From contig CAMEYM010000002.1 in assembly GCA_945947575.1 (NCBI GenBank), positions 1 through 64,000 on the forward strand: a DNA stretch of 64,000 nucleotides, read 5' to 3'. The first letter of the stretch is position 1, and each line of letters begins with the position of its first letter. Below the pieces are notes generated by a model that saw only the letters and a list, made by a program, of their open reading frames with translations, was not told where the DNA came from and did not search any database. Position numbers and translations under genes: made by a program. Shown piece by piece: positions 1 through 64,000 of this stretch. The stretch is from Rhizobium sp. Q54. GTDB lineage: Bacteria > Pseudomonadota > Alphaproteobacteria > UBA2966 > CAIVPW01.

Positions 1-49
1 CGCCCGCGGCACGTTGGCGACCTGCGGGAATTGACCGCGTGCGGCGGGC
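1..49. repeat. 49-bp direct repeat, copy 1
   Basis: Identical over 49 bp to positions 466-514. The offset is 465 bp, exactly 155 codons, so the repeat is in frame in the lipoprotein and points to an internal duplication of about 155 residues. The copy may continue beyond the window. Confidence 0.9.
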
Positions 50-645
50 ACCGCCTGCGCTGCGGCAGGCGCCGTCGGCTGCAGCGGGGTCACGTTGAGG
101 GGCGGCGGCGGCACAGGTTGCGCCGGCGCGCCGAGCGTGACTTGCGGTCCGCCCTGGAACACGGGGGGCACGGGCACCGCGAGATCGGGCACGGCAGGTC
201 CCGGCGTCGCCGGCGGGGCCGGCGTGATGGGACGCACGGTCTGGGTGGCTGGAGTGCCGATCGGCACCGTCGGAGCCAACTGGGCGACTTGCGGAGCCGG
301 AGCGGGTGCCGGGGTCACGGTCGGCGCCGGTGCGGGCGTCGGTGCCGCGTCCGCGACCAGGCCGCCCTGGCGTAGTTGCTCGTTAGTGTATTGGGCGTTG
401 GCGCGATCGGCGTTGAGTCCGGCCGCAGCGGCATCCCGCTGGGCCGGGGTCGTGGTGGCAGGCGCCGCCCGCGGCACGTTGGCGACCTGCGGGAATTGAC
501 CGCGTGCGGCGGGCGCTGGCCGGTCTTCCTCGCCGAAGATGCGGTCCACCATCGCGGACGGGTTCGCCCACGGCGGCACCGAGGAGCAGGCGCTCAACCC
601 AAGTGCCGCGCCGAGAACGAGAATCCCGCGCAAACCGTATGTCAT
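1..645 (-). CDS. Proline/alanine-rich lipoprotein, C-terminus outside window
   Basis: An open frame of 215 codons runs from an ATG at 645 to the window edge without a stop, so the C-terminus is missing. The start is followed by a short hydrophobic stretch and a lipobox (LSAC, Cys at residue 20), so this is probably a lipid-anchored envelope protein. The rest is low-complexity Pro/Ala/Val/Gln sequence, like the linker of OmpA- or SPOR-type lipoproteins. The segment RGQFPQVANVPRA occurs twice, near residue 45 and at the window edge, through a 49-bp DNA repeat. No catalytic domain is visible. The family is not recognised; a C-terminal peptidoglycan-binding domain beyond the edge is only a guess. 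Confidence 0.7.
   Translation of the reverse strand, partial: MTYGLRGILVLGAALGLSACSSVPPWANPSAMVDRIFGEEDRPAPAARGQFPQVANVPRAAPATTTPAQRDAAAAGLNADRANAQYTNEQLRQGGLVADAAPTPAPAPTVTPAPAPAPQVAQLAPTVPIGTPATQTVRPITPAPPATPGPAVPDLAVPVPPVFQGGPQVTLGAPAQPVPPPPLNVTPLQPTAPAAAQAVPAARGQFPQVANVPRA
466..514. repeat. 49-bp direct repeat, copy 2
   Basis: Second perfect copy of the sequence at 1-49, lying just after the lipobox region of the lipoprotein gene. Identity stops at position 515 (g versus a at 50). Confidence 0.9.
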
Positions 646-778
646 ACCGCAGCTCCCCACCGCCGGCGCATCGGCGCCGACGCATCCCCACCGCCGGAAG
701 CGAACTCAGGCGGAACCCATACCATAGATAGAGCTAGTTGGCGGGGCAACACGCACCCGATACCGACATGCGGCCACT

Positions 779-1360
779 TTGGGCGAGAATGCCGCTACCG
801 GTAGGGCTGCTACCGACGAGGGCGTGGTGCGCAGGATCTTCCTCACAACGATCGCCGCGGTGGTTGCCGCGGCTTGGCTGGCGTTCGTCGTGCTCGGCTT
901 CACGGGCGGCCTGATCCGCCTCGAAGCTGCGGCATCGTCGTTCGAGGCTTGGCTCTATGGCTGGAGCACCTTCCCGGTGCTGCTGGCGTTCTCCTTGGGA
1001 GCCGGCGCCGTGTGGGGCACGCGGCGCGTGGTGCGATGGCGGCGCGGGCGGCCGTGGCTCGAGCGCCTCGCCGAGCTGCACGAAGAAGGAGTGTCGCTGC
1101 GCAACCTCGGCCAGACCATGACTGAGATCGCCACCCTGCCCTCCTACTTGCGCAGCACGGCCGAATGGGAGGACCGCGCCCAGAACGTGATCGCCGAGCG
1201 CGCCAAGGTGGAGGCCGTCACCTTCAAAGCGCCGCCAAGCATGCTGCATCCGGAGTTGCGGCCGAAGTACTTGTCGGACGAGCACCGCATCTGCCTGGAG
1301 ACTCATGCAGAGCGGTTGCGCCGGCTCGGCAACCTCATTGAACGACGCGCGGGCGGTTAG
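779..1360 (+). CDS. Two-TM membrane protein, unknown function
   Basis: The 193-codon frame opens with TTG at 779. GTG codons at 824 and 827, just before the first hydrophobic segment, are equally good starts. The product has a membrane helix at about residues 20-43, a second at about 57-80 (both rich in Ala/Val/Leu), a basic patch RRVVRWRRGR, then a soluble charged C-terminal half. Codon usage is plausible and the opposite frame is an arginine-rich shadow. It converges on the DUF2927 gene, with the ends overlapping by 4 bp. I do not recognise the family. Confidence 0.6.
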   Translation: MGENAATGRAATDEGVVRRIFLTTIAAVVAAAWLAFVVLGFTGGLIRLEAAASSFEAWLYGWSTFPVLLAFSLGAGAVWGTRRVVRWRRGRPWLERLAELHEEGVSLRNLGQTMTEIATLPSYLRSTAEWEDRAQNVIAERAKVEAVTFKAPPSMLHPELRPKYLSDEHRICLETHAERLRRLGNLIERRAGG

Positions 1361-2136
1361 GCGCCGTCGAAGTCCTTCGAGACCGGGTCGCCGTCGAAGG
1401 CGAGCGCGTTGAGGGTGTCGCCGGCTTCGAGCACGCGGCCGAGCATGTCGCCCAAGACCTGGGTGGCGATGCCCATGGCCTCGGTGCCGTTGGCGGCGTT
1501 GCGCAGGCGATCGTCGTAGCGCGCGCGGATGATGATGCGGTCGTTGGTGGTGAGGCGGTCGGCGGCGACGCCGTTGCGCAACGCCGAGTCGAACGACTGC
1601 GGCGGATGACCGCCGAAGCCGATGGCGTGCATCATTTCGTGGGCGAGACAGGCGCGAGCGGCGCGTGGCTGCAGGTCTTCGGGAATGACGACGAAGGCCT
1701 GCTGGATGGTGCCGTTCTGGGTGCGCGTGTTGGTAAAGCACAGCACCCGCTGGGCGTCGTCGAACGCACGCGCCGCCTGGCTGTTGAACCAGGCGCGCGC
1801 CGAGAAGTAGATGCGCAGGTTGGCGAGGGACTCGTCCTCGACGATGGAGAACGACACGCCGGTGAGAGTCTCGAACTCGCCGAGCAGCGAGCGCACCTGG
1901 CCGCGATAGCTCTCGACCGAATCACCGATCAGGAAGACGCGCACGCCGGTGCGCCAGCGGCCGGCCTGACCGCCGTAGACCATCGTGCGGTAGTTCTGGA
2001 GGAGCGTGTTGATGTCGGCGAGGCGCTCGCCCCGCACCTCGAGGAAGTTGCCATAGGCCTGGGCGGACGCGGGCGCGCTCAAAGCCAGGGCGCCGAGGAA
2101 CGCGAGGACCGCCGCGACACGCGAAACCAGGGACAT
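1357..2136 (-). CDS. DUF2927-type secreted putative metalloprotease
   Basis: A 259-residue protein with a clear signal peptide ending near ASAQ (about residue 26), so it is exported. The central region contains AHEMMHAIGFGGH, an HExxH zinc-protease motif followed by Gly-Phe and another His, resembling but not exactly matching the metzincin spacing. The overall pattern matches the DUF2927 family of alphaproteobacterial secreted proteins. A diverged paralogue with the same motif (HELMH) lies at 19233-20033. Peptidase activity is inferred from the motif and is not established for the family. It is probably monocistronic, with the carbonic anhydrase gene ending only 34 bp upstream. Confidence 0.75.
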   Translation of the reverse strand: MSLVSRVAAVLAFLGALALSAPASAQAYGNFLEVRGERLADINTLLQNYRTMVYGGQAGRWRTGVRVFLIGDSVESYRGQVRSLLGEFETLTGVSFSIVEDESLANLRIYFSARAWFNSQAARAFDDAQRVLCFTNTRTQNGTIQQAFVVIPEDLQPRAARACLAHEMMHAIGFGGHPPQSFDSALRNGVAADRLTTNDRIIIRARYDDRLRNAANGTEAMGIATQVLGDMLGRVLEAGDTLNALAFDGDPVSKDFDGA

Positions 2137-2170
2137 GGGTGAATGCTACGGTATGCGGGGTCGCGCTGTG

Positions 2171-2707
2171 TTAACGGCGGTAGGCCTGGGCAAGCTCGGC
2201 GTAGTGGTGGGCGGACTCCTCGATCTCGGCCAGCTCGGCGGGCTTCAACGCGCGCATGAACTTGGCGGGCGAGCCGGCCCATAGCTGGCCGGAGGGCACT
2301 CGCTTGTTGGGCGTGACCAGGGCGCCGGCGGCGACCATGGCGTTCTTCTCCACGACCACGCCGTCCATCAGGCACGCGCCCATGCCGATCAGGCACAGGT
2401 CCTCGATGGTGCAGGCGTGAATGATGGCGTTGTGGCCGATGGTGACGTCGTTGCCGACGTAGGTGCCGTGGCCACCGGTGGTGACGTGCACCGTGGTGCC
2501 GTCCTGCACGTTCGTTCGCGCACCGATGCGGATCTCGTTGACGTCGCCGCGCACGGTGGCAGCGAACCAAATCGACGAGCCGGCGCCGATGTGCGCGTCG
2601 CCGATCACCGCGGCGGTTGGCGCGACATAGACGTCGGGCGCGATGGTCGGCAGCACGCCGTTGTACGGCAGCACGACTCCGCTGAACTTGGGCGGAGGTG
2701 CGCTCAC
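2171..2707 (-). CDS. Gamma-class carbonic anhydrase-like protein
   Basis: A 178-residue left-handed beta-helix (hexapeptide-repeat) protein of the gamma-carbonic anhydrase / YrdA-CaiE family. The repeat pattern is visible throughout (VIGDAHIGAGSSIW, VRGDVNEIRIG, then TIGHNAIIHACTI). Metal-ligand-like histidines occur in VHVTTGGHG and TIGHNAIIH. The GTG start at 2707 overlaps the argC stop in a GTGA junction, so translation is coupled to argC. The family binds Zn/Fe and may hydrate CO2, though many bacterial members have no demonstrated activity. The acetyltransferase-like fold is certain; the substrate is not. Confidence 0.88.
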   Translation of the reverse strand: MSAPPPKFSGVVLPYNGVLPTIAPDVYVAPTAAVIGDAHIGAGSSIWFAATVRGDVNEIRIGARTNVQDGTTVHVTTGGHGTYVGNDVTIGHNAIIHACTIEDLCLIGMGACLMDGVVVEKNAMVAAGALVTPNKRVPSGQLWAGSPAKFMRALKPAELAEIEESAHHYAELAQAYRR

Positions 2708-3777
2708 GGGAAGAGCGCCTCCTGCTGCAGGCCGTCGGTCTCCTTGAAGCCGAAGGCTACGTTCATGTTCTGCACGGCTTGGCCGGCGGCGCCCTTCACC
2801 AGGTTGTCGATGGCGGAGATGACGATGGCGCGCTCGGACACGCGGTCGGCGAACACGTTCATGACGCAGCGGTTGCTGCCGCGCACCATGCGGGTGGACG
2901 GAGCGGTGCCTTGCGGCAGCACGGTAACGAACGGCTCGCCCTTGTAACGGGCGGCGAGCGCGTCGTGCAGGTCGACGGCGGTGGCGCCGCCGTGCAGGCG
3001 CACGTACTTGGTCGAGAGGATGCCGCGACTCATGGGCGTGAGGTGGGGCGTGAAGGTGACGGTGACCCCCCACTTCGCCGCACCGGTCAGCTCCTGCTCG
3101 ATCTCCGGCGCGTGGCGATGGTTGGCGATGCCGTAGGGGTGCATGCCCTCGGTCACCTCGCTGTAGAGGTTGGCTTCTTTCTCGGCGCGGCCGGCGCCGG
3201 ACACACCCGACTTGGAGTCGATGATGATGTCGGTCGGCTCGATCAGCTGCTCTTTCAGAAGCGGAATGAGCGGCAGCAACGCTGCCGTGGGATAGCAGCC
3301 CGGGCATGCGATCAGGTCTGTCTTGGCGATCTCGGCGCGCGCGTGCTCGGTGAGGCCATAGACGGCGCGCTGCTGCAGGCCGAGCGCCTCGTGGGCGTGG
3401 CCGTACCACTTCTTATAGGTGTCGCCGTCGCGCAGACGGAAGTCAGCAGACAAGTCGAAGATGCGCGCACCCTTCTTCGGCCCGGCGCCGTTGAGCAGAC
3501 CGGAGACGACCTTCTGTGTCGTGCCGTGCGGCAGCGCGCAGAAGACGGCGTCGATGTCGGCGCCGGCCCAGTCGATCTCCTCGATGCTCTGCAGCGGCGG
3601 TGTGTCGATGAACGCGAGGTGCGGAAACACCTCCGCGAGCGGCTTGCCGGCTTTGCGGTCGGCAGTGAGCGCGGCGAGCTCGACGGCGGGATGGTGGCTG
3701 AGGATGCGCACCAACTCGGCGCCGGTGTAGCCGGACGCGCCGAGGATGGCGACACGCAAACGATTTCTCTGAGACAC
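2704..3777 (-). CDS. argC: N-acetyl-gamma-glutamyl-phosphate reductase
   Basis: Third step of arginine biosynthesis: NADPH-dependent reduction of N-acetylglutamyl-5-phosphate to the semialdehyde, in the cytoplasm. The 357-residue protein has the N-terminal dinucleotide-binding motif GASGYTGAE (residues 13-21). The catalytic Cys161 lies in ACPGCYPTAA and a His-containing C-terminal segment is present, all as in type 1 ArgC. It is the first gene of a two-gene unit with the gamma-carbonic anhydrase (4-bp overlap). Confidence 0.96.
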   Translation of the reverse strand: MSQRNRLRVAILGASGYTGAELVRILSHHPAVELAALTADRKAGKPLAEVFPHLAFIDTPPLQSIEEIDWAGADIDAVFCALPHGTTQKVVSGLLNGAGPKKGARIFDLSADFRLRDGDTYKKWYGHAHEALGLQQRAVYGLTEHARAEIAKTDLIACPGCYPTAALLPLIPLLKEQLIEPTDIIIDSKSGVSGAGRAEKEANLYSEVTEGMHPYGIANHRHAPEIEQELTGAAKWGVTVTFTPHLTPMSRGILSTKYVRLHGGATAVDLHDALAARYKGEPFVTVLPQGTAPSTRMVRGSNRCVMNVFADRVSERAIVISAIDNLVKGAAGQAVQNMNVAFGFKETDGLQQEALFP

Positions 3778-3801
3778 GACGAAACTCCTGGATCAAAATG
3801 G

Positions 3802-4314
3802 CTATGAGGAGGCGGGGACGGCGGTTTCGCCGTCGTCGCTACGTCGTCGCCCCATTTCGCTTGCGTCGCGCAACAGCGGGCCGAGGTCCTGCTCGCCGTC
3901 CTGCAGCACGGCGATGACGCGGTCGCCATGGAACACCATCACGCGGCCGCCGTTGGGAGTCATGTATCGCGACCAGGAGCGCAGGTCGGACAAATACGGT
4001 TCCGTACGCCAGGCGTCGGGGCGCCCCGGGTCCGCATGCACGATCAGCCAATTGCGGGTGCGGTCATGGGTGAGGACCATCCGCGACGTCAGCGGCTTCC
4101 AATGATCGCCAAGCTCGCCGGTCGTCATCCATGCGCAATAGAACTCGCGGCAGGTCTCCGGACGTGTCTCATAGATCGTGCAGCCGCGTTTCTTGTCGCA
4201 GTGGCTGCACCAGGTCAGCCGCGGCTTGTCGAGCTCGCGAATCCCCATGATCTTGCAGCACAGCGTGCAGCTACCGCACGAGCGGCCCGTGACTAGGTTG
4301 TCTTCCGTTTGCAC
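3802..4314 (-). CDS. YkgJ-type cysteine-cluster protein (UPF0153)
   Basis: Small cytoplasmic protein with the Cys signature of the YkgJ/UPF0153 family: SCGSCTLCC, then WCSHC, GCTIYETRPETC and FYCAW. Such clusters are thought to bind Zn or an Fe-S centre; the function is unknown. I chose the GTG at 4314 because the conserved cysteine block starts a few residues later. The frame is open to an ATG at 4401, which would add about 29 unconserved residues. The C-terminal 40 residues are charged and probably disordered. It lies 24 bp upstream of argC on the same strand and may be co-transcribed. Confidence 0.8.
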   Translation of the reverse strand: MQTEDNLVTGRSCGSCTLCCKIMGIRELDKPRLTWCSHCDKKRGCTIYETRPETCREFYCAWMTTGELGDHWKPLTSRMVLTHDRTRNWLIVHADPGRPDAWRTEPYLSDLRSWSRYMTPNGGRVMVFHGDRVIAVLQDGEQDLGPLLRDASEMGRRRSDDGETAVPASS

Positions 4315-4472
4315 CGCCGCTGCCACCACGCATCCTATCCCGTGCCACCAACGCCGCCGCGCCACTTGCCATAGCCTTGCAAGGCCGCGGTTCTCGTGCA
4401 CGCTGCCCGCTGCGTCAAGCAGGCCCGCTGTCCGACAGCCCTCGCGCGCATTTAATATGCTGCGGATATGCA

Positions 4473-4490
4473 GATCACGGGTCCGTGATC
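4473..4490. promoter_or_regulatory. Palindrome, candidate operator
   Basis: Perfect 7-bp inverted repeat GATCACG-4 bp-CGTGATC in the roughly 300-bp divergent gap between the YkgJ gene and the AI-2E transporter gene. The gap also contains the AT-rich stretch TTTAATATGC just upstream. The protein that would bind is unknown. Confidence 0.35.
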
Positions 4491-4545
4491 ACATTCCCCG
4501 GCCGGCCAGCTCGCTGCGGCCCCCGATGGGGGGCAGCCTGGATAT

Positions 4546-4560
4546 GATACGAATTGTATC
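4546..4560. promoter_or_regulatory. Palindrome, candidate operator
   Basis: GATAC-GAATT-GTATC, a compact inverted repeat about 140 bp upstream of the transporter start and unusually AT-rich for this genome. It may be an operator or promoter element. The rest of the 4402-4698 gap shows no gene. Confidence 0.3.
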
Positions 4561-4698
4561 GAAGTCAACCACCGGGCCTGCGGGGTGTTCACCGGATAGC
4601 GGGCGGCCTTGGCGCCGCCTAGAACCGGACGAGGTCGCGGTCCAAATCCTGCCGGTGCGTCGCGACCGGGCACAGTGCGCCGCGCAGCAACCTTCTGA

Positions 4699-6585
4699 GT
4701 GATGGCAGTCTCCTCGCGAGTGGCGCACGACGTCGGGCGGTCGCCGCAATCGACGTTGATCACCGCCGCGACCATCGCAGGGGCGGTCGCGGTCTTGTAC
4801 TTCGGCCGCGAGCTGTTCGTGCCCTTGGCGGTGGCGCTGCTGCTGAGCTTCGTGTTGGCCGGCCCGCACATCTGGCTGCACCGGCACGGCTTGCCGCGGC
4901 TCGCCTCCGCCATTGCGGTGGTCACGCTGATGCTGACCGTCCTTGCCGGGGTGGGCGCCGTCGTCGGGTTCCAGGTCGCCGAGCTGACGGCGAACCTGCC
5001 CAGCTACGAGCGCAACCTGCAGACCAAGATCCGCTCGCTGCAGGGAACCCTGTTCGGCGACGGCGTCATCCAGCGCGCCTCGACCATTCTCAACGAGCTC
5101 GGCAAGGACCTCACCGAACCGGCGCCGGTCGTCCCCGGTGCGGTCGTACGTCCCGCGCCACCGGCGGCGATCGTGCCGGTGCCGGTGACGATCTTGCAAG
5201 ACTACGCGCCGCTCGATGTGGTGCAGACGTACCTGTGGCCGATCATCAAGCCCGTGACGACCGGCGGCATCGTGCTGGTGTTCGTCATCTTCATCCTGTT
5301 GCAGCGCGAAGACCTGCGCGACCGCTTCATCCGCCTGGCCGGCTCGCGCGACATCCAACGCACGACCCAGGTGATGGGAGACGCCGGCGAGCGGGTCACC
5401 CGTTACCTGGTGCTGCAGCTCGTGGTGAACGTGCTCTACGGCGTGCCGATCGGCGTGGGACTGTGGCTGATCGGAGTACCCAACCCCGTGCTGTGGGGAA
5501 TGCTGGCGCTCGTCCTGCGCTTCGTGCCGTACGTCGGCCCGATCATCGCCGCCGCATTCCCCCTGGCGCTGGCACTGGCGGTGGACCCGGGCTGGACGGC
5601 GGTGTTGCTCACCGCCGGGCTGTTCATCGGGTTCGAGTTGGTCAGCAACAACTTCGTCGAGCCATGGGTGTACGGCTCGCGCACTGGGCTTTCGCCGCTT
5701 GCAATCATCGTCGCAGCGATCTTCTGGGCGTGGCTATGGGGACCGGTCGGACTCCTGCTCTCGACGCCCCTCACCGTTTGCCTCGTCGCGTTCGGACGGC
5801 ATGTGCCACGCCTCGAGTTCCTCAACGTCCTGCTCGGCAACGAGCAGGTGCTGACGCCGGAGCAACGCTTCTACCAGCGCCTTCTGGCCAGCGACCCCGA
5901 CGAGGCGACGGAACAGGCCGAAGATTTCATCAAGGGCAACAGCCTGCTCGCCTTCTACGAGCAGGTTGGGCTGCCGATGCTGGCAATCGCCGAGAGCGAC
6001 CGCGCCAGCGGCCTGCTCGATCCCGACCAGCGCCACCGAGTCGCCAACGGTGCGATCGCGGTCGTAGACAATCTCGCCGAACCCGACGCCGACGTCGCGG
6101 CGGCGCCCGAAGGGGGCGCCGGCGACACACCGCCACCCGCCCCGGCCGACGAGCGCATCGTCCTGTGCGCCGGAGGGCGCAGCGGCCTCGACGACGCGGC
6201 GGCGCGCATGTTGGCGCAAGTTGTGCAGCGCGCCGGCGCTACCGTGCTGGCGGTGACTGCCGAGCAGCTGCGCAGCGACCGTGCGGGGCAGTTGCCATGG
6301 AACAAGGTCGAGACGGCGTGCCTGTCGTACGTGGACACGACGGCGACGGCACACAGCCGTTATCTCGTACGCCGCCTGCGCCGGCGCGCGCCGCGCATGA
6401 AGATCGTCGTGGGGTTCTGGAACCTGCGGACACCGCCAGCCGAGCTAACGGCTGAGATTCGTGCGGACGCCGTTTGCACGACCCTGGCCCAGGCAATGGA
6501 ACAGATCGCAAAGTACCTAGAGCTGCCCCCGCAAAACAAAGCCGCCGCGGCGCCGGCAGCTCCGGCGCACGCGGCGGCTGAATGA
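4699..6585 (+). CDS. AI-2E family (PerM-like) transporter with long C-terminal domain
   Basis: Inner-membrane protein of the AI-2E/PerM exporter family. Hydrophobic segments lie at about residues 20-60, 70-95, 175-200, 230-260 and 270-350, with the typical block PYVGPIIAA and the late motif EPWVYGSR. The family core ends near residue 370. Beyond it, about 250 mainly soluble residues follow, including a Rossmann-like beta-alpha segment from about residue 485 (RIVLCAGGRSGLDD). The tandem GTG-ATG start leaves the exact initiator open. The substrate is unknown: despite the name, few members move autoinducer-2. It converges on rpsI. Confidence 0.85.
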   Translation: MMAVSSRVAHDVGRSPQSTLITAATIAGAVAVLYFGRELFVPLAVALLLSFVLAGPHIWLHRHGLPRLASAIAVVTLMLTVLAGVGAVVGFQVAELTANLPSYERNLQTKIRSLQGTLFGDGVIQRASTILNELGKDLTEPAPVVPGAVVRPAPPAAIVPVPVTILQDYAPLDVVQTYLWPIIKPVTTGGIVLVFVIFILLQREDLRDRFIRLAGSRDIQRTTQVMGDAGERVTRYLVLQLVVNVLYGVPIGVGLWLIGVPNPVLWGMLALVLRFVPYVGPIIAAAFPLALALAVDPGWTAVLLTAGLFIGFELVSNNFVEPWVYGSRTGLSPLAIIVAAIFWAWLWGPVGLLLSTPLTVCLVAFGRHVPRLEFLNVLLGNEQVLTPEQRFYQRLLASDPDEATEQAEDFIKGNSLLAFYEQVGLPMLAIAESDRASGLLDPDQRHRVANGAIAVVDNLAEPDADVAAAPEGGAGDTPPPAPADERIVLCAGGRSGLDDAAARMLAQVVQRAGATVLAVTAEQLRSDRAGQLPWNKVETACLSYVDTTATAHSRYLVRRLRRRAPRMKIVVGFWNLRTPPAELTAEIRADAVCTTLAQAMEQIAKYLELPPQNKAAAAPAAPAHAAAE

Positions 6586-6592
6586 GACGCGC

Positions 6593-7285
6593 CTAGCGCT
6601 TGGAGAACTGCGTGCTGCGGCGGGCCTTGTGCTTGCCGTACTTCTTACGCTCGACGACACGGGAGTCGCGCGTGAGGAAGCCGCCGGACTTCAGCACCGG
6701 ACGCAGCGCCGGCTCGAAGTTGCAGAGCGCGCGGCTGATGCCGTGACGGACGGCACCGGCCTGACCGGACAAACCGCCGCCGACCACCGTGCACCACACG
6801 TCGATCTCGGTCGCACGCTGCGACGCCAGCAGAGGCTGGCCGATCATCATGCGCAGCACCGGGCGCGCGAAGTAGGTCGTGCTCTCACGGCCGTTGATGG
6901 TGATCTTGCCGGCGCCCGGCATGACCCAAACGCGGGCGATGGCGTTCTTGCGGCGGCCAGTGCCGTACGAGCGGCCCTTGGCGTCGCGCTTGGCTTCGCG
7001 CGGCGCGTTCTCGGTGGCGGCCGGGGCGGCGTCGCCGCCTGCGCGCAGCGAGCGGAAGTCGGTTAGCGTGCGGCGCGGCGCGGCGCCGGGTACGGCAGCA
7101 GCAGGTACGGCCGGAGCCGCAGCCGGAGCCTCCGTGCGCGCGGCGCCGCGGCTCTCGCCACCGGCGCGCGGACGCGGCGTGGTGCTGCGCGGGCGCGGCG
7201 TACGTGCGGCGCCCTCTTTGCTGCTGCTGCGCGCCTCGGGCGCGACGGCGTCAGGCTTCTTGTCGTCGTTCTTGTCGTCGGCCAT
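6593..7285 (-). CDS. rpsI: Ribosomal protein uS9 with long N-terminal extension
   Basis: 30S subunit protein S9. The C-terminal 130 residues carry the complete family signature: [47 protein letters not shown], and the basic tail [11 protein letters not shown] that reaches the P-site tRNA. The protein is 230 residues, far above the usual 130-160. About 70 residues of Pro/Ala/Arg/Ser low-complexity sequence precede the segment (TLTDFRSL) at which alphaproteobacterial S9 extensions usually begin. It follows rplM by 14 bp in the usual L13-S9 operon. Confidence 0.97.
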
Positions 7286-7299
7286 GTGTCGATGTGCCC

Positions 7300-7770
7300 C
7301 TAGTTCTTCCGCGCGCGCGCGTTCTTGGGATTCATGCCGGCGATGTCCACGACCTTCGGCTGCTGCGGCTCATGCGGATGAGCCGTGCCGGCGTAGACAC
7401 GCAGGTTGCTGAACTGCTCACGGCCGAGCGCGTCACGCGACAGCATGCGCTGCACGGCCTTCTCGATGACCCGCTCCGGGTGAGCGCTGCCCAAAATCTT
7501 GTCGGGCGTCGTCTCCTTGATGCCGCCGGGAAACCCGGTGTGCTTGTAGTAGATCTTGTCCTTGCGCTTGGCGCCGGTGAGGCGAACCTTTTCGGCGTTG
7601 ATGACCACGACACGGTCGCCGCAATCGGCGCTCGGCGTGTACATGGGGAGATGCTTGCCCTTGAGGCGCAGCGCGATCAGCGAGGCCAGGCGGCCGAGCA
7701 CGACGCCGTCGGCATCGATCACGACCCAGTCCTTCTTCAGATCGGCGAGCTTGGCCGAATACGTCTTCAT
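7300..7770 (-). CDS. rplM: Ribosomal protein uL13
   Basis: 50S subunit protein L13, an early assembly protein. The 156 residues match the family from [15 protein letters not shown] through [15 protein letters not shown] and [10 protein letters not shown] to the C-terminal [11 protein letters not shown]. It is the first gene of the rplM-rpsI operon. The 320-bp divergent gap with arsC contains an AT-rich palindrome (7895-7913) that could belong to either promoter. Confidence 0.97.
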
Positions 7771-7894
7771 GACTCGTCCTTGTTGGTGATCCGCAATCCC
7801 CGCGCACGCGCGCCGGGACTGCCGAAGGCCGCGGAGTATGCCAGAGAAGTTTGGGAACGCAACGCCAAATAGATTCGCCTGTGCAACGTCTTAT

Positions 7895-7913
7895 GGTACG
7901 GTATTATAGTACC
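7895..7913. promoter_or_regulatory. AT-rich palindrome between rplM and arsC
   Basis: GGTAC-9 bp-GTACC, with TATTATA in the centre, sits in the 7771-8091 divergent intergenic region, the only AT-rich patch there. It could contain the rplM -10 region or an operator for the arsenate reductase gene. No other feature is seen in this gap. Confidence 0.4.
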
Positions 7914-8091
7914 GCAACGTAAACGACCCCACCGTGGCGCCTTTCGGTTCCGGCGCGCAGCGGCCCTACCGCGGCCAGTGCGGCCAATTGGCAGGCGTCA
8001 CGGGACCGTAACAGAGCCTTCCTAGAGTCCCGGAACGGGAGCCAGCCCAAAACGGAACGCGACGGACGCGCTGACGCGCGAGGGGGTCTTT

Positions 8092-8622
8092 ATGACCAAA
8101 CGTCCCATCAACGTTCTCTTCCTCTGCACGGGCAATTCCGCGCGCTCCATCCTGGCCGAGGCGCTGGTCAACCGCAGCGCGCGACGGCGCGTGCGCGCGT
8201 ACTCGGCCGGTAGCGACCCCAAGGGGTTCGTGCATCCCGAAGCGCTGGCGCTGCTCCATCGCCTGCGCTTCGACACGACGCGCTTGCGCTCGAAGAGCTG
8301 GGACGAGTTCGCCCACACCGACGCGCCGCGCCTCGACGTGGTGCTGACCCTGTGCGACGAAGCCGCCGAGGAGACCTGCCCAGTGTGGCCCGGCGCTCCC
8401 CTCACCGCCCACTGGGGCACCGCCGATCCGGCGATCGACGGAACGCCGCAGGAAATCCATCAGGCCTTCGCGAGCACGTTCCGCCTGCTGCGCAGCCGCG
8501 TCTCCCAGCTCACCAGCCTGCCGTTCGCCAAGTTGGACGAGGCATCCCTGCGGCACCGCCTGCGCGAAATCGGATCGAGCCGCGGCAACGGCATCGACGG
8601 CGCGCTCGACGCCCAACTCTAG
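8092..8622 (+). CDS. arsC: Arsenate reductase, LMW-phosphatase fold
   Basis: Reduces arsenate to arsenite through three cysteines, coupled to thioredoxin in related enzymes. The P-loop LCTGNSARS gives nucleophile Cys12. The second and third redox cysteines are Cys88 and Cys96 in LCDEAAEETCPVWPG, and a later HWGTADPA matches the family. At 176 residues it is longer than the usual 130-145 by a C-terminal tail. No arsR, arsB or acr3 lies next to it, so it stands outside an ars operon; a plain phosphatase role is less likely because the redox pair is intact. Confidence 0.88.
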   Translation: MTKRPINVLFLCTGNSARSILAEALVNRSARRRVRAYSAGSDPKGFVHPEALALLHRLRFDTTRLRSKSWDEFAHTDAPRLDVVLTLCDEAAEETCPVWPGAPLTAHWGTADPAIDGTPQEIHQAFASTFRLLRSRVSQLTSLPFAKLDEASLRHRLREIGSSRGNGIDGALDAQL

Positions 8623-8747
8623 GCCTCGCCAACCGCCGCGAACGCGTTGCGTTGCATCGTGACTCCCAGGCGAGGGAACACCGCCAGCGCGGCGTGGGAC
8701 AGAGCGGCGATTGCCGCCAGCACTGCTCGCCTCCTAGGCCCCCCCGG

Positions 8748-9065
8748 CTATCCGGTTGCTTCCTTCTCAACCCAAGCCAGGTAGTCGGGGTTGCCGGCCT
8801 CGATCGGCCAGGTGACGACGCAGGGCACCGTGTAGGAGTGCAGCTGCTTCACGCGCGCCACGACGCGGTCGATTAGGTCGGTGCGCGTCTTGAGCAGGAA
8901 CGCGACTTCCGCATCGTCCTGCACCTTGCCCTGCCACCAATAGAAAGAGCGGATCGGGCCGAGCACGTTGGCGCAGGCGGCCAGTCGCTCCTCGACGAGG
9001 GTGCGGCTGATCTTCTCGGCTTCGGCCTGGTTGGCAGCGGTCAGGTAGAGCGAGCACGCTGCCAT
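8748..9065 (-). CDS. cutA: Divalent-ion tolerance protein CutA
   Basis: A 105-residue trimeric ferredoxin-like protein with family hallmarks EERLAACANVLGPIRSFYWWQGK, here quoted in part as LAACANV and SFYWWQGK, then LLKTRT, VKQLHSYTVPC and NPDYLAWV. CutA was linked to copper tolerance in E. coli, but its molecular role remains unclear. It lies 10 bp downstream of ctaA on the same strand and is probably co-transcribed with it. Confidence 0.93.
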   Translation of the reverse strand: MAACSLYLTAANQAEAEKISRTLVEERLAACANVLGPIRSFYWWQGKVQDDAEVAFLLKTRTDLIDRVVARVKQLHSYTVPCVVTWPIEAGNPDYLAWVEKEATG

Positions 9066-9075
9066 GGCTTGGCCC

Positions 9076-10158
9076 TTACGGAATGATGTGAATGCCTGCT
9101 TGCGGGCGAACCCGCGCGTTGGTGACCGTGTAGGCGGTCGCCACCGCGATGCCGAACACGATCAGCGCGCCCGCCTGGTGCAATGCCCCGAGCGGCACCG
9201 GAACACCAAGCACGAGGGTGGCGATGCCGACCACGCCTTGCAGCGCAAACGCCAGCATCAGCCAGCGATACATGGCGCGGACGTCGTCGGGCAGCCGTAC
9301 ATCCAGCGAGCGGCCCCACAACAGGACGACGAAGGCGCCGAGGAACAAGCCGTACCAGCGGTGCAGGAACTGCACCGTCACGACGCTATCGAGGGGATGC
9401 GCGGGGAACAGGCCGGGCGGGATCCAGTGGCCGTCCATCTTGGGGAACGTGTTGTAGTCGAAGCCGGCATCGAGACCTGCGACCAGCGCGCCGGACAGGA
9501 CGAGCAGATAGATGAGGGCGACGGCGGCGTACGTGGCGACACGGAATCCCGTCGAGATCCGCACGCCCCATTCGTCGCCCGGCACCACCATCTGGGTGCA
9601 GGCCAGCCAGAGCATGCTGGCGAAGATCAGCACCGCCATGCCGAGGTGCGCGGTGAGAAGGTAGTGGCTGACGTCCGGGCGCTCATCGAGGCCGCTGGCG
9701 ACCATCGCCCACCCGAGGGCCCCTTGCAGCCCGATGAGCACGACGACGCCCAGTATGCGGAGGGCAAGTTGCCGGTCGATGCGCCGGGTCAGCCAGAGAA
9801 CAAGCAACGGCAGAGCGACGAAGACGCCGACGAACCGCGCCAGCAGGCGGTGCGTGTACTCGAACCAGAAGATGTACTGGAAGCCGGCGAGGTCCATGCC
9901 CTGGTGGACGAGCTGGTACTCGGGGAACTGGCGGTAATAGGCGAACTCCGCCTCCCAAGCCTCGGCCGACAGGGGCGGCAGGATGCCAGCGAGCGGCTTC
10001 CACTGGGTGATCGAGAGACCGGCGTGCTCAAGGCGCGTGACGCCGCCCAGCACCGCCAGGGCGAACACCAGCACGGCGGCGGCGAGCAGCCAGAGCCCAA
10101 GCGCGGTGCCGCGCGGCGCCGCTTCGGTCAGGTCGGTTTCGCTCGTCACGCTGGCCAT
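9076..10158 (-). CDS. ctaA: Heme A synthase (CtaA/Cox15)
   Basis: Inner-membrane enzyme oxidising the C8 methyl of heme O to the formyl of heme A for aa3-type oxidases. The 360 residues form about eight membrane helices. The conserved haem-ligand histidines are visible in LVHQGMDL, EYTHRLLAR, LTAHLGM, FLHRWYG and LHQAGAL, and GGVTRLEHAGLSI marks the type 2 (Cox15-like) proteins of Alphaproteobacteria. It needs heme O from CtaB, which is not in this window. It is followed by cutA after 10 bp. Confidence 0.95.
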   Translation of the reverse strand: MASVTSETDLTEAAPRGTALGLWLLAAAVLVFALAVLGGVTRLEHAGLSITQWKPLAGILPPLSAEAWEAEFAYYRQFPEYQLVHQGMDLAGFQYIFWFEYTHRLLARFVGVFVALPLLVLWLTRRIDRQLALRILGVVVLIGLQGALGWAMVASGLDERPDVSHYLLTAHLGMAVLIFASMLWLACTQMVVPGDEWGVRISTGFRVATYAAVALIYLLVLSGALVAGLDAGFDYNTFPKMDGHWIPPGLFPAHPLDSVVTVQFLHRWYGLFLGAFVVLLWGRSLDVRLPDDVRAMYRWLMLAFALQGVVGIATLVLGVPVPLGALHQAGALIVFGIAVATAYTVTNARVRPQAGIHIIP

Positions 10159-10427
10159 TTCCGCAACCCTATTCTAGCCACGGCTTTTGTCTAGGTGCAT
10201 CAAGCACATATGGGGCGCGGCGGACCTTTGGCCGCAGTGTCGCAGCGCGCCGCCTGTCGCGTCAGGATGCCCCACTCGGCAAAGGTGGATGGCAACTTCT
10301 GCCCGGAGTCGCCCGTGCCGGGCGCGCAAAGTCTGCCGCCTGGGCGCCGGTGGCGGCAGACATTGCCCCCTGCGAAAAAGCGCGGAATTCCTGCCAGCGC
10401 GCGCCAGCGGCCGGGGCTGCGGCGGTC

Positions 10428-10442
10428 TGGCACACCGCTTGC
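10428..10442 (+). promoter_or_regulatory. Sigma-54 promoter of flagellin 1
   Basis: TGGCAC-5 bp-TTGC matches the sigma-54 (RpoN) -24/-12 consensus with exact spacing, about 65 bp upstream of the flagellin start at 10507. The same element lies upstream of the second flagellin. The rest of the 10159-10506 gap shows no gene. Confidence 0.85.
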
Positions 10443-10506
10443 GTTGTCCCCGCCAGGCGCAAACCGTTGCGCTGAGTTGTTTGCCAGTAAGCCAGGAGTC
10501 CGTGCC

Positions 10507-11322
10507 ATGGCGATGTCTATCAATACGAACGCGGGGGCGATGATCGCCCTGCAGAGCCTGAGTGCTACCACCCGTAACCTCGAGACGACGCAGATGCGCG
10601 TCACCACCGGCCTGCGCGTCGCCGGTCCCAAGGACGACGCGGCGACGTTCGCCATCGCCCAGAACATGCGTGGCGACATCGCCGGCATGGGCGCGGTGAA
10701 GACCAACCTCGCCCTCGGCCAGTCGATCACCAACGTCGCCATCGACGCCGGCAAGGCCGTCGCCGACCTTCTCATCGAGATGAAGGCGAAGGCGGTGCAG
10801 GCCAGCCAGGAAGGCCTCGACACCGACTCCTACACGGCGCTGCACCAGGAGTTCACCTCCCTCCGCAACCAGATCGAATCGATCGTCGCGACGGCCGAGT
10901 TCAACGGCAAGAACCTGATCGACTCCGCCGCCACCGACCTCAAAGTGCTATCCACCGTCGACGGCAGCACGATCACTGTCACCAAGCAGTCGATCGACAC
11001 CACGACGCTCGGCATCCTGACCATCTCGCTCACCAATGCGACGGTCGCGGCCACTGCGCTCACGGCCGTCAGCCAGGCGATCATCGACGTCTCGAACGCT
11101 CTCGCGTCGCTGGGCTCGGGCGCCAAGCGCATCGACATTCAGGCCGACTTCACCGGCAAGCTGATGGACATCCTGAAGCAGGGCGTCGGCAACCTGGTGG
11201 ACGCAGATCTCGCTCAGGAAAGCGCGAACCTGCAGGCCTTCCAGATCAAGCAGCAGCTGGGCGTGCAGGCACTGGCCATCGCCAATGCCGGTCCGCAGGC
11301 GATCCTGTCGCTGTTCGGCTAG
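10507..11322 (+). CDS. Flagellin, short form, copy 1
   Basis: Filament subunit secreted by the flagellar type III system. The 271-residue protein has the conserved N-terminal D0/D1 region (MSINTNAGAMIALQ, then GLRVAGPKDDAATFAIAQ) and C-terminal D1/D0 region (QESANLQAFQIKQQL, then ALAIANAGPQAI). Only a short middle segment lies between, so the exposed D2/D3 domains are minimal. The start is the ATG at 10507 because MAMSINTN matches flagellin N-termini; the frame is open further upstream. It is about 85% identical by eye to the next gene. The sigma-54 site at 10428 implies late flagellar-class control. Confidence 0.95.
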   Translation: MAMSINTNAGAMIALQSLSATTRNLETTQMRVTTGLRVAGPKDDAATFAIAQNMRGDIAGMGAVKTNLALGQSITNVAIDAGKAVADLLIEMKAKAVQASQEGLDTDSYTALHQEFTSLRNQIESIVATAEFNGKNLIDSAATDLKVLSTVDGSTITVTKQSIDTTTLGILTISLTNATVAATALTAVSQAIIDVSNALASLGSGAKRIDIQADFTGKLMDILKQGVGNLVDADLAQESANLQAFQIKQQLGVQALAIANAGPQAILSLFG

Positions 11323-11487
11323 ACGAACGGCGCGCCGCAAGGCGCGAACGCACTGGCCGCGCGCCGATAGGTGCGCGGCAACCAAGGCGGGGCGCGATAG
11401 CACGGACATATCGCGCCCCCTCGCCTTCCGATTTCGGGTCCGACGTGCGCACAGGCCTGCGCGCGCGGAGCCCCGGTTCCCCCACCT

Positions 11488-11522
11488 GGCGCGTCGAGAA
11501 TTCTCTCGGCGCGCGCCTTTTT
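11488..11522 (+). terminator. Probable terminator after flagellin 1
   Basis: Imperfect hairpin GGCGCGTCGAGAA / TTCTCTCGGCGCGCC followed directly by TTTTTC, about 165 bp after the flagellin stop and before the second flagellin promoter. The interval 11323-11851 contains no gene. Confidence 0.5.
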
Positions 11523-11751
11523 CGGTCGCAAGGCAACACCTTCACGCCGCGAGCGGAGCGCGCGGGCGACCAGCGTCCGAACTCGTACAAATCGGCAGGA
11601 CTTGCTCGGAATCCTTGACGTGCGGCGGCAGGTTCTGCCGCAAGACACTGAGGTTTACGGGTTCTTCACGAATCCGAGCGTTTCATGGCAGCGCGCAAAC
11701 CTGGTGGACAGCCGCAGCCTGCCTCGGCGTCGAGGTGTGAACAGCGGTGGT

Positions 11752-11766
11752 TGGCACGGGGCTTGC
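11752..11766 (+). promoter_or_regulatory. Sigma-54 promoter of flagellin 2
   Basis: TGGCAC-GGGGC-TTGC, an essentially consensus RpoN site with correct spacing, about 85 bp before the ATG at 11852. Confidence 0.88.
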
Positions 11767-11851
11767 GATGACGGGGACAGCAAGCGAAGCGACTGCAGAA
11801 GTCGCGTGACACACGTGGCGAACTAGGACCGCCCTTTTTCGGAGACGCCCT

Positions 11852-12670
11852 ATGGGTATGTCGATCAATACCAACGCCGGCGCAATGGTCGCGCTGCAGA
11901 ACTTGTCGGACTCGACACGCAGACTGGAAATGACCCAGCTGCGCGTGACGACGGGTTTGAAGGTCAGCGGTCCGAAGGACGACGCCGCGACGTTCGCCAT
12001 CGCCCAGAACATGCGCGGCGACATCGCCGGCATGGGCGCAGTGCGCACCAACCTCGCCCTCGGCCTTTCGATCGTCAACGTGGCGATCGACGCGGGCAAG
12101 GCGGTCGCCGACCTGCTCACCGAGATGAAGGCCAAGGCGGTCCAGGCCAGCCAGGAAGGCCTCGACAGCGACTCCTACGACGCTCTGCACGAGGAATTCA
12201 CCTCGCTGCGCGCGCAGATCGAGTCGATCGTCGCCACCGCAGAATTCAACGGCAAGAACCTCATCAACTCGGCATCGACGGACCTCAAGGTCCTTTCGAC
12301 GGTCGATGGCAGCACGATCACCGTCAGCAAGCAGTCGCTCGATACGACGACGCTCGGCATCCTGACGGTCTCGCTCTCCGACGCGACGGTCGCAGCGACC
12401 GCGCTCGCGGCCATCAACACCGCGATCATCAACGTCTCCAACGCCCTCGCCTCGCTCGGCTCGGGCGCCAAGCGCGTCGAGATCCAGGGCGACTTCACCG
12501 GCAAGCTCATCGACATCCTGAAGCAGGGCGTCGGCAACCTCGTGGATGCCGATCTCAGCCAGGAGAGCGCGAACTTGCAGGCGTTCCAGATCAAGCAGCA
12601 GCTGGGTGTGCAGGCGCTCGCCATCGCCAACCAGGGCCCGCAGGCGATCCTGCAGCTGTTCAACCGCTAG
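11852..12670 (+). CDS. Flagellin, short form, copy 2
   Basis: Second filament subunit, 272 residues, aligned without gaps to copy 1 except for one extra C-terminal residue (ends FNR). Substitutions are spread along the protein and mostly conservative, so the pair is an old tandem duplication kept under selection. The start ATG gives MGMSINTN. It has its own sigma-54 promoter and a separate possible terminator, so the two copies can be regulated independently. Confidence 0.95.
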   Translation: MGMSINTNAGAMVALQNLSDSTRRLEMTQLRVTTGLKVSGPKDDAATFAIAQNMRGDIAGMGAVRTNLALGLSIVNVAIDAGKAVADLLTEMKAKAVQASQEGLDSDSYDALHEEFTSLRAQIESIVATAEFNGKNLINSASTDLKVLSTVDGSTITVSKQSLDTTTLGILTVSLSDATVAATALAAINTAIINVSNALASLGSGAKRVEIQGDFTGKLIDILKQGVGNLVDADLSQESANLQAFQIKQQLGVQALAIANQGPQAILQLFNR

Positions 12671-12691
12671 GCCCACAGGCCATAGCACTCG

Positions 12692-12758
12692 ACGGCGCGC
12701 CCCGCGCGCGAAGCGCGCCTCCTTAGAGGGGGCACGCCTTCGGCGCGAGGCGCGCCGT
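12692..12758 (+). terminator. Possible terminator region after flagellin 2
   Basis: A 10-bp inverted repeat (ACGGCGCGCC at 12692 and GGCGCGCCGT at 12749) encloses a second GCGCGC/GCGCGC hairpin, 22 bp after the flagellin stop. There is no clear T-run, so termination is inferred. Confidence 0.35.
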
Positions 12759-12831
12759 TCGCTTTCGTGATGAGCCGCGCCGGTGCGGAGGCCGTGACCG
12801 GCGTGTTAGTGTTCCCGCGAGAGGGAGCCCA

Positions 12832-13491
12832 ATGCGCGCGATCCTGCCCATAGCCGCTGTGCTGGCGGTGCTGGCTACAGGTGCGGCCGGAGCGGCCGAC
12901 GTTGCCGGTATCGTGCGGGACGGCAACGGCGCGCCCGTGGCCGACGCGGTCATCTATGCGGTGCCGCGCAACCGGCCGGCGCCCGCGCTGCCCGCCCAGG
13001 GCGCAGCGCCCACCGCCATTGACCAAGTCAACTCGCAGTTCCCGTTCATCACGCCGGTGCGACGCGGCAGCTCGGTCGTCTTCCGCAACGCCGACACCTA
13101 CGGCCACACGGTCTATTCGGTCTCACAGACCAAGGTGTTCAACATCCCCCTGTCGCGCGACGTGGTGTCGGCCCCGGTCGTCTTCGACACCGCGGGCGTG
13201 GTCGTGGTCGGCTGCAGCATCCACGACTACATGCTGGCCTACATCCTGGTGCTCGATACCCCCTACTACGCGGTCACCAACGCCACCGGCACTGCCATCC
13301 TCAACAACCTGCCGGCGGACACCCATGACGTATTCGTCTGGCATCCCGGCATGACGGGGACCGCCACCGCGGTGCCGCTCGCCGTCGCCGACGGCGCGAT
13401 CGCCAACGCCGAGTTCCGGGTGCTGCTCAAGCTCGACGGTCTGTGGCGCATCGACCGCAACAATCCGGTCGGCCGTCATATCGCGCCGTGA
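12832..13491 (+). CDS. Periplasmic cupredoxin-like (methylamine-utilisation-type) protein
   Basis: A 219-residue exported protein with signal peptide cleavage near AGAAD (about residue 21). The C-terminal two-thirds is a cupredoxin-like beta-sandwich with a recognisable type I copper site: His92 in TYGHTV and Cys128-x2-His131-x2-Met134 in GCSIHDYML. A carboxypeptidase-regulatory-like segment (DVAGIVRDGNGAPVADAV) starts the mature protein. Similar proteins are often annotated as methylamine utilisation protein, but no such pathway is present here. It is 16 bp upstream of the adenylate cyclase gene, suggesting a shared operon and a sensing role. Confidence 0.75.
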   Translation: MRAILPIAAVLAVLATGAAGAADVAGIVRDGNGAPVADAVIYAVPRNRPAPALPAQGAAPTAIDQVNSQFPFITPVRRGSSVVFRNADTYGHTVYSVSQTKVFNIPLSRDVVSAPVVFDTAGVVVVGCSIHDYMLAYILVLDTPYYAVTNATGTAILNNLPADTHDVFVWHPGMTGTATAVPLAVADGAIANAEFRVLLKLDGLWRIDRNNPVGRHIAP

Positions 13492-13507
13492 GCGCGCCGA
13501 CGACCCG

Positions 13508-15427
13508 ATGCAGACGCTAAGCTTCCGCACCCGCATCCTGCTGACCCTGCTCGGCCTGATCCTGGCGGTACAGGGCACGGCGTTCGTCGCGGTGTACGTG
13601 GCCACCGGGCGCAGCGCGCGCACACAAATCGAGGCGGAACTCGGCGCCAGCGCGCGCGTGTTCGAGGCGCTGATGGAACGCCGCGAGGTCGAGCTGGCGC
13701 AGGCGGCATCGCTGGTGTCGGGCGACTTCGCCTTCAAGACGGCGTTCTCGCTGCGCCACCAGCCGACCATGGTGACGGCGCTGCGCAACCTGCGCAATCG
13801 CGTCGGCGCCGACGAGGCGGCGCTGCTCGACCCGGAACGCAACCTGCTTGCCGCCGATCCGGAGGTGACGGTGGCGAGCGAGCGCGTCACGTTCGGCAAT
13901 CTCATCGACCGCGCCGAGCGCACCCCGTCGATCACCGCGTCGGGCGTCGACTTCGTCGGCGACCGGCCGTACCTGCTGGTTACCGTGCCGCTGATGGCGC
14001 CGGTGCCGGTCGCGTGGATCTCGCTCGGCTTCGATCTGAACGATGCGCTCGCCGCAGAGCTCAAGGAACTGACCGGCGCCGAAGTGTCGATCGGCCGGAT
14101 CGAGGGCGGCCAGTTCGTCGTATACGCCTCGACCTTGCCGCCAAACTGGCGGGCGGAATTGAGTCAACAGCCGGCGCGCGGCAGCTGGACGCGTGGCTCG
14201 ATCAGCGATGTCACCATCGGCGGCGAGCCGTACGTCACCCTACTGTCGCCGCTCGGCGAATTCATCGGCAGCCCGCTCGAGGTGGTGCTGCAGCGGCCGC
14301 TCAACGAAGCGATGGCGAGCTACCGCCAGCTGCGGTTGTTCCTCGGCCTGCTGACCGCGGCGGGCCTACTGATCTCAGCGATCGGCGCGGGCCTTATCGC
14401 GCGGAACGTGACGCTGCCGATCCGCCGCGTCGTCGAGGCGGTGGAGAAGGTCGCCGGCGGCGACTACTCGGTGACCGTAGGTGTCCATCGCACCGACGAA
14501 CTCGGTCAGCTCGCCACCGCGGTCAACAAGATGTCCAACGACCTGATGGAGCGCGATCGCGCCCGCGAACTGCTCGGCAAAATGGTCTCCCGGCAGGTGG
14601 CGACCGAGCTCCTGGGCCGCCGTCTCGAGCTCGGTGGCGAGCAGCGCGTGGTGACCGTTTTGTTCGCCGACATTCGCGGCTTCACTGGCATGAGCCAGAA
14701 CTATCCGCCGGCCGAGCTCGTCTCGGTGCTGAACGGGTATCTGACCGCGCTATCCGACGTGGTCGAGCGCCACGGCGGCATCGTCGATAAGTACATCGGC
14801 GACGCCATCATGGCCGTGTTCGGCGCACCCATTCATCAGCCCGACCACGCGGCGCGCGCGGTGAGTGCGGCGCTCGCCATGCATCGCTCGCTCGATGACC
14901 TCAACCACGCCCTGGTCGAGCGGGGCCGGCCGCGCGTCGAGTTCGGCATCGGCATCAACACTGCGACGGTCGTGGTCGGCAACATGGGCTCGGTGCGCCG
15001 CCTCAACTATACGGTGATCGGCAACGGCGTGAACCTCGCGGCACGGGTCGAGAAGCTGACGCGCGAGTACGACGTGCCGATCGTCGTTACCCAGAGCACC
15101 CAGAGCGAGGCGCCGGGATTCCTGTTCCGCGAGCTCGACCGCGTGCGCGTCAAAGGCCGCGACGAGGCAGTGCGCGTGTTCGAGCCGCTCGGCGAGGCGA
15201 GCTCGTTCGGCGAGGAGAGCCTGCAGCGTCTGGAGAGCTGGCACGCTGCCCTCAAGCGCTATCGCAGCCGCGACTGGGCCGGCGCCGACAGCATCCTCGC
15301 CGACCTTCAGGAGGGTCAGCAGGACTCGCTGCTCTACGCCATCTATCGCGCCCGCATCGAGACGCTGCGTCTGGCGCCGCCGGGGGCGGCGTGGGACGGG
15401 ACGGTCCAGACGCCGGGAGTGTCCTAG
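13508..15427 (+). CDS. Membrane adenylate cyclase, class IIIb, with periplasmic sensor and HAMP
   Basis: A 639-residue receptor cyclase making cAMP. It has TM1 at about residues 10-32, a periplasmic Cache-like sensor to about 275, TM2 at about 278-302, a HAMP domain to about 355, and the cyclase domain at about 375-560. Metal-binding Asp388 (FADIRGFTG) and Asp432 (DKYIGDAIMAVFG), adenine-specific Lys428, the Thr of NYTVIGNGVNLAAR, and the transition-state Asn and Arg are all visible. The Thr in place of Asp marks class IIIb, a group often stimulated by bicarbonate. Its ATG follows the cupredoxin gene by 16 bp. Its stop overlaps that of ydcF. Confidence 0.92.
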   Translation: MQTLSFRTRILLTLLGLILAVQGTAFVAVYVATGRSARTQIEAELGASARVFEALMERREVELAQAASLVSGDFAFKTAFSLRHQPTMVTALRNLRNRVGADEAALLDPERNLLAADPEVTVASERVTFGNLIDRAERTPSITASGVDFVGDRPYLLVTVPLMAPVPVAWISLGFDLNDALAAELKELTGAEVSIGRIEGGQFVVYASTLPPNWRAELSQQPARGSWTRGSISDVTIGGEPYVTLLSPLGEFIGSPLEVVLQRPLNEAMASYRQLRLFLGLLTAAGLLISAIGAGLIARNVTLPIRRVVEAVEKVAGGDYSVTVGVHRTDELGQLATAVNKMSNDLMERDRARELLGKMVSRQVATELLGRRLELGGEQRVVTVLFADIRGFTGMSQNYPPAELVSVLNGYLTALSDVVERHGGIVDKYIGDAIMAVFGAPIHQPDHAARAVSAALAMHRSLDDLNHALVERGRPRVEFGIGINTATVVVGNMGSVRRLNYTVIGNGVNLAARVEKLTREYDVPIVVTQSTQSEAPGFLFRELDRVRVKGRDEAVRVFEPLGEASSFGEESLQRLESWHAALKRYRSRDWAGADSILADLQEGQQDSLLYAIYRARIETLRLAPPGAAWDGTVQTPGVS

Positions 15428-16218
15428 CGCGGGAACAGCGCGTCGGAGCGGCCGAGGACGCGGTAGACGAAGAGACCGATCCACTCGTGAGTGATGCGCG
15501 ACACCCAGAAGAACTGGCGCACCGGATTGAACGTGCCCCACGCGAAGTTGCTCTCCCGTCCGAACAGGTACTCGACCGGCGCCGGGATCACTTCCCAGCC
15601 GGCGGCGCGGAACGTGCCGACCGCACGCGGCATGTGGATTGCCGACGTGACGATCACCCACCGCTCGCCGGGCCGCGGCGCGAGCAAGTCCTTAGTGAAG
15701 ACTGCGTTCTCGTAGGTGTTGAGGGAGCGACCCTCGAACGCGACGCGACCGACGTCGAAGCCGACGCGCGCGAGATCGCGCGCAGCCCGATCGGCCTCGG
15801 ATATCGCCAGGGTCGGCGAGCCCCCGCCGGTGTAGGCGAGTCGCGCGCGGGGATACACCTCCGCGAGCTCCATGAGCTTGACCAGGCGGCCGCCGCTCGC
15901 CTCGACCGTGGGCATGCCCGTGAGATCGGAGACAACCGCGTAGCCGGCGCCGAGCACGATGATACCGGCAATGTCCGCGTCGAATGCCGTGAACGCGGGG
16001 AAACGGTACTCAAGGGGCAACGCGATCCAGCGCGCCACGGGCAGTGAGCCGACGGCGAAGATGCCGATCGCCGCGACAGTGACGATCAGCCGGCCCGCGC
16101 GGCGCCAGCGCGTCCACAACAGGATCGCTCCGACCACCGCCAACGCCGGGATCAGGCGGGCTGGATCGGCGAACGTCCAGAAGATCTGCGCAGCGAGCGA
16201 GTACACGGCCGCGAACAA
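15424..16218 (-). CDS. YdcF/DUF218 family membrane protein
   Basis: A 264-residue protein with two N-terminal membrane helices (about residues 15-37 and 43-62) and a DUF218 domain. The domain begins at ADIAGIIVLGAG and continues through YTGGGSPT, SLNTYENAV, and VTSAIHMPRAVGTF, the family's phosphate/nucleotide-site motifs. Relatives (YdcF, SanA, ElyC) act in envelope integrity and peptidoglycan or undecaprenyl metabolism; the reaction is unknown. It ends tail-to-tail with the cyclase. Confidence 0.88.
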   Translation of the reverse strand: MFAAVYSLAAQIFWTFADPARLIPALAVVGAILLWTRWRRAGRLIVTVAAIGIFAVGSLPVARWIALPLEYRFPAFTAFDADIAGIIVLGAGYAVVSDLTGMPTVEASGGRLVKLMELAEVYPRARLAYTGGGSPTLAISEADRAARDLARVGFDVGRVAFEGRSLNTYENAVFTKDLLAPRPGERWVIVTSAIHMPRAVGTFRAAGWEVIPAPVEYLFGRESNFAWGTFNPVRQFFWVSRITHEWIGLFVYRVLGRSDALFPR

Positions 16219-16309
16219 CCTAGCTTGTCGGCGAGATCATATCCCGTCTCGTCGTGCGGGCCTTGGGCCTAAATACGATGCCCGCCCGAAGCCAATCGAG
16301 CAACCAGCC

Positions 16310-16453
16310 TTGATTCGAGAGAGGGCACGCCGCGCTCGCGCGGCGCTGATTCGATCCTCTCCGATCTGCGACAGGGGCGAGCAGGACTCGCCGCCATATG
16401 CTATCTATCGATCCACGCATCGACGAGACTCGACCCGCCCCCTGGCCCCCTAG
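16310..16453 (+). pseudogene. Decayed C-terminal fragment of an adenylate cyclase
   Basis: One frame reads RGEQDSPPYAIYRS followed by STRPLAP and a stop. This mirrors the end of the neighbouring cyclase (EGQQDSLLYAIYRA followed by TLRLAPPG), and the DNA matches strongly around GAGCAGGACTCGC (16379) and ATCTATCG. The upstream residues RRARAALIRSS also align loosely. No cyclase domain or start is present, so this looks like the relic of a duplicated or replaced cyclase gene. Confidence 0.45.
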
Positions 16454-16517
16454 CTACTCTCGGCGCAATGCACGATCCACGGCATTCAGCGCACCGTGCG
16501 CCGTCGCAAAGGACCAC

Positions 16518-17339
16518 ATGATCCGCAGATCGTCCAACGGCGGCGACATCTCCTTCGTCGTCGAAGAACTCAGGCTCGCCGGTTACGTTGGCTTCTGGCT
16601 CATCGTCTTGACGGGCATGGTGCTGACCCGCCTCTACAGCGGCATCGACATGGATCAGACCATCCTTACCCGGGTGTTTGGCTACAACAACATCTGCGTC
16701 TACTTCGATTTCGCGCCGGCTACGCACGTTCTGCCGTTCTTGTGGGCCGTCACCCTCGTCATGCTGCTGTGCTACCTGGGGGCGCAGTGGCTGCAGATGC
16801 GCGCCGAGGTGCAGCAGCGAGAGCTCACCCCGCGCCTCTACAGTGTGCTCACGAAGCTGAAGGTGTTCGAGGCGACTATGCTCTTGGCGTTCTCGACCAT
16901 CTTCGCGGTCCAGCCCGAGGAGTGGAACCACACTCTGCTCATCCATACGGCGCCGTTCGTCATGTTGCAGATCGGGCTCGTGTCCTTGGCGATCTCCAAC
17001 ACGGTCCACGGGATCAAGAGCGGGTACTGGAGCAGCCTCGCCCTTCCGTCCTGGTTCATCCCGGGCGCGAAATTGTACGTCGTCGGCTTCGCCATCGTCG
17101 TGTGCTTCAAGATCCCCCATCCGACCCCCCCCCAGCAACTGCCAACGGCCCGTCTCTTTTGCAGCGTTTTACGTCGGTGGAACGGCGCCCAAGCAGTCGC
17201 TTGGAATGCCTCCAAGCTTTGGGGTCACATCGGCCAAACGCCTCACCCTCCCACATCAGCGCGATCGCCGTCGGACAGCTTGTTCTCGCGGCCGGAGTGC
17301 TCGGCGCGGTTCGCAGGTTTGCTCACGATTGCATACTGA
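16518..17339 (+). CDS. Multi-TM membrane protein, probably frameshifted C-terminus
   Basis: The ATG at 16518 starts a protein with about five membrane helices (roughly residues 18-40, 70-92, 115-135, 145-165 and 190-210). It is hydrophobic and coherent up to residue about 205 (VVCFKIPHP). There the DNA has a run of nine C (17125-17133). After it the frame turns into Ser/Arg/Pro-rich sequence with no membrane character, so a slippage frameshift or truncation is likely. The other two frames do not give an obvious continuation either. The family is not recognised. Confidence 0.45.
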   Translation: MIRRSSNGGDISFVVEELRLAGYVGFWLIVLTGMVLTRLYSGIDMDQTILTRVFGYNNICVYFDFAPATHVLPFLWAVTLVMLLCYLGAQWLQMRAEVQQRELTPRLYSVLTKLKVFEATMLLAFSTIFAVQPEEWNHTLLIHTAPFVMLQIGLVSLAISNTVHGIKSGYWSSLALPSWFIPGAKLYVVGFAIVVCFKIPHPTPPQQLPTARLFCSVLRRWNGAQAVAWNASKLWGHIGQTPHPPTSARSPSDSLFSRPECSARFAGLLTIAY

Positions 17340-18041
17340 GTCGCGACGAAACGGTTCGCGGAGGGACTGAGTTACTTCAGCAATCTTCTGTTCGGGCTCA
17401 GTTGGGCCGCGTTTCTGCCTTCGTGCATGTCGCGGAGGGTCTTCTTGCACGCGCATGTCGCGTTCGTAAGGTAGGTCCCGAGTTACTCGATGCCGCTGCC
17501 GCCGCGAAATACGAGGTGGTAGGTCGCGCACGCGAGGTTCTGCAGATCGTTGGTTCTCTGGGAGGCATGGCAGTTGATTGGAGCCGCCTCTTTCAGACGG
17601 AGGAGTTGGTCAGCCTTGCGCTGCTTTCGGACGGCGCAAATGACGTGCTCGGAATCCGATTGGGGAAGTCAATGATCGATGGCGCACGGAGGGCGCAGAC
17701 TCTAAGTAAGCCTCACCTGCCCGGCGCATGAAGACCTTCCTAGAACACCTGACAACCGAGGAGCGCGCCGACTTTCTCGCAGCCGGGCAAGAGTTGCCGG
17801 GAGCAAGGAAGCGCGTGCTGCCGGGTCGCCTGCATATGCCGAGTGCCCAATGCGGAAACCTTCGCGTTGAAGGACCTTCACCGTGCCCACCGTCCATTGG
17901 GCGCATTTCGGCCACAACCCGGACGATGGCGTAGCATCCTGACAAATCGCGGCAAGACAAACCGCCGCGAATGCGCCGTGGCACCGCCCCGAGGTACCCT
18001 CAGCCGCCTTGGGTTAGAATCCGCGACATCGAGGCGGCGAG
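17340..18041. other. No convincing gene; degraded sequence
   Basis: About 700 bp without an open frame that looks like an intact gene. Short plausible pieces occur, for example a 17728 ATG reading MKTFLEHLTTEERADFLAAG before degenerating, and minus-strand fragments interrupted by stops. It is best read as remnants of older insertions. Confidence 0.5.
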
Positions 18042-18473
18042 ATGAACCACAAAACAGGCACCGTTCTTCGCCTGACTCTTCGGGAGGCGGCTGAACGCTG
18101 GGCGACCGAGTGCCGATCCATTGGCCCGGAAACCCTTGCCGCCCTTCTCGCGGAGTGTGCGCTGAAGGGAGGGTTCGAGTTCGCCCTCGCCAAGGATGAA
18201 CCCGCGCCGTGGAACTTCGACCCCGAGCTGGGCAAGGTCGTCGAGGTCTTCGATCGGGACGGCCGCCCCAAGACCGCGTACGAATTGTCCTTCGGGCATT
18301 TCGCACATAGCGGCTGCGGTGATCTATTTCGCTACTCGAGCGACGCCGGCACGTTCTCAGTGCTGCTGTGCGAGGCGCCTAAGAATCTAAGAAAGCCACC
18401 TCAAGGAGCTGCTAGCCGTGGCCGGACGCAACACGACTTGTGGCAAGCGACACGCGGGTACGCTACATTGTAG
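18042..18473 (+). CDS. Hypothetical protein upstream of the S24 repressor
   Basis: A 143-residue soluble protein beginning MNHKTGTVLRLTLREAAERW. The first 110 residues have balanced composition and probably form a compact domain (alpha helix 10-45, beta-rich 55-110). The last 30 residues are basic and may be read-through. No family is recognised and no membrane segment is seen. It ends 2 bp before the repressor ATG, suggesting either coupling or that its 3' end lies in the repressor control region. Confidence 0.5.
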   Translation: MNHKTGTVLRLTLREAAERWATECRSIGPETLAALLAECALKGGFEFALAKDEPAPWNFDPELGKVVEVFDRDGRPKTAYELSFGHFAHSGCGDLFRYSSDAGTFSVLLCEAPKNLRKPPQGAASRGRTQHDLWQATRGYATL

Positions 18474-18475
18474 AC

Positions 18476-19171
18476 ATGGATACTCCAGCCCATCGCCTTC
18501 GTTTCCTTCGTGAACGCAACGATATCGGCTCCGCCGCCGAACTGGCCCGGCGCCTTGGAATCCCCGAAGTGACATACCGCGCCCATGAATCGGGCGTCCG
18601 CGGGTTCGGTGAACCGCAGGCCAAGCGATACGCGGAGGCCCTCAACGCCAATTGGGTGTGGCTGCTGACTGGCTCGGGAGAGGCATTCTCCGAACCGGCA
18701 CCGCCGTCGATGCCGGCTGACGCTCCGAAAAAGCGGTCGGACGTCGAAATGGGCTCCGCACGTGCGGCACAGCCTGGCCCGTCCGAACTTCCCGTCTACG
18801 CCAGCGCCGAAGGCGGGCCGTCAGGAATGATGGTGACGTACGATCCAATCGACTGGATTCGCCGGCCCAATTCGCTGACCAACGTCGGCAACGCGTTCGC
18901 CGTGTACGTCGTCGGTGAGAGCATGGAGCCACGCTACGAGCAGGGCGACATGATCCTGGTGCATCCGTCTCGCCCGGTGAAGCGCGACGACGACGTGCTC
19001 CTTCTCTCCCAGCAGGAGGACGGATCGGCCGCCGCGCTCATCAAGCGCCTGGTGAGCTGGAACGAGCAGTCGTGGATCGTGAAGCAGTACAACCCGCCCA
19101 AGGAGATCACGCTCCCGCGCCAACAGTGGCAAAAGGCGTACGTCGTGGTTGGGCGGAACAACCGTGCTTGA
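18476..19171 (+). CDS. Phage-type repressor, XRE HTH plus S24 peptidase domain
   Basis: A 231-residue CI/C2-like regulator. The N-terminal helix-turn-helix (residues 5-65: HRLRFLRERNDIG, then AELARRLGIP) is followed by a linker and a LexA-like S24 domain (about 105-225). The catalytic dyad Ser149 (VVGESMEPRY) and Lys190 (ALIKRLV) is present. A canonical Ala-Gly scissile bond is not seen in the linker (YASAEGGPSG instead), so RecA-stimulated self-cleavage is uncertain. The ATG at 18476 is preferred over a GTG at 18446. It marks prophage or integrative-element control. Confidence 0.85.
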   Translation: MDTPAHRLRFLRERNDIGSAAELARRLGIPEVTYRAHESGVRGFGEPQAKRYAEALNANWVWLLTGSGEAFSEPAPPSMPADAPKKRSDVEMGSARAAQPGPSELPVYASAEGGPSGMMVTYDPIDWIRRPNSLTNVGNAFAVYVVGESMEPRYEQGDMILVHPSRPVKRDDDVLLLSQQEDGSAAALIKRLVSWNEQSWIVKQYNPPKEITLPRQQWQKAYVVVGRNNRA

Positions 19172-19232
19172 GAGCGACGTCTGCCGGTTCGCGCGAGTGG
19201 CGAACTAACGGCAGAGAAGCAGGGACAGCGCA

Positions 19233-20033
19233 CTACGGCGTCCGTCCAGAGACGCTAAGCGCAGCGAGTGGGTCGCGCGCGTATTGGACCGTGCGGGCGT
19301 GGTCCGCGATGATCGCCCGAGCGCGCTCCATCATCTCGTCACGAGAGCCACGCCTCAGCCGCGGATCGTAGAGCGTTCGCAGGAGTACCATATCGTTGCG
19401 CGTCATGCGCCGTTCCGCGAGGAGCGCAGATGCGATGCCCTTGGGGTGCGCCTGGAATCCAAAGACGTGCATCAGCTCATGCCAGATGCACGCCTCGATT
19501 TCGTAGGCCGGTGAGTCGTACGGAATCACCACGGTCGCCCGGCGCGCCCTGACGTTCTGTATCTGGGTAACCGTGTAGCAAAGGGTGTGCTCGGCCAGGT
19601 ACTCGGCGCTCTGCTCGTTGGCGCCTACGCGCGCGGCGATGAGCCCGTACTCGCGGTCCGGCACCAACTCTATGACCACGTTGAACGTCTCAGCACCTTG
19701 CGGTGCGATCGTGGCGTCGAGCCCGCTGAGGGCGGAGAAGCGCGCGGCCGCTTCAGCGACGATCGGCGTGTAGTCGCCTGCGCCTTTGCCGACGAGCGCG
19801 ATGCGAAGCGGCGTGTCCCAGGTCCGAAGGCCGCCTGCGCGCAGCGCCATGCGCTCGAAGTTCTGCGCTAGCTCCTCGGGCGACGCGAGCTGATCGCCCG
19901 GCAGACGCGTCAGAAGAACGAGCAAGACGGAGATGGTCACCATGAATGCCGCAAGGGCGGCCCACGGCTTGAAGGGGCGGGGAGGTGGTTCGGGTTCCGG
20001 CTCGTAGTCGGGTACGTCAGTGAACACGGCCAC
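19233..20033 (-). CDS. DUF2927-type membrane-anchored putative metalloprotease, paralogue 2
   Basis: Related to the protein at 1357-2136 but with an N-terminal membrane anchor instead of a cleaved signal: a Pro/Glu-rich start (YEPEPEPPPRPF), then a hydrophobic helix at about residues 25-45. The motif IWHELMHVFGFQAH repeats the HExxHxxGF signature. The conserved block LCYTVTQIQN before it matches LCFTNTRTQN in the first paralogue. GTG at 20033 (or 20027) is chosen because the longer frame runs into the divergent integrase. It sits in the accessory island, so it may be cargo or a displaced copy. Confidence 0.72.
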   Translation of the reverse strand: MAVFTDVPDYEPEPEPPPRPFKPWAALAAFMVTISVLLVLLTRLPGDQLASPEELAQNFERMALRAGGLRTWDTPLRIALVGKGAGDYTPIVAEAAARFSALSGLDATIAPQGAETFNVVIELVPDREYGLIAARVGANEQSAEYLAEHTLCYTVTQIQNVRARRATVVIPYDSPAYEIEACIWHELMHVFGFQAHPKGIASALLAERRMTRNDMVLLRTLYDPRLRRGSRDEMMERARAIIADHARTVQYARDPLAALSVSGRTP

Positions 20034-20069
20034 AGAGTAGCATCGCGGCGCCCGCCACAATCCTGTCCG

Positions 20070-21593
20070 ATGGGACTGCGCAGTCGCACCTTCCGCCTGG
20101 AGTCGAGAGAGGAACGCGCGGGCCTTGAGCAGCGCGTTTGGCCCTACTGGTGGCATTTCGCGCGCGGCCGGCACCTAGGGTACCTGCCCTGCGCGTACGG
20201 GAACGGAACCTGGCACGCGCGCTATGCATGGCGTGACAGAAAGCGCACGCGCCACCGGCAGTTCATTCTCGGCCGCGCGGACGACTACGGCGAGGCGGAC
20301 GGCGTGAAGGTGCTCACGTTCGAGCAGGCGTGGGATGCGGCGAAGAAGTGGATCGCGCAGCATGCCGACAAGGCCGTGCGCGCAGATTTCTCGGCCAGCC
20401 CAGACCGGCTCATCTACGCGCCGATCGGCGACCTCTACACGGTCGGACACGCGGTGGTGGACTACCTGCGCTACTGCATGCTGTACCGCAAAGCGCCGCA
20501 GGTCGTCATGTACCGCGTGAACCGCTATGTCCTCCCCCATCTCGGGACAATCGGTGTCGACGAGCTCACGACCGAGCAACTTCGCGAGTGGCTGGAGATG
20601 GTCGCGAGGCATCCAGCGCAGCACGGCACAGGAAAGCCGCTGAACAACCCAACACCCGAAGATCGCCAGCGCCGACGCCACACGGCCAACGCTATCCTCT
20701 CGACGCTTTGCGCTGCCCTCAACCTCGCATTCAGAGAAGGAAAAGCATCAAACGACGCAGCATGGCGGCGCATACGGAAGTTCCGCGATCTCAAGAAGTC
20801 GCGCGTGCGGTATCTCAGCGAGGAGGAAGCGCGCCGAGTCATCGACGTTTCTCCAACGGACTTCCGGCATCTGGTGCTTGGGGCGCTGTACACTGGCTGC
20901 AGGGCCGGGGAACTCATCGCCATGCCCTGCGGCGCGCTCAACGACCACACGCAACGCCTCTATGTGGCGCCCGGAAAGTCAAATTGGGCACGCTGGCTCG
21001 CGCTACCTGACGAGGGCATCACGTTTTTCCGCGACCTAGCACGTGGCCGTTCGGTCGACGAACCAATGTTTCTCCGGGAGGACGGGCTACGTTGGAAGAT
21101 CACCGAGATCCAGGCGTGCATGGTGCAAGCTCGTCGAAAGGCCGGCCTTGGGACGGATGTTGTGTTCCATACCTTGCGCCACACCTACGCCAGCTACCTA
21201 GTGATGGCCGGCGCTTCGCTGCTTGCCGTGATGAAGCTCCTGGGTCATGCCGACATTCGCCTTGTCGTGCAGTGCTACGCGCACCTCAGCCCGGACTTCC
21301 TTGCTGATACCGTCCGGCTGCATTTCCCCAAGTTCTTGGGAAGCGAACGCTCTGCACCGCGCGAGTGGCGCGAGGTTGCGATGGCACTGATACCTACGAT
21401 CTCGGCACAAGCCCAGCAACCGGCCCTCGGCGAAGCGCCGATTCCCGTGGACGCTCGACAGACCCGCGAGTACTGGCGGGGCCGACCAGAGACGACGAAC
21501 TCAGCGGCGGTCGCGGCTCGTCGGTGGGCGACTGCGCGCCAGGGACAGTTCCCTCAGCGACTCACCTACGAGAGGCTAGCCGGGAAGGTCTAG
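20070..21593 (+). CDS. int: Tyrosine recombinase/integrase
   Basis: A 507-residue site-specific recombinase. A core-binding domain lies at about residues 120-225 and the catalytic domain at about 245-415. The catalytic set is complete: Arg278 (GCRAGEL), His367 and Arg370 (HTLRHTYAS), His393 (LLGHADI) and nucleophile Tyr403 (VQCYAHLSPD). The roughly 100-residue tail after the domain is Gln/Arg/Ala-rich. It looks intact. It is divergent from the DUF2927 gene and followed by the DUF1190 operon. No tRNA or clear attachment repeat lies next to it. Confidence 0.93.
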   Translation: MGLRSRTFRLESREERAGLEQRVWPYWWHFARGRHLGYLPCAYGNGTWHARYAWRDRKRTRHRQFILGRADDYGEADGVKVLTFEQAWDAAKKWIAQHADKAVRADFSASPDRLIYAPIGDLYTVGHAVVDYLRYCMLYRKAPQVVMYRVNRYVLPHLGTIGVDELTTEQLREWLEMVARHPAQHGTGKPLNNPTPEDRQRRRHTANAILSTLCAALNLAFREGKASNDAAWRRIRKFRDLKKSRVRYLSEEEARRVIDVSPTDFRHLVLGALYTGCRAGELIAMPCGALNDHTQRLYVAPGKSNWARWLALPDEGITFFRDLARGRSVDEPMFLREDGLRWKITEIQACMVQARRKAGLGTDVVFHTLRHTYASYLVMAGASLLAVMKLLGHADIRLVVQCYAHLSPDFLADTVRLHFPKFLGSERSAPREWREVAMALIPTISAQAQQPALGEAPIPVDARQTREYWRGRPETTNSAAVAARRWATARQGQFPQRLTYERLAGKV

Positions 21594-21749
21594 CAGCCGA
21601 GCGGCCCCGGCCTATGTCGACGCTTGACCCTGGCCCCGAACCCGACCAACGACCGATCCTCCAGAACCGGGGCCTGGGCGCGGTCCGCGGGCAACTATGA
21701 AAAGCATCGCGAACGGTCGATAGTCTGCCCAACCCAAGGTGGCAAACCC

Positions 21750-22274
21750 ATGAAGAAGTCTCGATCCATTCGCCTCGTATTGCTAGGCACAGCGAGCGTG
21801 GCGCTTAGCGCTTGTGGCGACAGTGGAGCGGTTCCGCAAGACGCGCGCTTTTACCCGACCGTGCAGGAGTGCGCCGCCGACCTTGGCGCCGCCGCGTGCG
21901 AGGAAGCCAAGGCGGCTGCAGAACGAGCCCTGGCCACCGAGGCACCGCGCTTCGCGCAGAAGCAGCAATGCGAAGCAGAGTTCGGTGTCGGCAACTGCGA
22001 GACGCGGCAAACTGCGGGCGGCGGCAGCTTCTTCATGCCGCTGCTGATGGGCTACATGGTCGGCAACATGATGGGGGGCAACCGGTACTCGCAACCCGTC
22101 TATCGCGGTCCGGACAATTCCGCCGTCATGTCCAACCGCGGGCGGCTCTTCAACGTCGGCAGCTTTGGCAACGCCGGTACGCGTTCGGCGTTCCGTGCGG
22201 CGCCGCAGGCGACTGAGATCCGGCGTGGGGGCTTCGGCACGACTGCAACTGGCTTTGGCGCCACCGGCGGCTGA
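21750..22274 (+). CDS. DUF1190 (YgiB/YjfM-like) lipoprotein
   Basis: A 174-residue protein with lipobox LSAC (Cys at about residue 20) and the paired cysteine pattern of DUF1190 (VQECAAD, AACEEAK, QQCEAEFGVGNCE). A Met/Gly-rich hydrophobic middle (MPLLMGYMVGNMM) and a Gly/Phe/Arg-rich tail follow, as in E. coli YgiB. The ATG at 21750 gives the signal peptide. It is 6 bp upstream of the glutathionylspermidine-synthase-like gene, the same partnership as ygiB-ygiC. Function unknown. Confidence 0.87.
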   Translation: MKKSRSIRLVLLGTASVALSACGDSGAVPQDARFYPTVQECAADLGAAACEEAKAAAERALATEAPRFAQKQQCEAEFGVGNCETRQTAGGGSFFMPLLMGYMVGNMMGGNRYSQPVYRGPDNSAVMSNRGRLFNVGSFGNAGTRSAFRAAPQATEIRRGGFGTTATGFGATGG

Positions 22275-22280
22275 CGCGGC

Positions 22281-23411
22281 GTGGAGCGCCTTACCGTCCC
22301 CCCGCGGCCAGACTGGCGCGCGCACGTGGAGCGCGACCTGGGGTTCAACTTCCACACCATCGCCGGGGCGCCCTACTGGGACGAGGCTGCGTACTATCGG
22401 TTCACCTCTGCGGAGATCGATGCCATTGAGGCGGCCACCGCGGAACTCGAGCAGATGGCGTTGGCGCTTGTGGACCGGGTCGTGCAGACCGGGGAGCAGG
22501 CTTTTGAAAGATTGCGCATCCCGCGCATAGCTTGGGAGGCAATCGCTGGCAGCTGGCACGCCCAGGAGAAGAATCTCTATGGGCGCTTCGATCTTGCCTA
22601 TGGGGGCGTTGGCGCACCCAAGCTGCTCGAATACAACGCTGACACCCCGACGGCGCTGTTTGAGGCCGCCGTTGTACAGTGGGACTGGCTACAAGCGGGA
22701 TGGCCCGGTCGCGACCAATTCAACTCGATCCACGAGCGCCTGATCGAGGCCTGGAGGAATTTCGGCGTCGATGGCAGGCGGGTCCATTTTGCCGCGGTGA
22801 AGAACCATACCGAGGACCTCGGCACCGTCGAATACCTGCGCGACACCGCGACCCAGGCGGGCCTCCAAACAGATCGCATTGCGATCGAGGACGTCGGCTG
22901 GGACGGCGCCGCGTTCCGCGATCTGGACAGCCGCGCGATCGAGGTGCTGTTCAAGCTCTATCCCTGGGAGTGGCTGATTCGCGAAGAGTTCGGGGCACAG
23001 TTGCTGACTGGCGTCACGAAGGTAATCGAACCCGCATGGAAGATGGTGCTGTCCAACAAGGCGGCGCTTGCGATGCTGTGGGAGATGGCGCCAGACCATC
23101 CCAATCTACTGCCGACCTTCTTGGAGCCGGGCTGCATCGAAGGCAAGGTCGTGCGCAAGCCGATCTACAGTCGCGAGGGTGCTAACGTCCAGGTACTGGA
23201 CGGAGGAAAAGTCGAGGTTGAGACCGAAGGCGGCTACGGTGCGGAGGGCTTCGTCTATCAAGCCCACGTCGAAATCCCGGCGTTCGCCGGCAATTATCCC
23301 GTCGTCGGCTCTTGGGTCGTCGCCAGCCAACCAGCGGGCATCGGCATTCGAGAAGACGCGACGTCGATCACGCGCGATACCAGCCGCTTCGTTCCACATT
23401 TCTTCGACTGA
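22281..23411 (+). CDS. Glutathionylspermidine synthase-like ATP-grasp protein (YgiC/YjfC type)
   Basis: A 376-residue ATP-grasp ligase domain related to the synthetase half of E. coli Gss, without the amidase half. Family signatures include GRFDLAYGG, LLEYNADTPT, FEAAVVQWDWL, the ATP-site segment LLPTFLEPG...VRKPIYSREG and a C-terminal GNYPVVGSWVVASQPAG. The GTG start follows the DUF1190 stop by 6 bp. Members of this stand-alone type are presumed to ligate a peptide and an amine, but do not necessarily make glutathionylspermidine. It is the middle gene of a three-gene operon. Confidence 0.9.
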   Translation: MERLTVPPRPDWRAHVERDLGFNFHTIAGAPYWDEAAYYRFTSAEIDAIEAATAELEQMALALVDRVVQTGEQAFERLRIPRIAWEAIAGSWHAQEKNLYGRFDLAYGGVGAPKLLEYNADTPTALFEAAVVQWDWLQAGWPGRDQFNSIHERLIEAWRNFGVDGRRVHFAAVKNHTEDLGTVEYLRDTATQAGLQTDRIAIEDVGWDGAAFRDLDSRAIEVLFKLYPWEWLIREEFGAQLLTGVTKVIEPAWKMVLSNKAALAMLWEMAPDHPNLLPTFLEPGCIEGKVVRKPIYSREGANVQVLDGGKVEVETEGGYGAEGFVYQAHVEIPAFAGNYPVVGSWVVASQPAGIGIREDATSITRDTSRFVPHFFD

Positions 23412-23453
23412 TTGACAAGTCGGCGTTGCCGCAAGAGGGGCCTCGTGGGTGTC

Positions 23454-23852
23454 ATGTTCTCGTTGCAGACGATTGGCAGCTTCCTGCTTTATTTCGGCGC
23501 CGCCCTCGTCCTCGAGGTCGCCTTCGTCGTTCTCTACATGGCGGTTACACCGCATCACGAAGCAACGCTGATTAAGCGCGGCAATTCGGCGGCAGCGATC
23601 AGCCTCGGCGGCGCCGTGCTTGGCTTCACGTTGCCGCTCGCCAGCGTCATCGCCCAGAGCGTGTCGCTGCTCGATATGGCGGTGTGGGGCGTAGTGGCGC
23701 TTGTCGTCCAACTCGCCGTGTACCGTCTGGTCGACTTTGTGTTGCGAGAGGTCTCAAAACACATCGAGGAAGGCAACGCCGCCGCCGCTATCACGCTCGC
23801 TGCTGCGTCGATCGCCATAGGGCTTATCAACGCTGCAAGCATGACGTACTAG
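23454..23852 (+). CDS. DUF350 membrane protein (YjfL-like)
   Basis: A 132-residue protein with four predicted membrane helices (about residues 5-30, 45-65, 72-95 and 108-130) and the internal two-fold pattern of DUF350, with HEATLIKRGNSAAAISLGGA echoed by HIEEGNAAAAITLAAASIA. The ATG at 23454 gives MFSLQ; GTG 23445 is an alternative. It ends the DUF1190-ligase-DUF350 unit and matches yjfL beside yjfC/yjfM in E. coli. Function unknown. Confidence 0.88.
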   Translation: MFSLQTIGSFLLYFGAALVLEVAFVVLYMAVTPHHEATLIKRGNSAAAISLGGAVLGFTLPLASVIAQSVSLLDMAVWGVVALVVQLAVYRLVDFVLREVSKHIEEGNAAAAITLAAASIAIGLINAASMTY

Positions 23853-23864
23853 CCGCGCCGCCGG

Positions 23865-23984
23865 GTGCCGACGGGCAAGGCCCCGTCGGGCGGCTTCACG
23901 CTTGTCGTTGCGATTACCGTCGGCACGGCGACGGCCTTTGCCGTATTGGCCCGACTATCACTCACGAACTCCGCCGGGAAGTAG
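23865..23984 (+). CDS. Possible small membrane protein (39 aa)
   Basis: A GTG at 23865, 12 bp after the DUF350 stop, opens a 39-residue frame with one hydrophobic segment (FTLVVAITVGTATAFAVLA). Its position in the operon and composition fit a small membrane protein, but there is no homology I recognise and it could be chance. Confidence 0.25.
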   Translation: MPTGKAPSGGFTLVVAITVGTATAFAVLARLSLTNSAGK

Positions 23985-24350
23985 AGCGGAAAGCGCATAC
24001 GCGTCTGAACGCCGAACGCTACCCATCAGGCTGTGACGGAGCGACCTGCCCCTTCGGGCTGAAGGCTTGGAGGAATGCTCCTTCTAGTCCCTAGCCTGCT
24101 GGCCCGTCCGCCATCGCGCCAATCGAGTATGAAGGCCGAATTTCTTACTGAGTGCTCGCCCGACGCACAGCGGTCGGCCCTCAAGCCTGACCCCTTCCAT
24201 CTCGGGTCGCTCAGCTTAGGCCCCGTAAGCTGCCGCAGAGCGAGCATCGGGGGCTCCTCGAAAGGGACTCCAAGTCCCCAACTAAGTTACGCCGCAGGCC
24301 TCACTGCCGGGGCTGGTGCGGCGTTGCGATTCAGGGGACGCACAGGATCG
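23985..24350. other. Intergenic, no gene seen
   Basis: About 370 bp between the DUF350 operon and the serine recombinase, which converge here. Only short random frames are present, and no repeat or terminator-quality hairpin with a T-run is visible. Confidence 0.5.
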
Positions 24351-25019
24351 TCACCGAGTCGTATCGGTGCGCCGCAATACATTTGCTACAGCCTGTGGCC
24401 CCCAATCTCCGTTGCGCGCTGTCCCCACGCCCCGCGCATTGAGTGCCTTCGCGATCGAACGCAGGGTCATCGCGCCACTACGCTGAATCTCGCGAATGAT
24501 CGGAATGACGTTGGCCGCATGTTGGACAGCACGCCTTTTGTGGCTTTCGGCCGCCGAAGCAGCCCCTTTGTGGGGCGTCGGGCTTCCCAGCTTTACTCCA
24601 CGCCGCCTCGCCGCTGCTAAAGCCTCCGTCGTGCGCCTGCCAATGGCCTTGCGTTCATACTGAGCGAAGACGGCCATCATGTGCAGCATTGTTTCGTTCG
24701 CCTCGGGCATATCAGCCGCAGTGAACTGCACGCCGCCCTGCTCCATCAATGAGGCGATGAACGCGACACTGCGGGATAGCCGGTCCAATTTGGCAATCAC
24801 TAGTCTTGCCTTCTGCTTGCGGCATGTAGCCAAGGCCAATTTGAGGGCGGGTCGATCGCTCTGCTTCCCGCTCTCAATCTCGGTGAACTCTGCAATTAGT
24901 TCTGAGCGTCCCCCGGCGAGGAAGCCCTGCACGGCATTGCGCTGCGCCTCGAGTCCGAGCTTCGACCTGCCTTGCTTGTCAGTGCTAGCCCTATAGTACG
25001 CAACGAATCGGCTGTTCAC
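24351..25019 (-). CDS. Serine recombinase (resolvase/invertase family)
   Basis: A roughly 220-residue small serine recombinase. Catalytic Ser12 is in AYYRASTDKQG, the arginines in KLDRLSRSVAF, and the long E-helix region is FAQYERKAIGRRTTEAL. A C-terminal HTH (about residues 170-215: MTLRSIAKALNARGV) contacts the site. The GTG at 25019 is chosen because VNSRFVAYYRAS matches family N-termini; the longer 25091 start adds unconserved residues. It could be a resolvase, an invertase or an element integrase. No inverted-repeat target is recognised nearby. Confidence 0.9.
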   Translation of the reverse strand: MNSRFVAYYRASTDKQGRSKLGLEAQRNAVQGFLAGGRSELIAEFTEIESGKQSDRPALKLALATCRKQKARLVIAKLDRLSRSVAFIASLMEQGGVQFTAADMPEANETMLHMMAVFAQYERKAIGRRTTEALAAARRRGVKLGSPTPHKGAASAAESHKRRAVQHAANVIPIIREIQRSGAMTLRSIAKALNARGVGTARNGDWGPQAVANVLRRTDTTR

Positions 25020-25163
25020 GGTCCGTCTCCAAACCTGTCCACTCACCAATCGGTCGTTTGATATGTGGACAGCGCGCGAAGTGTCGGTCAAGCGCGTTGC
25101 GCCGGCCGACGTTGCTGGAGATCCAAGCGGCCGGAACGACGACCTAGGAGTGGAGGACGTCCG

Positions 25164-25388
25164 TTAGAAGCGCGCCCGTCGTGCTGGACGCAATAGGTCT
25201 AGATGGCTGACGCCCAGGGCTCGCGACAGTTCGAAGACCGTAACGACGGTTGGGTTGCGCTGCCCCGCTTCCAACCCGCTGATGTACTGCTGACTGAACC
25301 CAGATACATCGGCGAGCGTTTCCTGGGTCATTCCGCGCAACTGGCGGATGCGTTTCACGTTCCGGCCGACCAACGTCCGCATGTCCAT
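25164..25388 (-). CDS. Small XRE-family HTH regulator
   Basis: A 74-residue protein that is almost only a helix-turn-helix domain: GRNVKRIRQLRGMTQETLA, then GFSQQYISGLEAGQRNPT and ELSRALGVSHLDLL. It is a typical element-encoded regulator. It is divergent from a small exported protein gene, with a candidate operator between them. Confidence 0.88.
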   Translation of the reverse strand: MDMRTLVGRNVKRIRQLRGMTQETLADVSGFSQQYISGLEAGQRNPTVVTVFELSRALGVSHLDLLRPARRARF

Positions 25389-25413
25389 ACGCGGAGGTCA
25401 GCGGATTACGCCA

Positions 25414-25441
25414 CGAACGTGTATCAACTATAGTATGTTCG
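25414..25441. promoter_or_regulatory. Candidate operator of the XRE regulator
   Basis: CGAAC and GTTCG half-sites flank an AT-rich centre that includes the 8-bp palindrome ACTATAGT (25427-25434), between the divergent genes at 25388 and 25467. Both start regions overlap it, fitting autoregulation. Confidence 0.4.
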
Positions 25442-25466
25442 GCCCTTCTTAGGCCGGAATCCCGCA

Positions 25467-25760
25467 ATGCACGCACGCCCCGCCTTGGTGCTTATCCCAC
25501 TCCTTGCTTCGATTGTGCTGACCGGCATCGGATTTGCTACCGCCGGCCGGACAAGCGAAGGCCACCTTGGCCGTTGGCAAGCCGTGGCGGCCGGACAAGG
25601 TGCCGCGGCATCGCGGATCGACACGCAGACTGGCGCCGTGGAGTTCTGTTTGGCCGGAATTGCCGATGGCGCCAGGTCGCACTGCTACGCGGCCCCACTG
25701 CCGGGACAAGCTCCTGTGGAGCTGGAAGATGCCTTCGACCGACTGTTAGCTCCAAACTGA
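25467..25760 (+). CDS. Small exported protein, unknown
   Basis: A 97-residue protein with an N-terminal hydrophobic helix (about residues 6-27, LVLIPLLASIVLTGIGFATA) that acts as a signal or anchor. An Ala/Gly-rich domain with two cysteines (VEFCLAG and SHCYAAP) follows, possibly one disulphide in the periplasm. It is 9 bp upstream of the frameshifted gene. No family is recognised. Confidence 0.55.
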   Translation: MHARPALVLIPLLASIVLTGIGFATAGRTSEGHLGRWQAVAAGQGAAASRIDTQTGAVEFCLAGIADGARSHCYAAPLPGQAPVELEDAFDRLLAPN

Positions 25761-25769
25761 GATCGAGCG

Positions 25770-26013
25770 GTGGACTTCAAGGCCGCGTATGCCACGGCGA
25801 TGGCGACATATGCGCCTGACCAGCTGCGGCAGCTGCGCCGCGACGGTCAGCTGGAAAGCCACCTACGGGAGATGGCCGCTGAAGCGTCGAGTACTCGCCC
25901 AACTCTTGCCTACGCATCGGCCACCCACCGACCAGGAATACAACGAAGCGTCGCGGCAGGTACTAACGTTGTTACTCGAGTTCCCCGCCGCGCATGACAA
26001 CGGCATGTCCTAG
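25770..26013 (+). pseudogene. Frameshifted small element-type protein
   Basis: The frame starting at 25770 reads DFKAAYATAMATYAPDQLR and HLREMAAEA. It then loses protein character, while the next frame continues with KRRVLAQLLPTHRPPTDQE to a stop at 26013. The two halves together resemble an 80-residue protein common on plasmids and phages, so a frameshift near 25885 is likely. Confidence 0.45.
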
Positions 26014-26757
26014 TTTTGCGCCCAGCCAGGCGCTCGGAGCGGCGGTCTTCGGTTCGCCTACAGGGGTAGGCGGCACCCCTCTTGAATCAGAATGCTGCGT
26101 TTCGCTCTCGCGCCATTGTTTGAGAGTTTCCTCAAACGTCGGCGGGCGCAACATCGATTCAATTTCAACCGCGCTGAGACGGGGGTGCACAAAGGGCGCC
26201 GCGTCGGTTGCCGCGTCCTGCGCAAGCCTGCGGTAGGCCAGTTCGTCCTCACCTTGCGCCGTTCCCTCTGCGTCAAGAGCGAGCTGCCAGTAGCGCCGCA
26301 TGTTGCTGAGCATCACCTCCAAGGGAGTGACCCCTTGTGCCGCCGCGGCTTCGGCGATTGCTCTGGTGCGGATGTTCAACGAACCGGGCTTTCGCCCCGC
26401 CCCGGCCCGCCGTCCGCCACGACTCCCCTTGATCGAATTCCGCTGATTCAAATCAAAGCCCTCCCCTTCGTTTTCTAGGAGTTTGCATCCGATTCCTTGA
26501 CCCCGGCTGGTGCGGCGCAGCATTTCCGGAAGAAGACTCAGATCTCCCTTTGTAGCGGATAGCGGTAGCGGACTCGGGTGTGAATTGCGTGTGGCTGTGC
26601 GTGTGGATGTCCGTGTGGGTGCACTGCTTTCGTTGCTCCGGTGTCGGCCGTCCGTCAGTTGAATGCTGCCCCCGCGTTCACTTGCCGCCCCTCTTGCGTT
26701 CTGCAGAAGCGCGACCAGCGCGGCGCTTTTGCTCCGTGCTCTTGCGGACGTATTCAT
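25972..26757 (-). CDS. Phage-like protein with GGRRAGAGRKPGS motif
   Basis: A minus-strand frame of 261 residues. The recognisable part begins around residue 110: GGRRAGAGRKPGSLNIRT, then AEAAAAQGVTPLEVMLSNM and DAAPFVHPRLSAVE. This combination is common in phage/prophage proteins near terminase genes and in integrated elements. The first 75-100 residues are Ser/Thr/Arg-rich and overlap the DUF1376 gene by 80 bp, so the true start may be nearer 26523. Small-terminase function is possible but not shown. Confidence 0.6.
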   Translation of the reverse strand: MNTSARARSKSAALVALLQNARGAASERGGSIQLTDGRHRSNESSAPTRTSTRTATRNSHPSPLPLSATKGDLSLLPEMLRRTSRGQGIGCKLLENEGEGFDLNQRNSIKGSRGGRRAGAGRKPGSLNIRTRAIAEAAAAQGVTPLEVMLSNMRRYWQLALDAEGTAQGEDELAYRRLAQDAATDAAPFVHPRLSAVEIESMLRPPTFEETLKQWRESETQHSDSRGVPPTPVGEPKTAAPSAWLGAKLGHAVVMRGGELE

Positions 26758-27025
26758 ATTGCGCAGAGAGCCGCTTGTGTCGGAGGAGCCCGTCTTCGCC
26801 TTCGACGAAAAGTCCTCTTATCGCCTCCCAGATCCTGATCCACCTTTTTCGACTCACTCTGGCAGCTTTGGCTAGCACCTGATCGTCCGTCGGAAGTCGA
26901 CATCCCTCGCTCCGCCACATCTTCAAGAGGATCAAGATGAGTGCGCCATGTTCCTCAGTTGTCAGGTCCGCGGTATCGGCGACGTACTCGCCAGTCGGAA
27001 TCGGCAGAAACGGATACTCGCTCAT
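26678..27025 (-). CDS. DUF1376 phage-type protein
   Basis: A 115-residue protein starting MSEYPFLPIPTGEYVADTA at an ATG preceded by a GGGAGCC ribosome-binding site. The core ADLTTEEHGALILILLKM, then DDQVLAKAARVSRKRWIRI and FEGEDGLLRHKRL-like ending identify DUF1376, found in phage replication modules. A basic tail (KRRAGRASAERKRGGK) follows. It is downstream of the AlpA regulator and overlaps the next gene. Confidence 0.78.
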   Translation of the reverse strand: MSEYPFLPIPTGEYVADTADLTTEEHGALILILLKMWRSEGCRLPTDDQVLAKAARVSRKRWIRIWEAIRGLFVEGEDGLLRHKRLSAQYEYVRKSTEQKRRAGRASAERKRGGK

Positions 27026-27068
27026 ATTGGCTCCCTTGGTTTCGTCATCCCTCGAGCGACCGCGCCAA

Positions 27069-27290
27069 TCAACCCACGCGTGGTCGGCTATCGAGCCACG
27101 CCGTGATTTCGGCCTCGAACCATCCAACCGCATTTGCAGATAGGCGGCGCCGCGCTGGAAAACTACCGTTGCGCTCCATCCGCCAACGCGTTGACCTGCT
27201 GAGGCCAGTCCGGCTCGCGACTTCATGCTCCCGGAGAATTCTGGGTTGGCTTGATGCCGATGTGTCTTCCTGGCTCATCGCGTCGCACAA
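27069..27290 (-). CDS. AlpA-family phage regulatory protein
   Basis: A 73-residue excisionase-like MerR-fold HTH: RILREHEVASRTGLSRSTRW, then MERNGSFPARRRLSANAVGW and WLDSRPR. AlpA proteins activate integrase or excision genes in CP4-57-type elements. It lies 43 bp upstream of the DUF1376 gene on the same strand. Confidence 0.87.
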   Translation of the reverse strand: MCDAMSQEDTSASSQPRILREHEVASRTGLSRSTRWRMERNGSFPARRRLSANAVGWFEAEITAWLDSRPRVG

Positions 27291-27352
27291 CGTTCATACG
27301 TGCGAGCAGTTCAGATGTCGTTGGACACTTAGGTCAACTCGACGCCCAGCGC

Positions 27353-27931
27353 TCAATCGACATCGACTTCGAGACGGATGCGCCACGGTCGGGGCCGAAC
27401 GAGTGATCGCCGGACTTGCTTCGCGAGCGCATCGCCGTTGCCATGGGGAATACCCAACCAATCGAGGACCGATGCAACGAACCTAACGGTTGGGCCGCCG
27501 GCCGACGCTCCGTGCAAGTCCCTTCGTGTTTGCGATCCCCCAGAAAGGTGAGCGGGTCCCCATAATGACTCCCAGACATCCACCAACAAGGAGAGAACCT
27601 CGCTGACGCCTAGGGTCCTATCGTGGAAGCGTGGCCTTGAGAAATCTGGAGGCAGAAGGCTGAACAACTTCGTTTGCGTGGCATCCAGATGAAACCACGC
27701 GGCCGTACGCATAACGGCGAAGGCTCGTCGCACCAATGCCTCGCGCGCCGACCAAAGCAACTCAGGATGCTGTTCGATCCAGTGGTCGCCAATTTCGACC
27801 AAGCTCCAAGCGAGGAACGCTTTGAGGCGCTCGTTCAGAGGTGCTCGTCCCGCCGAGGCGACGATCTTCGTCAGCTGATCTTCGGTCAGCGTTAGTGGAG
27901 GGGTTCCAAACCGCTTCTTGATAGGGCGCAT
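27353..27931 (-). CDS. Hypothetical island protein
   Basis: A 192-residue soluble protein, MRPIKKRFGTPPLTLTEDQL, with helical, Trp-rich segments (WSLVEIGDHWIEQHPELLW and LSLLVDVWESLWG). No domain is recognised. It is the island gene nearest to the tRNA-Pro, where an integrase would usually be expected. Composition is less GC-rich than the core genes, fitting transfer. Confidence 0.55.
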   Translation of the reverse strand: MRPIKKRFGTPPLTLTEDQLTKIVASAGRAPLNERLKAFLAWSLVEIGDHWIEQHPELLWSAREALVRRAFAVMRTAAWFHLDATQTKLFSLLPPDFSRPRFHDRTLGVSEVLSLLVDVWESLWGPAHLSGGSQTRRDLHGASAGGPTVRFVASVLDWLGIPHGNGDALAKQVRRSLVRPRPWRIRLEVDVD

Positions 27932-28201
27932 AGCCCCAGAGAGCGGACCTAGTTTGCGGGATCAAGAGCCCGCGCGTCAAAGTCGACAGCTACCATCGCC
28001 CGGACGCTGGGTGCCTTCCCGCATTCCGGTGCTGCCCGGCCGGATTGGGACCGGAAGCGTAACCAACTGCCCAACGGTGCGCGAAGTCCGCGGCCAATTG
28101 GGACGTCGTGCAATTCCGGCGGAGGCCCTGGGCCCTTTCGTGATTTTGTGACCCCGGCTGTGACCCCAGATTCCTGATGATTTCGTAAGTAGTTGAAATA
28201 C

Positions 28202-28279
28202 TGGTCGGAGTGGGCGGATTCGAACCGCCGACCCCCAGACCCCCAGTCTGGTGCGCTAACCAGGCTGCGCTACACTCCG
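28202..28279 (-). tRNA. tRNA-Pro (anticodon GGG), CCA encoded
   Basis: Read on the minus strand: the acceptor stem CGGAGTG pairs with CACTCCG, the anticodon arm CCAGA-CTGGGGG-TCTGG gives anticodon GGG, the T-loop is GGTTCGAATCC, and the 3' CCA is encoded (28202-28204). The 3' end faces the accessory island, so it is the plausible attachment site. Nothing else is seen in the 270 bp before it. Confidence 0.95.
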
Positions 28280-28599
28280 ACCGGCGCGGACTGTACCCGC
28301 GACCAGGGCCCTGCGCCACCAGCGCAAGCGCCGCAGGCACGGCGGACTTGAAGGCGATCGACCGGAACAAGCCCGAATGGCTGGTGCTGGCCGTGCCGGT
28401 GTGCCCGGTGCGGACGCTACTCGACCTGCAGTCGAGCGCCGATGAGACGCATTGCCTTGCCTCGCCGGAGCCGTTCTGGTCGGTGGGCGCCTACCACGAA
28501 GACTTCACCCGGACGACCGATGATGAGGTGGGGCGATACTCCGCGCAACGCAGGGCGGTGCAGTCCACGCGGCCACGCCTCCCCACTAACGAGCGGCGT
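28280..28599. other. Intergenic between tRNA-Pro and merR
   Basis: About 320 bp with only shadow frames. A long plus-strand frame that crosses the tRNA is an artefact. This gap must contain the tRNA promoter (minus strand); no strong element stands out. Confidence 0.5.
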
Positions 28600-29007
28600 C
28601 TAGCCGAGGACCCGGCGGAGCAGGTCGCGAGCCTCGTCGAGCTCGCGCAACACGGCGGCGAGCCGCTTGCGGTGCTCGGGCGCGAGGGCGACCGCGTCGG
28701 CCAACGGGGCGCCGGCCGGCATTTCGTCGGCGCCACGCGAGTCCTTGAGGACCTTCTGGACGCCGCGGATCGTGTACCCCTGGTCGTACAGCAGGCCGCG
28801 AATCATGCGCAGCAGCGTCACGTCCTCGGGCCGGTAGTAGCGCCGGCCGCCACCGCGCTTGAGCGGGCGGACTTGGGCGAACTTGCTTTCCCAAAAGCGC
28901 AGCACGTGCTGCGGCACGTCGAGTTCCTCGGCGACCTCGCTGATGGTACGGAAGGCGCCAGGCGCCTTCTCCACCCGCCGGGGCGGCCGGAGTGCGGTCT
29001 CGGTCAT
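28600..29007 (-). CDS. MerR-family regulator
   Basis: A 135-residue regulator with a MerR winged HTH (residues about 20-90): [22 protein letters not shown], quoted in part as [11 protein letters not shown] and VLRFWESKF, then [12 protein letters not shown] and [17 protein letters not shown] short C-terminal coiled segment follows, without metal-binding cysteines. Alphaproteobacteria carry this gene directly after ihfA, as here (16-bp gap). The effector is unknown. Confidence 0.9.
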
Positions 29008-29023
29008 GCCTCGGCCTGCGTCA

Positions 29024-29335
29024 CTACCCCGCCGACGGGGTCTTGGACAGGGCCCGGTTGATGAGGTCCTTCAGCACGTGGCTGGGCCGGAATACCAGCA
29101 CCCGCCGCGGCAGGATGGGAACTTCGTCCCCGGTCTTCGGATTGCGTCCCATGCGCGTGCCCTTCTCGCGCACGTAGAAGCTGCCGAATGACGAGATCTT
29201 GACGGTATCGCCGCGCACCAGGCTCTCGCCGATCTCGTCGAAGACCGACTCGACCAAGTCCGCCGACTCGTTGCGCGAAAGGCCGACCTGCTCATAGACG
29301 GCCTCGGCCAGCTGCGCCCGGGTCATTGTAGCCAT
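29024..29335 (-). CDS. ihfA: Integration host factor subunit alpha
   Basis: A 103-residue HU/IHF-fold DNA-bending protein ([19 protein letters not shown], then [14 protein letters not shown] and the beta-arm [14 protein letters not shown] with the minor-groove Pro). The product ends [13 protein letters not shown]. The alpha assignment rests on the fabH-ihfA-merR neighbourhood. IHF would also help sigma-54 promoters such as those of the flagellins. The ATG at 29335 is the natural start although the frame is open far upstream. Confidence 0.94.
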
Positions 29336-29565
29336 GATGGAGGCCCCTCCCTGGGCTTCTCCCGCCGCGTTTGCTCGTCGTGCCAGAGGCACGCCCCGCG
29401 CTCCTGGCACGCGTTCCGCGCGACGGCCCCGAGCAAGCGCGACTTCATCCATCAGGCTAGCTCGCCCAAAAGAATGGGTCAAACTCAATACTTTGCGGGA
29501 GTTGGTTGCCACGAAACTCCCGGTTTTCGCGGGAAAGTGGCGAAGTCGTTCGCCTCTACGCGGGG

Positions 29566-30597
29566 CTACATGCGGACGACGGCAGCACCCCACGTGAAGC
29601 CGCCGCCCATGGCCTCCATGACGACGACGTCATTCGGCTTGATGCGGCCGTCGCCGACCGCCTCGGTCAGCGCGAGCGGGACGGAGGCGGCGGAGGTGTT
29701 GGCGTGGTGATCGACGGTGACCACGACCCGCTCCCCGGGTAGGCCGAGCTTCTTGCCGACGCCGTCGATGATGCGGCGATTGGCCTGATGCGGCACGACC
29801 CAGTCGATGTCCGCCGAGGTCAGGCCGGCGCCGGTCAGGCCTTCTTCGACGACCGCCGAAAGCTTTTCGACGGCGTGCTTGAAGACCTTGGGACCGTCCA
29901 TGCGGACGACCCCGGCGGTCTTGGTCGAGGAGACGCCGCCACTGGCGTAGAGGAGATCGTGCTGGCGGCCATCTGAATGCAGCCGTGTGCTGAGCACGCC
30001 GCGGTCGGTGGGCAGGCCGTTGCCCCTGCCCGCCTTGAGGACGACCGCCCCTGCCCCGTCGCCGAACAGGACGCAGGTCGAGCGGTCCTGCCAGTCGAGG
30101 ATGCGCGAGAAGGTCTCGGCGCCGATGACCAACGCCGTCTCGGCCTGGCCGAGTCGGAGGAAGTTGTCGGCCACGGCGAGGGCGAAGATGAAGCCCGAGC
30201 ACACCGCCTGCACGTCGAAGGCGACGCCGCGCGTCATGCCGAGGCGTTCCTGGACGCGGGTGGCGGTCGCGGGGAACGTCTCGTCGGGCGTCGTGGTGGC
30301 GAGGACGATGAGGTCCACGGCGTCGGCCTTGGTGCCAGCGGCGGCAAGCGCACGCTCGGAGGCCTTCACCGCCAGGTGGGACGTGAACTCGCCCTCAGCG
30401 GCGACGTGGCGGACGCGAATGCCGGTGCGCTCGACGATCCACTCGTCGGACGTGTCGACCAGCTTGGCGAGGTCGTGGTTGGTGACCATGCGCTCAGGCA
30501 GGTACGAGCCGCAGCCCGCGATCTGGGACCGCACGGTACTGGCGCGCGCCTGTGCGGCGGCGGCGTCCAACATGCCGGCCGGCGGACGAATGCTCAC
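29566..30597 (-). CDS. fabH: Beta-ketoacyl-ACP synthase III
   Basis: Condenses acetyl-CoA with malonyl-ACP to start fatty-acid synthesis. The 343-residue thiolase-fold protein has nucleophile Cys133 (QAVCSGF), His270 (VPHQANRRI) and Asn300 (HHANTSAAS), the FabH triad. The GTG start at 30597 overlaps the plsX stop (GTGA), so the two genes are translationally coupled. Confidence 0.96.
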
Positions 30598-31652
30598 GAG
30601 GCGGCCTTGGTGGGCAGTGGCTCGGCTGCAACCTCGCGATGGTCGAAGACGTCGAGGTCGGCGTGGATGCGCTCGTTGAAGTCGCCACGCACCATGTCGG
30701 CGGCGACCGAGATCGCCGAGGCAAAGCCCTCGCCGTCGGTGCCGCCGTGGCTCTTCACCACGACGCCGTTGAGGCCGAGGAAGAGGGCGCCGTTGTACTG
30801 GCGCGGATCGAGCTTGGCGCGGAGCGAGTCGAGGGCCGGCTTCGCAAGCACGTAGCCGAGCTTGGATACCCAAGAGCGGCGGAACGCGAGGTTGAGGAAC
30901 TGCGAGATGAGCTTGGCGGTGCCCTCGGTGGCTTTCAGCACGGCGTTGCCGGTGAAGCCATCGGTCACCACCACGTCCACGGTGCCGGCGCCGATATCGT
31001 CGCCTTCGACAAAGCCGTGGAAGTCGAAGCCGAACTTGGCCTCGCGCAGGATTTGCCCGGCCGCCCGCACTTCGTCGTGACCCTTGAGCTCTTCGGCGCC
31101 GACGTTCAGGAGGCCGACCACTGGGCGTTCGACACCCAGCACGCTGCGGGCGAAACCGGCGCCGAGGATCGCGAACTGAACCAGATGGCGCGCGTCGCAC
31201 TCAACGTTGGCGCCGAGGTCGAGCATGGCGCTCTCGCCGCGCGCGGTCGGAAAATAGGAAACCATGGCCGGGCGATCGACGCCGGGCTGCATCTTGAGGA
31301 CGAAGCGGGACAGCGCCATCAGCGCGCCGGTGTTGCCGGCCGACAGCACGCCGGCGGCGTGGCCGTCGCGCACCGCCTCGATGGCGAGGCGCATGCTCGA
31401 TTGCGGGCTGCGGCGCAGGGCCTGACTTGGCTTGTCGGACGGGCCGATGACCTGGGCGGCGTGGCGAATCTCGACGCCGTCCCGCAACTGCGGGTACTGC
31501 GCAAGCAGGGACGTCAGACGTTCCTGATCACCGAACAGCAGAAAGCGCAGGTTGGGCATGCGCCCGCGTGCGATGGCCGCGCCTTCGAGCACCATGGCGG
31601 GAGCGTGGTCGCCCCCCATGGCATCGAGAGCGATCACCATCTCCGCGCTCAT
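30594..31652 (-). CDS. plsX: Phosphate acyltransferase PlsX
   Basis: Makes acyl-phosphate from acyl-ACP for PlsY, linking fatty-acid and phospholipid synthesis at the membrane. The 352-residue protein starts with [16 protein letters not shown] and contains [15 protein letters not shown] and [14 protein letters not shown], all family signatures. It follows rpmF by about 50 bp in the conserved DUF177-rpmF-plsX-fabH order. Confidence 0.96.
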
Positions 31653-31704
31653 CTGTCACCCCGGGTTGGGGTCGACGAAGCCGACCCCCAGCAGCGGTGC
31701 AAGT

Positions 31705-31887
31705 CTAGGCCTCTTTGGCCTCGGAAACTTCGCGGCCGTCATAGTGGCCGCAGGCGCCGCACACGTGATGTGGGCGCTTGTTCTCGCCGCAGTTCGGGCA
31801 CTCGGTGTACGCCGACGGCGACAGCGCGTCATGAGAACGGCGCATGTTGCGCGTTGAGGGAGTCTTCTTTCGCTTCGGTACCGCCAC
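31705..31887 (-). CDS. rpmF: Ribosomal protein bL32
   Basis: A 60-residue 50S protein: [20 protein letters not shown] at the start, and a zinc-type Cys set ([18 protein letters not shown]) indicating the C+ form. It begins 1 bp after the DUF177 stop, the widespread yceD-rpmF pair. Confidence 0.96.
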
Positions 31888-31888
31888 G

Positions 31889-32455
31889 TTACGCCCTGCT
31901 CCTCCAGTTTTTCAGGGCCGCGAACGGCCCTTCTTTCTTGCCTTCGCCCTTCTCAGGCGTGTCGTGCCATTCGCCGAACTCCTCGCCGGGGTGGCGGGGA
32001 TACGGATCGATCGCCAGAGACAAATACTGGGCGATCATGTCGCCCAAATCGAACCAGCCATCGACCACCTCACCCGGCGGCTCCGACGCTTCGAGGTCCC
32101 GCAACGCTTCGAGAGAAAATTCGTCCTCGGATTCCTTGGCCTCGTCGGCGTCGCCTCGGGGCTGGAACTCCACCTCGAACGCCTCATCGATCCGGCTCTG
32201 CACCGGCTCGAGTGTCACGACGGAGGACTGTATCACGTCGGCATGGAAAGTCACCCGGGCCCGCGCCCCGCCCGCACTCAGGGCCCGCACGAAGGCCTCG
32301 GCTTCCAGGGCCTCGACGACCCGGACCCCGGTGCGCTTGGCCAACGCAGCGCGCTCCTCGGGCGTGGCCGCAAGGACCACGCGTTCCTCGCGTTCGCCAA
32401 GGGTGGCGACTTCGATCATGCGCCGGAATTCCGGGGCCGCCTGCTGCGACGACAC
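31889..32455 (-). CDS. DUF177 (YceD) protein, 23S rRNA accumulation factor
   Basis: A 188-residue acidic protein of the YceD family, which is needed for 23S rRNA accumulation in E. coli and plants. Start GTG 32455 gives [15 protein letters not shown], matching family N-termini. The C-terminal signature is [13 protein letters not shown]. Tight linkage to rpmF supports the call. The frame is open to 32503. Confidence 0.85.
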
Positions 32456-32531
32456 GTCTCGTCCTGGGAGGAATAGGCGGCTCTGTGGCCGCGAGGGGGG
32501 CATACGTAGTGCCCCCAGTCGCGGGGGTCAA

Positions 32532-33515
32532 CTAGCCGGCAGGACGGGCCGCCAGGGCGTTGATGTCGGCGAGCGTGTCGCGGTAGGGCCCCTCGCCGCC
32601 CAGCGGCGCCAGCCTGACCGCCTGCTCGGCGGCCTCGCGGGCCTCGGGGAGGCGTCCATTGCCGGCGAGGGCGTAGGCAAGGTTGTTCCATGCGACGGCG
32701 TCGTTGGGGCGCAGGCGGGTGGCCTGGCGGAACGCCTCGGCCGAGCCGCGATAGTCGCGGGTGGCATAGCGGGCATTGCCGAGGCCGAACCAGGCGGTGT
32801 AGCCCTCCGGCCAGAGCTGGACGGCATTGGCGTAGACGGCACCGGCGGCGCGGCCGTGGCCGGCAAGCTCAAGCCCAACCGCAGCCTCTACGACGGCGCG
32901 TTCGCTCGCGGTCGCGGGCCAACCCGCGGCCGGCAGCACCACCAGACCCCAGTGGTCGCCGCGCGCCCAGGTGCGCTCGAAGGTGTCGAGCGGAGTGGCG
33001 CGGGTCTCATCGAGTCCCGAGCGCAAAAGAATGACACCGCGATCGAGGTCGTAGCCGTATGCGACGGCGTAGTGCCACACCGGCAAGATATCTAGCGCGA
33101 GGTTCTGGAACACGATCACCGGGTGGCCGTCGGCGATCTCCTGGAACAGCGCCCGCATGTCGGTGACCGGCACGGCGAGAAGGCCATTGCGGCGCGCCGC
33201 GGCGACCATGTCGTCGCGCAGCGTCCCCTGCTTGCCGGGCGTGAAGACCTGCGCGGCCGCTTCTGCCTGGGTGAGCGGCGTGCCCGCCCAGGTCGCGGCC
33301 ATGGCGAGCGTGGCCGGCCCACAGAAGTTGTCGGTCTGGGCAAAGAAGGGCACGCCTCCGACCTCGCTTCGGAAAGGAAGGTCGGAGGCGTCGGTCAGGA
33401 ACCGCGCCGTCTGCGGACCCGCGCACGCGGACAGGACCAGCAAGAGGACGAGCGCCATCGTGGCGGCGCCAGCCCCGCGGATCGCCCGGAGACGTGCGTA
33501 GATCGCGACAGACAT
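32532..33515 (-). CDS. PA2778-family cysteine peptidase with TPR repeats
   Basis: A lipoprotein of about 327 residues (lipobox LSAC about 31 residues in). A papain-like C39-type domain follows: catalytic Cys in TDNFCGPATLAMAATWAG and His in PVWHYAVAYGYD. The C-terminal 110 residues are TPR-like (YTAWFGLGNARYATRDYRG, then WNNLAYALAGNGRLPEA). The combination is the PA2778 family, which occurs beside PA2779-family proteins, as here 18 bp away. It is probably an envelope peptidase; the substrate is unknown. ATG 33515 is preferred over an upstream TTG. Confidence 0.88.
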   Translation of the reverse strand: MSVAIYARLRAIRGAGAATMALVLLLVLSACAGPQTARFLTDASDLPFRSEVGGVPFFAQTDNFCGPATLAMAATWAGTPLTQAEAAAQVFTPGKQGTLRDDMVAAARRNGLLAVPVTDMRALFQEIADGHPVIVFQNLALDILPVWHYAVAYGYDLDRGVILLRSGLDETRATPLDTFERTWARGDHWGLVVLPAAGWPATASERAVVEAAVGLELAGHGRAAGAVYANAVQLWPEGYTAWFGLGNARYATRDYRGSAEAFRQATRLRPNDAVAWNNLAYALAGNGRLPEAREAAEQAVRLAPLGGEGPYRDTLADINALAARPAG

Positions 33516-33533
33516 GTGCACCTGACGGGGCAA

Positions 33534-33950
33534 CTAGTTGCCGATCGGGTAGACGTCGGTGATGCCGAGCAGATCGGTGATCAGAAGGATGATGGCAATG
33601 ACGACCACCGCCCAGATCAACGTGCCCAGGAGACCGGCGCCGGCGGGGATTTGATCGAGCTTGCCGACCACGCGCACCACCTCGGCGTCGGACATCGCCG
33701 CGACGCGCTGGGTGGCCTCGCTCGGATCAACGCCAAGCGACTGCATCTGGCGGCGCACGTCCTCGCGGGCGAGGAATGTGGCGAGACGCTCGCGGTCCGT
33801 GGCGACATTAACCGGCGTTGCCTGATCGGCGGAGCGTAGCACCTGCTCGGTCGGCACCATCGCGGCGTGCGCCATGGGCAGCGGACCGGCGGTGACGAAC
33901 ATCAGCGCGGCCAACGGCGCGCAGACGGCTTGCATGAGACGGGCGTGCAT
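33534..33950 (-). CDS. PA2779-family small membrane protein
   Basis: A 138-residue protein with signal peptide (cleavage near AHAAM, about residue 30), a helical charged middle with RERLATFLAREDVRRQM and SDAEVVRVVGKLDQIPAG, and one C-terminal membrane helix (TLIWAVVVIAIILLITDLLG). The start at 33950 has a GGGAGGC ribosome-binding site. It always pairs with PA2778-family peptidases and may be its partner, anchor or substrate. Confidence 0.86.
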   Translation of the reverse strand: MHARLMQAVCAPLAALMFVTAGPLPMAHAAMVPTEQVLRSADQATPVNVATDRERLATFLAREDVRRQMQSLGVDPSEATQRVAAMSDAEVVRVVGKLDQIPAGAGLLGTLIWAVVVIAIILLITDLLGITDVYPIGN

Positions 33951-34139
33951 GAGGCCTCCCTCTTCTGCTTGTGTCTTGCGTGGCACCTCGACGTCGGCGC
34001 CGCCGAGCGGACGCCACCCACGGCGAAGTGGCGGGCCCTGGGATCCACCGCGGCCCCGCTCAAGTAGGAAACCTGCCGCGGGCGGCGGCTGCCATCCGGT
34101 GTGCACCTGACGCGCCGCGGCGAAATCCGCCGAGACGGG

Positions 34140-34694
34140 CTACTGGGTGCCCGCGCGGTATGGCGTCGAGGAGAAGCCGGGGCGGCCCTCGCGCAGATCC
34201 GCGAAGGACTGGGCGTCGGCGCCAGCGGCGGCGGCGCGAACGTAGGCGGCCATGCGCGCCACCACGTCGTCGCCGACCGCAACGGTGCCGTAGAGGTTGC
34301 GGCGCAGGGCGTCGTCGAGGCTCTCGGCGCCGGACAGCGCCTGCTCGTAGGCCTGCGCCCGGCCGTAGAAGCTGCCCGCCATGAGCTTCATGCGCTTGGA
34401 GACGCCTTGGTCACCGATGCCGACCTCGCGCATGCTGCGATCGAGGTCGGCGGTCATCGCGTCGAACATCTCATCGCTCAGGCGCTGCGCTTCGGCGCCG
34501 ATGAGGCGCAGGCGGCGGAACACCAACGCCGCGTGCAGCAGCACCATCTCGAAGCGCCCCGGTACGGTGTCCGGCACCGCGAACGAGCCGTAGAACGCGG
34601 GCAGGCGGCTTTGGGCCAACACCGCGAAGTAGAGCTTGCGGCCGGCGGGCGGCTCGCGGCGCGCGCGGATGCGGCGGCGCAGGAACTCCAGCAC
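34140..34694 (-). CDS. Ubiquinol-cytochrome c chaperone (CBP3 family)
   Basis: A 184-residue protein of the CBP3 family, which assists assembly of cytochrome b in the bc1 complex. Motifs include FYGSFAVPDTVPGRFEMVLLH in part (VPDTVPGRFEM), LSDEMFDAM, DLDRSMREVGIGDQGV and MKLMAGSFYGRAQAY. GTG 34694 is preferred because the frame further upstream is Arg/Pro-rich and would run into the bamE promoter region. Confidence 0.9.
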   Translation of the reverse strand: MLEFLRRRIRARREPPAGRKLYFAVLAQSRLPAFYGSFAVPDTVPGRFEMVLLHAALVFRRLRLIGAEAQRLSDEMFDAMTADLDRSMREVGIGDQGVSKRMKLMAGSFYGRAQAYEQALSGAESLDDALRRNLYGTVAVGDDVVARMAAYVRAAAAGADAQSFADLREGRPGFSSTPYRAGTQ

Positions 34695-34822
34695 GGTCAG
34701 GCCTTCGTCGCGCCGAAGGCGCGCGTTGGCCCCAGGCCGAAGGCGCGCGCCGCGCGCCGGGCGCGCGTTGACAGGGCTTTGCGGCCTCTGCGAAGGTGGC
34801 ACAGGGGTTTGGCGGGGGTTTG

Positions 34823-35299
34823 GTGAAACACGCTTCGGTCCATCGGCTGGCGCTCGTTCTCGGTGCGGCGCTGTTGCTGCAGGGCGTCAGCGCCTGCGTG
34901 CCGGCGGTGCGCGATGCGCGCGGCTACATCCTTAACGAGCGTGCTGTGGCCGGCATCACCCCGGGCCGCGACACCCGCAATACGGTCCTGGTCGCGATGG
35001 GGACGCCAACCGCGGTCGGCACGTTCCATTCGAATAGCTGGTACTACATCGGCGGCCAAACGGAAACCGTGGCCTACAAGGTGCCGGAGGTGGTCGACCA
35101 GCAGGTGGTGGCGATCCTGTTCACCGACGCCGGCGTCGTCGAGGACGTACAGCGCTACTCGCTCGCCGATGCGATGAAGGTCAACCCGGTGGGCCGCGAG
35201 ACGCCGACGCGCGGGCGCGAGATCGGCATCATGGAGCAGCTGCTCGGCAATATCGGACGCTTCAATCCGGGCGCGACACGTCAGGCGGGACCGCAGTAG
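34823..35299 (+). CDS. bamE: Outer-membrane assembly lipoprotein BamE
   Basis: A 158-residue lipoprotein of the BAM complex (SmpA/OmlA fold). It has a signal peptide with lipobox VSAC, then GYILNERAVAGITPGRDTR, TVLVAMGTPTAVGTF, and SWYYIGGQTE, all BamE signatures. The GTG at 34823 gives a proper signal peptide. It ends in a strong shared terminator with hppA. Confidence 0.92.
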   Translation: MKHASVHRLALVLGAALLLQGVSACVPAVRDARGYILNERAVAGITPGRDTRNTVLVAMGTPTAVGTFHSNSWYYIGGQTETVAYKVPEVVDQQVVAILFTDAGVVEDVQRYSLADAMKVNPVGRETPTRGREIGIMEQLLGNIGRFNPGATRQAGPQ

Positions 35300-35322
35300 C
35301 CGCGACGAAGACCGACAAAAAG

Positions 35323-35353
35323 CAAAACGGCCGGGCTTGCGCCCGGCCGTTTT
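35323..35353. terminator. Bidirectional terminator between bamE and hppA
   Basis: AAAACGGCCGGGC-TTGC-GCCCGGCCGTTTT: a perfect 9-bp GC stem with A- and T-tracts on both sides, serving both convergent genes. Confidence 0.93.
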
Positions 35354-35375
35354 CGCTTGCGCCGTGGCGCGGTTG

Positions 35376-37472
<2,097 letters not shown>

Positions 37473-37636
37473 GTCGTCATCCCCTCGTTAATTAGGATTT
37501 CAGTTCGGGACTACTTCTAAGAACACGCGCGCCCCGAGCCGCGCGAGAAGCCGAAAAGTGGCCGCCTTATGCCAGAGTTGACGCCCGAAGGCAATTTTCT
37601 TGCCGACTTTTTGGGCTGTTCAGGCCCGGCGGCGCC

Positions 37637-38074
37637 TCAAGCAACCAGCTTGGCGACCCGCGTGATGAGGACGCGGCCGACGACCTCGCCGCCCAGGATC
37701 TGGTTGGCCATGGTCTTGGCGCGATCCTTGACCCGGACGAGGTCGATGCTCTCGACCCCGTCGGCGCGGCGCGGGCCGGCACGGTGGGCATCGCGGACGA
37801 TGGCGTCGCGGATGCGCGGCATGAGGGCCGTGATCTCGCCTTCGCGGCGGATGTCGTTGATCTCGAGGCGCAAGTCGATGGCCACATAGTGGTCGAGGAC
37901 GTTCGCCGAACTGACGGGATACGGGATGTTGTCGAGGGGCACGAAGCCCTTGACCAGGACCTCTTCGTTGACGCCGTCCGACAGGTCCTCGAAGTTCGAC
38001 AGGACGAAGGTGACGCCGGCCAAGAAGGCGCTGAATACGAGGACGAGAAGAACAGTAATGACGATGAGGCGCAT
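37637..38074 (-). CDS. Single-TM protein, FliL-like or unknown
   Basis: A 145-residue protein with one N-terminal helix (residues 2-26) and a soluble domain with a beta-alpha pattern (NVLDHYVAIDLRLEIND, then LMPRIRDAIVRDAH and RVKDRAKTMANQILGG). Size and layout recall FliL-like stator-associated proteins, but the similarity is only structural by eye. It is 61 bp downstream of thiL and 164 bp upstream of hppA, so it may be the last gene of the riboflavin-thiL unit. Confidence 0.6.
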   Translation of the reverse strand: MRLIVITVLLVLVFSAFLAGVTFVLSNFEDLSDGVNEEVLVKGFVPLDNIPYPVSSANVLDHYVAIDLRLEINDIRREGEITALMPRIRDAIVRDAHRAGPRRADGVESIDLVRVKDRAKTMANQILGGEVVGRVLITRVAKLVA

Positions 38075-38135
38075 GGGTCGGCGCCATTATCCCTGCAACG
38101 CCGGTGTTTGGAAACGCCGCGACAAGTCCCTTGCC

Positions 38136-39125
38136 TCAGAAATGCTGAAAACCGCGCCGCTCGTAGGGAATTTCCATGCCCGACGGGTCCATGACCCGGA
38201 CCCCGGGGCGGGCGACGATACGGCCGATGCGGGTCAGGGGCAGGTCGATGCGGCTGGCCAGTGCCACCACGCGCGAGGCGTCGTTGCCATCGGCTGTGAA
38301 AAGGATCTCGTAATCGTCGCCGAAGGCAGCGAGGCTCCGCCGCTCGGTCGGCACCAAGGCGAGGGCGCGCCGGGCGGCGGCGGACTGTGGCAGCGCGGCC
38401 TCCTCAACAACCGCGCCAACGCCCGATTGCTCGCAGACGTGCCCGAGGTCGGCGAGCAGGCCGTCGGAGACGTCGATGGCGGCGTGGGCGACCAACCGCA
38501 ACTCCTGTCCCAGGCGGATGCGCGGGCTCGGACGGTCGAGGCGGGCGCGCAGGAACGCAGCGTCCGGCTCGCCGAGCGTCAGGGCACCTTGGGCCACCAG
38601 CAAGCCAAGGCGTGCATCGCCGATGGTGCCCGAGACGTAGACATCGTCGCCCGGCTGCGCGCCGCCACGCCGGAGCATGGTGCCGCTCGGCACCTGGCCG
38701 ACGATGGTCACCGACAGCACAAGGTCGTTGGGTGTCGCAATCGTATCGCCGCCGATGAGAGCCAAGTTGTAGTTGGCCTGATCTTCGGCGAGGCCGGTGG
38801 CGAAGCGATTGATCCAGTCGTCACCGATGTCCGGCGGCCACCCAGCGGTGAGCATGTAGGCGATCGGCAGCGCGCCCTTGGCGGCGAGGTCCGAGAGATT
38901 TACGCGCAACAGCTTGCGGCCGACATCGGCCGGGTCGGTGCGGTGTTCGAAATGCACGCCGCGCACCATGGCGTCGGCGGACACCACCAGCTCCATGCCC
39001 GGCGGCGGGCGAACGATCGCGGCGTCGTCGCCGAGTCCGAACGCAGAGGTGAACGCGCCCGCCCCCACCTTGGCGAGGGGAGCGAACACCTGTGCGATCA
39101 GCTCGAACTCGCCTCGCCTTTTCAC
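38136..39125 (-). CDS. thiL: Thiamine-monophosphate kinase
   Basis: Phosphorylates ThMP to the cofactor ThDP. The 329-residue PurM-like protein has FGLGDDAAIV, the DLAAKGALPIAYM block, LIGGDTIAT, HAAIDVSDGLLADLGH and FGDDYEILFT, a complete ThiL set. It follows nusB by 6 bp. Confidence 0.95.
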   Translation of the reverse strand: MKRRGEFELIAQVFAPLAKVGAGAFTSAFGLGDDAAIVRPPPGMELVVSADAMVRGVHFEHRTDPADVGRKLLRVNLSDLAAKGALPIAYMLTAGWPPDIGDDWINRFATGLAEDQANYNLALIGGDTIATPNDLVLSVTIVGQVPSGTMLRRGGAQPGDDVYVSGTIGDARLGLLVAQGALTLGEPDAAFLRARLDRPSPRIRLGQELRLVAHAAIDVSDGLLADLGHVCEQSGVGAVVEEAALPQSAAARRALALVPTERRSLAAFGDDYEILFTADGNDASRVVALASRIDLPLTRIGRIVARPGVRVMDPSGMEIPYERRGFQHF

Positions 39126-39131
39126 TTCTTG

Positions 39132-39623
39132 CTACGCAACCTCGCCTGGCCGCAGATGGCGCGCAAGATTGTCGAGCACCCCGTTGACGAGCTTCGGCTC
39201 GGGGCCCGTGAAGAAGGCGTGCGCGACCTCGATGTACTCATCGATGGCGACCTTGGCCGGAACGTCCTTGCGCGCCAGCAGCTCGAAGGCCGCGACGCGC
39301 AGCAGCGCACGCAGGATGCCGTCGAGACGCGACGGGTCGCGCGCCCTCGACAGAGAGCCCTTGAGCAGCGCGTCGAGCTCCTCCTGACGCCCTACCCCGC
39401 CGCGCACCAGGGCGCGGAAGAAGTCGGGGTCCGCCTTGCCGAGGCGCTCACCGTCGATCTCGGCGCCGAAACGGTGGTCAACGAACTCGCTAATGACGTC
39501 CTCGGTGCGGCCGCCACCGAAGTCGATCTGGTACAGCGCCTGGACCGCGGCAAGGCGGGCGACGCTGCGCCGGTGTAGGAGCTCGCGCTCGGATTCCTGC
39601 GGGATCGGGATAGCGGTGCTCAT
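39132..39623 (-). CDS. nusB: Transcription antitermination factor NusB
   Basis: A 163-residue all-helical protein of rRNA antitermination complexes: RSVARLAAVQALYQIDFGG at the start, and LRALLRVAAFELLARKDVP, then DEYIEVAHAF and KLVNGVLDNLAR. The ATG overlaps the ribH stop (ATGA), and ribH-nusB coupling is widespread. Confidence 0.95.
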   Translation of the reverse strand: MSTAIPIPQESERELLHRRSVARLAAVQALYQIDFGGGRTEDVISEFVDHRFGAEIDGERLGKADPDFFRALVRGGVGRQEELDALLKGSLSRARDPSRLDGILRALLRVAAFELLARKDVPAKVAIDEYIEVAHAFFTGPEPKLVNGVLDNLARHLRPGEVA

Positions 39624-40084
39624 GGCGAGGTCAACGAGCGGCGGAGCGCGATCATGGCCAGCGCCGCGCGCGCGGCGATGCCACCCTTGTCTCCCTTGGC
39701 CACCTGCGCGCGTTCCCACGCCTGCTCATAGGTGTTGCAGGTAAGCACGCCGTTGCCGAGGGCAACACCATGGTGGCGTACCGCGTGCGAGAGGCCGCGC
39801 ATGCACTCGCCGGCGACGTACTCGTAGTGGTCCGTGTCGCCGCGGATCACCGTCCCGAGCGCGACATAGCCGTCGAACGCGGGCTTGCCGCCGGGGCGCA
39901 TCTCGTCACCGCGCGCCGCGAATGTGATGGCAGCGGGGATCTCGAGGCAGCCAGGTACCGAGACGACCGTGTGCTTGACGTTGGCGGCGGCAAGGACGGC
40001 GGTGGCGCCGCGCAGCATCTCGTCGGCGATCTCGTCGTAGAAGCGCGATTGGATCACCAGCAGGTGGTCGATGGTGCCTGCCAT
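39620..40084 (-). CDS. ribH: 6,7-dimethyl-8-ribityllumazine synthase
   Basis: Penultimate riboflavin step. The 154-residue protein has VVSVPGCLEIPAAI, GYVALGTVIRGDTDHYEYV with the catalytic His, and GVLTCNTYEQAWERA near the C-terminus, all typical. It begins 1 bp after the ribB stop. Confidence 0.95.
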   Translation of the reverse strand: MAGTIDHLLVIQSRFYDEIADEMLRGATAVLAAANVKHTVVSVPGCLEIPAAITFAARGDEMRPGGKPAFDGYVALGTVIRGDTDHYEYVAGECMRGLSHAVRHHGVALGNGVLTCNTYEQAWERAQVAKGDKGGIAARAALAMIALRRSLTSP

Positions 40085-40085
40085 G

Positions 40086-41240
40086 CTAGCCGCGCGAATC
40101 TTGGGCGGCGCGCTCGTCGGGCGCGACCGGAATCTTGCGTTCGCCGACGATGCTCAGGCCGTAGCCGTCAAGGCCCACCGGCGTGCGGTGCGAGTTCGAA
40201 AGCAGCACCATCTCGCGCACGCCGAGGTCGAGCAGGATCTGCGCGCCGATGCCGTACTCGCGCAGCGCCGGCGGCTCTGGCCGGTCGCCGCGCTTGACGC
40301 GCAGCGCATCCGACACTGCGGTAGCACGCGGTTCGCGGATGAGGACAATGACGCCGCGTCCCTCGTCGCCGATCATGCGCATGGCTTCGTGCAGCATTAC
40401 GTCGCGCGGGCCTTCCGCACCGAGGAGATCGGACAGCACGTTGACGCCGTGCATCCGCACCAGCACAGGGCCCGGCGCGCTCAGGTCGCCCTTCACCAGG
40501 GCGATGTGCTCGGCGTACTCGACCGTGTTGGCGTAGACGATCATGTGGAAGGCGCCGCCGTAGCGGCTGGCGAGCTCCGTCTCCATGGCGCGCCGCACGA
40601 TCACGTCGTGGCGGCGGCGATAGGCGATGAGGTCGGCAATGCTGCCAACCTTCAGGTTGTGCTTGGCGGCGAAGTCCAACAGGTGCGGCAGGCGCGCCAT
40701 GCTGCCGTCGTCGTTCATGATCTCGCAGATAACACCCGCCGGAATGAATCCGGCGAGCCGCGCGAGATCGACCGCCGCTTCGGTATGACCTGCGCGCACG
40801 AGCACACCGCCGTCACTGGCGACCAGCGGAAAGACGTGGCCCGGCGAATGGATGTCGTCCTTGCCGGTCTTCTTGTTGCCCGCGCCGATGGCGACAGCGA
40901 TGGTGCGCGCACGATCGGAAGCAGAGATGCCGGTCGTCACGCCCTCGCGCGCTTCGATGGAAACGGTGAAGGCAGTCTGATGGCGGCTGAGGTTGCGCGG
41001 TGCCATCAGCGGCAGGTCGAGTTCCTCGACGCGATGGCGCGTCATCGGCAGGCAGATCAGGCCGCGGCCATGCATCGCCATGAAGTTCACGGCGGCGGCG
41101 TCGGCGCGCTCGGCGGCGATGATGAGGTCGCCCTCGTTCTCGCGGCCTTCATCGTCGACGACGACGACGAACTTGCCGGCGCGAACGTCGGTGATGATCT
41201 CCTCGATCGGCGCCAGGCGGGTGGTACGCGACAATTCCAT
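40086..41240 (-). CDS. ribB: 3,4-dihydroxy-2-butanone-4-phosphate synthase with GCHII-like domain (RibBX type)
   Basis: A 384-residue protein. The N-terminal domain (1-205) is a full DHBP synthase: VDDEGRENEGDL, MAMHGRGLICLP, HTEAAVDLARLAG, and DGSMARLPHL. The C-terminal domain resembles GTP cyclohydrolase II (EYGIGAQILLDLGVREMVLLSN, in part) but has no cysteines at the zinc-ligand position, so it should not bind the catalytic zinc. Such RibBX proteins are known in Alphaproteobacteria; a separate GTP cyclohydrolase II gene is expected elsewhere. It follows ribE by 5 bp. Confidence 0.93.
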   Translation of the reverse strand: MELSRTTRLAPIEEIITDVRAGKFVVVVDDEGRENEGDLIIAAERADAAAVNFMAMHGRGLICLPMTRHRVEELDLPLMAPRNLSRHQTAFTVSIEAREGVTTGISASDRARTIAVAIGAGNKKTGKDDIHSPGHVFPLVASDGGVLVRAGHTEAAVDLARLAGFIPAGVICEIMNDDGSMARLPHLLDFAAKHNLKVGSIADLIAYRRRHDVIVRRAMETELASRYGGAFHMIVYANTVEYAEHIALVKGDLSAPGPVLVRMHGVNVLSDLLGAEGPRDVMLHEAMRMIGDEGRGVIVLIREPRATAVSDALRVKRGDRPEPPALREYGIGAQILLDLGVREMVLLSNSHRTPVGLDGYGLSIVGERKIPVAPDERAAQDSRG

Positions 41241-41245
41241 GGGTC

Positions 41246-41839
41246 CTAGCTTGCTCGGCCAACCTCGGCGATGCGGGCGACATAGCGCGCCAGCGGGTCG
41301 GCTTCCAGGTTGAGCCGCGCGCCGGCGCGCAAGTTACCGAGCGTCGTCACGGCCAACGTATGGGGGATGATACTTACTCCAAACGTCGTCCCGTCCACCT
41401 CATTGATCGTCAAGGCCACCCCATCGAGGGTGACGGAGCCCTTTGGGGCGAGCAGATGCCGCAGCGCAGCAGGCGCCCGCACGGTGAAGCGCACTGAGTC
41501 GCCATCGGGGGCCCGCCCGACCAGATCGCCCACCGCGTCAACGTGACCCAGCACGAAATGGCCGCCGAGCTCGTCGCCAACCTTGAGCGGGCGCTCGAGG
41601 TTGATGCGCGTGCCCTGGCGCCAGGTACCGAGGGTCGTCTTGGACAGTGTCTCGGCCGAGGCGTCGAGGCCGAACCAGCCGGCCCCCTCCTCGACCACCG
41701 TCAGGCAGACGCCGGAGCACGCGATCGAGGCGCCGAGGCCCAGCGTGCCGACCTCGGCAGCTATCTCGAAGCGCGAGCCTCCGGCTGCAGCGGCGACACG
41801 CCGCACCGAGCCGATGTGCGTGACGATGCCGGTGAACAT
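41246..41839 (-). CDS. ribE: Riboflavin synthase (alpha subunit type)
   Basis: A 197-residue protein dismutating two lumazines to riboflavin. It starts MFTGIVTHIGSV and shows the duplicated barrel: GASIACSGVCLTVVE and DELGGHFVLGHVDAVG, then SVTLDGVALTINEVDG and VSIIPHTLAVTTLG. The ATG at 41839 is 7 bp after ribD. Confidence 0.95.
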   Translation of the reverse strand: MFTGIVTHIGSVRRVAAAAGGSRFEIAAEVGTLGLGASIACSGVCLTVVEEGAGWFGLDASAETLSKTTLGTWRQGTRINLERPLKVGDELGGHFVLGHVDAVGDLVGRAPDGDSVRFTVRAPAALRHLLAPKGSVTLDGVALTINEVDGTTFGVSIIPHTLAVTTLGNLRAGARLNLEADPLARYVARIAEVGRAS

Positions 41840-41846
41840 GCCGCGC

Positions 41847-43004
41847 TCAGCGCACCTTATAGGTCTCGACCATGTCGTCGCCGGCCTGGGAGACGCCCTC
41901 GCGCTGGAAGCGCGGCGCTGCATTCAGCTGCTGCAGGCCGAACGACTCGGCGGCAGGGACGCCGTCGCCGCCCAGCATCATGGGAGCGCGGAACCACACC
42001 ATGCGATCGATGGGGCCGTCGCGCAGCAACGCTGCGGTGAGATGGCGGCCGCCTTCGACCAACACGCGCGTGATGCCCCTGCCCGCCAGCGCGGCGAATG
42101 CAGCCTTGGGATCGGGATGCCCTTCGCGACCCGCTGACACCAGGAGCAGCGTCACGCCGGCAGCGGCGAACGCGCGCTGGCGCGCGGCATCGACGCCGGC
42201 CAACGTGACGATCCACGTCGGCGTCTGGCGCGCGGTGGCGACGATCTTGGCGGTGAGTGGCGTACGCAGGCGGCCGTCGAACACGACGCGCACCGGCGAG
42301 CGATCGGCGAGGCCGGGCAAGCGGCATGTGAGTTCGGGGTCGTCGGCCAGCACGGTGCCGGACCCGACCACCACGGCGTCATGGCGCGCGCGCAGCGCGT
42401 GCGCCTGGGCGCGCGCCGGCTCCCCCGTGATCCACTTGGATTCGCCGGAGCCTGTGGCAATGCGGCCGTCGAGAGACGAGGCGACTTTCAGCGTGATGAG
42501 CGGGCGACCGCTGGTCACGCGCAGCAGGAAGCCGGCATTAATGGAGCGCGCCTCGGCCTCTGACAATCCTTCGACGATCTCGACGCCGGCGCCCTGCAGG
42601 AAGGCGATGCCGCCGCCGTTGGTGCGCGGATCGGGATCGCGCATCGCGACCAACACGCGGGCGATGCCGGCGCGCGCCAGCGCTTGGGCGCACGACGGCG
42701 CCCCGTCCGTGCGGGTGCTGGCGTGGGCGCACGGCTCGAGAGTGATGTACGCGGAGGCGCCTTTGGCAGCCGCGCCGGCCCGGGCCAGCGCCTCGGTCTC
42801 GGCGTGCGGGCGTCCGCCCGGCTGAGTCCAGCCGCGACCGACTACTCCGCCGTCCCTATCGACGATGACGCAACCGACCGCAGGGTTCGGCCACACGCGC
42901 CCGAGGCTGCGGCGGGCCAGCCGCAGCGCGGCCCGCATGTGATCGGGGTCGTGTGATTGCGCGCCGCCGTGTCCGGCGCGGGGGTCAGCTTTCGGATTCG
43001 CCAC
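41847..43004 (-). CDS. ribD: Bifunctional riboflavin deaminase-reductase RibD
   Basis: A 385-residue protein. The deaminase domain (about 20-150) has [11 protein letters not shown] and the zinc motif [16 protein letters not shown], slightly different from the usual EPCSHxGRTPPC. The reductase domain starts near 165 ([19 protein letters not shown]) and contains [16 protein letters not shown]. The start at 43004 overlaps nrdR by 20 bp; an internal ATG at 42938 is possible. Confidence 0.93.
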
Positions 43005-43446
43005 TCAGCTCGCCCACGAAGGTCTCGAAGTCGCGGGCCTCGCGGAAATTGCGATAGACCGAGGCGAAGCGCACGTAGGCGACCTGGTCGAGGTTCGACA
43101 GCGCGTCCATCACCATCTCGCCGATGACGTTCGACTGGATCTCGGACTCGCCGAGGCTTTCGAGGCGCCGCACGATGCCGCTGACCATTCGTTCGATGCG
43201 GTCGTGCTCGACAGGTCGCTTGCGCGTCGCGATCAGGATGGAGCGCATCAGCTTGTCGCGATCGAACGGCACGCGCTGGCCGGTCTTCTTCACCACCGTG
43301 AGTTCACGCAGCTGAATGCGCTCGAACGTCGTGAAGCGCGACCCGCACGACGGACAGAAGCGCCGGCGGCGGATCGAGGCGTTGTCCTCGGTCGGTCGTG
43401 AGTCCTTCACCTGCGTGTCGGCATTTCCACAGAACGGGCAACGCAT
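42985..43446 (-). CDS. nrdR: Transcriptional repressor NrdR
   Basis: A 153-residue regulator of ribonucleotide reductase genes. It has an N-terminal zinc ribbon ([19 protein letters not shown], then [14 protein letters not shown]) and an ATP-cone domain ([16 protein letters not shown]). glyA-nrdR-ribD is a common alphaproteobacterial order. No NrdR box was found in this window. Confidence 0.96.
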
Positions 43447-43456
43447 GGACTTCCCC

Positions 43457-44779
43457 CTAGTTCACGCGCGGGCGGGACGCCGTGCGCCGCCACCAGCCAA
43501 GATCGGAATAGATCGGAAAGCGTTTGCACAACGCGAGTACTTCGCTGCGCGCCTTGTCCTCGGCGGCGGAGTTGTCGTCCGGATTCTTCGCCAGGCCATC
43601 GAGCACGTCGGCGATGAGCCTGCCGATCTCGCGGAACTCGGCTTGGCCGAAGCCGCGCGTGGTGCCGGCCGGACTCCCCAGGCGCACGCCCGAAGTCACG
43701 GTCGGCTTCTCCGGATCGAACGGAATGCCGTTCTTATTGCAGGTGATGTTGGCGTTGCCGAGCGTCGCTTCGGCCGCCTTGCCGGTCAGCTTCTTCGGCC
43801 GCAGATCGACCAGCAGCAAGTGCGTGTCGGTGCCGCCCGAGACGATGTCGAGGCCGCGCACCGAAAGCGTCTCCGCCAGCACGCGGGCGTTGGCGATGAC
43901 GTTCTTCGCGTATTCCTTGAAGGACGGGTCAAGCGCTTCCTTGAACGCCACCGCCTTGGCGGCGATGACGTGCATCAGCGGCCCGCCCTGGATGCCGGGG
44001 AAGATGGCCGAGTTGACCTTCTTGGCGATGTCCTCGTCGTTGGTGAGGATCATGCCGCCGCGCGGTCCGCGCAGAGTCTTGTGCGTCGTCGTGGTGGCGA
44101 CGTGGGCGTGCGGGAATGGATTGGGGTGCAGCCCCGCCGCGACCAGTCCCGCGTAGTGCGCCATGTCCACCATGAACAGCGCGCCGACCTTGTCGGCGAT
44201 CTCGCGGAACTTGGCGTGGTCGACCTGGCGCGGATACGCCGAGCCGCCGGCGATGATGAGCTTCGGCTTGTGCTGCTTGGCGAGGGCCTCGACTTCGTCG
44301 AAGTCGATGCGCGCGTCCTGACGGCGCACGCCGAACTGCACCGAGACGAACCACTTGCCCGACTGGTTGGGCGGCGCGCCATGCGTGAGATGGCCACCGG
44401 CGGCGAGCGACATGCCCATGATGGTGTCGCCCGGCTTGATCAGCGCGTTGAGCACGCCCTGGTTGGCCTGGCTACCGGAATGCGGCTGGACGTTGGCGAA
44501 GGCGCAGCCGAACAACTTCTTGGCGCGCTCGATGGCGAGGTTCTCGACCACATCGGCGTGCTCGCAGCCGCCGTAGTAGCGCTTGCCGGGATAGCCTTCG
44601 GCGTACTTGTTGGTGAGCACCGAGGCCTGCGCCTGCAGCACGGCCGGGCTGACGATGTTCTCGGAGGCGATCAGCTCAATCTCGTCCTGCTGGCGGACGA
44701 TCTCGTGCTCGATGGCGGTGAAGACCTCGGCGTCGTCGCGCGCCAGGTCGGCATCGAAGAATCCCCGTATGTTGGCCAT
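43457..44779 (-). CDS. glyA: Serine hydroxymethyltransferase
   Basis: PLP enzyme converting serine and THF to glycine and methylene-THF. The 440-residue protein includes [33 protein letters not shown] in part, [11 protein letters not shown], and the PLP lysine in [14 protein letters not shown]. It is 6 bp after rpiB, 10 bp before nrdR. Confidence 0.97.
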
Positions 44780-44785
44780 GGTCCC

Positions 44786-45220
44786 TCAGCCCAACTTCTC
44801 GACGCGGCGCGTGTGGCGGCCACCTTCGAACGCGGTCGACAGGAATGCGTTGAGGCAATCTTTCGCGACATCGATTCCCGTGGTGCGGGCGCCCAGGCAC
44901 AGGACGTTCGCGTCGTTGTGCTGGCGGGAGAGTCGCGCGCTCAAGCTGTCGCCCACCAGGGCGGCGCGGACCCCCGGCTGGCGGTTGAGGGCGATCGAGA
45001 TGCCTATGCCGCTACCACAGATGCCGACGCCACGCGTCGCCTTGCCGGAGGCAACCGCCTCCGCCAGCGCCTTGCCGAAGTCGGGATAGTCGACGGAATC
45101 GGCGGAATTCGTGCCGAGATCGAGGAGCTTGTAGCCCTTGGCGGCGAGCTCGCGCTTCAGGACTTCCTTGAGCTCGTAGCCGCCGTGGTCGGACGCAAGC
45201 GCGACCGTTTCTTGGCCCAT
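44786..45220 (-). CDS. rpiB: Ribose-5-phosphate isomerase B
   Basis: A 144-residue RpiB/LacAB family enzyme interconverting ribose-5-P and ribulose-5-P. Motifs: VALASDHGGYELK, GICGSGIGISIALNR with the catalytic Cys, and LCLGARTTGIDVAKD. It is the first gene of the rpiB-glyA-nrdR-rib run, so the promoter should lie in 45221-45602. Confidence 0.95.
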   Translation of the reverse strand: MGQETVALASDHGGYELKEVLKRELAAKGYKLLDLGTNSADSVDYPDFGKALAEAVASGKATRGVGICGSGIGISIALNRQPGVRAALVGDSLSARLSRQHNDANVLCLGARTTGIDVAKDCLNAFLSTAFEGGRHTRRVEKLG

Positions 45221-45602
45221 GACAAGTACTTAGGGGTAAATCGACGAAGGCCCGGTCATACCATATGTCGGCCTTCCGCACCACCGCTCCACAAGGGAAA
45301 GGGGCGAAAGCTAGGGCTAGTGCGGGGTTGCCGGGTGTTCCCGAGGCCGGACGGCCCCGCTCACGCCGCCTTGTCAGCACGTCACAACGCAACGATCGGA
45401 ACGCCTAGGCCGGCCCCACGACTCAATGTTGCGTGTCGGCGACTCGGCGAGACACGACGTGAGGCGCGCGCAACATCCGCGCATTTCCGCGAGTTCGCGC
45501 GCGGTTTTGTGTCGCGATACACGGTGAATACGAAATGGATTTGGGAGCCAAAACGTCCCATGTAGCAGGCGCAGGTTAGTACCGCTTAGCCCGAGCATCC
45601 AA
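45221..45602 (-). other. Leader/promoter region of rpiB operon with a candidate structured element
   Basis: No gene in 380 bp. At 45426-45476 two nested inverted repeats occur: ATGTTG/CAACAT outside and CGTGTC/GACACG inside. They could form a stem with an internal hairpin in RNA from either strand, or be operators. I looked for NrdR-box-like and glycine-riboswitch-like patterns and saw neither. Confidence 0.4.
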
Positions 45603-45740
45603 ATGGCCCACGCATTCGTCAAACTGGTGAACAAGCTCTACGCGCGCATCCAGGCGCTGAACTCCAAGCGCGCCGATCACGCGCCGCATGATTTCGCCAA
45701 GGGCGAGTTCGCCGGCCGCCGACGTTCCAACGACCGCTAG
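45603..45740 (+). CDS. Possible small protein (45 aa)
   Basis: An ATG-started frame, AHAFVKLVNKLYARIQALNS followed by a basic tail ending RRRSNDR. The first half forms an amphipathic helix. The ribosome-binding site is weak and no homologue is recognised, but composition is less shadow-like than other short frames here. Confidence 0.3.
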   Translation: MAHAFVKLVNKLYARIQALNSKRADHAPHDFAKGEFAGRRRSNDR

Positions 45741-45876
45741 CAGCGCGGTTCCGCCTTTCCACGCGCCCTTTCGGCCTCCGTCCCCTCCCCCCCCTCGGGG
45801 CTGGGGGGCGCGTGGAATACCTCTCCGAAAGACTGCGCCGCCCACGCAACAGGACGAGCCTGCCCAGGCGGTGGCC

Positions 45877-46119
45877 CTAAGCGAACGTTCCGCCCTGAGG
45901 GTCCTCGTCGTCGGGCAGCGTCCCCTTCTTCTTCGCCAGCACGTACTCGAGCTTGCGCACGGCGAGGCGGCTGAGCTCGTCCTTCGACGCGGACGCGGCT
46001 CCGACGGACACGGCTTCGACGCCGGTCTCCGGGTCGATTGCGCAGACGCGCACGTACGGGCCCTGGACGATGAACTCGATGAGGTACTCTTTGCCGGAAG
46101 TGCCGCGATTGCGGGGCAC
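45877..46119 (-). CDS. Small conserved hypothetical protein coupled to hemA
   Basis: An 80-residue protein beginning at a GTG that overlaps the hemA stop by one base (TAGTG). The sequence is beta-rich, GKEYLIEFIVQGPYVRVCAI, followed by DPETGVEAVSVGA and a helix LSRLAVRKLEYVLAKKKG. Such a small protein commonly follows hemA in Rhodospirillales-type genomes; its function is unknown. The frame continues upstream to 46152 but the GTG start fits the coupling. Confidence 0.72.
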   Translation of the reverse strand: MPRNRGTSGKEYLIEFIVQGPYVRVCAIDPETGVEAVSVGAASASKDELSRLAVRKLEYVLAKKKGTLPDDEDPQGGTFA

Positions 46120-47333
46120 TAGGCGGCGCGCTCGAGATGCATGCGCGTCCACAGCTCGTTCAGAGCGCCCGCCAGGGCGTGCATCATCTGATCGGTGTGG
46201 AGCGGCGACGGCGTGAAGCGGAAGCGCTCCTTGCCGCGCGGCACGGTGGGGAAGTTAATCGGCTGCACGTAGATGTTGTACTGCTCGAGCAGCAAGTCCG
46301 AGCCGTCCTTGCAGCAGCGCGGGTCGCCCACCATCACCGGCACGATGTGACTCTGGTTGTGCATCACCGGCAGGGCGTACTCGTTGAACAGGTCGCGCAG
46401 TCGCTGGGCGCGCTCCTGGTGCTTCTCGCGCAGCTCGTTGTGGGCGCGCACGTACTGCACGGAGGCGAGCGCGCCGGCCGCCACCACCGGTGACACAGAC
46501 GTCGAGAAGATGAAGGCCGGCGCGAAGCTGCGCACGGCATCGATCATCTCGGCCGGTCCGGCGATGTAGCCGCCACCAACTCCGAATGCCTTGCCAAGCG
46601 TGCCGTTGATGATGTCGAAGCGGCCCATCAGGCCTTCGCGCTCGGCGATGCCGGCGCCGCGGTGGCCGTACAGCCCGACAGCGTGGACTTCGTCGAGATA
46701 GGTGAGCGCGCCATGGCGCTCGGCGAGCGCGACGATCTCGGCGAGCGGCGCGACGTCGCCCTCCATCGAGTACACCGACTCGAAGGCGATGATCTTGGGC
46801 GCGTTCACATCGGCGCTGCGCAACAGATCCTCGAGATGGGCGACGTCGTTGTGGCGGAAGATGCGCTTGTCTGCCTTGGAGTGCCGGATGCCCTCGATCA
46901 TCGAGGCGTGGTTGAGCTCGTCCGAGAAGATGATGCAGTCGGGCAGCAAGCGGCCGAGCGTGGACAACGCAGCTTCGTTGGCGTTGTAGCCCGAGCTGAA
47001 CAGAAGTGCGGCTTCCTTGCCGTGCAGGTTGGCGAGCTCGCGCTCGAGCAGCACGTGGTAGTGGTTGGTGCCCGAGATGTTGCGTGTGCCGCCCGCGCCG
47101 GCGCCGACTTCGTCGATCGCCGTGCGCATCGCATCGAGCACGACCGGGTGCTGGCCCATGCCGAGATAGTCGTTCGAGCACCACACGATGACCTCGTGGG
47201 TGGAACCGTCGGCGCGCCACCGCGTCGCGCGCGGAAACCGCCCGGCCTGGCGGGCGAGGTCGGCAAAGACCCGGTAGCGCCCTTCCTGCTTCAGGCCGGC
47301 GAGCTTGTCGGCAAAGTGCCTGCGATAGTCCAT
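46119..47333 (-). CDS. hemA: 5-aminolevulinate synthase
   Basis: PLP enzyme condensing glycine and succinyl-CoA to ALA, the alphaproteobacterial entry to haem. The 404-residue protein has [40 protein letters not shown], and the PLP lysine in [19 protein letters not shown] 47333 ([11 protein letters not shown]) is preferred. With hemB in the same window it supplies porphobilinogen. Confidence 0.96.
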
Positions 47334-47579
47334 GGCGTCCGAACGCCTACTCCTTGGGTCCGTTGTAGCCGCCACCGGCGGCAAAACTCAACGGACGCAC
47401 CGCAATATAAGGTCAGCCGAGCCGGGAACCACCTGGGAATCCGCGCCAGACGGAACGCCCCGCGGCGGCCGCTGCACCGCCGCGACCCTCCGGCCTCGAC
47501 CGCGCCGCCCGTTGCCGCGGCCTACCCCCATCCCCATATGCGAGCGGCAACGGCTTTCGCGTCAGCCCAGGGGAGGACA

Positions 47580-48887
47580 ATGGCCACCGAGACGTCCGGC
47601 ATTTCCGGCACCAATTCCGACGGCAGCCTGATGGCCGCCGTCGTCAGCGCCGAGGTCATCGACCTTGATCGACTCCGGAAGGATTCGCCCGCCCAGGCCG
47701 ATCGCGCCGTCGCCCAACTGAAGGAGGCCGTGGCGGCGTTCGCCGCCAAGCACAACGGCGTCGCCGCCGAGGCGGTCGCCAGCGTGTTCCGGGCCACCTT
47801 CACGTCCGCGACCGACGCGGTGTCTTGCGCCGTCGCGTTGCAGGACGCGATCGACGAGCGCAACAAGGGGCTTGGTGAAGGCGACCAGGTCGATGTTCGC
47901 GCCGGCGTCGCGATGGGCGCCGTCGAGCGCCGCGAAGGCATCCTTACCGGCCCCGCTGCCGCGCAGGCCGACGCGCTGCGCGCCCTCGGCGAGCCCGGCG
48001 ACGTGTTCATCTCGGGCGCGATCTATGAGGCAGCGCGCGGGACCGTCGTCGATAGCTTTGCGGCCGAAGGCACCCGCACCCTCGCCGGCGAGGAAGTCAC
48101 CACCTTCGTGCTCGATCCCGCCCGCGCCGCCCGCCAGGCCGAGAAGCGCCAGTGGCAGCGCCGCTGGGAGCAGCACCAGCATGGCTGGGGCCGCCACCGC
48201 GAGCGCCATCAGGAGCGCAGCCGCCGACGCCACGATAGCTGGTCCGAAAAGGAAGAAACCCGCGCCGAGCGTCACGCGCGCCGCATGCCGCGCACGCCCG
48301 AGGAGAAGGCCGAGTACGAGCTCGCCAACATCAAGCGCCTGTACCGCAACATGGTGTACGGCGGCCTGACCATCCTGTTCCTGTTCCTGATCAACGTGAT
48401 GTCGGCGGACACCCACATGTGGTTCCTGTGGCCCGCCGTCGGCATCGCCTTCGTGCTGGCCATGCAGTCGGTGCGCACGCTGGGCACCGATGGCGTCGCC
48501 GACAGCGTCCACGGCGGCTACCGCCGCTGGCGGATTTGGATCTCGGAACGCAAGGAATTCGCCGAGCGCAGCGAGGCCGACCTGGCCGCGCGTCTGAAGC
48601 GCGGCGACGAGGACGACCGCGAGGTGCGCCGCCGCATCTACAAGATGCGCGCCTTCCAGCGCCGCATCGGGTTTTTCGGCGTCACCATCGTGGTGCTGTT
48701 CGTCATCAACCTGATGAGCAGCCCGGGCGACTGGTGGGTCGTGTGGCCGCTGCTCGGCATCGGCTTCGCCCTCGCCATCAACGCCGTCCAGGTCTACGGC
48801 GTGGACGGCCTGCTGGGCCCCGACTGGGAGGACCGCAAGCGCCAGGAGCTGCGCGCCCGCTTCGAGCGCGAGACCCAAACCCGCTAG
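47580..48887 (+). CDS. Degenerate cyclase-like domain fused to two 2TM repeats
   Basis: A 435-residue protein. Residues about 20-185 follow the nucleotide cyclase fold (VRAGVAMGAVERREG, then AAAQADALRALGEPGDVFIS, FAAEGTRTLAGEEV). However, the metal-binding FADI motif is replaced by SAEVIDLDRL and no second catalytic Asp is evident, so it is probably non-catalytic. A highly charged His/Arg/Glu linker (185-250) follows, then two similar 2TM units: LFLINVMSADTHMWFLWPAV near 265 and LFVINLMSSPGDWWVVWPLL near 380. The inside-outside pattern suggests a membrane-tethered regulatory protein. Confidence 0.75.
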   Translation: MATETSGISGTNSDGSLMAAVVSAEVIDLDRLRKDSPAQADRAVAQLKEAVAAFAAKHNGVAAEAVASVFRATFTSATDAVSCAVALQDAIDERNKGLGEGDQVDVRAGVAMGAVERREGILTGPAAAQADALRALGEPGDVFISGAIYEAARGTVVDSFAAEGTRTLAGEEVTTFVLDPARAARQAEKRQWQRRWEQHQHGWGRHRERHQERSRRRHDSWSEKEETRAERHARRMPRTPEEKAEYELANIKRLYRNMVYGGLTILFLFLINVMSADTHMWFLWPAVGIAFVLAMQSVRTLGTDGVADSVHGGYRRWRIWISERKEFAERSEADLAARLKRGDEDDREVRRRIYKMRAFQRRIGFFGVTIVVLFVINLMSSPGDWWVVWPLLGIGFALAINAVQVYGVDGLLGPDWEDRKRQELRARFERETQTR

Positions 48888-48898
48888 ATACGGTGTTC

Positions 48899-48946
48899 GG
48901 CCCGCTGGAACCTCGGGTGTTGCCCCCATGGTCCAGCGGGCCTTTT
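48899..48946 (+). terminator. Terminator after the 2TM protein
   Basis: Perfect 11-bp stem GGCCCGCTGGA / TCCAGCGGGCC with a 22-nt loop, followed by TTTT, 12 bp after the stop. Confidence 0.85.
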
Positions 48947-49069
48947 CTTGCCATGCTGCCGCCACGCTTAAGCCCCAGTGGCGCCCAGTTGGCGCCATGG
49001 CCACGCCTTGGTTGGGCACGAGTGTGCCCGCCGTTACGCCCTCCCCTCCCTCCCACCCAAGAGGTCCCG

Positions 49070-49969
49070 ATGCAGGCCCAGTGGAGAACGGTTCTTGCCT
49101 CAGCCCCCGCACGGGTCGTGCCCCTCAGCATGATGCTGCTCGCTGTGGCGGGCTGCGCTGAGAAGTACAACACGCGCTGGACGAGCCCCGGCTACCGCGC
49201 ATTCAACAACAACGACGCTGCCGCGACCGCCCGCTACTACGAAGGCGCGGTGCGTGAAACGCCGAACGAGCCGTATTACGAGCTCAACCTGGCCACCGCG
49301 TACCAGGCCCAGGGCCGCATGGACCAGGCCGCCCCCTACTACCGTCTAGTGCTAGAGAACGGCACCAACGTCCGCCCGGCGCGCGTAACCGCCGGCAGCC
49401 AGAACCGCACGCTGGCCGAGATCGCCTGCGACAACCTGCGCCAGGCGCCGCCCGCCCCCGCTGCCACTGCGTTGCCGTGCCAGCCGGTGATTGCCGCGCC
49501 GCCTCCGGCACCGGTTGCCCAAGCTGCGGCGCCGCCCGCGCCTCCGGCACCGCCGCCGGCCGTCGCCACACCCGCACCCACGCTGGCCCCCACGGCTCCG
49601 CCGCCGGCACCCGCAGCGCCGGCGCGTCAGCTGGCCGTGCCCGGACCGCACTTCATCTACTTCGAGTTCGATCGCGCCGTGATCGCTCCCGAGAGCAACG
49701 CGATCGTGCAGGCCATCCTGTCCGACGCGCGCATCGACCCGAACATGATGGTGCGCCTGGTCGGCAAAGCCGACCGCGCTGGCCCGGTCGAGTACAACCA
49801 GCGTCTGTCGGACCGCCGCGCAGCGGTCGTGCGTGACGCCCTCATTGCTGGTGGCTTGGCGGCGAATCGCATCGAGCTGCGTGGCGCCGGCGAGATGGAG
49901 CCGCCCGTTCCGACACCCGATGGCGCGCGTGAAGCACGCAATCGCGTCGTCGAAGTGACCATCCGCTAG
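49070..49969 (+). CDS. OmpA-family lipoprotein with TPR-like and proline-rich regions
   Basis: A 299-residue lipoprotein: signal with lipobox VAGC (Cys about 29), then a TPR-like part (YYEGAVRETPNEPYYELNL, then AYQAQGRMDQAAPYYRLVL). A roughly 60-residue Pro/Ala linker follows, then an OmpA-C domain: IYFEFDRAVIAPES, LVGKADRAGPVEYNQRLSD in part, and RELRGAGE-like EAREARNRVVEV end. It probably links the outer membrane to peptidoglycan. It is 8 bp upstream of the next small gene, with TAGGAGGAACCATG between. Confidence 0.88.
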   Translation: MQAQWRTVLASAPARVVPLSMMLLAVAGCAEKYNTRWTSPGYRAFNNNDAAATARYYEGAVRETPNEPYYELNLATAYQAQGRMDQAAPYYRLVLENGTNVRPARVTAGSQNRTLAEIACDNLRQAPPAPAATALPCQPVIAAPPPAPVAQAAAPPAPPAPPPAVATPAPTLAPTAPPPAPAAPARQLAVPGPHFIYFEFDRAVIAPESNAIVQAILSDARIDPNMMVRLVGKADRAGPVEYNQRLSDRRAAVVRDALIAGGLAANRIELRGAGEMEPPVPTPDGAREARNRVVEVTIR

Positions 49970-49977
49970 GAGGAACC

Positions 49978-50307
49978 ATGAACACGACAGCAATTCGCAT
50001 TGCGTGCGCTGCCGCGGTCCTGCTGGTGGGCGGCGCGGCAACGGCACAACAGACGGCGCCCCGCCTCACCATCGCCGCGGCGGGCTCGCCCCTGATCGTC
50101 CCCGGCACCTACGTGGAGGGCGTCCTGACGCGGCGCGATATCGCCGCCAACACCATCGTGGTGGACGGCACGACCTATCCGGTGCTCGACGCGAAGATCA
50201 TGGACAACGTTAGCGTCGGCGAGCGGGTCATCGTCACCGTGCTGGTCGAACACTACGGACGTGCGGCCCGCAAGGTAGCGCTTGGCCTCGAACGCGCCGG
50301 CCCATAG
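49978..50307 (+). CDS. Small exported protein, translationally linked to the OmpA lipoprotein
   Basis: A 109-residue protein with signal peptide ending AATAQQ (about residue 24) and a beta-rich domain: VEGVLTRRDIAANTIVVDG, then TYPVLDAKIMDNVSVGERV, VTVLVEHYGR. The pattern suggests an OB-like or SH3-like barrel. A strong GGAGGA site precedes the ATG. No family is recognised with certainty; the partner OmpA protein suggests an envelope role. Confidence 0.7.
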   Translation: MNTTAIRIACAAAVLLVGGAATAQQTAPRLTIAAAGSPLIVPGTYVEGVLTRRDIAANTIVVDGTTYPVLDAKIMDNVSVGERVIVTVLVEHYGRAARKVALGLERAGP

Positions 50308-50309
50308 AC

Positions 50310-52636
<2,327 letters not shown>

Positions 52637-52637
<1 letters not shown>

Positions 52638-53161
52638 TGCGGCGCGTCCTCCGGAGGTCCTTCTTCGATCGCCCGACGCTGATCGTCGCCGAGGAGTTGA
52701 TCGGCAAGTTCCTCGTGCGCGAGCGCGACGGCGTGCGCTCCGCGCACATGCTCACCGAGGTCGAAGCGTACGACGGGCCCAAGGACAGGGCATCCCACGC
52801 CTTCCGCGGGCGGACCCCGCGCAACTCCGTCATGTTCGGGCCGGCCGGCGCCCTCTACGTCTATTTCACCTACGGCATGCATCACATGCTCAACGTGACG
52901 ACAGGCCCCGAGGACTACCCGGCGGCCGTCCTGATCCGCGGTGTGGAGAGCATCGTCGGGCCGGGGCGGCTCACCAAGGCGCTCGGCATCACGCGAGAAT
53001 TGGACCGCCTCCCGGCGACCAAGGCGAGCGGGCTGTGGTTCGAGGACCGCGGGGTCGTCTTGGCGCCGCGCGCCATTCAGCGCACCGGACGCATCGGCAT
53101 CGCCTACGCCGGCCCCTTGTGGTCAAAGCGGCGCTACCGCTTCGTGCGGAAGCAAGAGTAA
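52637..53161 (+). CDS. 3-methyladenine DNA glycosylase (AAG/MPG type)
   Basis: A 174-residue base-excision enzyme of the mammalian AAG type. It has FFDRPTLIVAEELIGK, TEVEAYDGPKDRASHAFRGR (active-site Glu, Tyr), MFGPAGALYVYFTYGMHHMLNV, AVLIRGVE, and GPGRLTKALGI. The GTG start overlaps the hemB stop by one base, so expression is linked to hemB. Confidence 0.92.
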
Positions 53162-53168
53162 GTGGGAC

Positions 53169-53576
53169 TTAGGCCTTGCTGAGCCAGGCCGCGCCGCTCT
53201 TCGAATCCGTCTCGTCGAAGGCGCGGTAGTCGACGGTGAGTTCCTCACCGGCAGCGATATCGCGCAGGGCGATATTGGCGGGCTCCGGATGGCGCGGCTG
53301 CACCACCTCGCCGTTGTTGGGACGCGCCGAGTGGTTCCAGAAGCGGCCGTCGTCGGCGCAGAACACGTACTTGCCGAGGACCAGCGACAGGTAGCCGTGG
53401 CGCAGCAGCAGATCGCGCTGCAGCGGCGGCATGGCGGCGACCTGCTCGCGGGCGAACAGCATGTCGAAGCCCGGCTCGAAGGCCCAGGTGATGGTGCCCT
53501 TGGCGATCGGCTCGGCCGCGAAAAGGCCGAGGCCCTGGATCAGGCTCGGCCGGATAATGGTCGGTACGAGGAGCAT
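53169..53576 (-). CDS. SET-domain protein, putative lysine methyltransferase
   Basis: A 135-residue protein that is only a SET domain: GLGLFAAEPIAKGTITWAF at the start, GRFWNHSARPNN (NHS motif that binds SAM), and AAGEELTVDYRAFD at the end with the catalytic Tyr. The post-SET Cys cluster is absent. Substrate unknown; it follows the decarboxylase gene by 54 bp on the same strand. Confidence 0.88.
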   Translation of the reverse strand: MLLVPTIIRPSLIQGLGLFAAEPIAKGTITWAFEPGFDMLFAREQVAAMPPLQRDLLLRHGYLSLVLGKYVFCADDGRFWNHSARPNNGEVVQPRHPEPANIALRDIAAGEELTVDYRAFDETDSKSGAAWLSKA

Positions 53577-53630
53577 GTCCGCCCCGGCTGCCCGCCTCTG
53601 TTTCCAGAGGCGGGCGAGCGGGTTGGTCGC

Positions 53631-54800
53631 CTAAGCCGTGGCGCGGATGCGCACCGGCTCTTCGGTCTCGTTCCAGTAAGCCGGCTCGTCCACCTCGGAC
53701 ACGATGTCGGTGGAGAAGCCGTTGAAGGTCGTGGTGATCGCCGCGGAGTACGCGCCGATCTGACCGATCTCGACCCAGTCGCCTTCCTGGATGCCTTCCG
53801 GCAGCTGCCACACGCCCGGCATGACGTCGACCGGATCACAGGTCGGGCCGTACAGGGTGAAGTCACCCATCGGGCCCGGGATCGGCTGACCGCCCTTGCG
53901 ATGTGCACGCAGCTTTACGCGTAGCTTCAGATACACCAGCTCACCGAGCGTGCCGAAGATGCCGTCGTTGATGTACAGCGTGCGGTCCTTGCGCAGGTGA
54001 ACCTGCGTCAGGATCGAGCAGCCATCAACGGCCAGCGCGCGGCCCGGCTCGCATTGCAGCACGGAGTTCTGGAAGTCGTAGTCCTCGACGGCGCGGACGA
54101 CCGTGCCGACGTAATCCTGGAGCGGCGGAATCTCGTCGCCCATGTACGGCGCGGGGAAACCGCCACCGACATTCAGGATGTCCAGCTCCGTACCCGCGGC
54201 GTCGCGTACTTGCGCCGCCAGCTTGACGGCCCGGTAGTAGTCGTCCGGGTCCTTGCACTGGCTGCCGACATGGAACGCCACGCCCACCTCGTAGCCGCGA
54301 TTCTTCGCCAGCCGCACCAGACGTGCGCCCTCGGTCGGCGTCGCGCCGAACTTGGACGACATATGCTGCAGCGCGATGCCCGGCGCCGTCGCGAGACGCA
54401 CCGAGATGATCGCGTCCGACCCGACGACCTGCTCGACCTTGTCGAGCTCGGCTTCGGTATCGACGACGTAATGGCGCACGCCATGCTCTTCGTGCGCCTT
54501 CTTAATCGCGCTACGCGCCTTGATCGGGTGGTTGAAGTACGGCGTTGACTTCGCACCGAACATCCCACGGATCAGTTCGACTTCGTTCAACGACGCAGTA
54601 TCAAAGTGGCGAACTCCGCCACGATATAGTGCGCGCAACACGCCCGGAAGCGGGTTGCACTTGACCGCGTACAGTACATCGCCGGGAAACATCGACGTGA
54701 GTTCTTGCGCTGCAGCAACGAGTTCTGCAGGACGCAGACAGACGACGGGTCGGTCCGGATTCAGATCGGCCACCATGGCCGTGATGTTCTTGTGCTTCAT
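53631..54800 (-). CDS. Type III PLP ornithine/lysine-like decarboxylase
   Basis: A 389-residue alanine-racemase-fold decarboxylase of the eukaryotic ODC type. Lys47 (LYAVKCNPLPGVL) binds PLP, FHVGSQCKDPDDY and LNVGGGFPAPY are typical, EPGRALA binds phosphate, and Cys321 in YGPTCDPVDVM is catalytic. It makes putrescine (or cadaverine) for polyamine synthesis. ATG 54800 has a GGAGGG site 9 bp before it. Long leader, see 54801-55248. Ornithine versus lysine preference is not decided by sequence. Confidence 0.92.
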   Translation of the reverse strand: MKHKNITAMVADLNPDRPVVCLRPAELVAAAQELTSMFPGDVLYAVKCNPLPGVLRALYRGGVRHFDTASLNEVELIRGMFGAKSTPYFNHPIKARSAIKKAHEEHGVRHYVVDTEAELDKVEQVVGSDAIISVRLATAPGIALQHMSSKFGATPTEGARLVRLAKNRGYEVGVAFHVGSQCKDPDDYYRAVKLAAQVRDAAGTELDILNVGGGFPAPYMGDEIPPLQDYVGTVVRAVEDYDFQNSVLQCEPGRALAVDGCSILTQVHLRKDRTLYINDGIFGTLGELVYLKLRVKLRAHRKGGQPIPGPMGDFTLYGPTCDPVDVMPGVWQLPEGIQEGDWVEIGQIGAYSAAITTTFNGFSTDIVSEVDEPAYWNETEEPVRIRATA

Positions 54801-55248
54801 CACGACTCTGCCCTCCAACAAAAGAGCACGCCCATCCGCGCCCCAATTGGCGCGGCAGGTCTACATAGGTCCAACCACCCCCCCCTGCAAGAAGAAATGT
54901 TGGAAAAACCCTTGCCTGGCCACGACTTGAGTCGGGGTGAACACCCCCGCGCGCGCCCCAGCGAGACCCCCCTCGGCCGGAGAGGGGCCGGAGGGGCCGG
55001 ACTCCGTCCGCGCACGAGCTTTTCGTGACGCGAATCAGCGCGCCAAAAAAAGTTCGTGACGCTCCGACGCGTCGAACGCGCGAGCGCGCTCCCAAGTACT
55101 CGCGAGCGCCGCAACTTGGAGGTGGCGACGCTCGCGCGCACGACGTGAGTGCGCTCCGACGTCGTTGCGAAGCATCCGATGGCGTCAGCGGGCGTGCTAT
55201 AGGAGGCGCGCCGCCGCCAGGGCGGCGACCCAAGCCGCTTGAGCCGCA
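54801..55248 (-). promoter_or_regulatory. Long leader of the decarboxylase gene
   Basis: The 448-bp divergent gap with ilvA has no gene. On the minus strand a 7-bp hairpin (CCGCGCC/GGCGCGG, 54836-54855) lies just before the decarboxylase ribosome-binding site. A G9 run (C9 on plus strand, 54888-54896 area) and further GC-rich hairpins are upstream, for example CACGA/TCGTG near 55012. Alphaproteobacterial ornithine decarboxylase genes can carry a speF leader RNA (an Rfam family), but this could not be confirmed by eye. Confidence 0.4.
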
Positions 55249-56502
55249 ATGACCACTGCTGCCGCCACCGCTCCCGCCGCCGTCACGCTCGACCAGATTC
55301 GCGCCGCCGCGGCTACCCTGAAGGGCGCCATCGTGGCGACACCGTTCGCCCACTCGCGGACGCTCTCGTCGGTGACGGGCGCCCAGGTGTTCGTGAAGTT
55401 CGAGAACCTCCAGTTCACGGGCTCGTTCAAGGACCGCGGCTCGCTCGTGAAGCTTGGCCAGCTGAGCGCCGCCCAGCAGCGCAACGGCATCATCGCCGTC
55501 TCGGCCGGCAACCACGCCCAGGGGGTCGCCTACCACGCCCAGCGCCTAGGGATTCCGGCCACCATCGTCATGCCCGAGATCACCCCCTACTCCAAGGTCC
55601 GCCAGACCAAGGGGTTCGGCGCGCGGGTGCTGCTGCACGGCCAGAACCTGGCCGACACCGAGCCGTTTGCCGCCGAGCTGGTGGCGAAAGAGAAGCTGAC
55701 GCTCATCCATCCCTATGACGACGCGGCCATCGTCGCCGGCCAGGGCACCGTCGCGCTCGAGATGCTGACGGCAGAGCCGAACCTCGACGTGCTGATCGTG
55801 CCGGTGGGCGGTGGCGGCCTGATCGCCGGATGCGCCGTCGCGGCCAAGGCAATGAAGCCCGACATCCAGGTGATCGGCGCCGAGACCGCCCTCTACCCAT
55901 CGCTCTATCAGAAGATGCGCGACCTGCCGCCTAAGATGGGCGGCGCGACCATCGCCGACGGCATCGCCGTGAAGACGATCGGCAAGGTGCCCTTCGCCAT
56001 CCACCAGAAGCTCGTCGATGACGTCATGGTCGTGAACGAGCCCGAGATCGAGCAGGCGATCTGCCTCTACCTCGACATCGAGAAGGTGGTCGCCGAGGGC
56101 GCCGGCGCGACATCGCTCGCCGCCCTCGTCGGACACCCGCAGCGCTTCGCCGGCAAGCGCGTCGGCCTGGTGCTGTCGGGCGGCAATATCGATGCACGTC
56201 TATTGGCTCAGGTCATCAATCGCGGCATGGTGCGTTCCGGCCGCGTGCTGAGCCTGCGCGTCGACATCAACGACGTGCCGGGCACCTTGGCGCGCGTCGC
56301 GACGGTGATCGGCGAGACCGGCGGCAACATCATCGAGGTGCGCCACCAGCGCCTCTTCACAGACATCCCCGCCAAGGCAGCTGAACTCGACCTGATGGTG
56401 GAAACACGCGACCCCGAGAGCGCCCGCGACATGATCGCCCGGTTGCAGGCGGCCGGTTTCACCGTCCACGTCATGAGCTCGTCGTCGTCGGGCAGCGACT
56501 AG
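55249..56502 (+). CDS. ilvA: Threonine ammonia-lyase with ACT domain
   Basis: A 417-residue PLP enzyme deaminating threonine to 2-oxobutyrate. PLP Lys61 is in TGSFKDRGSLVKL, the phosphate-binding loop is VGGGGLIAGC (187-190), and SAGNHAQGVAYHA and SGGNIDARLLAQVI are family motifs. The last 85 residues form one ACT domain (LRVDINDVPGTLARVATVIG). One ACT domain and this length are typical of alphaproteobacterial enzymes; biosynthetic or catabolic role not decided. Confidence 0.93.
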   Translation: MTTAAATAPAAVTLDQIRAAAATLKGAIVATPFAHSRTLSSVTGAQVFVKFENLQFTGSFKDRGSLVKLGQLSAAQQRNGIIAVSAGNHAQGVAYHAQRLGIPATIVMPEITPYSKVRQTKGFGARVLLHGQNLADTEPFAAELVAKEKLTLIHPYDDAAIVAGQGTVALEMLTAEPNLDVLIVPVGGGGLIAGCAVAAKAMKPDIQVIGAETALYPSLYQKMRDLPPKMGGATIADGIAVKTIGKVPFAIHQKLVDDVMVVNEPEIEQAICLYLDIEKVVAEGAGATSLAALVGHPQRFAGKRVGLVLSGGNIDARLLAQVINRGMVRSGRVLSLRVDINDVPGTLARVATVIGETGGNIIEVRHQRLFTDIPAKAAELDLMVETRDPESARDMIARLQAAGFTVHVMSSSSSGSD

Positions 56503-56818
56503 GCAAAGGGGGCGCGTTTACCACGCGCGATCGCGTGTTCGTGGTCCTGGCAGCCAGGTTCGGCGGCCACGCTCAATGGGTTGGGTCACACTTTAACTCT
56601 TCGCTGCTTGATTCGTTCGCCTTTGGGACTGCATATAAGGTCTTGAGGTGTTCGGAAGGGGAGGGCCGAACGCCTTGATCCGCGGAGCTAATCCCTGCGG
56701 GGGGGGGAACGGCACGCAACGGGAGCGCCATCGTCTCGGCGCACCGCGAACCCCGCGTTAGATTTGGTCACCCGTCTCCGCCAAAAGCGGGTGACGCCGA
56801 CGAGCGAGTAACGGGGGC
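56503..56818 (+). promoter_or_regulatory. Intergenic leader of motA with hairpins
   Basis: No gene. It holds a GTTCGG/CCGAAC inverted repeat (56650-56671), a run of nine G (56699-56707), and a perfect 8-bp hairpin GTCACCCG/CGGGTGAC (56767-56795) just before the motA ribosome-binding site. No sigma-54 site was seen. Confidence 0.4.
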
Positions 56819-57679
56819 ATGTTCTTTCTCATCGGCTTCTTGGTCGTGATCGGCTCGGTCGTCGGGTCGTATAGTGTCCACGGCGACCTCGGCGTGCTGT
56901 GGCAGCCGCTCGAGCTCGTCATCATCTTCGGTGCCGCAGTCGGCGCCTTCATCATCTCCAACCCGAAGTCGATCTTGGGCGGTACGCTCAAGCAGTTGGG
57001 CCGCATCTTCAAGGGCCCGCCGCACCCCAAGGCGCACTACATCGAGCTCCTCGTGCTGATGTACTCGATCTTCCGCCTCTCCAAGGCCAAAGGCATGCTG
57101 GCGCTCGAGGCGCATATCGAGAACCCGACCGAGAGCCAACTCTTCCAGGCCTTTCCGCATTTCCTCGCCAAGCATGGGCCGGTCGAGTTCGTCTGTGACT
57201 ATCTGCGCCTCATGACGATGGGCACCGACAACCCGCACGAAATGGAAGCCCTCATCGACGAGGACATCGAATCGCACAAGCACGAGTCCGCGGCCGTCGC
57301 CCACGCAATCACGTCCATGTCCGACGGCTTGCCGGCGTTCGGCATCGTCGCCGCCGTGCTTGGCGTGATCGTGACCATGTCGAGCATCACCGAGCCGCCT
57401 GAAGTGCTCGGCGGCCTGATCGGCGCGGCGCTCGTCGGTACGTTCCTCGGCGTGTTGCTCGCCTACGGCCTGATCGGCCCGATCGCCAAAAACCTCGAGT
57501 TGTACGGCGAGGCCGACACCCAGTACTACAAGTGCCTGAAGGCGGGCCTTCTCGCTCACATGGCCGGACACGCGCCGGCGGTCTCGGTGGAGTTCGCCCG
57601 CAAGACGCTGCTGCACCACGAGCGTCCGAGCTTCCAAGAGTTGGAAGCGGCCGTGCAGGAAGCGCCCCAGGTCTCGTAG
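56819..57679 (+). CDS. motA: Flagellar stator protein MotA
   Basis: A 286-residue inner-membrane protein with four helices (two at about 1-50, two at about 165-225). Signatures are VIIFGAAVGAFIISN, MSDGLPAFGIVAAVLGVI with the proton-channel Pro, and AALVGTFLGVLLAYG. The cytoplasmic loop carries acidic/basic residues that touch FliG. It is 17 bp upstream of motB. The ATG start gives a typical MFFLIGFLVV N-terminus. Confidence 0.96.
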   Translation: MFFLIGFLVVIGSVVGSYSVHGDLGVLWQPLELVIIFGAAVGAFIISNPKSILGGTLKQLGRIFKGPPHPKAHYIELLVLMYSIFRLSKAKGMLALEAHIENPTESQLFQAFPHFLAKHGPVEFVCDYLRLMTMGTDNPHEMEALIDEDIESHKHESAAVAHAITSMSDGLPAFGIVAAVLGVIVTMSSITEPPEVLGGLIGAALVGTFLGVLLAYGLIGPIAKNLELYGEADTQYYKCLKAGLLAHMAGHAPAVSVEFARKTLLHHERPSFQELEAAVQEAPQVS

Positions 57680-57696
57680 GAGGCTTAGGCTAGGTC

Positions 57697-58581
57697 ATGG
57701 CGGGCAAGGAAGAGGCCAACCACGGCGGCACGGCGCCGATCATCGTGCGCCGCATCAAGAAGATCGCAGGCGGCCACCACGGCGGCGCGTGGAAGGTCGC
57801 CTACGCCGACTTCGTGACCGCCATGATGGCGTTCTTCCTGCTGCTGTGGCTGCTGAACGTCACCACCGACGAGCAGAAGAGCGGCATCGCCGACTACTTC
57901 GCTCCGACCGCCGTCACCCTCGCCCGCTCGGGCTCCGGCGGCATCTTGGGCGGCCGCACGGTCGCCGACGACGGTGCCCGCGGCGAAGGCACGCCCATCG
58001 CGGTGGTCGAGATCGCGCCACCGCCGGTGCGCCAGTCCGCGGCAGCAGCCGAGGAGGCACAGCGCCAGCAGCGGGCCGCGCAGGAGCAGGAGCGCTTCAA
58101 CGAGGCGCAGACAGCGCTGCAGAGGGCACTCGAGGCCAACCCGCAGTTGGCGCAGGTGAAGGACAACGTCGTCATCGACATGACACCTGAGGGTATGCGC
58201 ATCCAGCTGATCGACAAGCAGGGTGGCTCGCTGTTCGCGTCGGGCTCGGCGACGATGCCGGAACGCACCCGCACCCTCATCAACCAGATCGCCCAGGTCG
58301 TTGCTTCGCTGCCCAACAACATCTCGGTGTCCGGGCACACCGACGCGACCCCATTCCAGCGCGCCGACGGCTATGGCAACTGGGAGCTTTCGGCCGAGCG
58401 CGCCAACGCCAGTCGCCGCGCCCTTACTTCGGCCGGCATCAGCACCGACCGCATCACCCAGGTGGTCGGCAAGGCGGACACCGATCCGCTCAACGCCGCC
58501 GACCCCTTCCTGCCCGAGAACCGCCGCATCAGCATCGTGCTGCAGCGCCAGGTGCCGGTGCTGCCGCCCAACCTCCGCTAA
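57697..58581 (+). CDS. motB: Flagellar stator protein MotB
   Basis: A 294-residue protein with one TM helix whose proton-binding Asp38 sits in KVAYADFVTAMMAFFLLLW. An Ala/Glu/Gln linker (about 105-150) follows, then an OmpA-like peptidoglycan-binding domain (VSGHTDATPFQRADGYGNWE in part, LSAERANASRRAL, FLPENRRISIVL). Together with MotA and two flagellins it indicates motility. Confidence 0.96.
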   Translation: MAGKEEANHGGTAPIIVRRIKKIAGGHHGGAWKVAYADFVTAMMAFFLLLWLLNVTTDEQKSGIADYFAPTAVTLARSGSGGILGGRTVADDGARGEGTPIAVVEIAPPPVRQSAAAAEEAQRQQRAAQEQERFNEAQTALQRALEANPQLAQVKDNVVIDMTPEGMRIQLIDKQGGSLFASGSATMPERTRTLINQIAQVVASLPNNISVSGHTDATPFQRADGYGNWELSAERANASRRALTSAGISTDRITQVVGKADTDPLNAADPFLPENRRISIVLQRQVPVLPPNLR

Positions 58582-58703
58582 CCATTCCGGCGCACAGCCG
58601 CGGCAAAGCTTGGGTCTTCGGCGTTAGACGCCGGGCCGAGCCCTTGTCGGCGGGGGGTCCGTGCACTAGCCTATTCTGAGTACCTCGGAGGGGTTCAGGC
58701 TCA

Positions 58704-59468
58704 ATGAAGGTCCCGGACCGCACGGTCCATCGTTTCTTCGCGACACCGACGGCGCCGTGCCCCTATTTGCCGGGCCGCACCGAGCGCAAACTATTCACGC
58801 CGCTCGTCGGGGGCGATCCGAACCGGCTGCACGACCTGCTGTCGGCGTCCGGGTTCCGGCGCAGCCAGAGCATCGTCTACAAGCCCGCCTGCGACGGCTG
58901 CCGTGCGTGCGTGCCGGTGCGCATCCGCGTCGCCGACTTCCTTCCTTCGCGCACCCAGCGCCGCATCGAGCGCCGCAACGCCGACCTCGCCATCAAGGCG
59001 CAGGGGCCGCTTGCCACCGCCGAGCAGTACGCCCTCTTCCGCCGCTACCAGAAGAGCCGCCACTCGGAGTCGGGCATGGCGAGCATGGACTTCGGCGACT
59101 ACCAGGACATGATCGAGGACACCACCGTGGATACCGCGGTGGTCGAGTTCCGCCACCCCGACGGCCGTCTGATGGGTGCCTGCCTGTCCGACAAGATGGG
59201 GGACGGCTTCTCGCTCTGCTACTCGTTCTTCGAACCCGACGAGCCGGCGCGCAGCCTCGGCACCTACATGGTGATGTGGCACATCCAGGAGGCCGTGCGC
59301 CAAGGGCTCTCCTACGTCTACCTCGGCTACTGGATCTCCGAGAGCCCGAAGATGGCCTACAAGAGCCAGTTCAGGCCGCTCGAAGGTCTCGTGCTCGCCC
59401 TGCAGGGCTGGCGCGAGCTCGCGCCGGACAGCGCCGGCGACGAAGACGCGGACGACGAGCCCGCCTAG
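58704..59468 (+). CDS. bpt: Leucyl-tRNA--protein transferase Bpt/Ate (N-end rule)
   Basis: A 254-residue ATE1-like transferase adding Leu (bacterial Bpt) to N-terminal Asp/Glu, marking proteins for ClpS-ClpAP. It has CPYLPGRTERKLFTPLVG, the Cys pair CDGCRACVPVRI, RHSESGMASM, and LGTYMVMWHIQEA, then SPKMAYKSQFRP. An acidic tail (DEDADDEP) ends it. The Cys cluster may hold Fe-S in relatives. Confidence 0.93.
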   Translation: MKVPDRTVHRFFATPTAPCPYLPGRTERKLFTPLVGGDPNRLHDLLSASGFRRSQSIVYKPACDGCRACVPVRIRVADFLPSRTQRRIERRNADLAIKAQGPLATAEQYALFRRYQKSRHSESGMASMDFGDYQDMIEDTTVDTAVVEFRHPDGRLMGACLSDKMGDGFSLCYSFFEPDEPARSLGTYMVMWHIQEAVRQGLSYVYLGYWISESPKMAYKSQFRPLEGLVLALQGWRELAPDSAGDEDADDEPA

Positions 59469-59498
59469 GGCTAGGGCATCCACTGGTTCAGAAGTGAG

Positions 59499-59536
59499 GA
59501 GGCCCCTCCCCGCTTCGGGCGGATGGGAGGGGCCTC
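59499..59536. terminator. Strong hairpin after bpt
   Basis: Perfect 12-bp inverted repeat GAGGCCCCTCCC / GGGAGGGGCCTC with a 14-nt loop, between convergent bpt and bioY. No T-run follows on either strand, so it may terminate poorly or protect mRNA 3' ends. Confidence 0.5.
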
Positions 59537-59651
59537 GACCGGCTGTATGTCTCGGGCACGGGGCGTACACGAGAGCCGGGCTTCACGTGTGTCAGGGGGC
59601 AACCTGACGACACCGCAACTACCCGGCCTGGATTGCGTCTCCGTGACAGTC

Positions 59652-60287
59652 CTATGAATCTTTGCGAAAGCCCTGCACGAGCTTCCACGCCAGCGGCAAC
59701 AGCGCCGTGGCGAGCAGCAGCTTGAGAAGGTCACCGACCAGGAACGGCTTCATGGCGACGTTGAAGGCGCGCATGAGGTCCCAGCCGGCGGCCTCGCGGA
59801 CGAAGGCGAAGACGACGTAGAGCCAGAGGACGCCGATCGCGTAGATCACCGCACTGCCGACCGCCATCGCCACGGCGGTTGTGACGAGGCTGCGGTCCCA
59901 GCGATGGCGCTCGCACAGCCAGCCCACGACCTGGGCGGCGACCAGAAATCCGATGAGGAAGCCGCCGGTCGGCCCCATGAAGTAGGCCGGGCCAGGCACG
60001 GCGGCGCCAGCGAACACCGGCAGACCGACAAAGCCCGCGGCGAGATAGAGCAGCACCGAACCGGCGCCGAGCGGCCAGCCGTAGGCGGCGGCGATCACCA
60101 GCACGCCGAACGTCTGCATGGTCATCGGCACCGGGCGCAGCGGCACCTGAATCTTGGCGCACAAGGTGAGGAAGAGCGCGCCGGCGACGACGAGCACCGC
60201 GGCCCGCAGCCATTTGCTGCTTTCGCGTACAGGCCACGCGGCCTCGGCAAGCGTGTGAGCAGTCATCACGGCGGTGTTGGATTGCAC
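59652..60287 (-). CDS. bioY: Biotin transporter BioY (ECF S-component)
   Basis: A 211-residue membrane protein with six helices. Family motifs: IQVPLRPVPMTMQTFGVL, LYLAAGFVGLPVFAG, GPTGGFLIGFLVAAQVVGWL in part, and the C-terminal MKPFLVGDLLKLLLA. No bioMN beside it; BioY can work alone or with a shared ECF module. The first 30 residues are variable; ATG 60266 is an alternative start. Confidence 0.95.
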   Translation of the reverse strand: MQSNTAVMTAHTLAEAAWPVRESSKWLRAAVLVVAGALFLTLCAKIQVPLRPVPMTMQTFGVLVIAAAYGWPLGAGSVLLYLAAGFVGLPVFAGAAVPGPAYFMGPTGGFLIGFLVAAQVVGWLCERHRWDRSLVTTAVAMAVGSAVIYAIGVLWLYVVFAFVREAAGWDLMRAFNVAMKPFLVGDLLKLLLATALLPLAWKLVQGFRKDS

Positions 60288-60320
60288 GGGGACCCCCAGG
60301 TGGGATGTGGAGCGATAGGC

Positions 60321-62600
<2,280 letters not shown>

Positions 62601-62703
62601 GGTCGGGCGTTATACCACGCCTAGTGGTGCGGAGGTCGAGGGGCACTAGAGCTGCGCCTCGATCGGCAGGAACTGCCGTTTGCATGGCCGTCCACCGTCC
62701 GAC

Positions 62704-63552
62704 TCATCGACTTGTCGCGACGGGCCAAGGAAAGAGCTTTTCCACCTTGGAACCCCACGGATCGTCCGTCGCGACTGAAGTCGACGGACGAAGCGCGAGC
62801 GACGTCCAGAGTTGCGGCGTGACCCGCGTCCAACTGGGGTTTTCAAACGGATGGTCAGGCGGCTGACGCTCGAACCGAACAAGGTGCCATTCCTTTGACA
62901 TCCCTCCGACGTCGTAGTGTTCAATCCAAACAACGCGTTCGGCCGGGAGTTGAAAGCGTTCGCAAACTTGAAAGCAAACGCTCTCTATTGAGTTTGTGAT
63001 GGATTGTCCCGGGTTGCCCTCAGTCTGCACCAAGACGATCGCGATGCGGCCATCGGGAAGGTCAATCCTTTCGACGAGGCAGACGCCGTCGCAGCCGTTA
63101 CTCGCCTTGTACGCAAAGAAGTCTGGCTGATTCGCGACCTGCCACAGAGGGTTCCGCCACGGCTCCGCTGTAAAGCCTAGCTGTGTGGGAAACCTCCCAC
63201 GAAGTCGGTCGAAAACCGACGTCTCCGGCATGGGCCGCAACTCGACCGCACCCGAAGTTTCCACGAAGGCGTCATCGGGGTACCGGCGATACAACCGATC
63301 ACGATGCGCTCGAACCTCCGCGGAAATGAGCCCTTTCGATTGGCTCGTCGTTCCGTCGAGTTCATCGTGATGATCGAGACAAAGGTAGACGAGGTTGTCG
63401 AAGCGATCGTCGCCGGAATCACCGTTCAAGTGCGCAACTTGCCCCTTCCGGGGTTCGTCGATGTCGAGTAGCCCGAAACATAGGCAGCACCTTCGACGCG
63501 ACGCAAAAGCTACGCGAGCGGCAAGTCGTTCGTTCAGGTGCTTTCGTCTCAT
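62704..63552 (-). CDS. HNH endonuclease-domain protein
   Basis: A 282-residue protein. The N-terminal HNH module spans residues about 12-70: CCLCFG (zinc Cys pair), VAHLNGDSGDDRFDNLVYLC, and LDHHDELDG, a full HNH pattern. The C-terminal 190 residues form an uncharacterised domain with DLPDGRIAIVLVQTEGNPG and ERVVWIEHYD. It resembles solitary HNH or defence-associated nucleases. The less extreme GC content and neighbour suggest an accessory locus. Confidence 0.75.
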   Translation of the reverse strand: MRRKHLNERLAARVAFASRRRCCLCFGLLDIDEPRKGQVAHLNGDSGDDRFDNLVYLCLDHHDELDGTTSQSKGLISAEVRAHRDRLYRRYPDDAFVETSGAVELRPMPETSVFDRLRGRFPTQLGFTAEPWRNPLWQVANQPDFFAYKASNGCDGVCLVERIDLPDGRIAIVLVQTEGNPGQSITNSIESVCFQVCERFQLPAERVVWIEHYDVGGMSKEWHLVRFERQPPDHPFENPSWTRVTPQLWTSLALRPSTSVATDDPWGSKVEKLFPWPVATSR

Positions 63553-63567
63553 CCAAAGTCCGCGTAA

Positions 63568-64000
63568 CTAGTCGTCTTTTGACATCTTGTAGCCGCAGTA
63601 CGAGCAGAGGTCGCGGTTTTCGACCCACGCGTCGTTCGGCGTTAGGGGCGTTCCGCATGACGCGCACCGCTCCTCCAGTGCGAACCCACAGGCGGCGCAA
63701 GCGTTCTCGTCGTCGTATTGAAGATACGTCTCGCGCGCGCATTCGGGGCAGGCGTCCAGCGGCGATTCGCCTCCGTCCTTCGCCGACCTGTAGACCTCAT
63801 CGTCGAGATGAAGCTGCAACGCGTGTTCAATGGCAGCGCCAGCTTCCATCGACGCGCCACACGCTCGGCAAACACAGTCCACGCCTTCTTGAGCGGTATT
63901 CGTTGGATCAGCCTGAGCAACCAAGTCGGAGTGGCACTCTGTGCAATTGAAGGTCGCCGCGGCCAAGGTCGAAGAATCCCATTCGACAGGGGCGAACGTG
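63568..64000 (-). CDS. Zinc-ribbon protein, N-terminus outside window
   Basis: Open to the window edge upstream (no stop before 64000), so the N-terminus is missing; a TTG at 63966 could start a 132-residue form. The visible part has many Cys pairs: FNCTECHSD, CVCRACGAS, DACPECARETY, CAACGFAL, CASCGTPL and LCSYCGYKM, forming three to four zinc ribbons around a helical piece. It lies 15 bp upstream of the HNH gene and is probably in the same operon. Function unknown. Confidence 0.7.
   Translation of the reverse strand, partial: TFAPVEWDSSTLAAATFNCTECHSDLVAQADPTNTAQEGVDCVCRACGASMEAGAAIEHALQLHLDDEVYRSAKDGGESPLDACPECARETYLQYDDENACAACGFALEERCASCGTPLTPNDAWVENRDLCSYCGYKMSKDD

Follow-up and report, generated by a model that had tools for sequence, protein, structure and literature searches.

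An exported cupredoxin encoded with a dCache receptor adenylate cyclase: a candidate periplasmic co-receptor in Proteobacteria

In the genome of Rhizobium sp. Q54, a gene for an exported copper-type protein directly precedes a gene for a transmembrane adenylate cyclase, raising the question of whether a periplasmic cupredoxin takes part in controlling a cytoplasmic second messenger. The window analysed here is a stretch of 64,000 nucleotides of that genome. The original prediction regarded the two genes as one operon, in which the cupredoxin could report copper or redox state to the cyclase. Both open reading frames were found where that prediction placed them, in the same orientation and 16 bp apart, and the arrangement is indeed operon-like. 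The features of the locus are as follows (positions in the window, strand).

12741..12757, + strand: hairpin resembling a terminator, situated after the upstream flagellin gene and ahead of the cupredoxin gene (by count not above chance, 1 found, 1.2 expected)
12832..13491, + strand: exported cupredoxin of 219 aa (open reading frame, domain search, profile and model), with a predicted signal peptide at residues ~1-21, a type-1 copper domain at ~60-142 and a C-terminal carboxypeptidase-regulatory-like beta domain
13508..15427, + strand: receptor adenylate cyclase of 639 aa, composed of TM1, dCache_3, TM2, HAMP and a class IIIb cyclase domain
13625..14287, + strand: dCache_3 sensor domain in the periplasm; its subtype is almost confined to cupredoxin-bearing genomes
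14393..14545, + strand: HAMP domain (domain search)
14648..15169, + strand: class III nucleotide cyclase catalytic domain with D388, K428, D432, T502, N509 and R513

Pfam and NCBIfam searches of the 219-aa protein returned no cupredoxin match. Its AlphaFold2 model (pLDDT 89, from an input of 35 family sequences; the alignment behind the structure models took rows from genome loci only, plasmid-derived rows being left out) had amicyanin, purple cupredoxin and the type-1 copper domain of NirK as its top Foldseek matches (E 5e-6 to 2e-5), and pseudoazurin was also among the structural matches. The match to amicyanin (E 5e-6, probability 1.00) covered ~90 residues and displayed the Greek-key beta-fold. 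NirK type-1 copper domains and amicyanin were found by sequence as well with the cupredoxin family profile, and the C..H..M ligand columns coincided in the NirK alignments shown by that search. His92, Cys128, His131 and Met134, which the original prediction had numbered exactly, make up an amicyanin-type ligand set that is invariant in the 35 aligned homologues; ligand loss in close homologues had been named as a point against the prediction, and all four ligands are kept in 35 of 35. The 219-aa protein is, as judged from the model and the conserved residues, an exported protein with a putative type-1 copper site and a predicted cupredoxin fold. It has this fold and the C-x2-H-x2-M ligand loop in common with amicyanin, pseudoazurin and the NirK type-1 domains. 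In contrast to them, it carries an extra C-terminal domain, is linked to a receptor, and has no matched dehydrogenase or reductase partner. The extra domain, absent from the earlier description, was detected by the domain search as CarboxypepD_reg-like.

The description of the second protein as a receptor cyclase with a periplasmic sensor, a HAMP domain and all class IIIb catalytic residues was borne out by both domains and residues. The domain search assigned residues 40-260 to dCache_3, 296-346 to HAMP and 381-554 to Guanylate_cyc. dCache_3 (PF14827) scored 38.3 bits against a cut-off of 25.7 and sits between two transmembrane helices. The sensor model (pLDDT 88) adopts a two-lobed Cache fold with dCache structural matches, and a comparison of the sensor with solved chains by sequence found no relation. 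We searched the sensor for conserved His, Cys or Met residues and found none, so that any metal site of the system lies in the cupredoxin; a copper site within the sensor itself is ruled out on the same ground. The catalytic set is complete, comprising the two metal-binding aspartates (D388 and D432), the purine pair (K428 and T502) and the transition-state pair (N509 and R513), and alignment with the CyaC and CyaB structures revealed the class IIIb signature, Thr at the Asp position. K428 and T502 are adenylate-specific, and the output of the cyclase should be cAMP. The catalytic residues, including the Lys and Thr, are common to the class IIIb receptor adenylate cyclases CyaC, CyaB and CyaB1, whereas the window cyclase differs from these in having a dCache_3 sensor paired with a cupredoxin.

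Among genomes of the same order, the cupredoxin gene lies directly upstream in 7 of the 7 that carry a full-length orthologous cyclase, and two divergent cyclases have a cupredoxin one small gene away. Four genomes (G001, G006, G012 and G013) possess neither gene, and another (G014) gave only a weak, partial cupredoxin-like match. The cupredoxin of G002 reaches the end of its contig, which hides the neighbouring gene. Searches of these genomes also gave dozens of matches to further class III cyclases with no adjoining cupredoxin, which indicates that the link is not to the catalytic domain. The original prediction asked whether homologous cyclases lack the cupredoxin neighbour; those with a homologous sensor keep it. 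In G008, two tandem cupredoxin copies stand ahead of a single cyclase (L053 6800-8159).

A profile of the sensor was then the means of following the pair through 385 genomes of the class and 388 of the phylum (~770 in total). The class sample yielded 14 sensor matches, all with E of 1e-43 or stronger at a limit of 1e-12, and 13 of them adjoin a cupredoxin. Over both samples, 54 of 64 sensor matches are immediately downstream of a cupredoxin gene, and two more lie on its other side in receptor-cupredoxin-receptor clusters (G606 and, by coordinates, G705), giving 56 of 64 beside a cupredoxin; for 7 of 64 the cupredoxin is elsewhere in the genome, and for one (G290) there is none. In the 388 phylum genomes, both components were found in 46, the sensor only in 1, the cupredoxin only in 7 and neither in 334 (Fisher p 5e-51, which is not a true probability because the genomes share ancestry). 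The intergenic gap of 45 pairs has a median of 1 bp, and many pairs overlap. The sensors of the receptors adjoining a cupredoxin across class and phylum are homologous to that of the window cyclase. Chance adjacency is ruled out by the conservation at the order level together with the co-occurrence in class and phylum.

The receptors found in this way do not share one output. Most of the cupredoxin-paired dCache receptors end in GGDEF-EAL. Adenylate cyclase output beside a cupredoxin occurs in the order of the window and in two genomes of another class (G447 and G648), and histidine kinase output in G331. Where the sensor has diverged strongly, the receptor near the cupredoxin is of another kind again: a PAS hybrid histidine kinase, beyond a MauG-type peroxidase gene, in both G410 and G436, and a Ser/Thr kinase in G526. 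A partnership specific to cyclases is ruled out, as other class III cyclases are unpaired and most partners of the cupredoxin are GGDEF-EAL proteins. The coupling proposed originally is therefore strongly supported as a pairing, but the tie is to the dCache sensor and not to adenylate cyclases: the cupredoxin follows the sensor through output swaps, of which adenylate cyclase looks like one. The nine adenylate-cyclase members group together in the sensor tree (support 98/97); the cupredoxin tree requires two changes for them, in a part with weak support. The trees fit a single acquisition of the cyclase output by an ancestor of the c-di-GMP type, with the root unproven. For 30 GGDEF-EAL pairs, the partial distance correlation between cupredoxin and sensor given EAL was 0.54 (0 of 2000 permutations), and that between cupredoxin and EAL given the sensor was -0.14; as EAL is under different evolutionary constraints, this sensor-specific co-divergence is supportive and not proof. 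In most GGDEF-EAL members the GGDEF domain is degenerate, and the EAL motif (EALxRW) is intact in nearly all, so most of them are probably phosphodiesterases.

The surroundings of the pair vary among lineages. Two tandem flagellin genes lie just upstream of the cupredoxin gene in the window (10195-12670). The pair likewise follows flagellin genes in G004 and G005 and two ORFs of matching size in G003, and G008 and G009 have no flagellin genes ahead of the pair. The position just downstream of flagellin genes in this genus and in G005 is no more than a contextual hint at motility. Minus-strand ORFs at 8748-10158 of the window, less than 5 kb from the cupredoxin gene, resemble CutA1 and CtaA by eye; CutA1 is concerned with divalent-cation tolerance, and CtaA is haem A synthase. 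Genes for MauG-type di-haem peroxidases directly follow divergent cupredoxins (L116 3681-4694, L117 5401-5739 and L118 5079-7330), and in two of these three cases the peroxidase gene separates the cupredoxin from a hybrid kinase. DUF3034 genes accompany the cupredoxin in L020 (6533-8510), L021 (6509-8552), L023 (6216-8378) and L127 (3958-5538), with a truncated globin gene as well in the first three, and both are possibly part of the same cupredoxin system. At L129 (3706-6336), an unpaired cupredoxin gene stands between a gene for a PKHD-type 2OG-Fe(II) oxygenase and a 403-aa ORF without a Pfam match.

To our knowledge, cupredoxins are known as electron carriers and not as sensory co-receptors. 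A precedent for the arrangement is LuxP-LuxQ, in which a periplasmic protein is likewise encoded with a dCache receptor and the signal of LuxQ arrives via periplasmic LuxP, a protein of the sugar-binding type that serves for AI-2. The periplasmic domain of LuxQ was among the best structural matches to our sensor (TM-score 0.67 by target length), and, by analogy, the cupredoxin may be to its receptor what LuxP is to LuxQ. Our pair shares with such systems a genetic link between periplasmic protein and receptor that is conserved among genomes, but the partner here is a cupredoxin and not a sugar-binding-type protein. Homologues of the cupredoxin (~40-48% identity) are found in database entries named 'methylamine utilization protein', mostly beside genes for EAL-domain or cache-domain receptors; on plasmids of Caballeronia, Comamonas and Novosphingobium, too, a cupredoxin, often so annotated, is followed by a cache/EAL receptor. 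The label looks unfounded, as these neighbours are receptors and not mau genes, and a role in methylamine utilization was rejected because the neighbours do not fit. Methylamine dehydrogenase (PF06433) had no match in the genome of the window, but the control was silent everywhere too. A search of the open-access literature found no published description of the cupredoxin-receptor pair. The closest published system found there is CHASE4 GGDEF-EAL signalling in P. aeruginosa, where PA2072/IsmP and PA14_37690 respond to metals, copper included, that are reported to bind CHASE4 directly (PMC13277305). There, too, the sensor is a periplasmic Cache-like domain, which ties metals to c-di-GMP signalling; compared by description with the window sensor, they differ in that the metal is reported to sit on the sensor itself, and a cupredoxin is unmentioned (PMC13277305).

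The best reading of the locus, to which we give a probability of roughly 0.6, is that the periplasmic cupredoxin is a co-receptor of the transmembrane dCache receptor and that its copper or redox state gates the output. The two genes would then encode a single transmembrane signalling unit, with the exported cupredoxin and its single type-1 copper site serving as the periplasmic co-receptor. One state of the cupredoxin (copper-loaded or apo; Cu(II) or Cu(I)) would bind or release the dCache sensor, and HAMP would relay the change in the sensor to the cyclase, thereby setting cAMP synthesis. In this scheme we infer that the proteins touch, that the signal is copper or redox state, in which direction it acts and how it affects cAMP. 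The co-receptor model is based on the ligands, the fold, the adjacency, the co-occurrence, the persistence of the pair through output swaps and the sensor-specific co-divergence. Against it stand the seven cases in which the pair is split and the related receptor of G290, for which no cupredoxin was detected. Moreover, some cupredoxins are unpaired and have other neighbours (genes for DUF3034, truncated globin, redoxin or MauG-type proteins), and hence the cupredoxin may also serve elsewhere.

Such redox companions in some lineages (MauG-type peroxidase, truncated globin and redoxin) would suit a cupredoxin that carries electrons or buffers copper under shared regulation and never touches the receptor, the latter sensing a small ligand of its own. 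Binding of small molecules, amino acids among them, is common for dCache domains, and the dCache structural neighbours of the sensor take amino acids, purines or organic acids as ligands; the receptor could thus bind one of its own. Nevertheless, no fixed redox enzyme goes with the pair, the pair outlasts the exchange of output domains, and co-divergence of the cupredoxin was seen with the sensor alone. We regard this explanation as rather unlikely. We think it improbable that the cupredoxin is a co-receptor for something other than copper or redox state (e.g., NO, a different metal or an organic ligand) and that its copper site is structural: the full type-1 ligand set is invariant across distant members of the phylum, as is typical of redox-active copper, even though NO or oxygen could suit the truncated globin and DUF3034 genes that accompany it in Burkholderiales, and the C-terminal carboxypeptidase-regulatory-like domain may speak for such a reading. 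Signalling could also run from the inside out in the style of LapD-LapG, with the cytoplasmic state of the receptor controlling capture and release of the periplasmic cupredoxin. Many GGDEF-EAL members do have a degenerate GGDEF domain and a LapD-like HAMP-GGDEF-EAL layout. The EAL domain of LapD, however, is catalytically dead, whereas the EAL signature is intact in nearly all GGDEF-EAL members here, on which ground a LapD-like mechanism was rejected, and the adenylate cyclase, histidine kinase and Ser/Thr kinase outputs produce signals; this possibility is accordingly very remote.

Returning to the co-receptor reading, the cNMP-binding domain has 22 matches in the genome of the window, which at 2.5 Mb is densely supplied with proteins that could receive cAMP. 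Beyond this locus, we lean slightly towards a widespread and undescribed proteobacterial module, in which the cupredoxin would sense metal or redox state as the co-receptor to a dCache receptor dedicated to it, and in which at least four outputs could replace one another, namely cAMP synthesis, c-di-GMP turnover, His phosphorelay and Ser/Thr phosphorylation. If this is genuinely the case, it would explain the gene group now labelled 'methylamine utilization protein' and would provide a possible signal for many orphan c-di-GMP enzymes and cyclases. It would also allow a direct test of how copper or redox conditions in the envelope might be passed on to cAMP and c-di-GMP.
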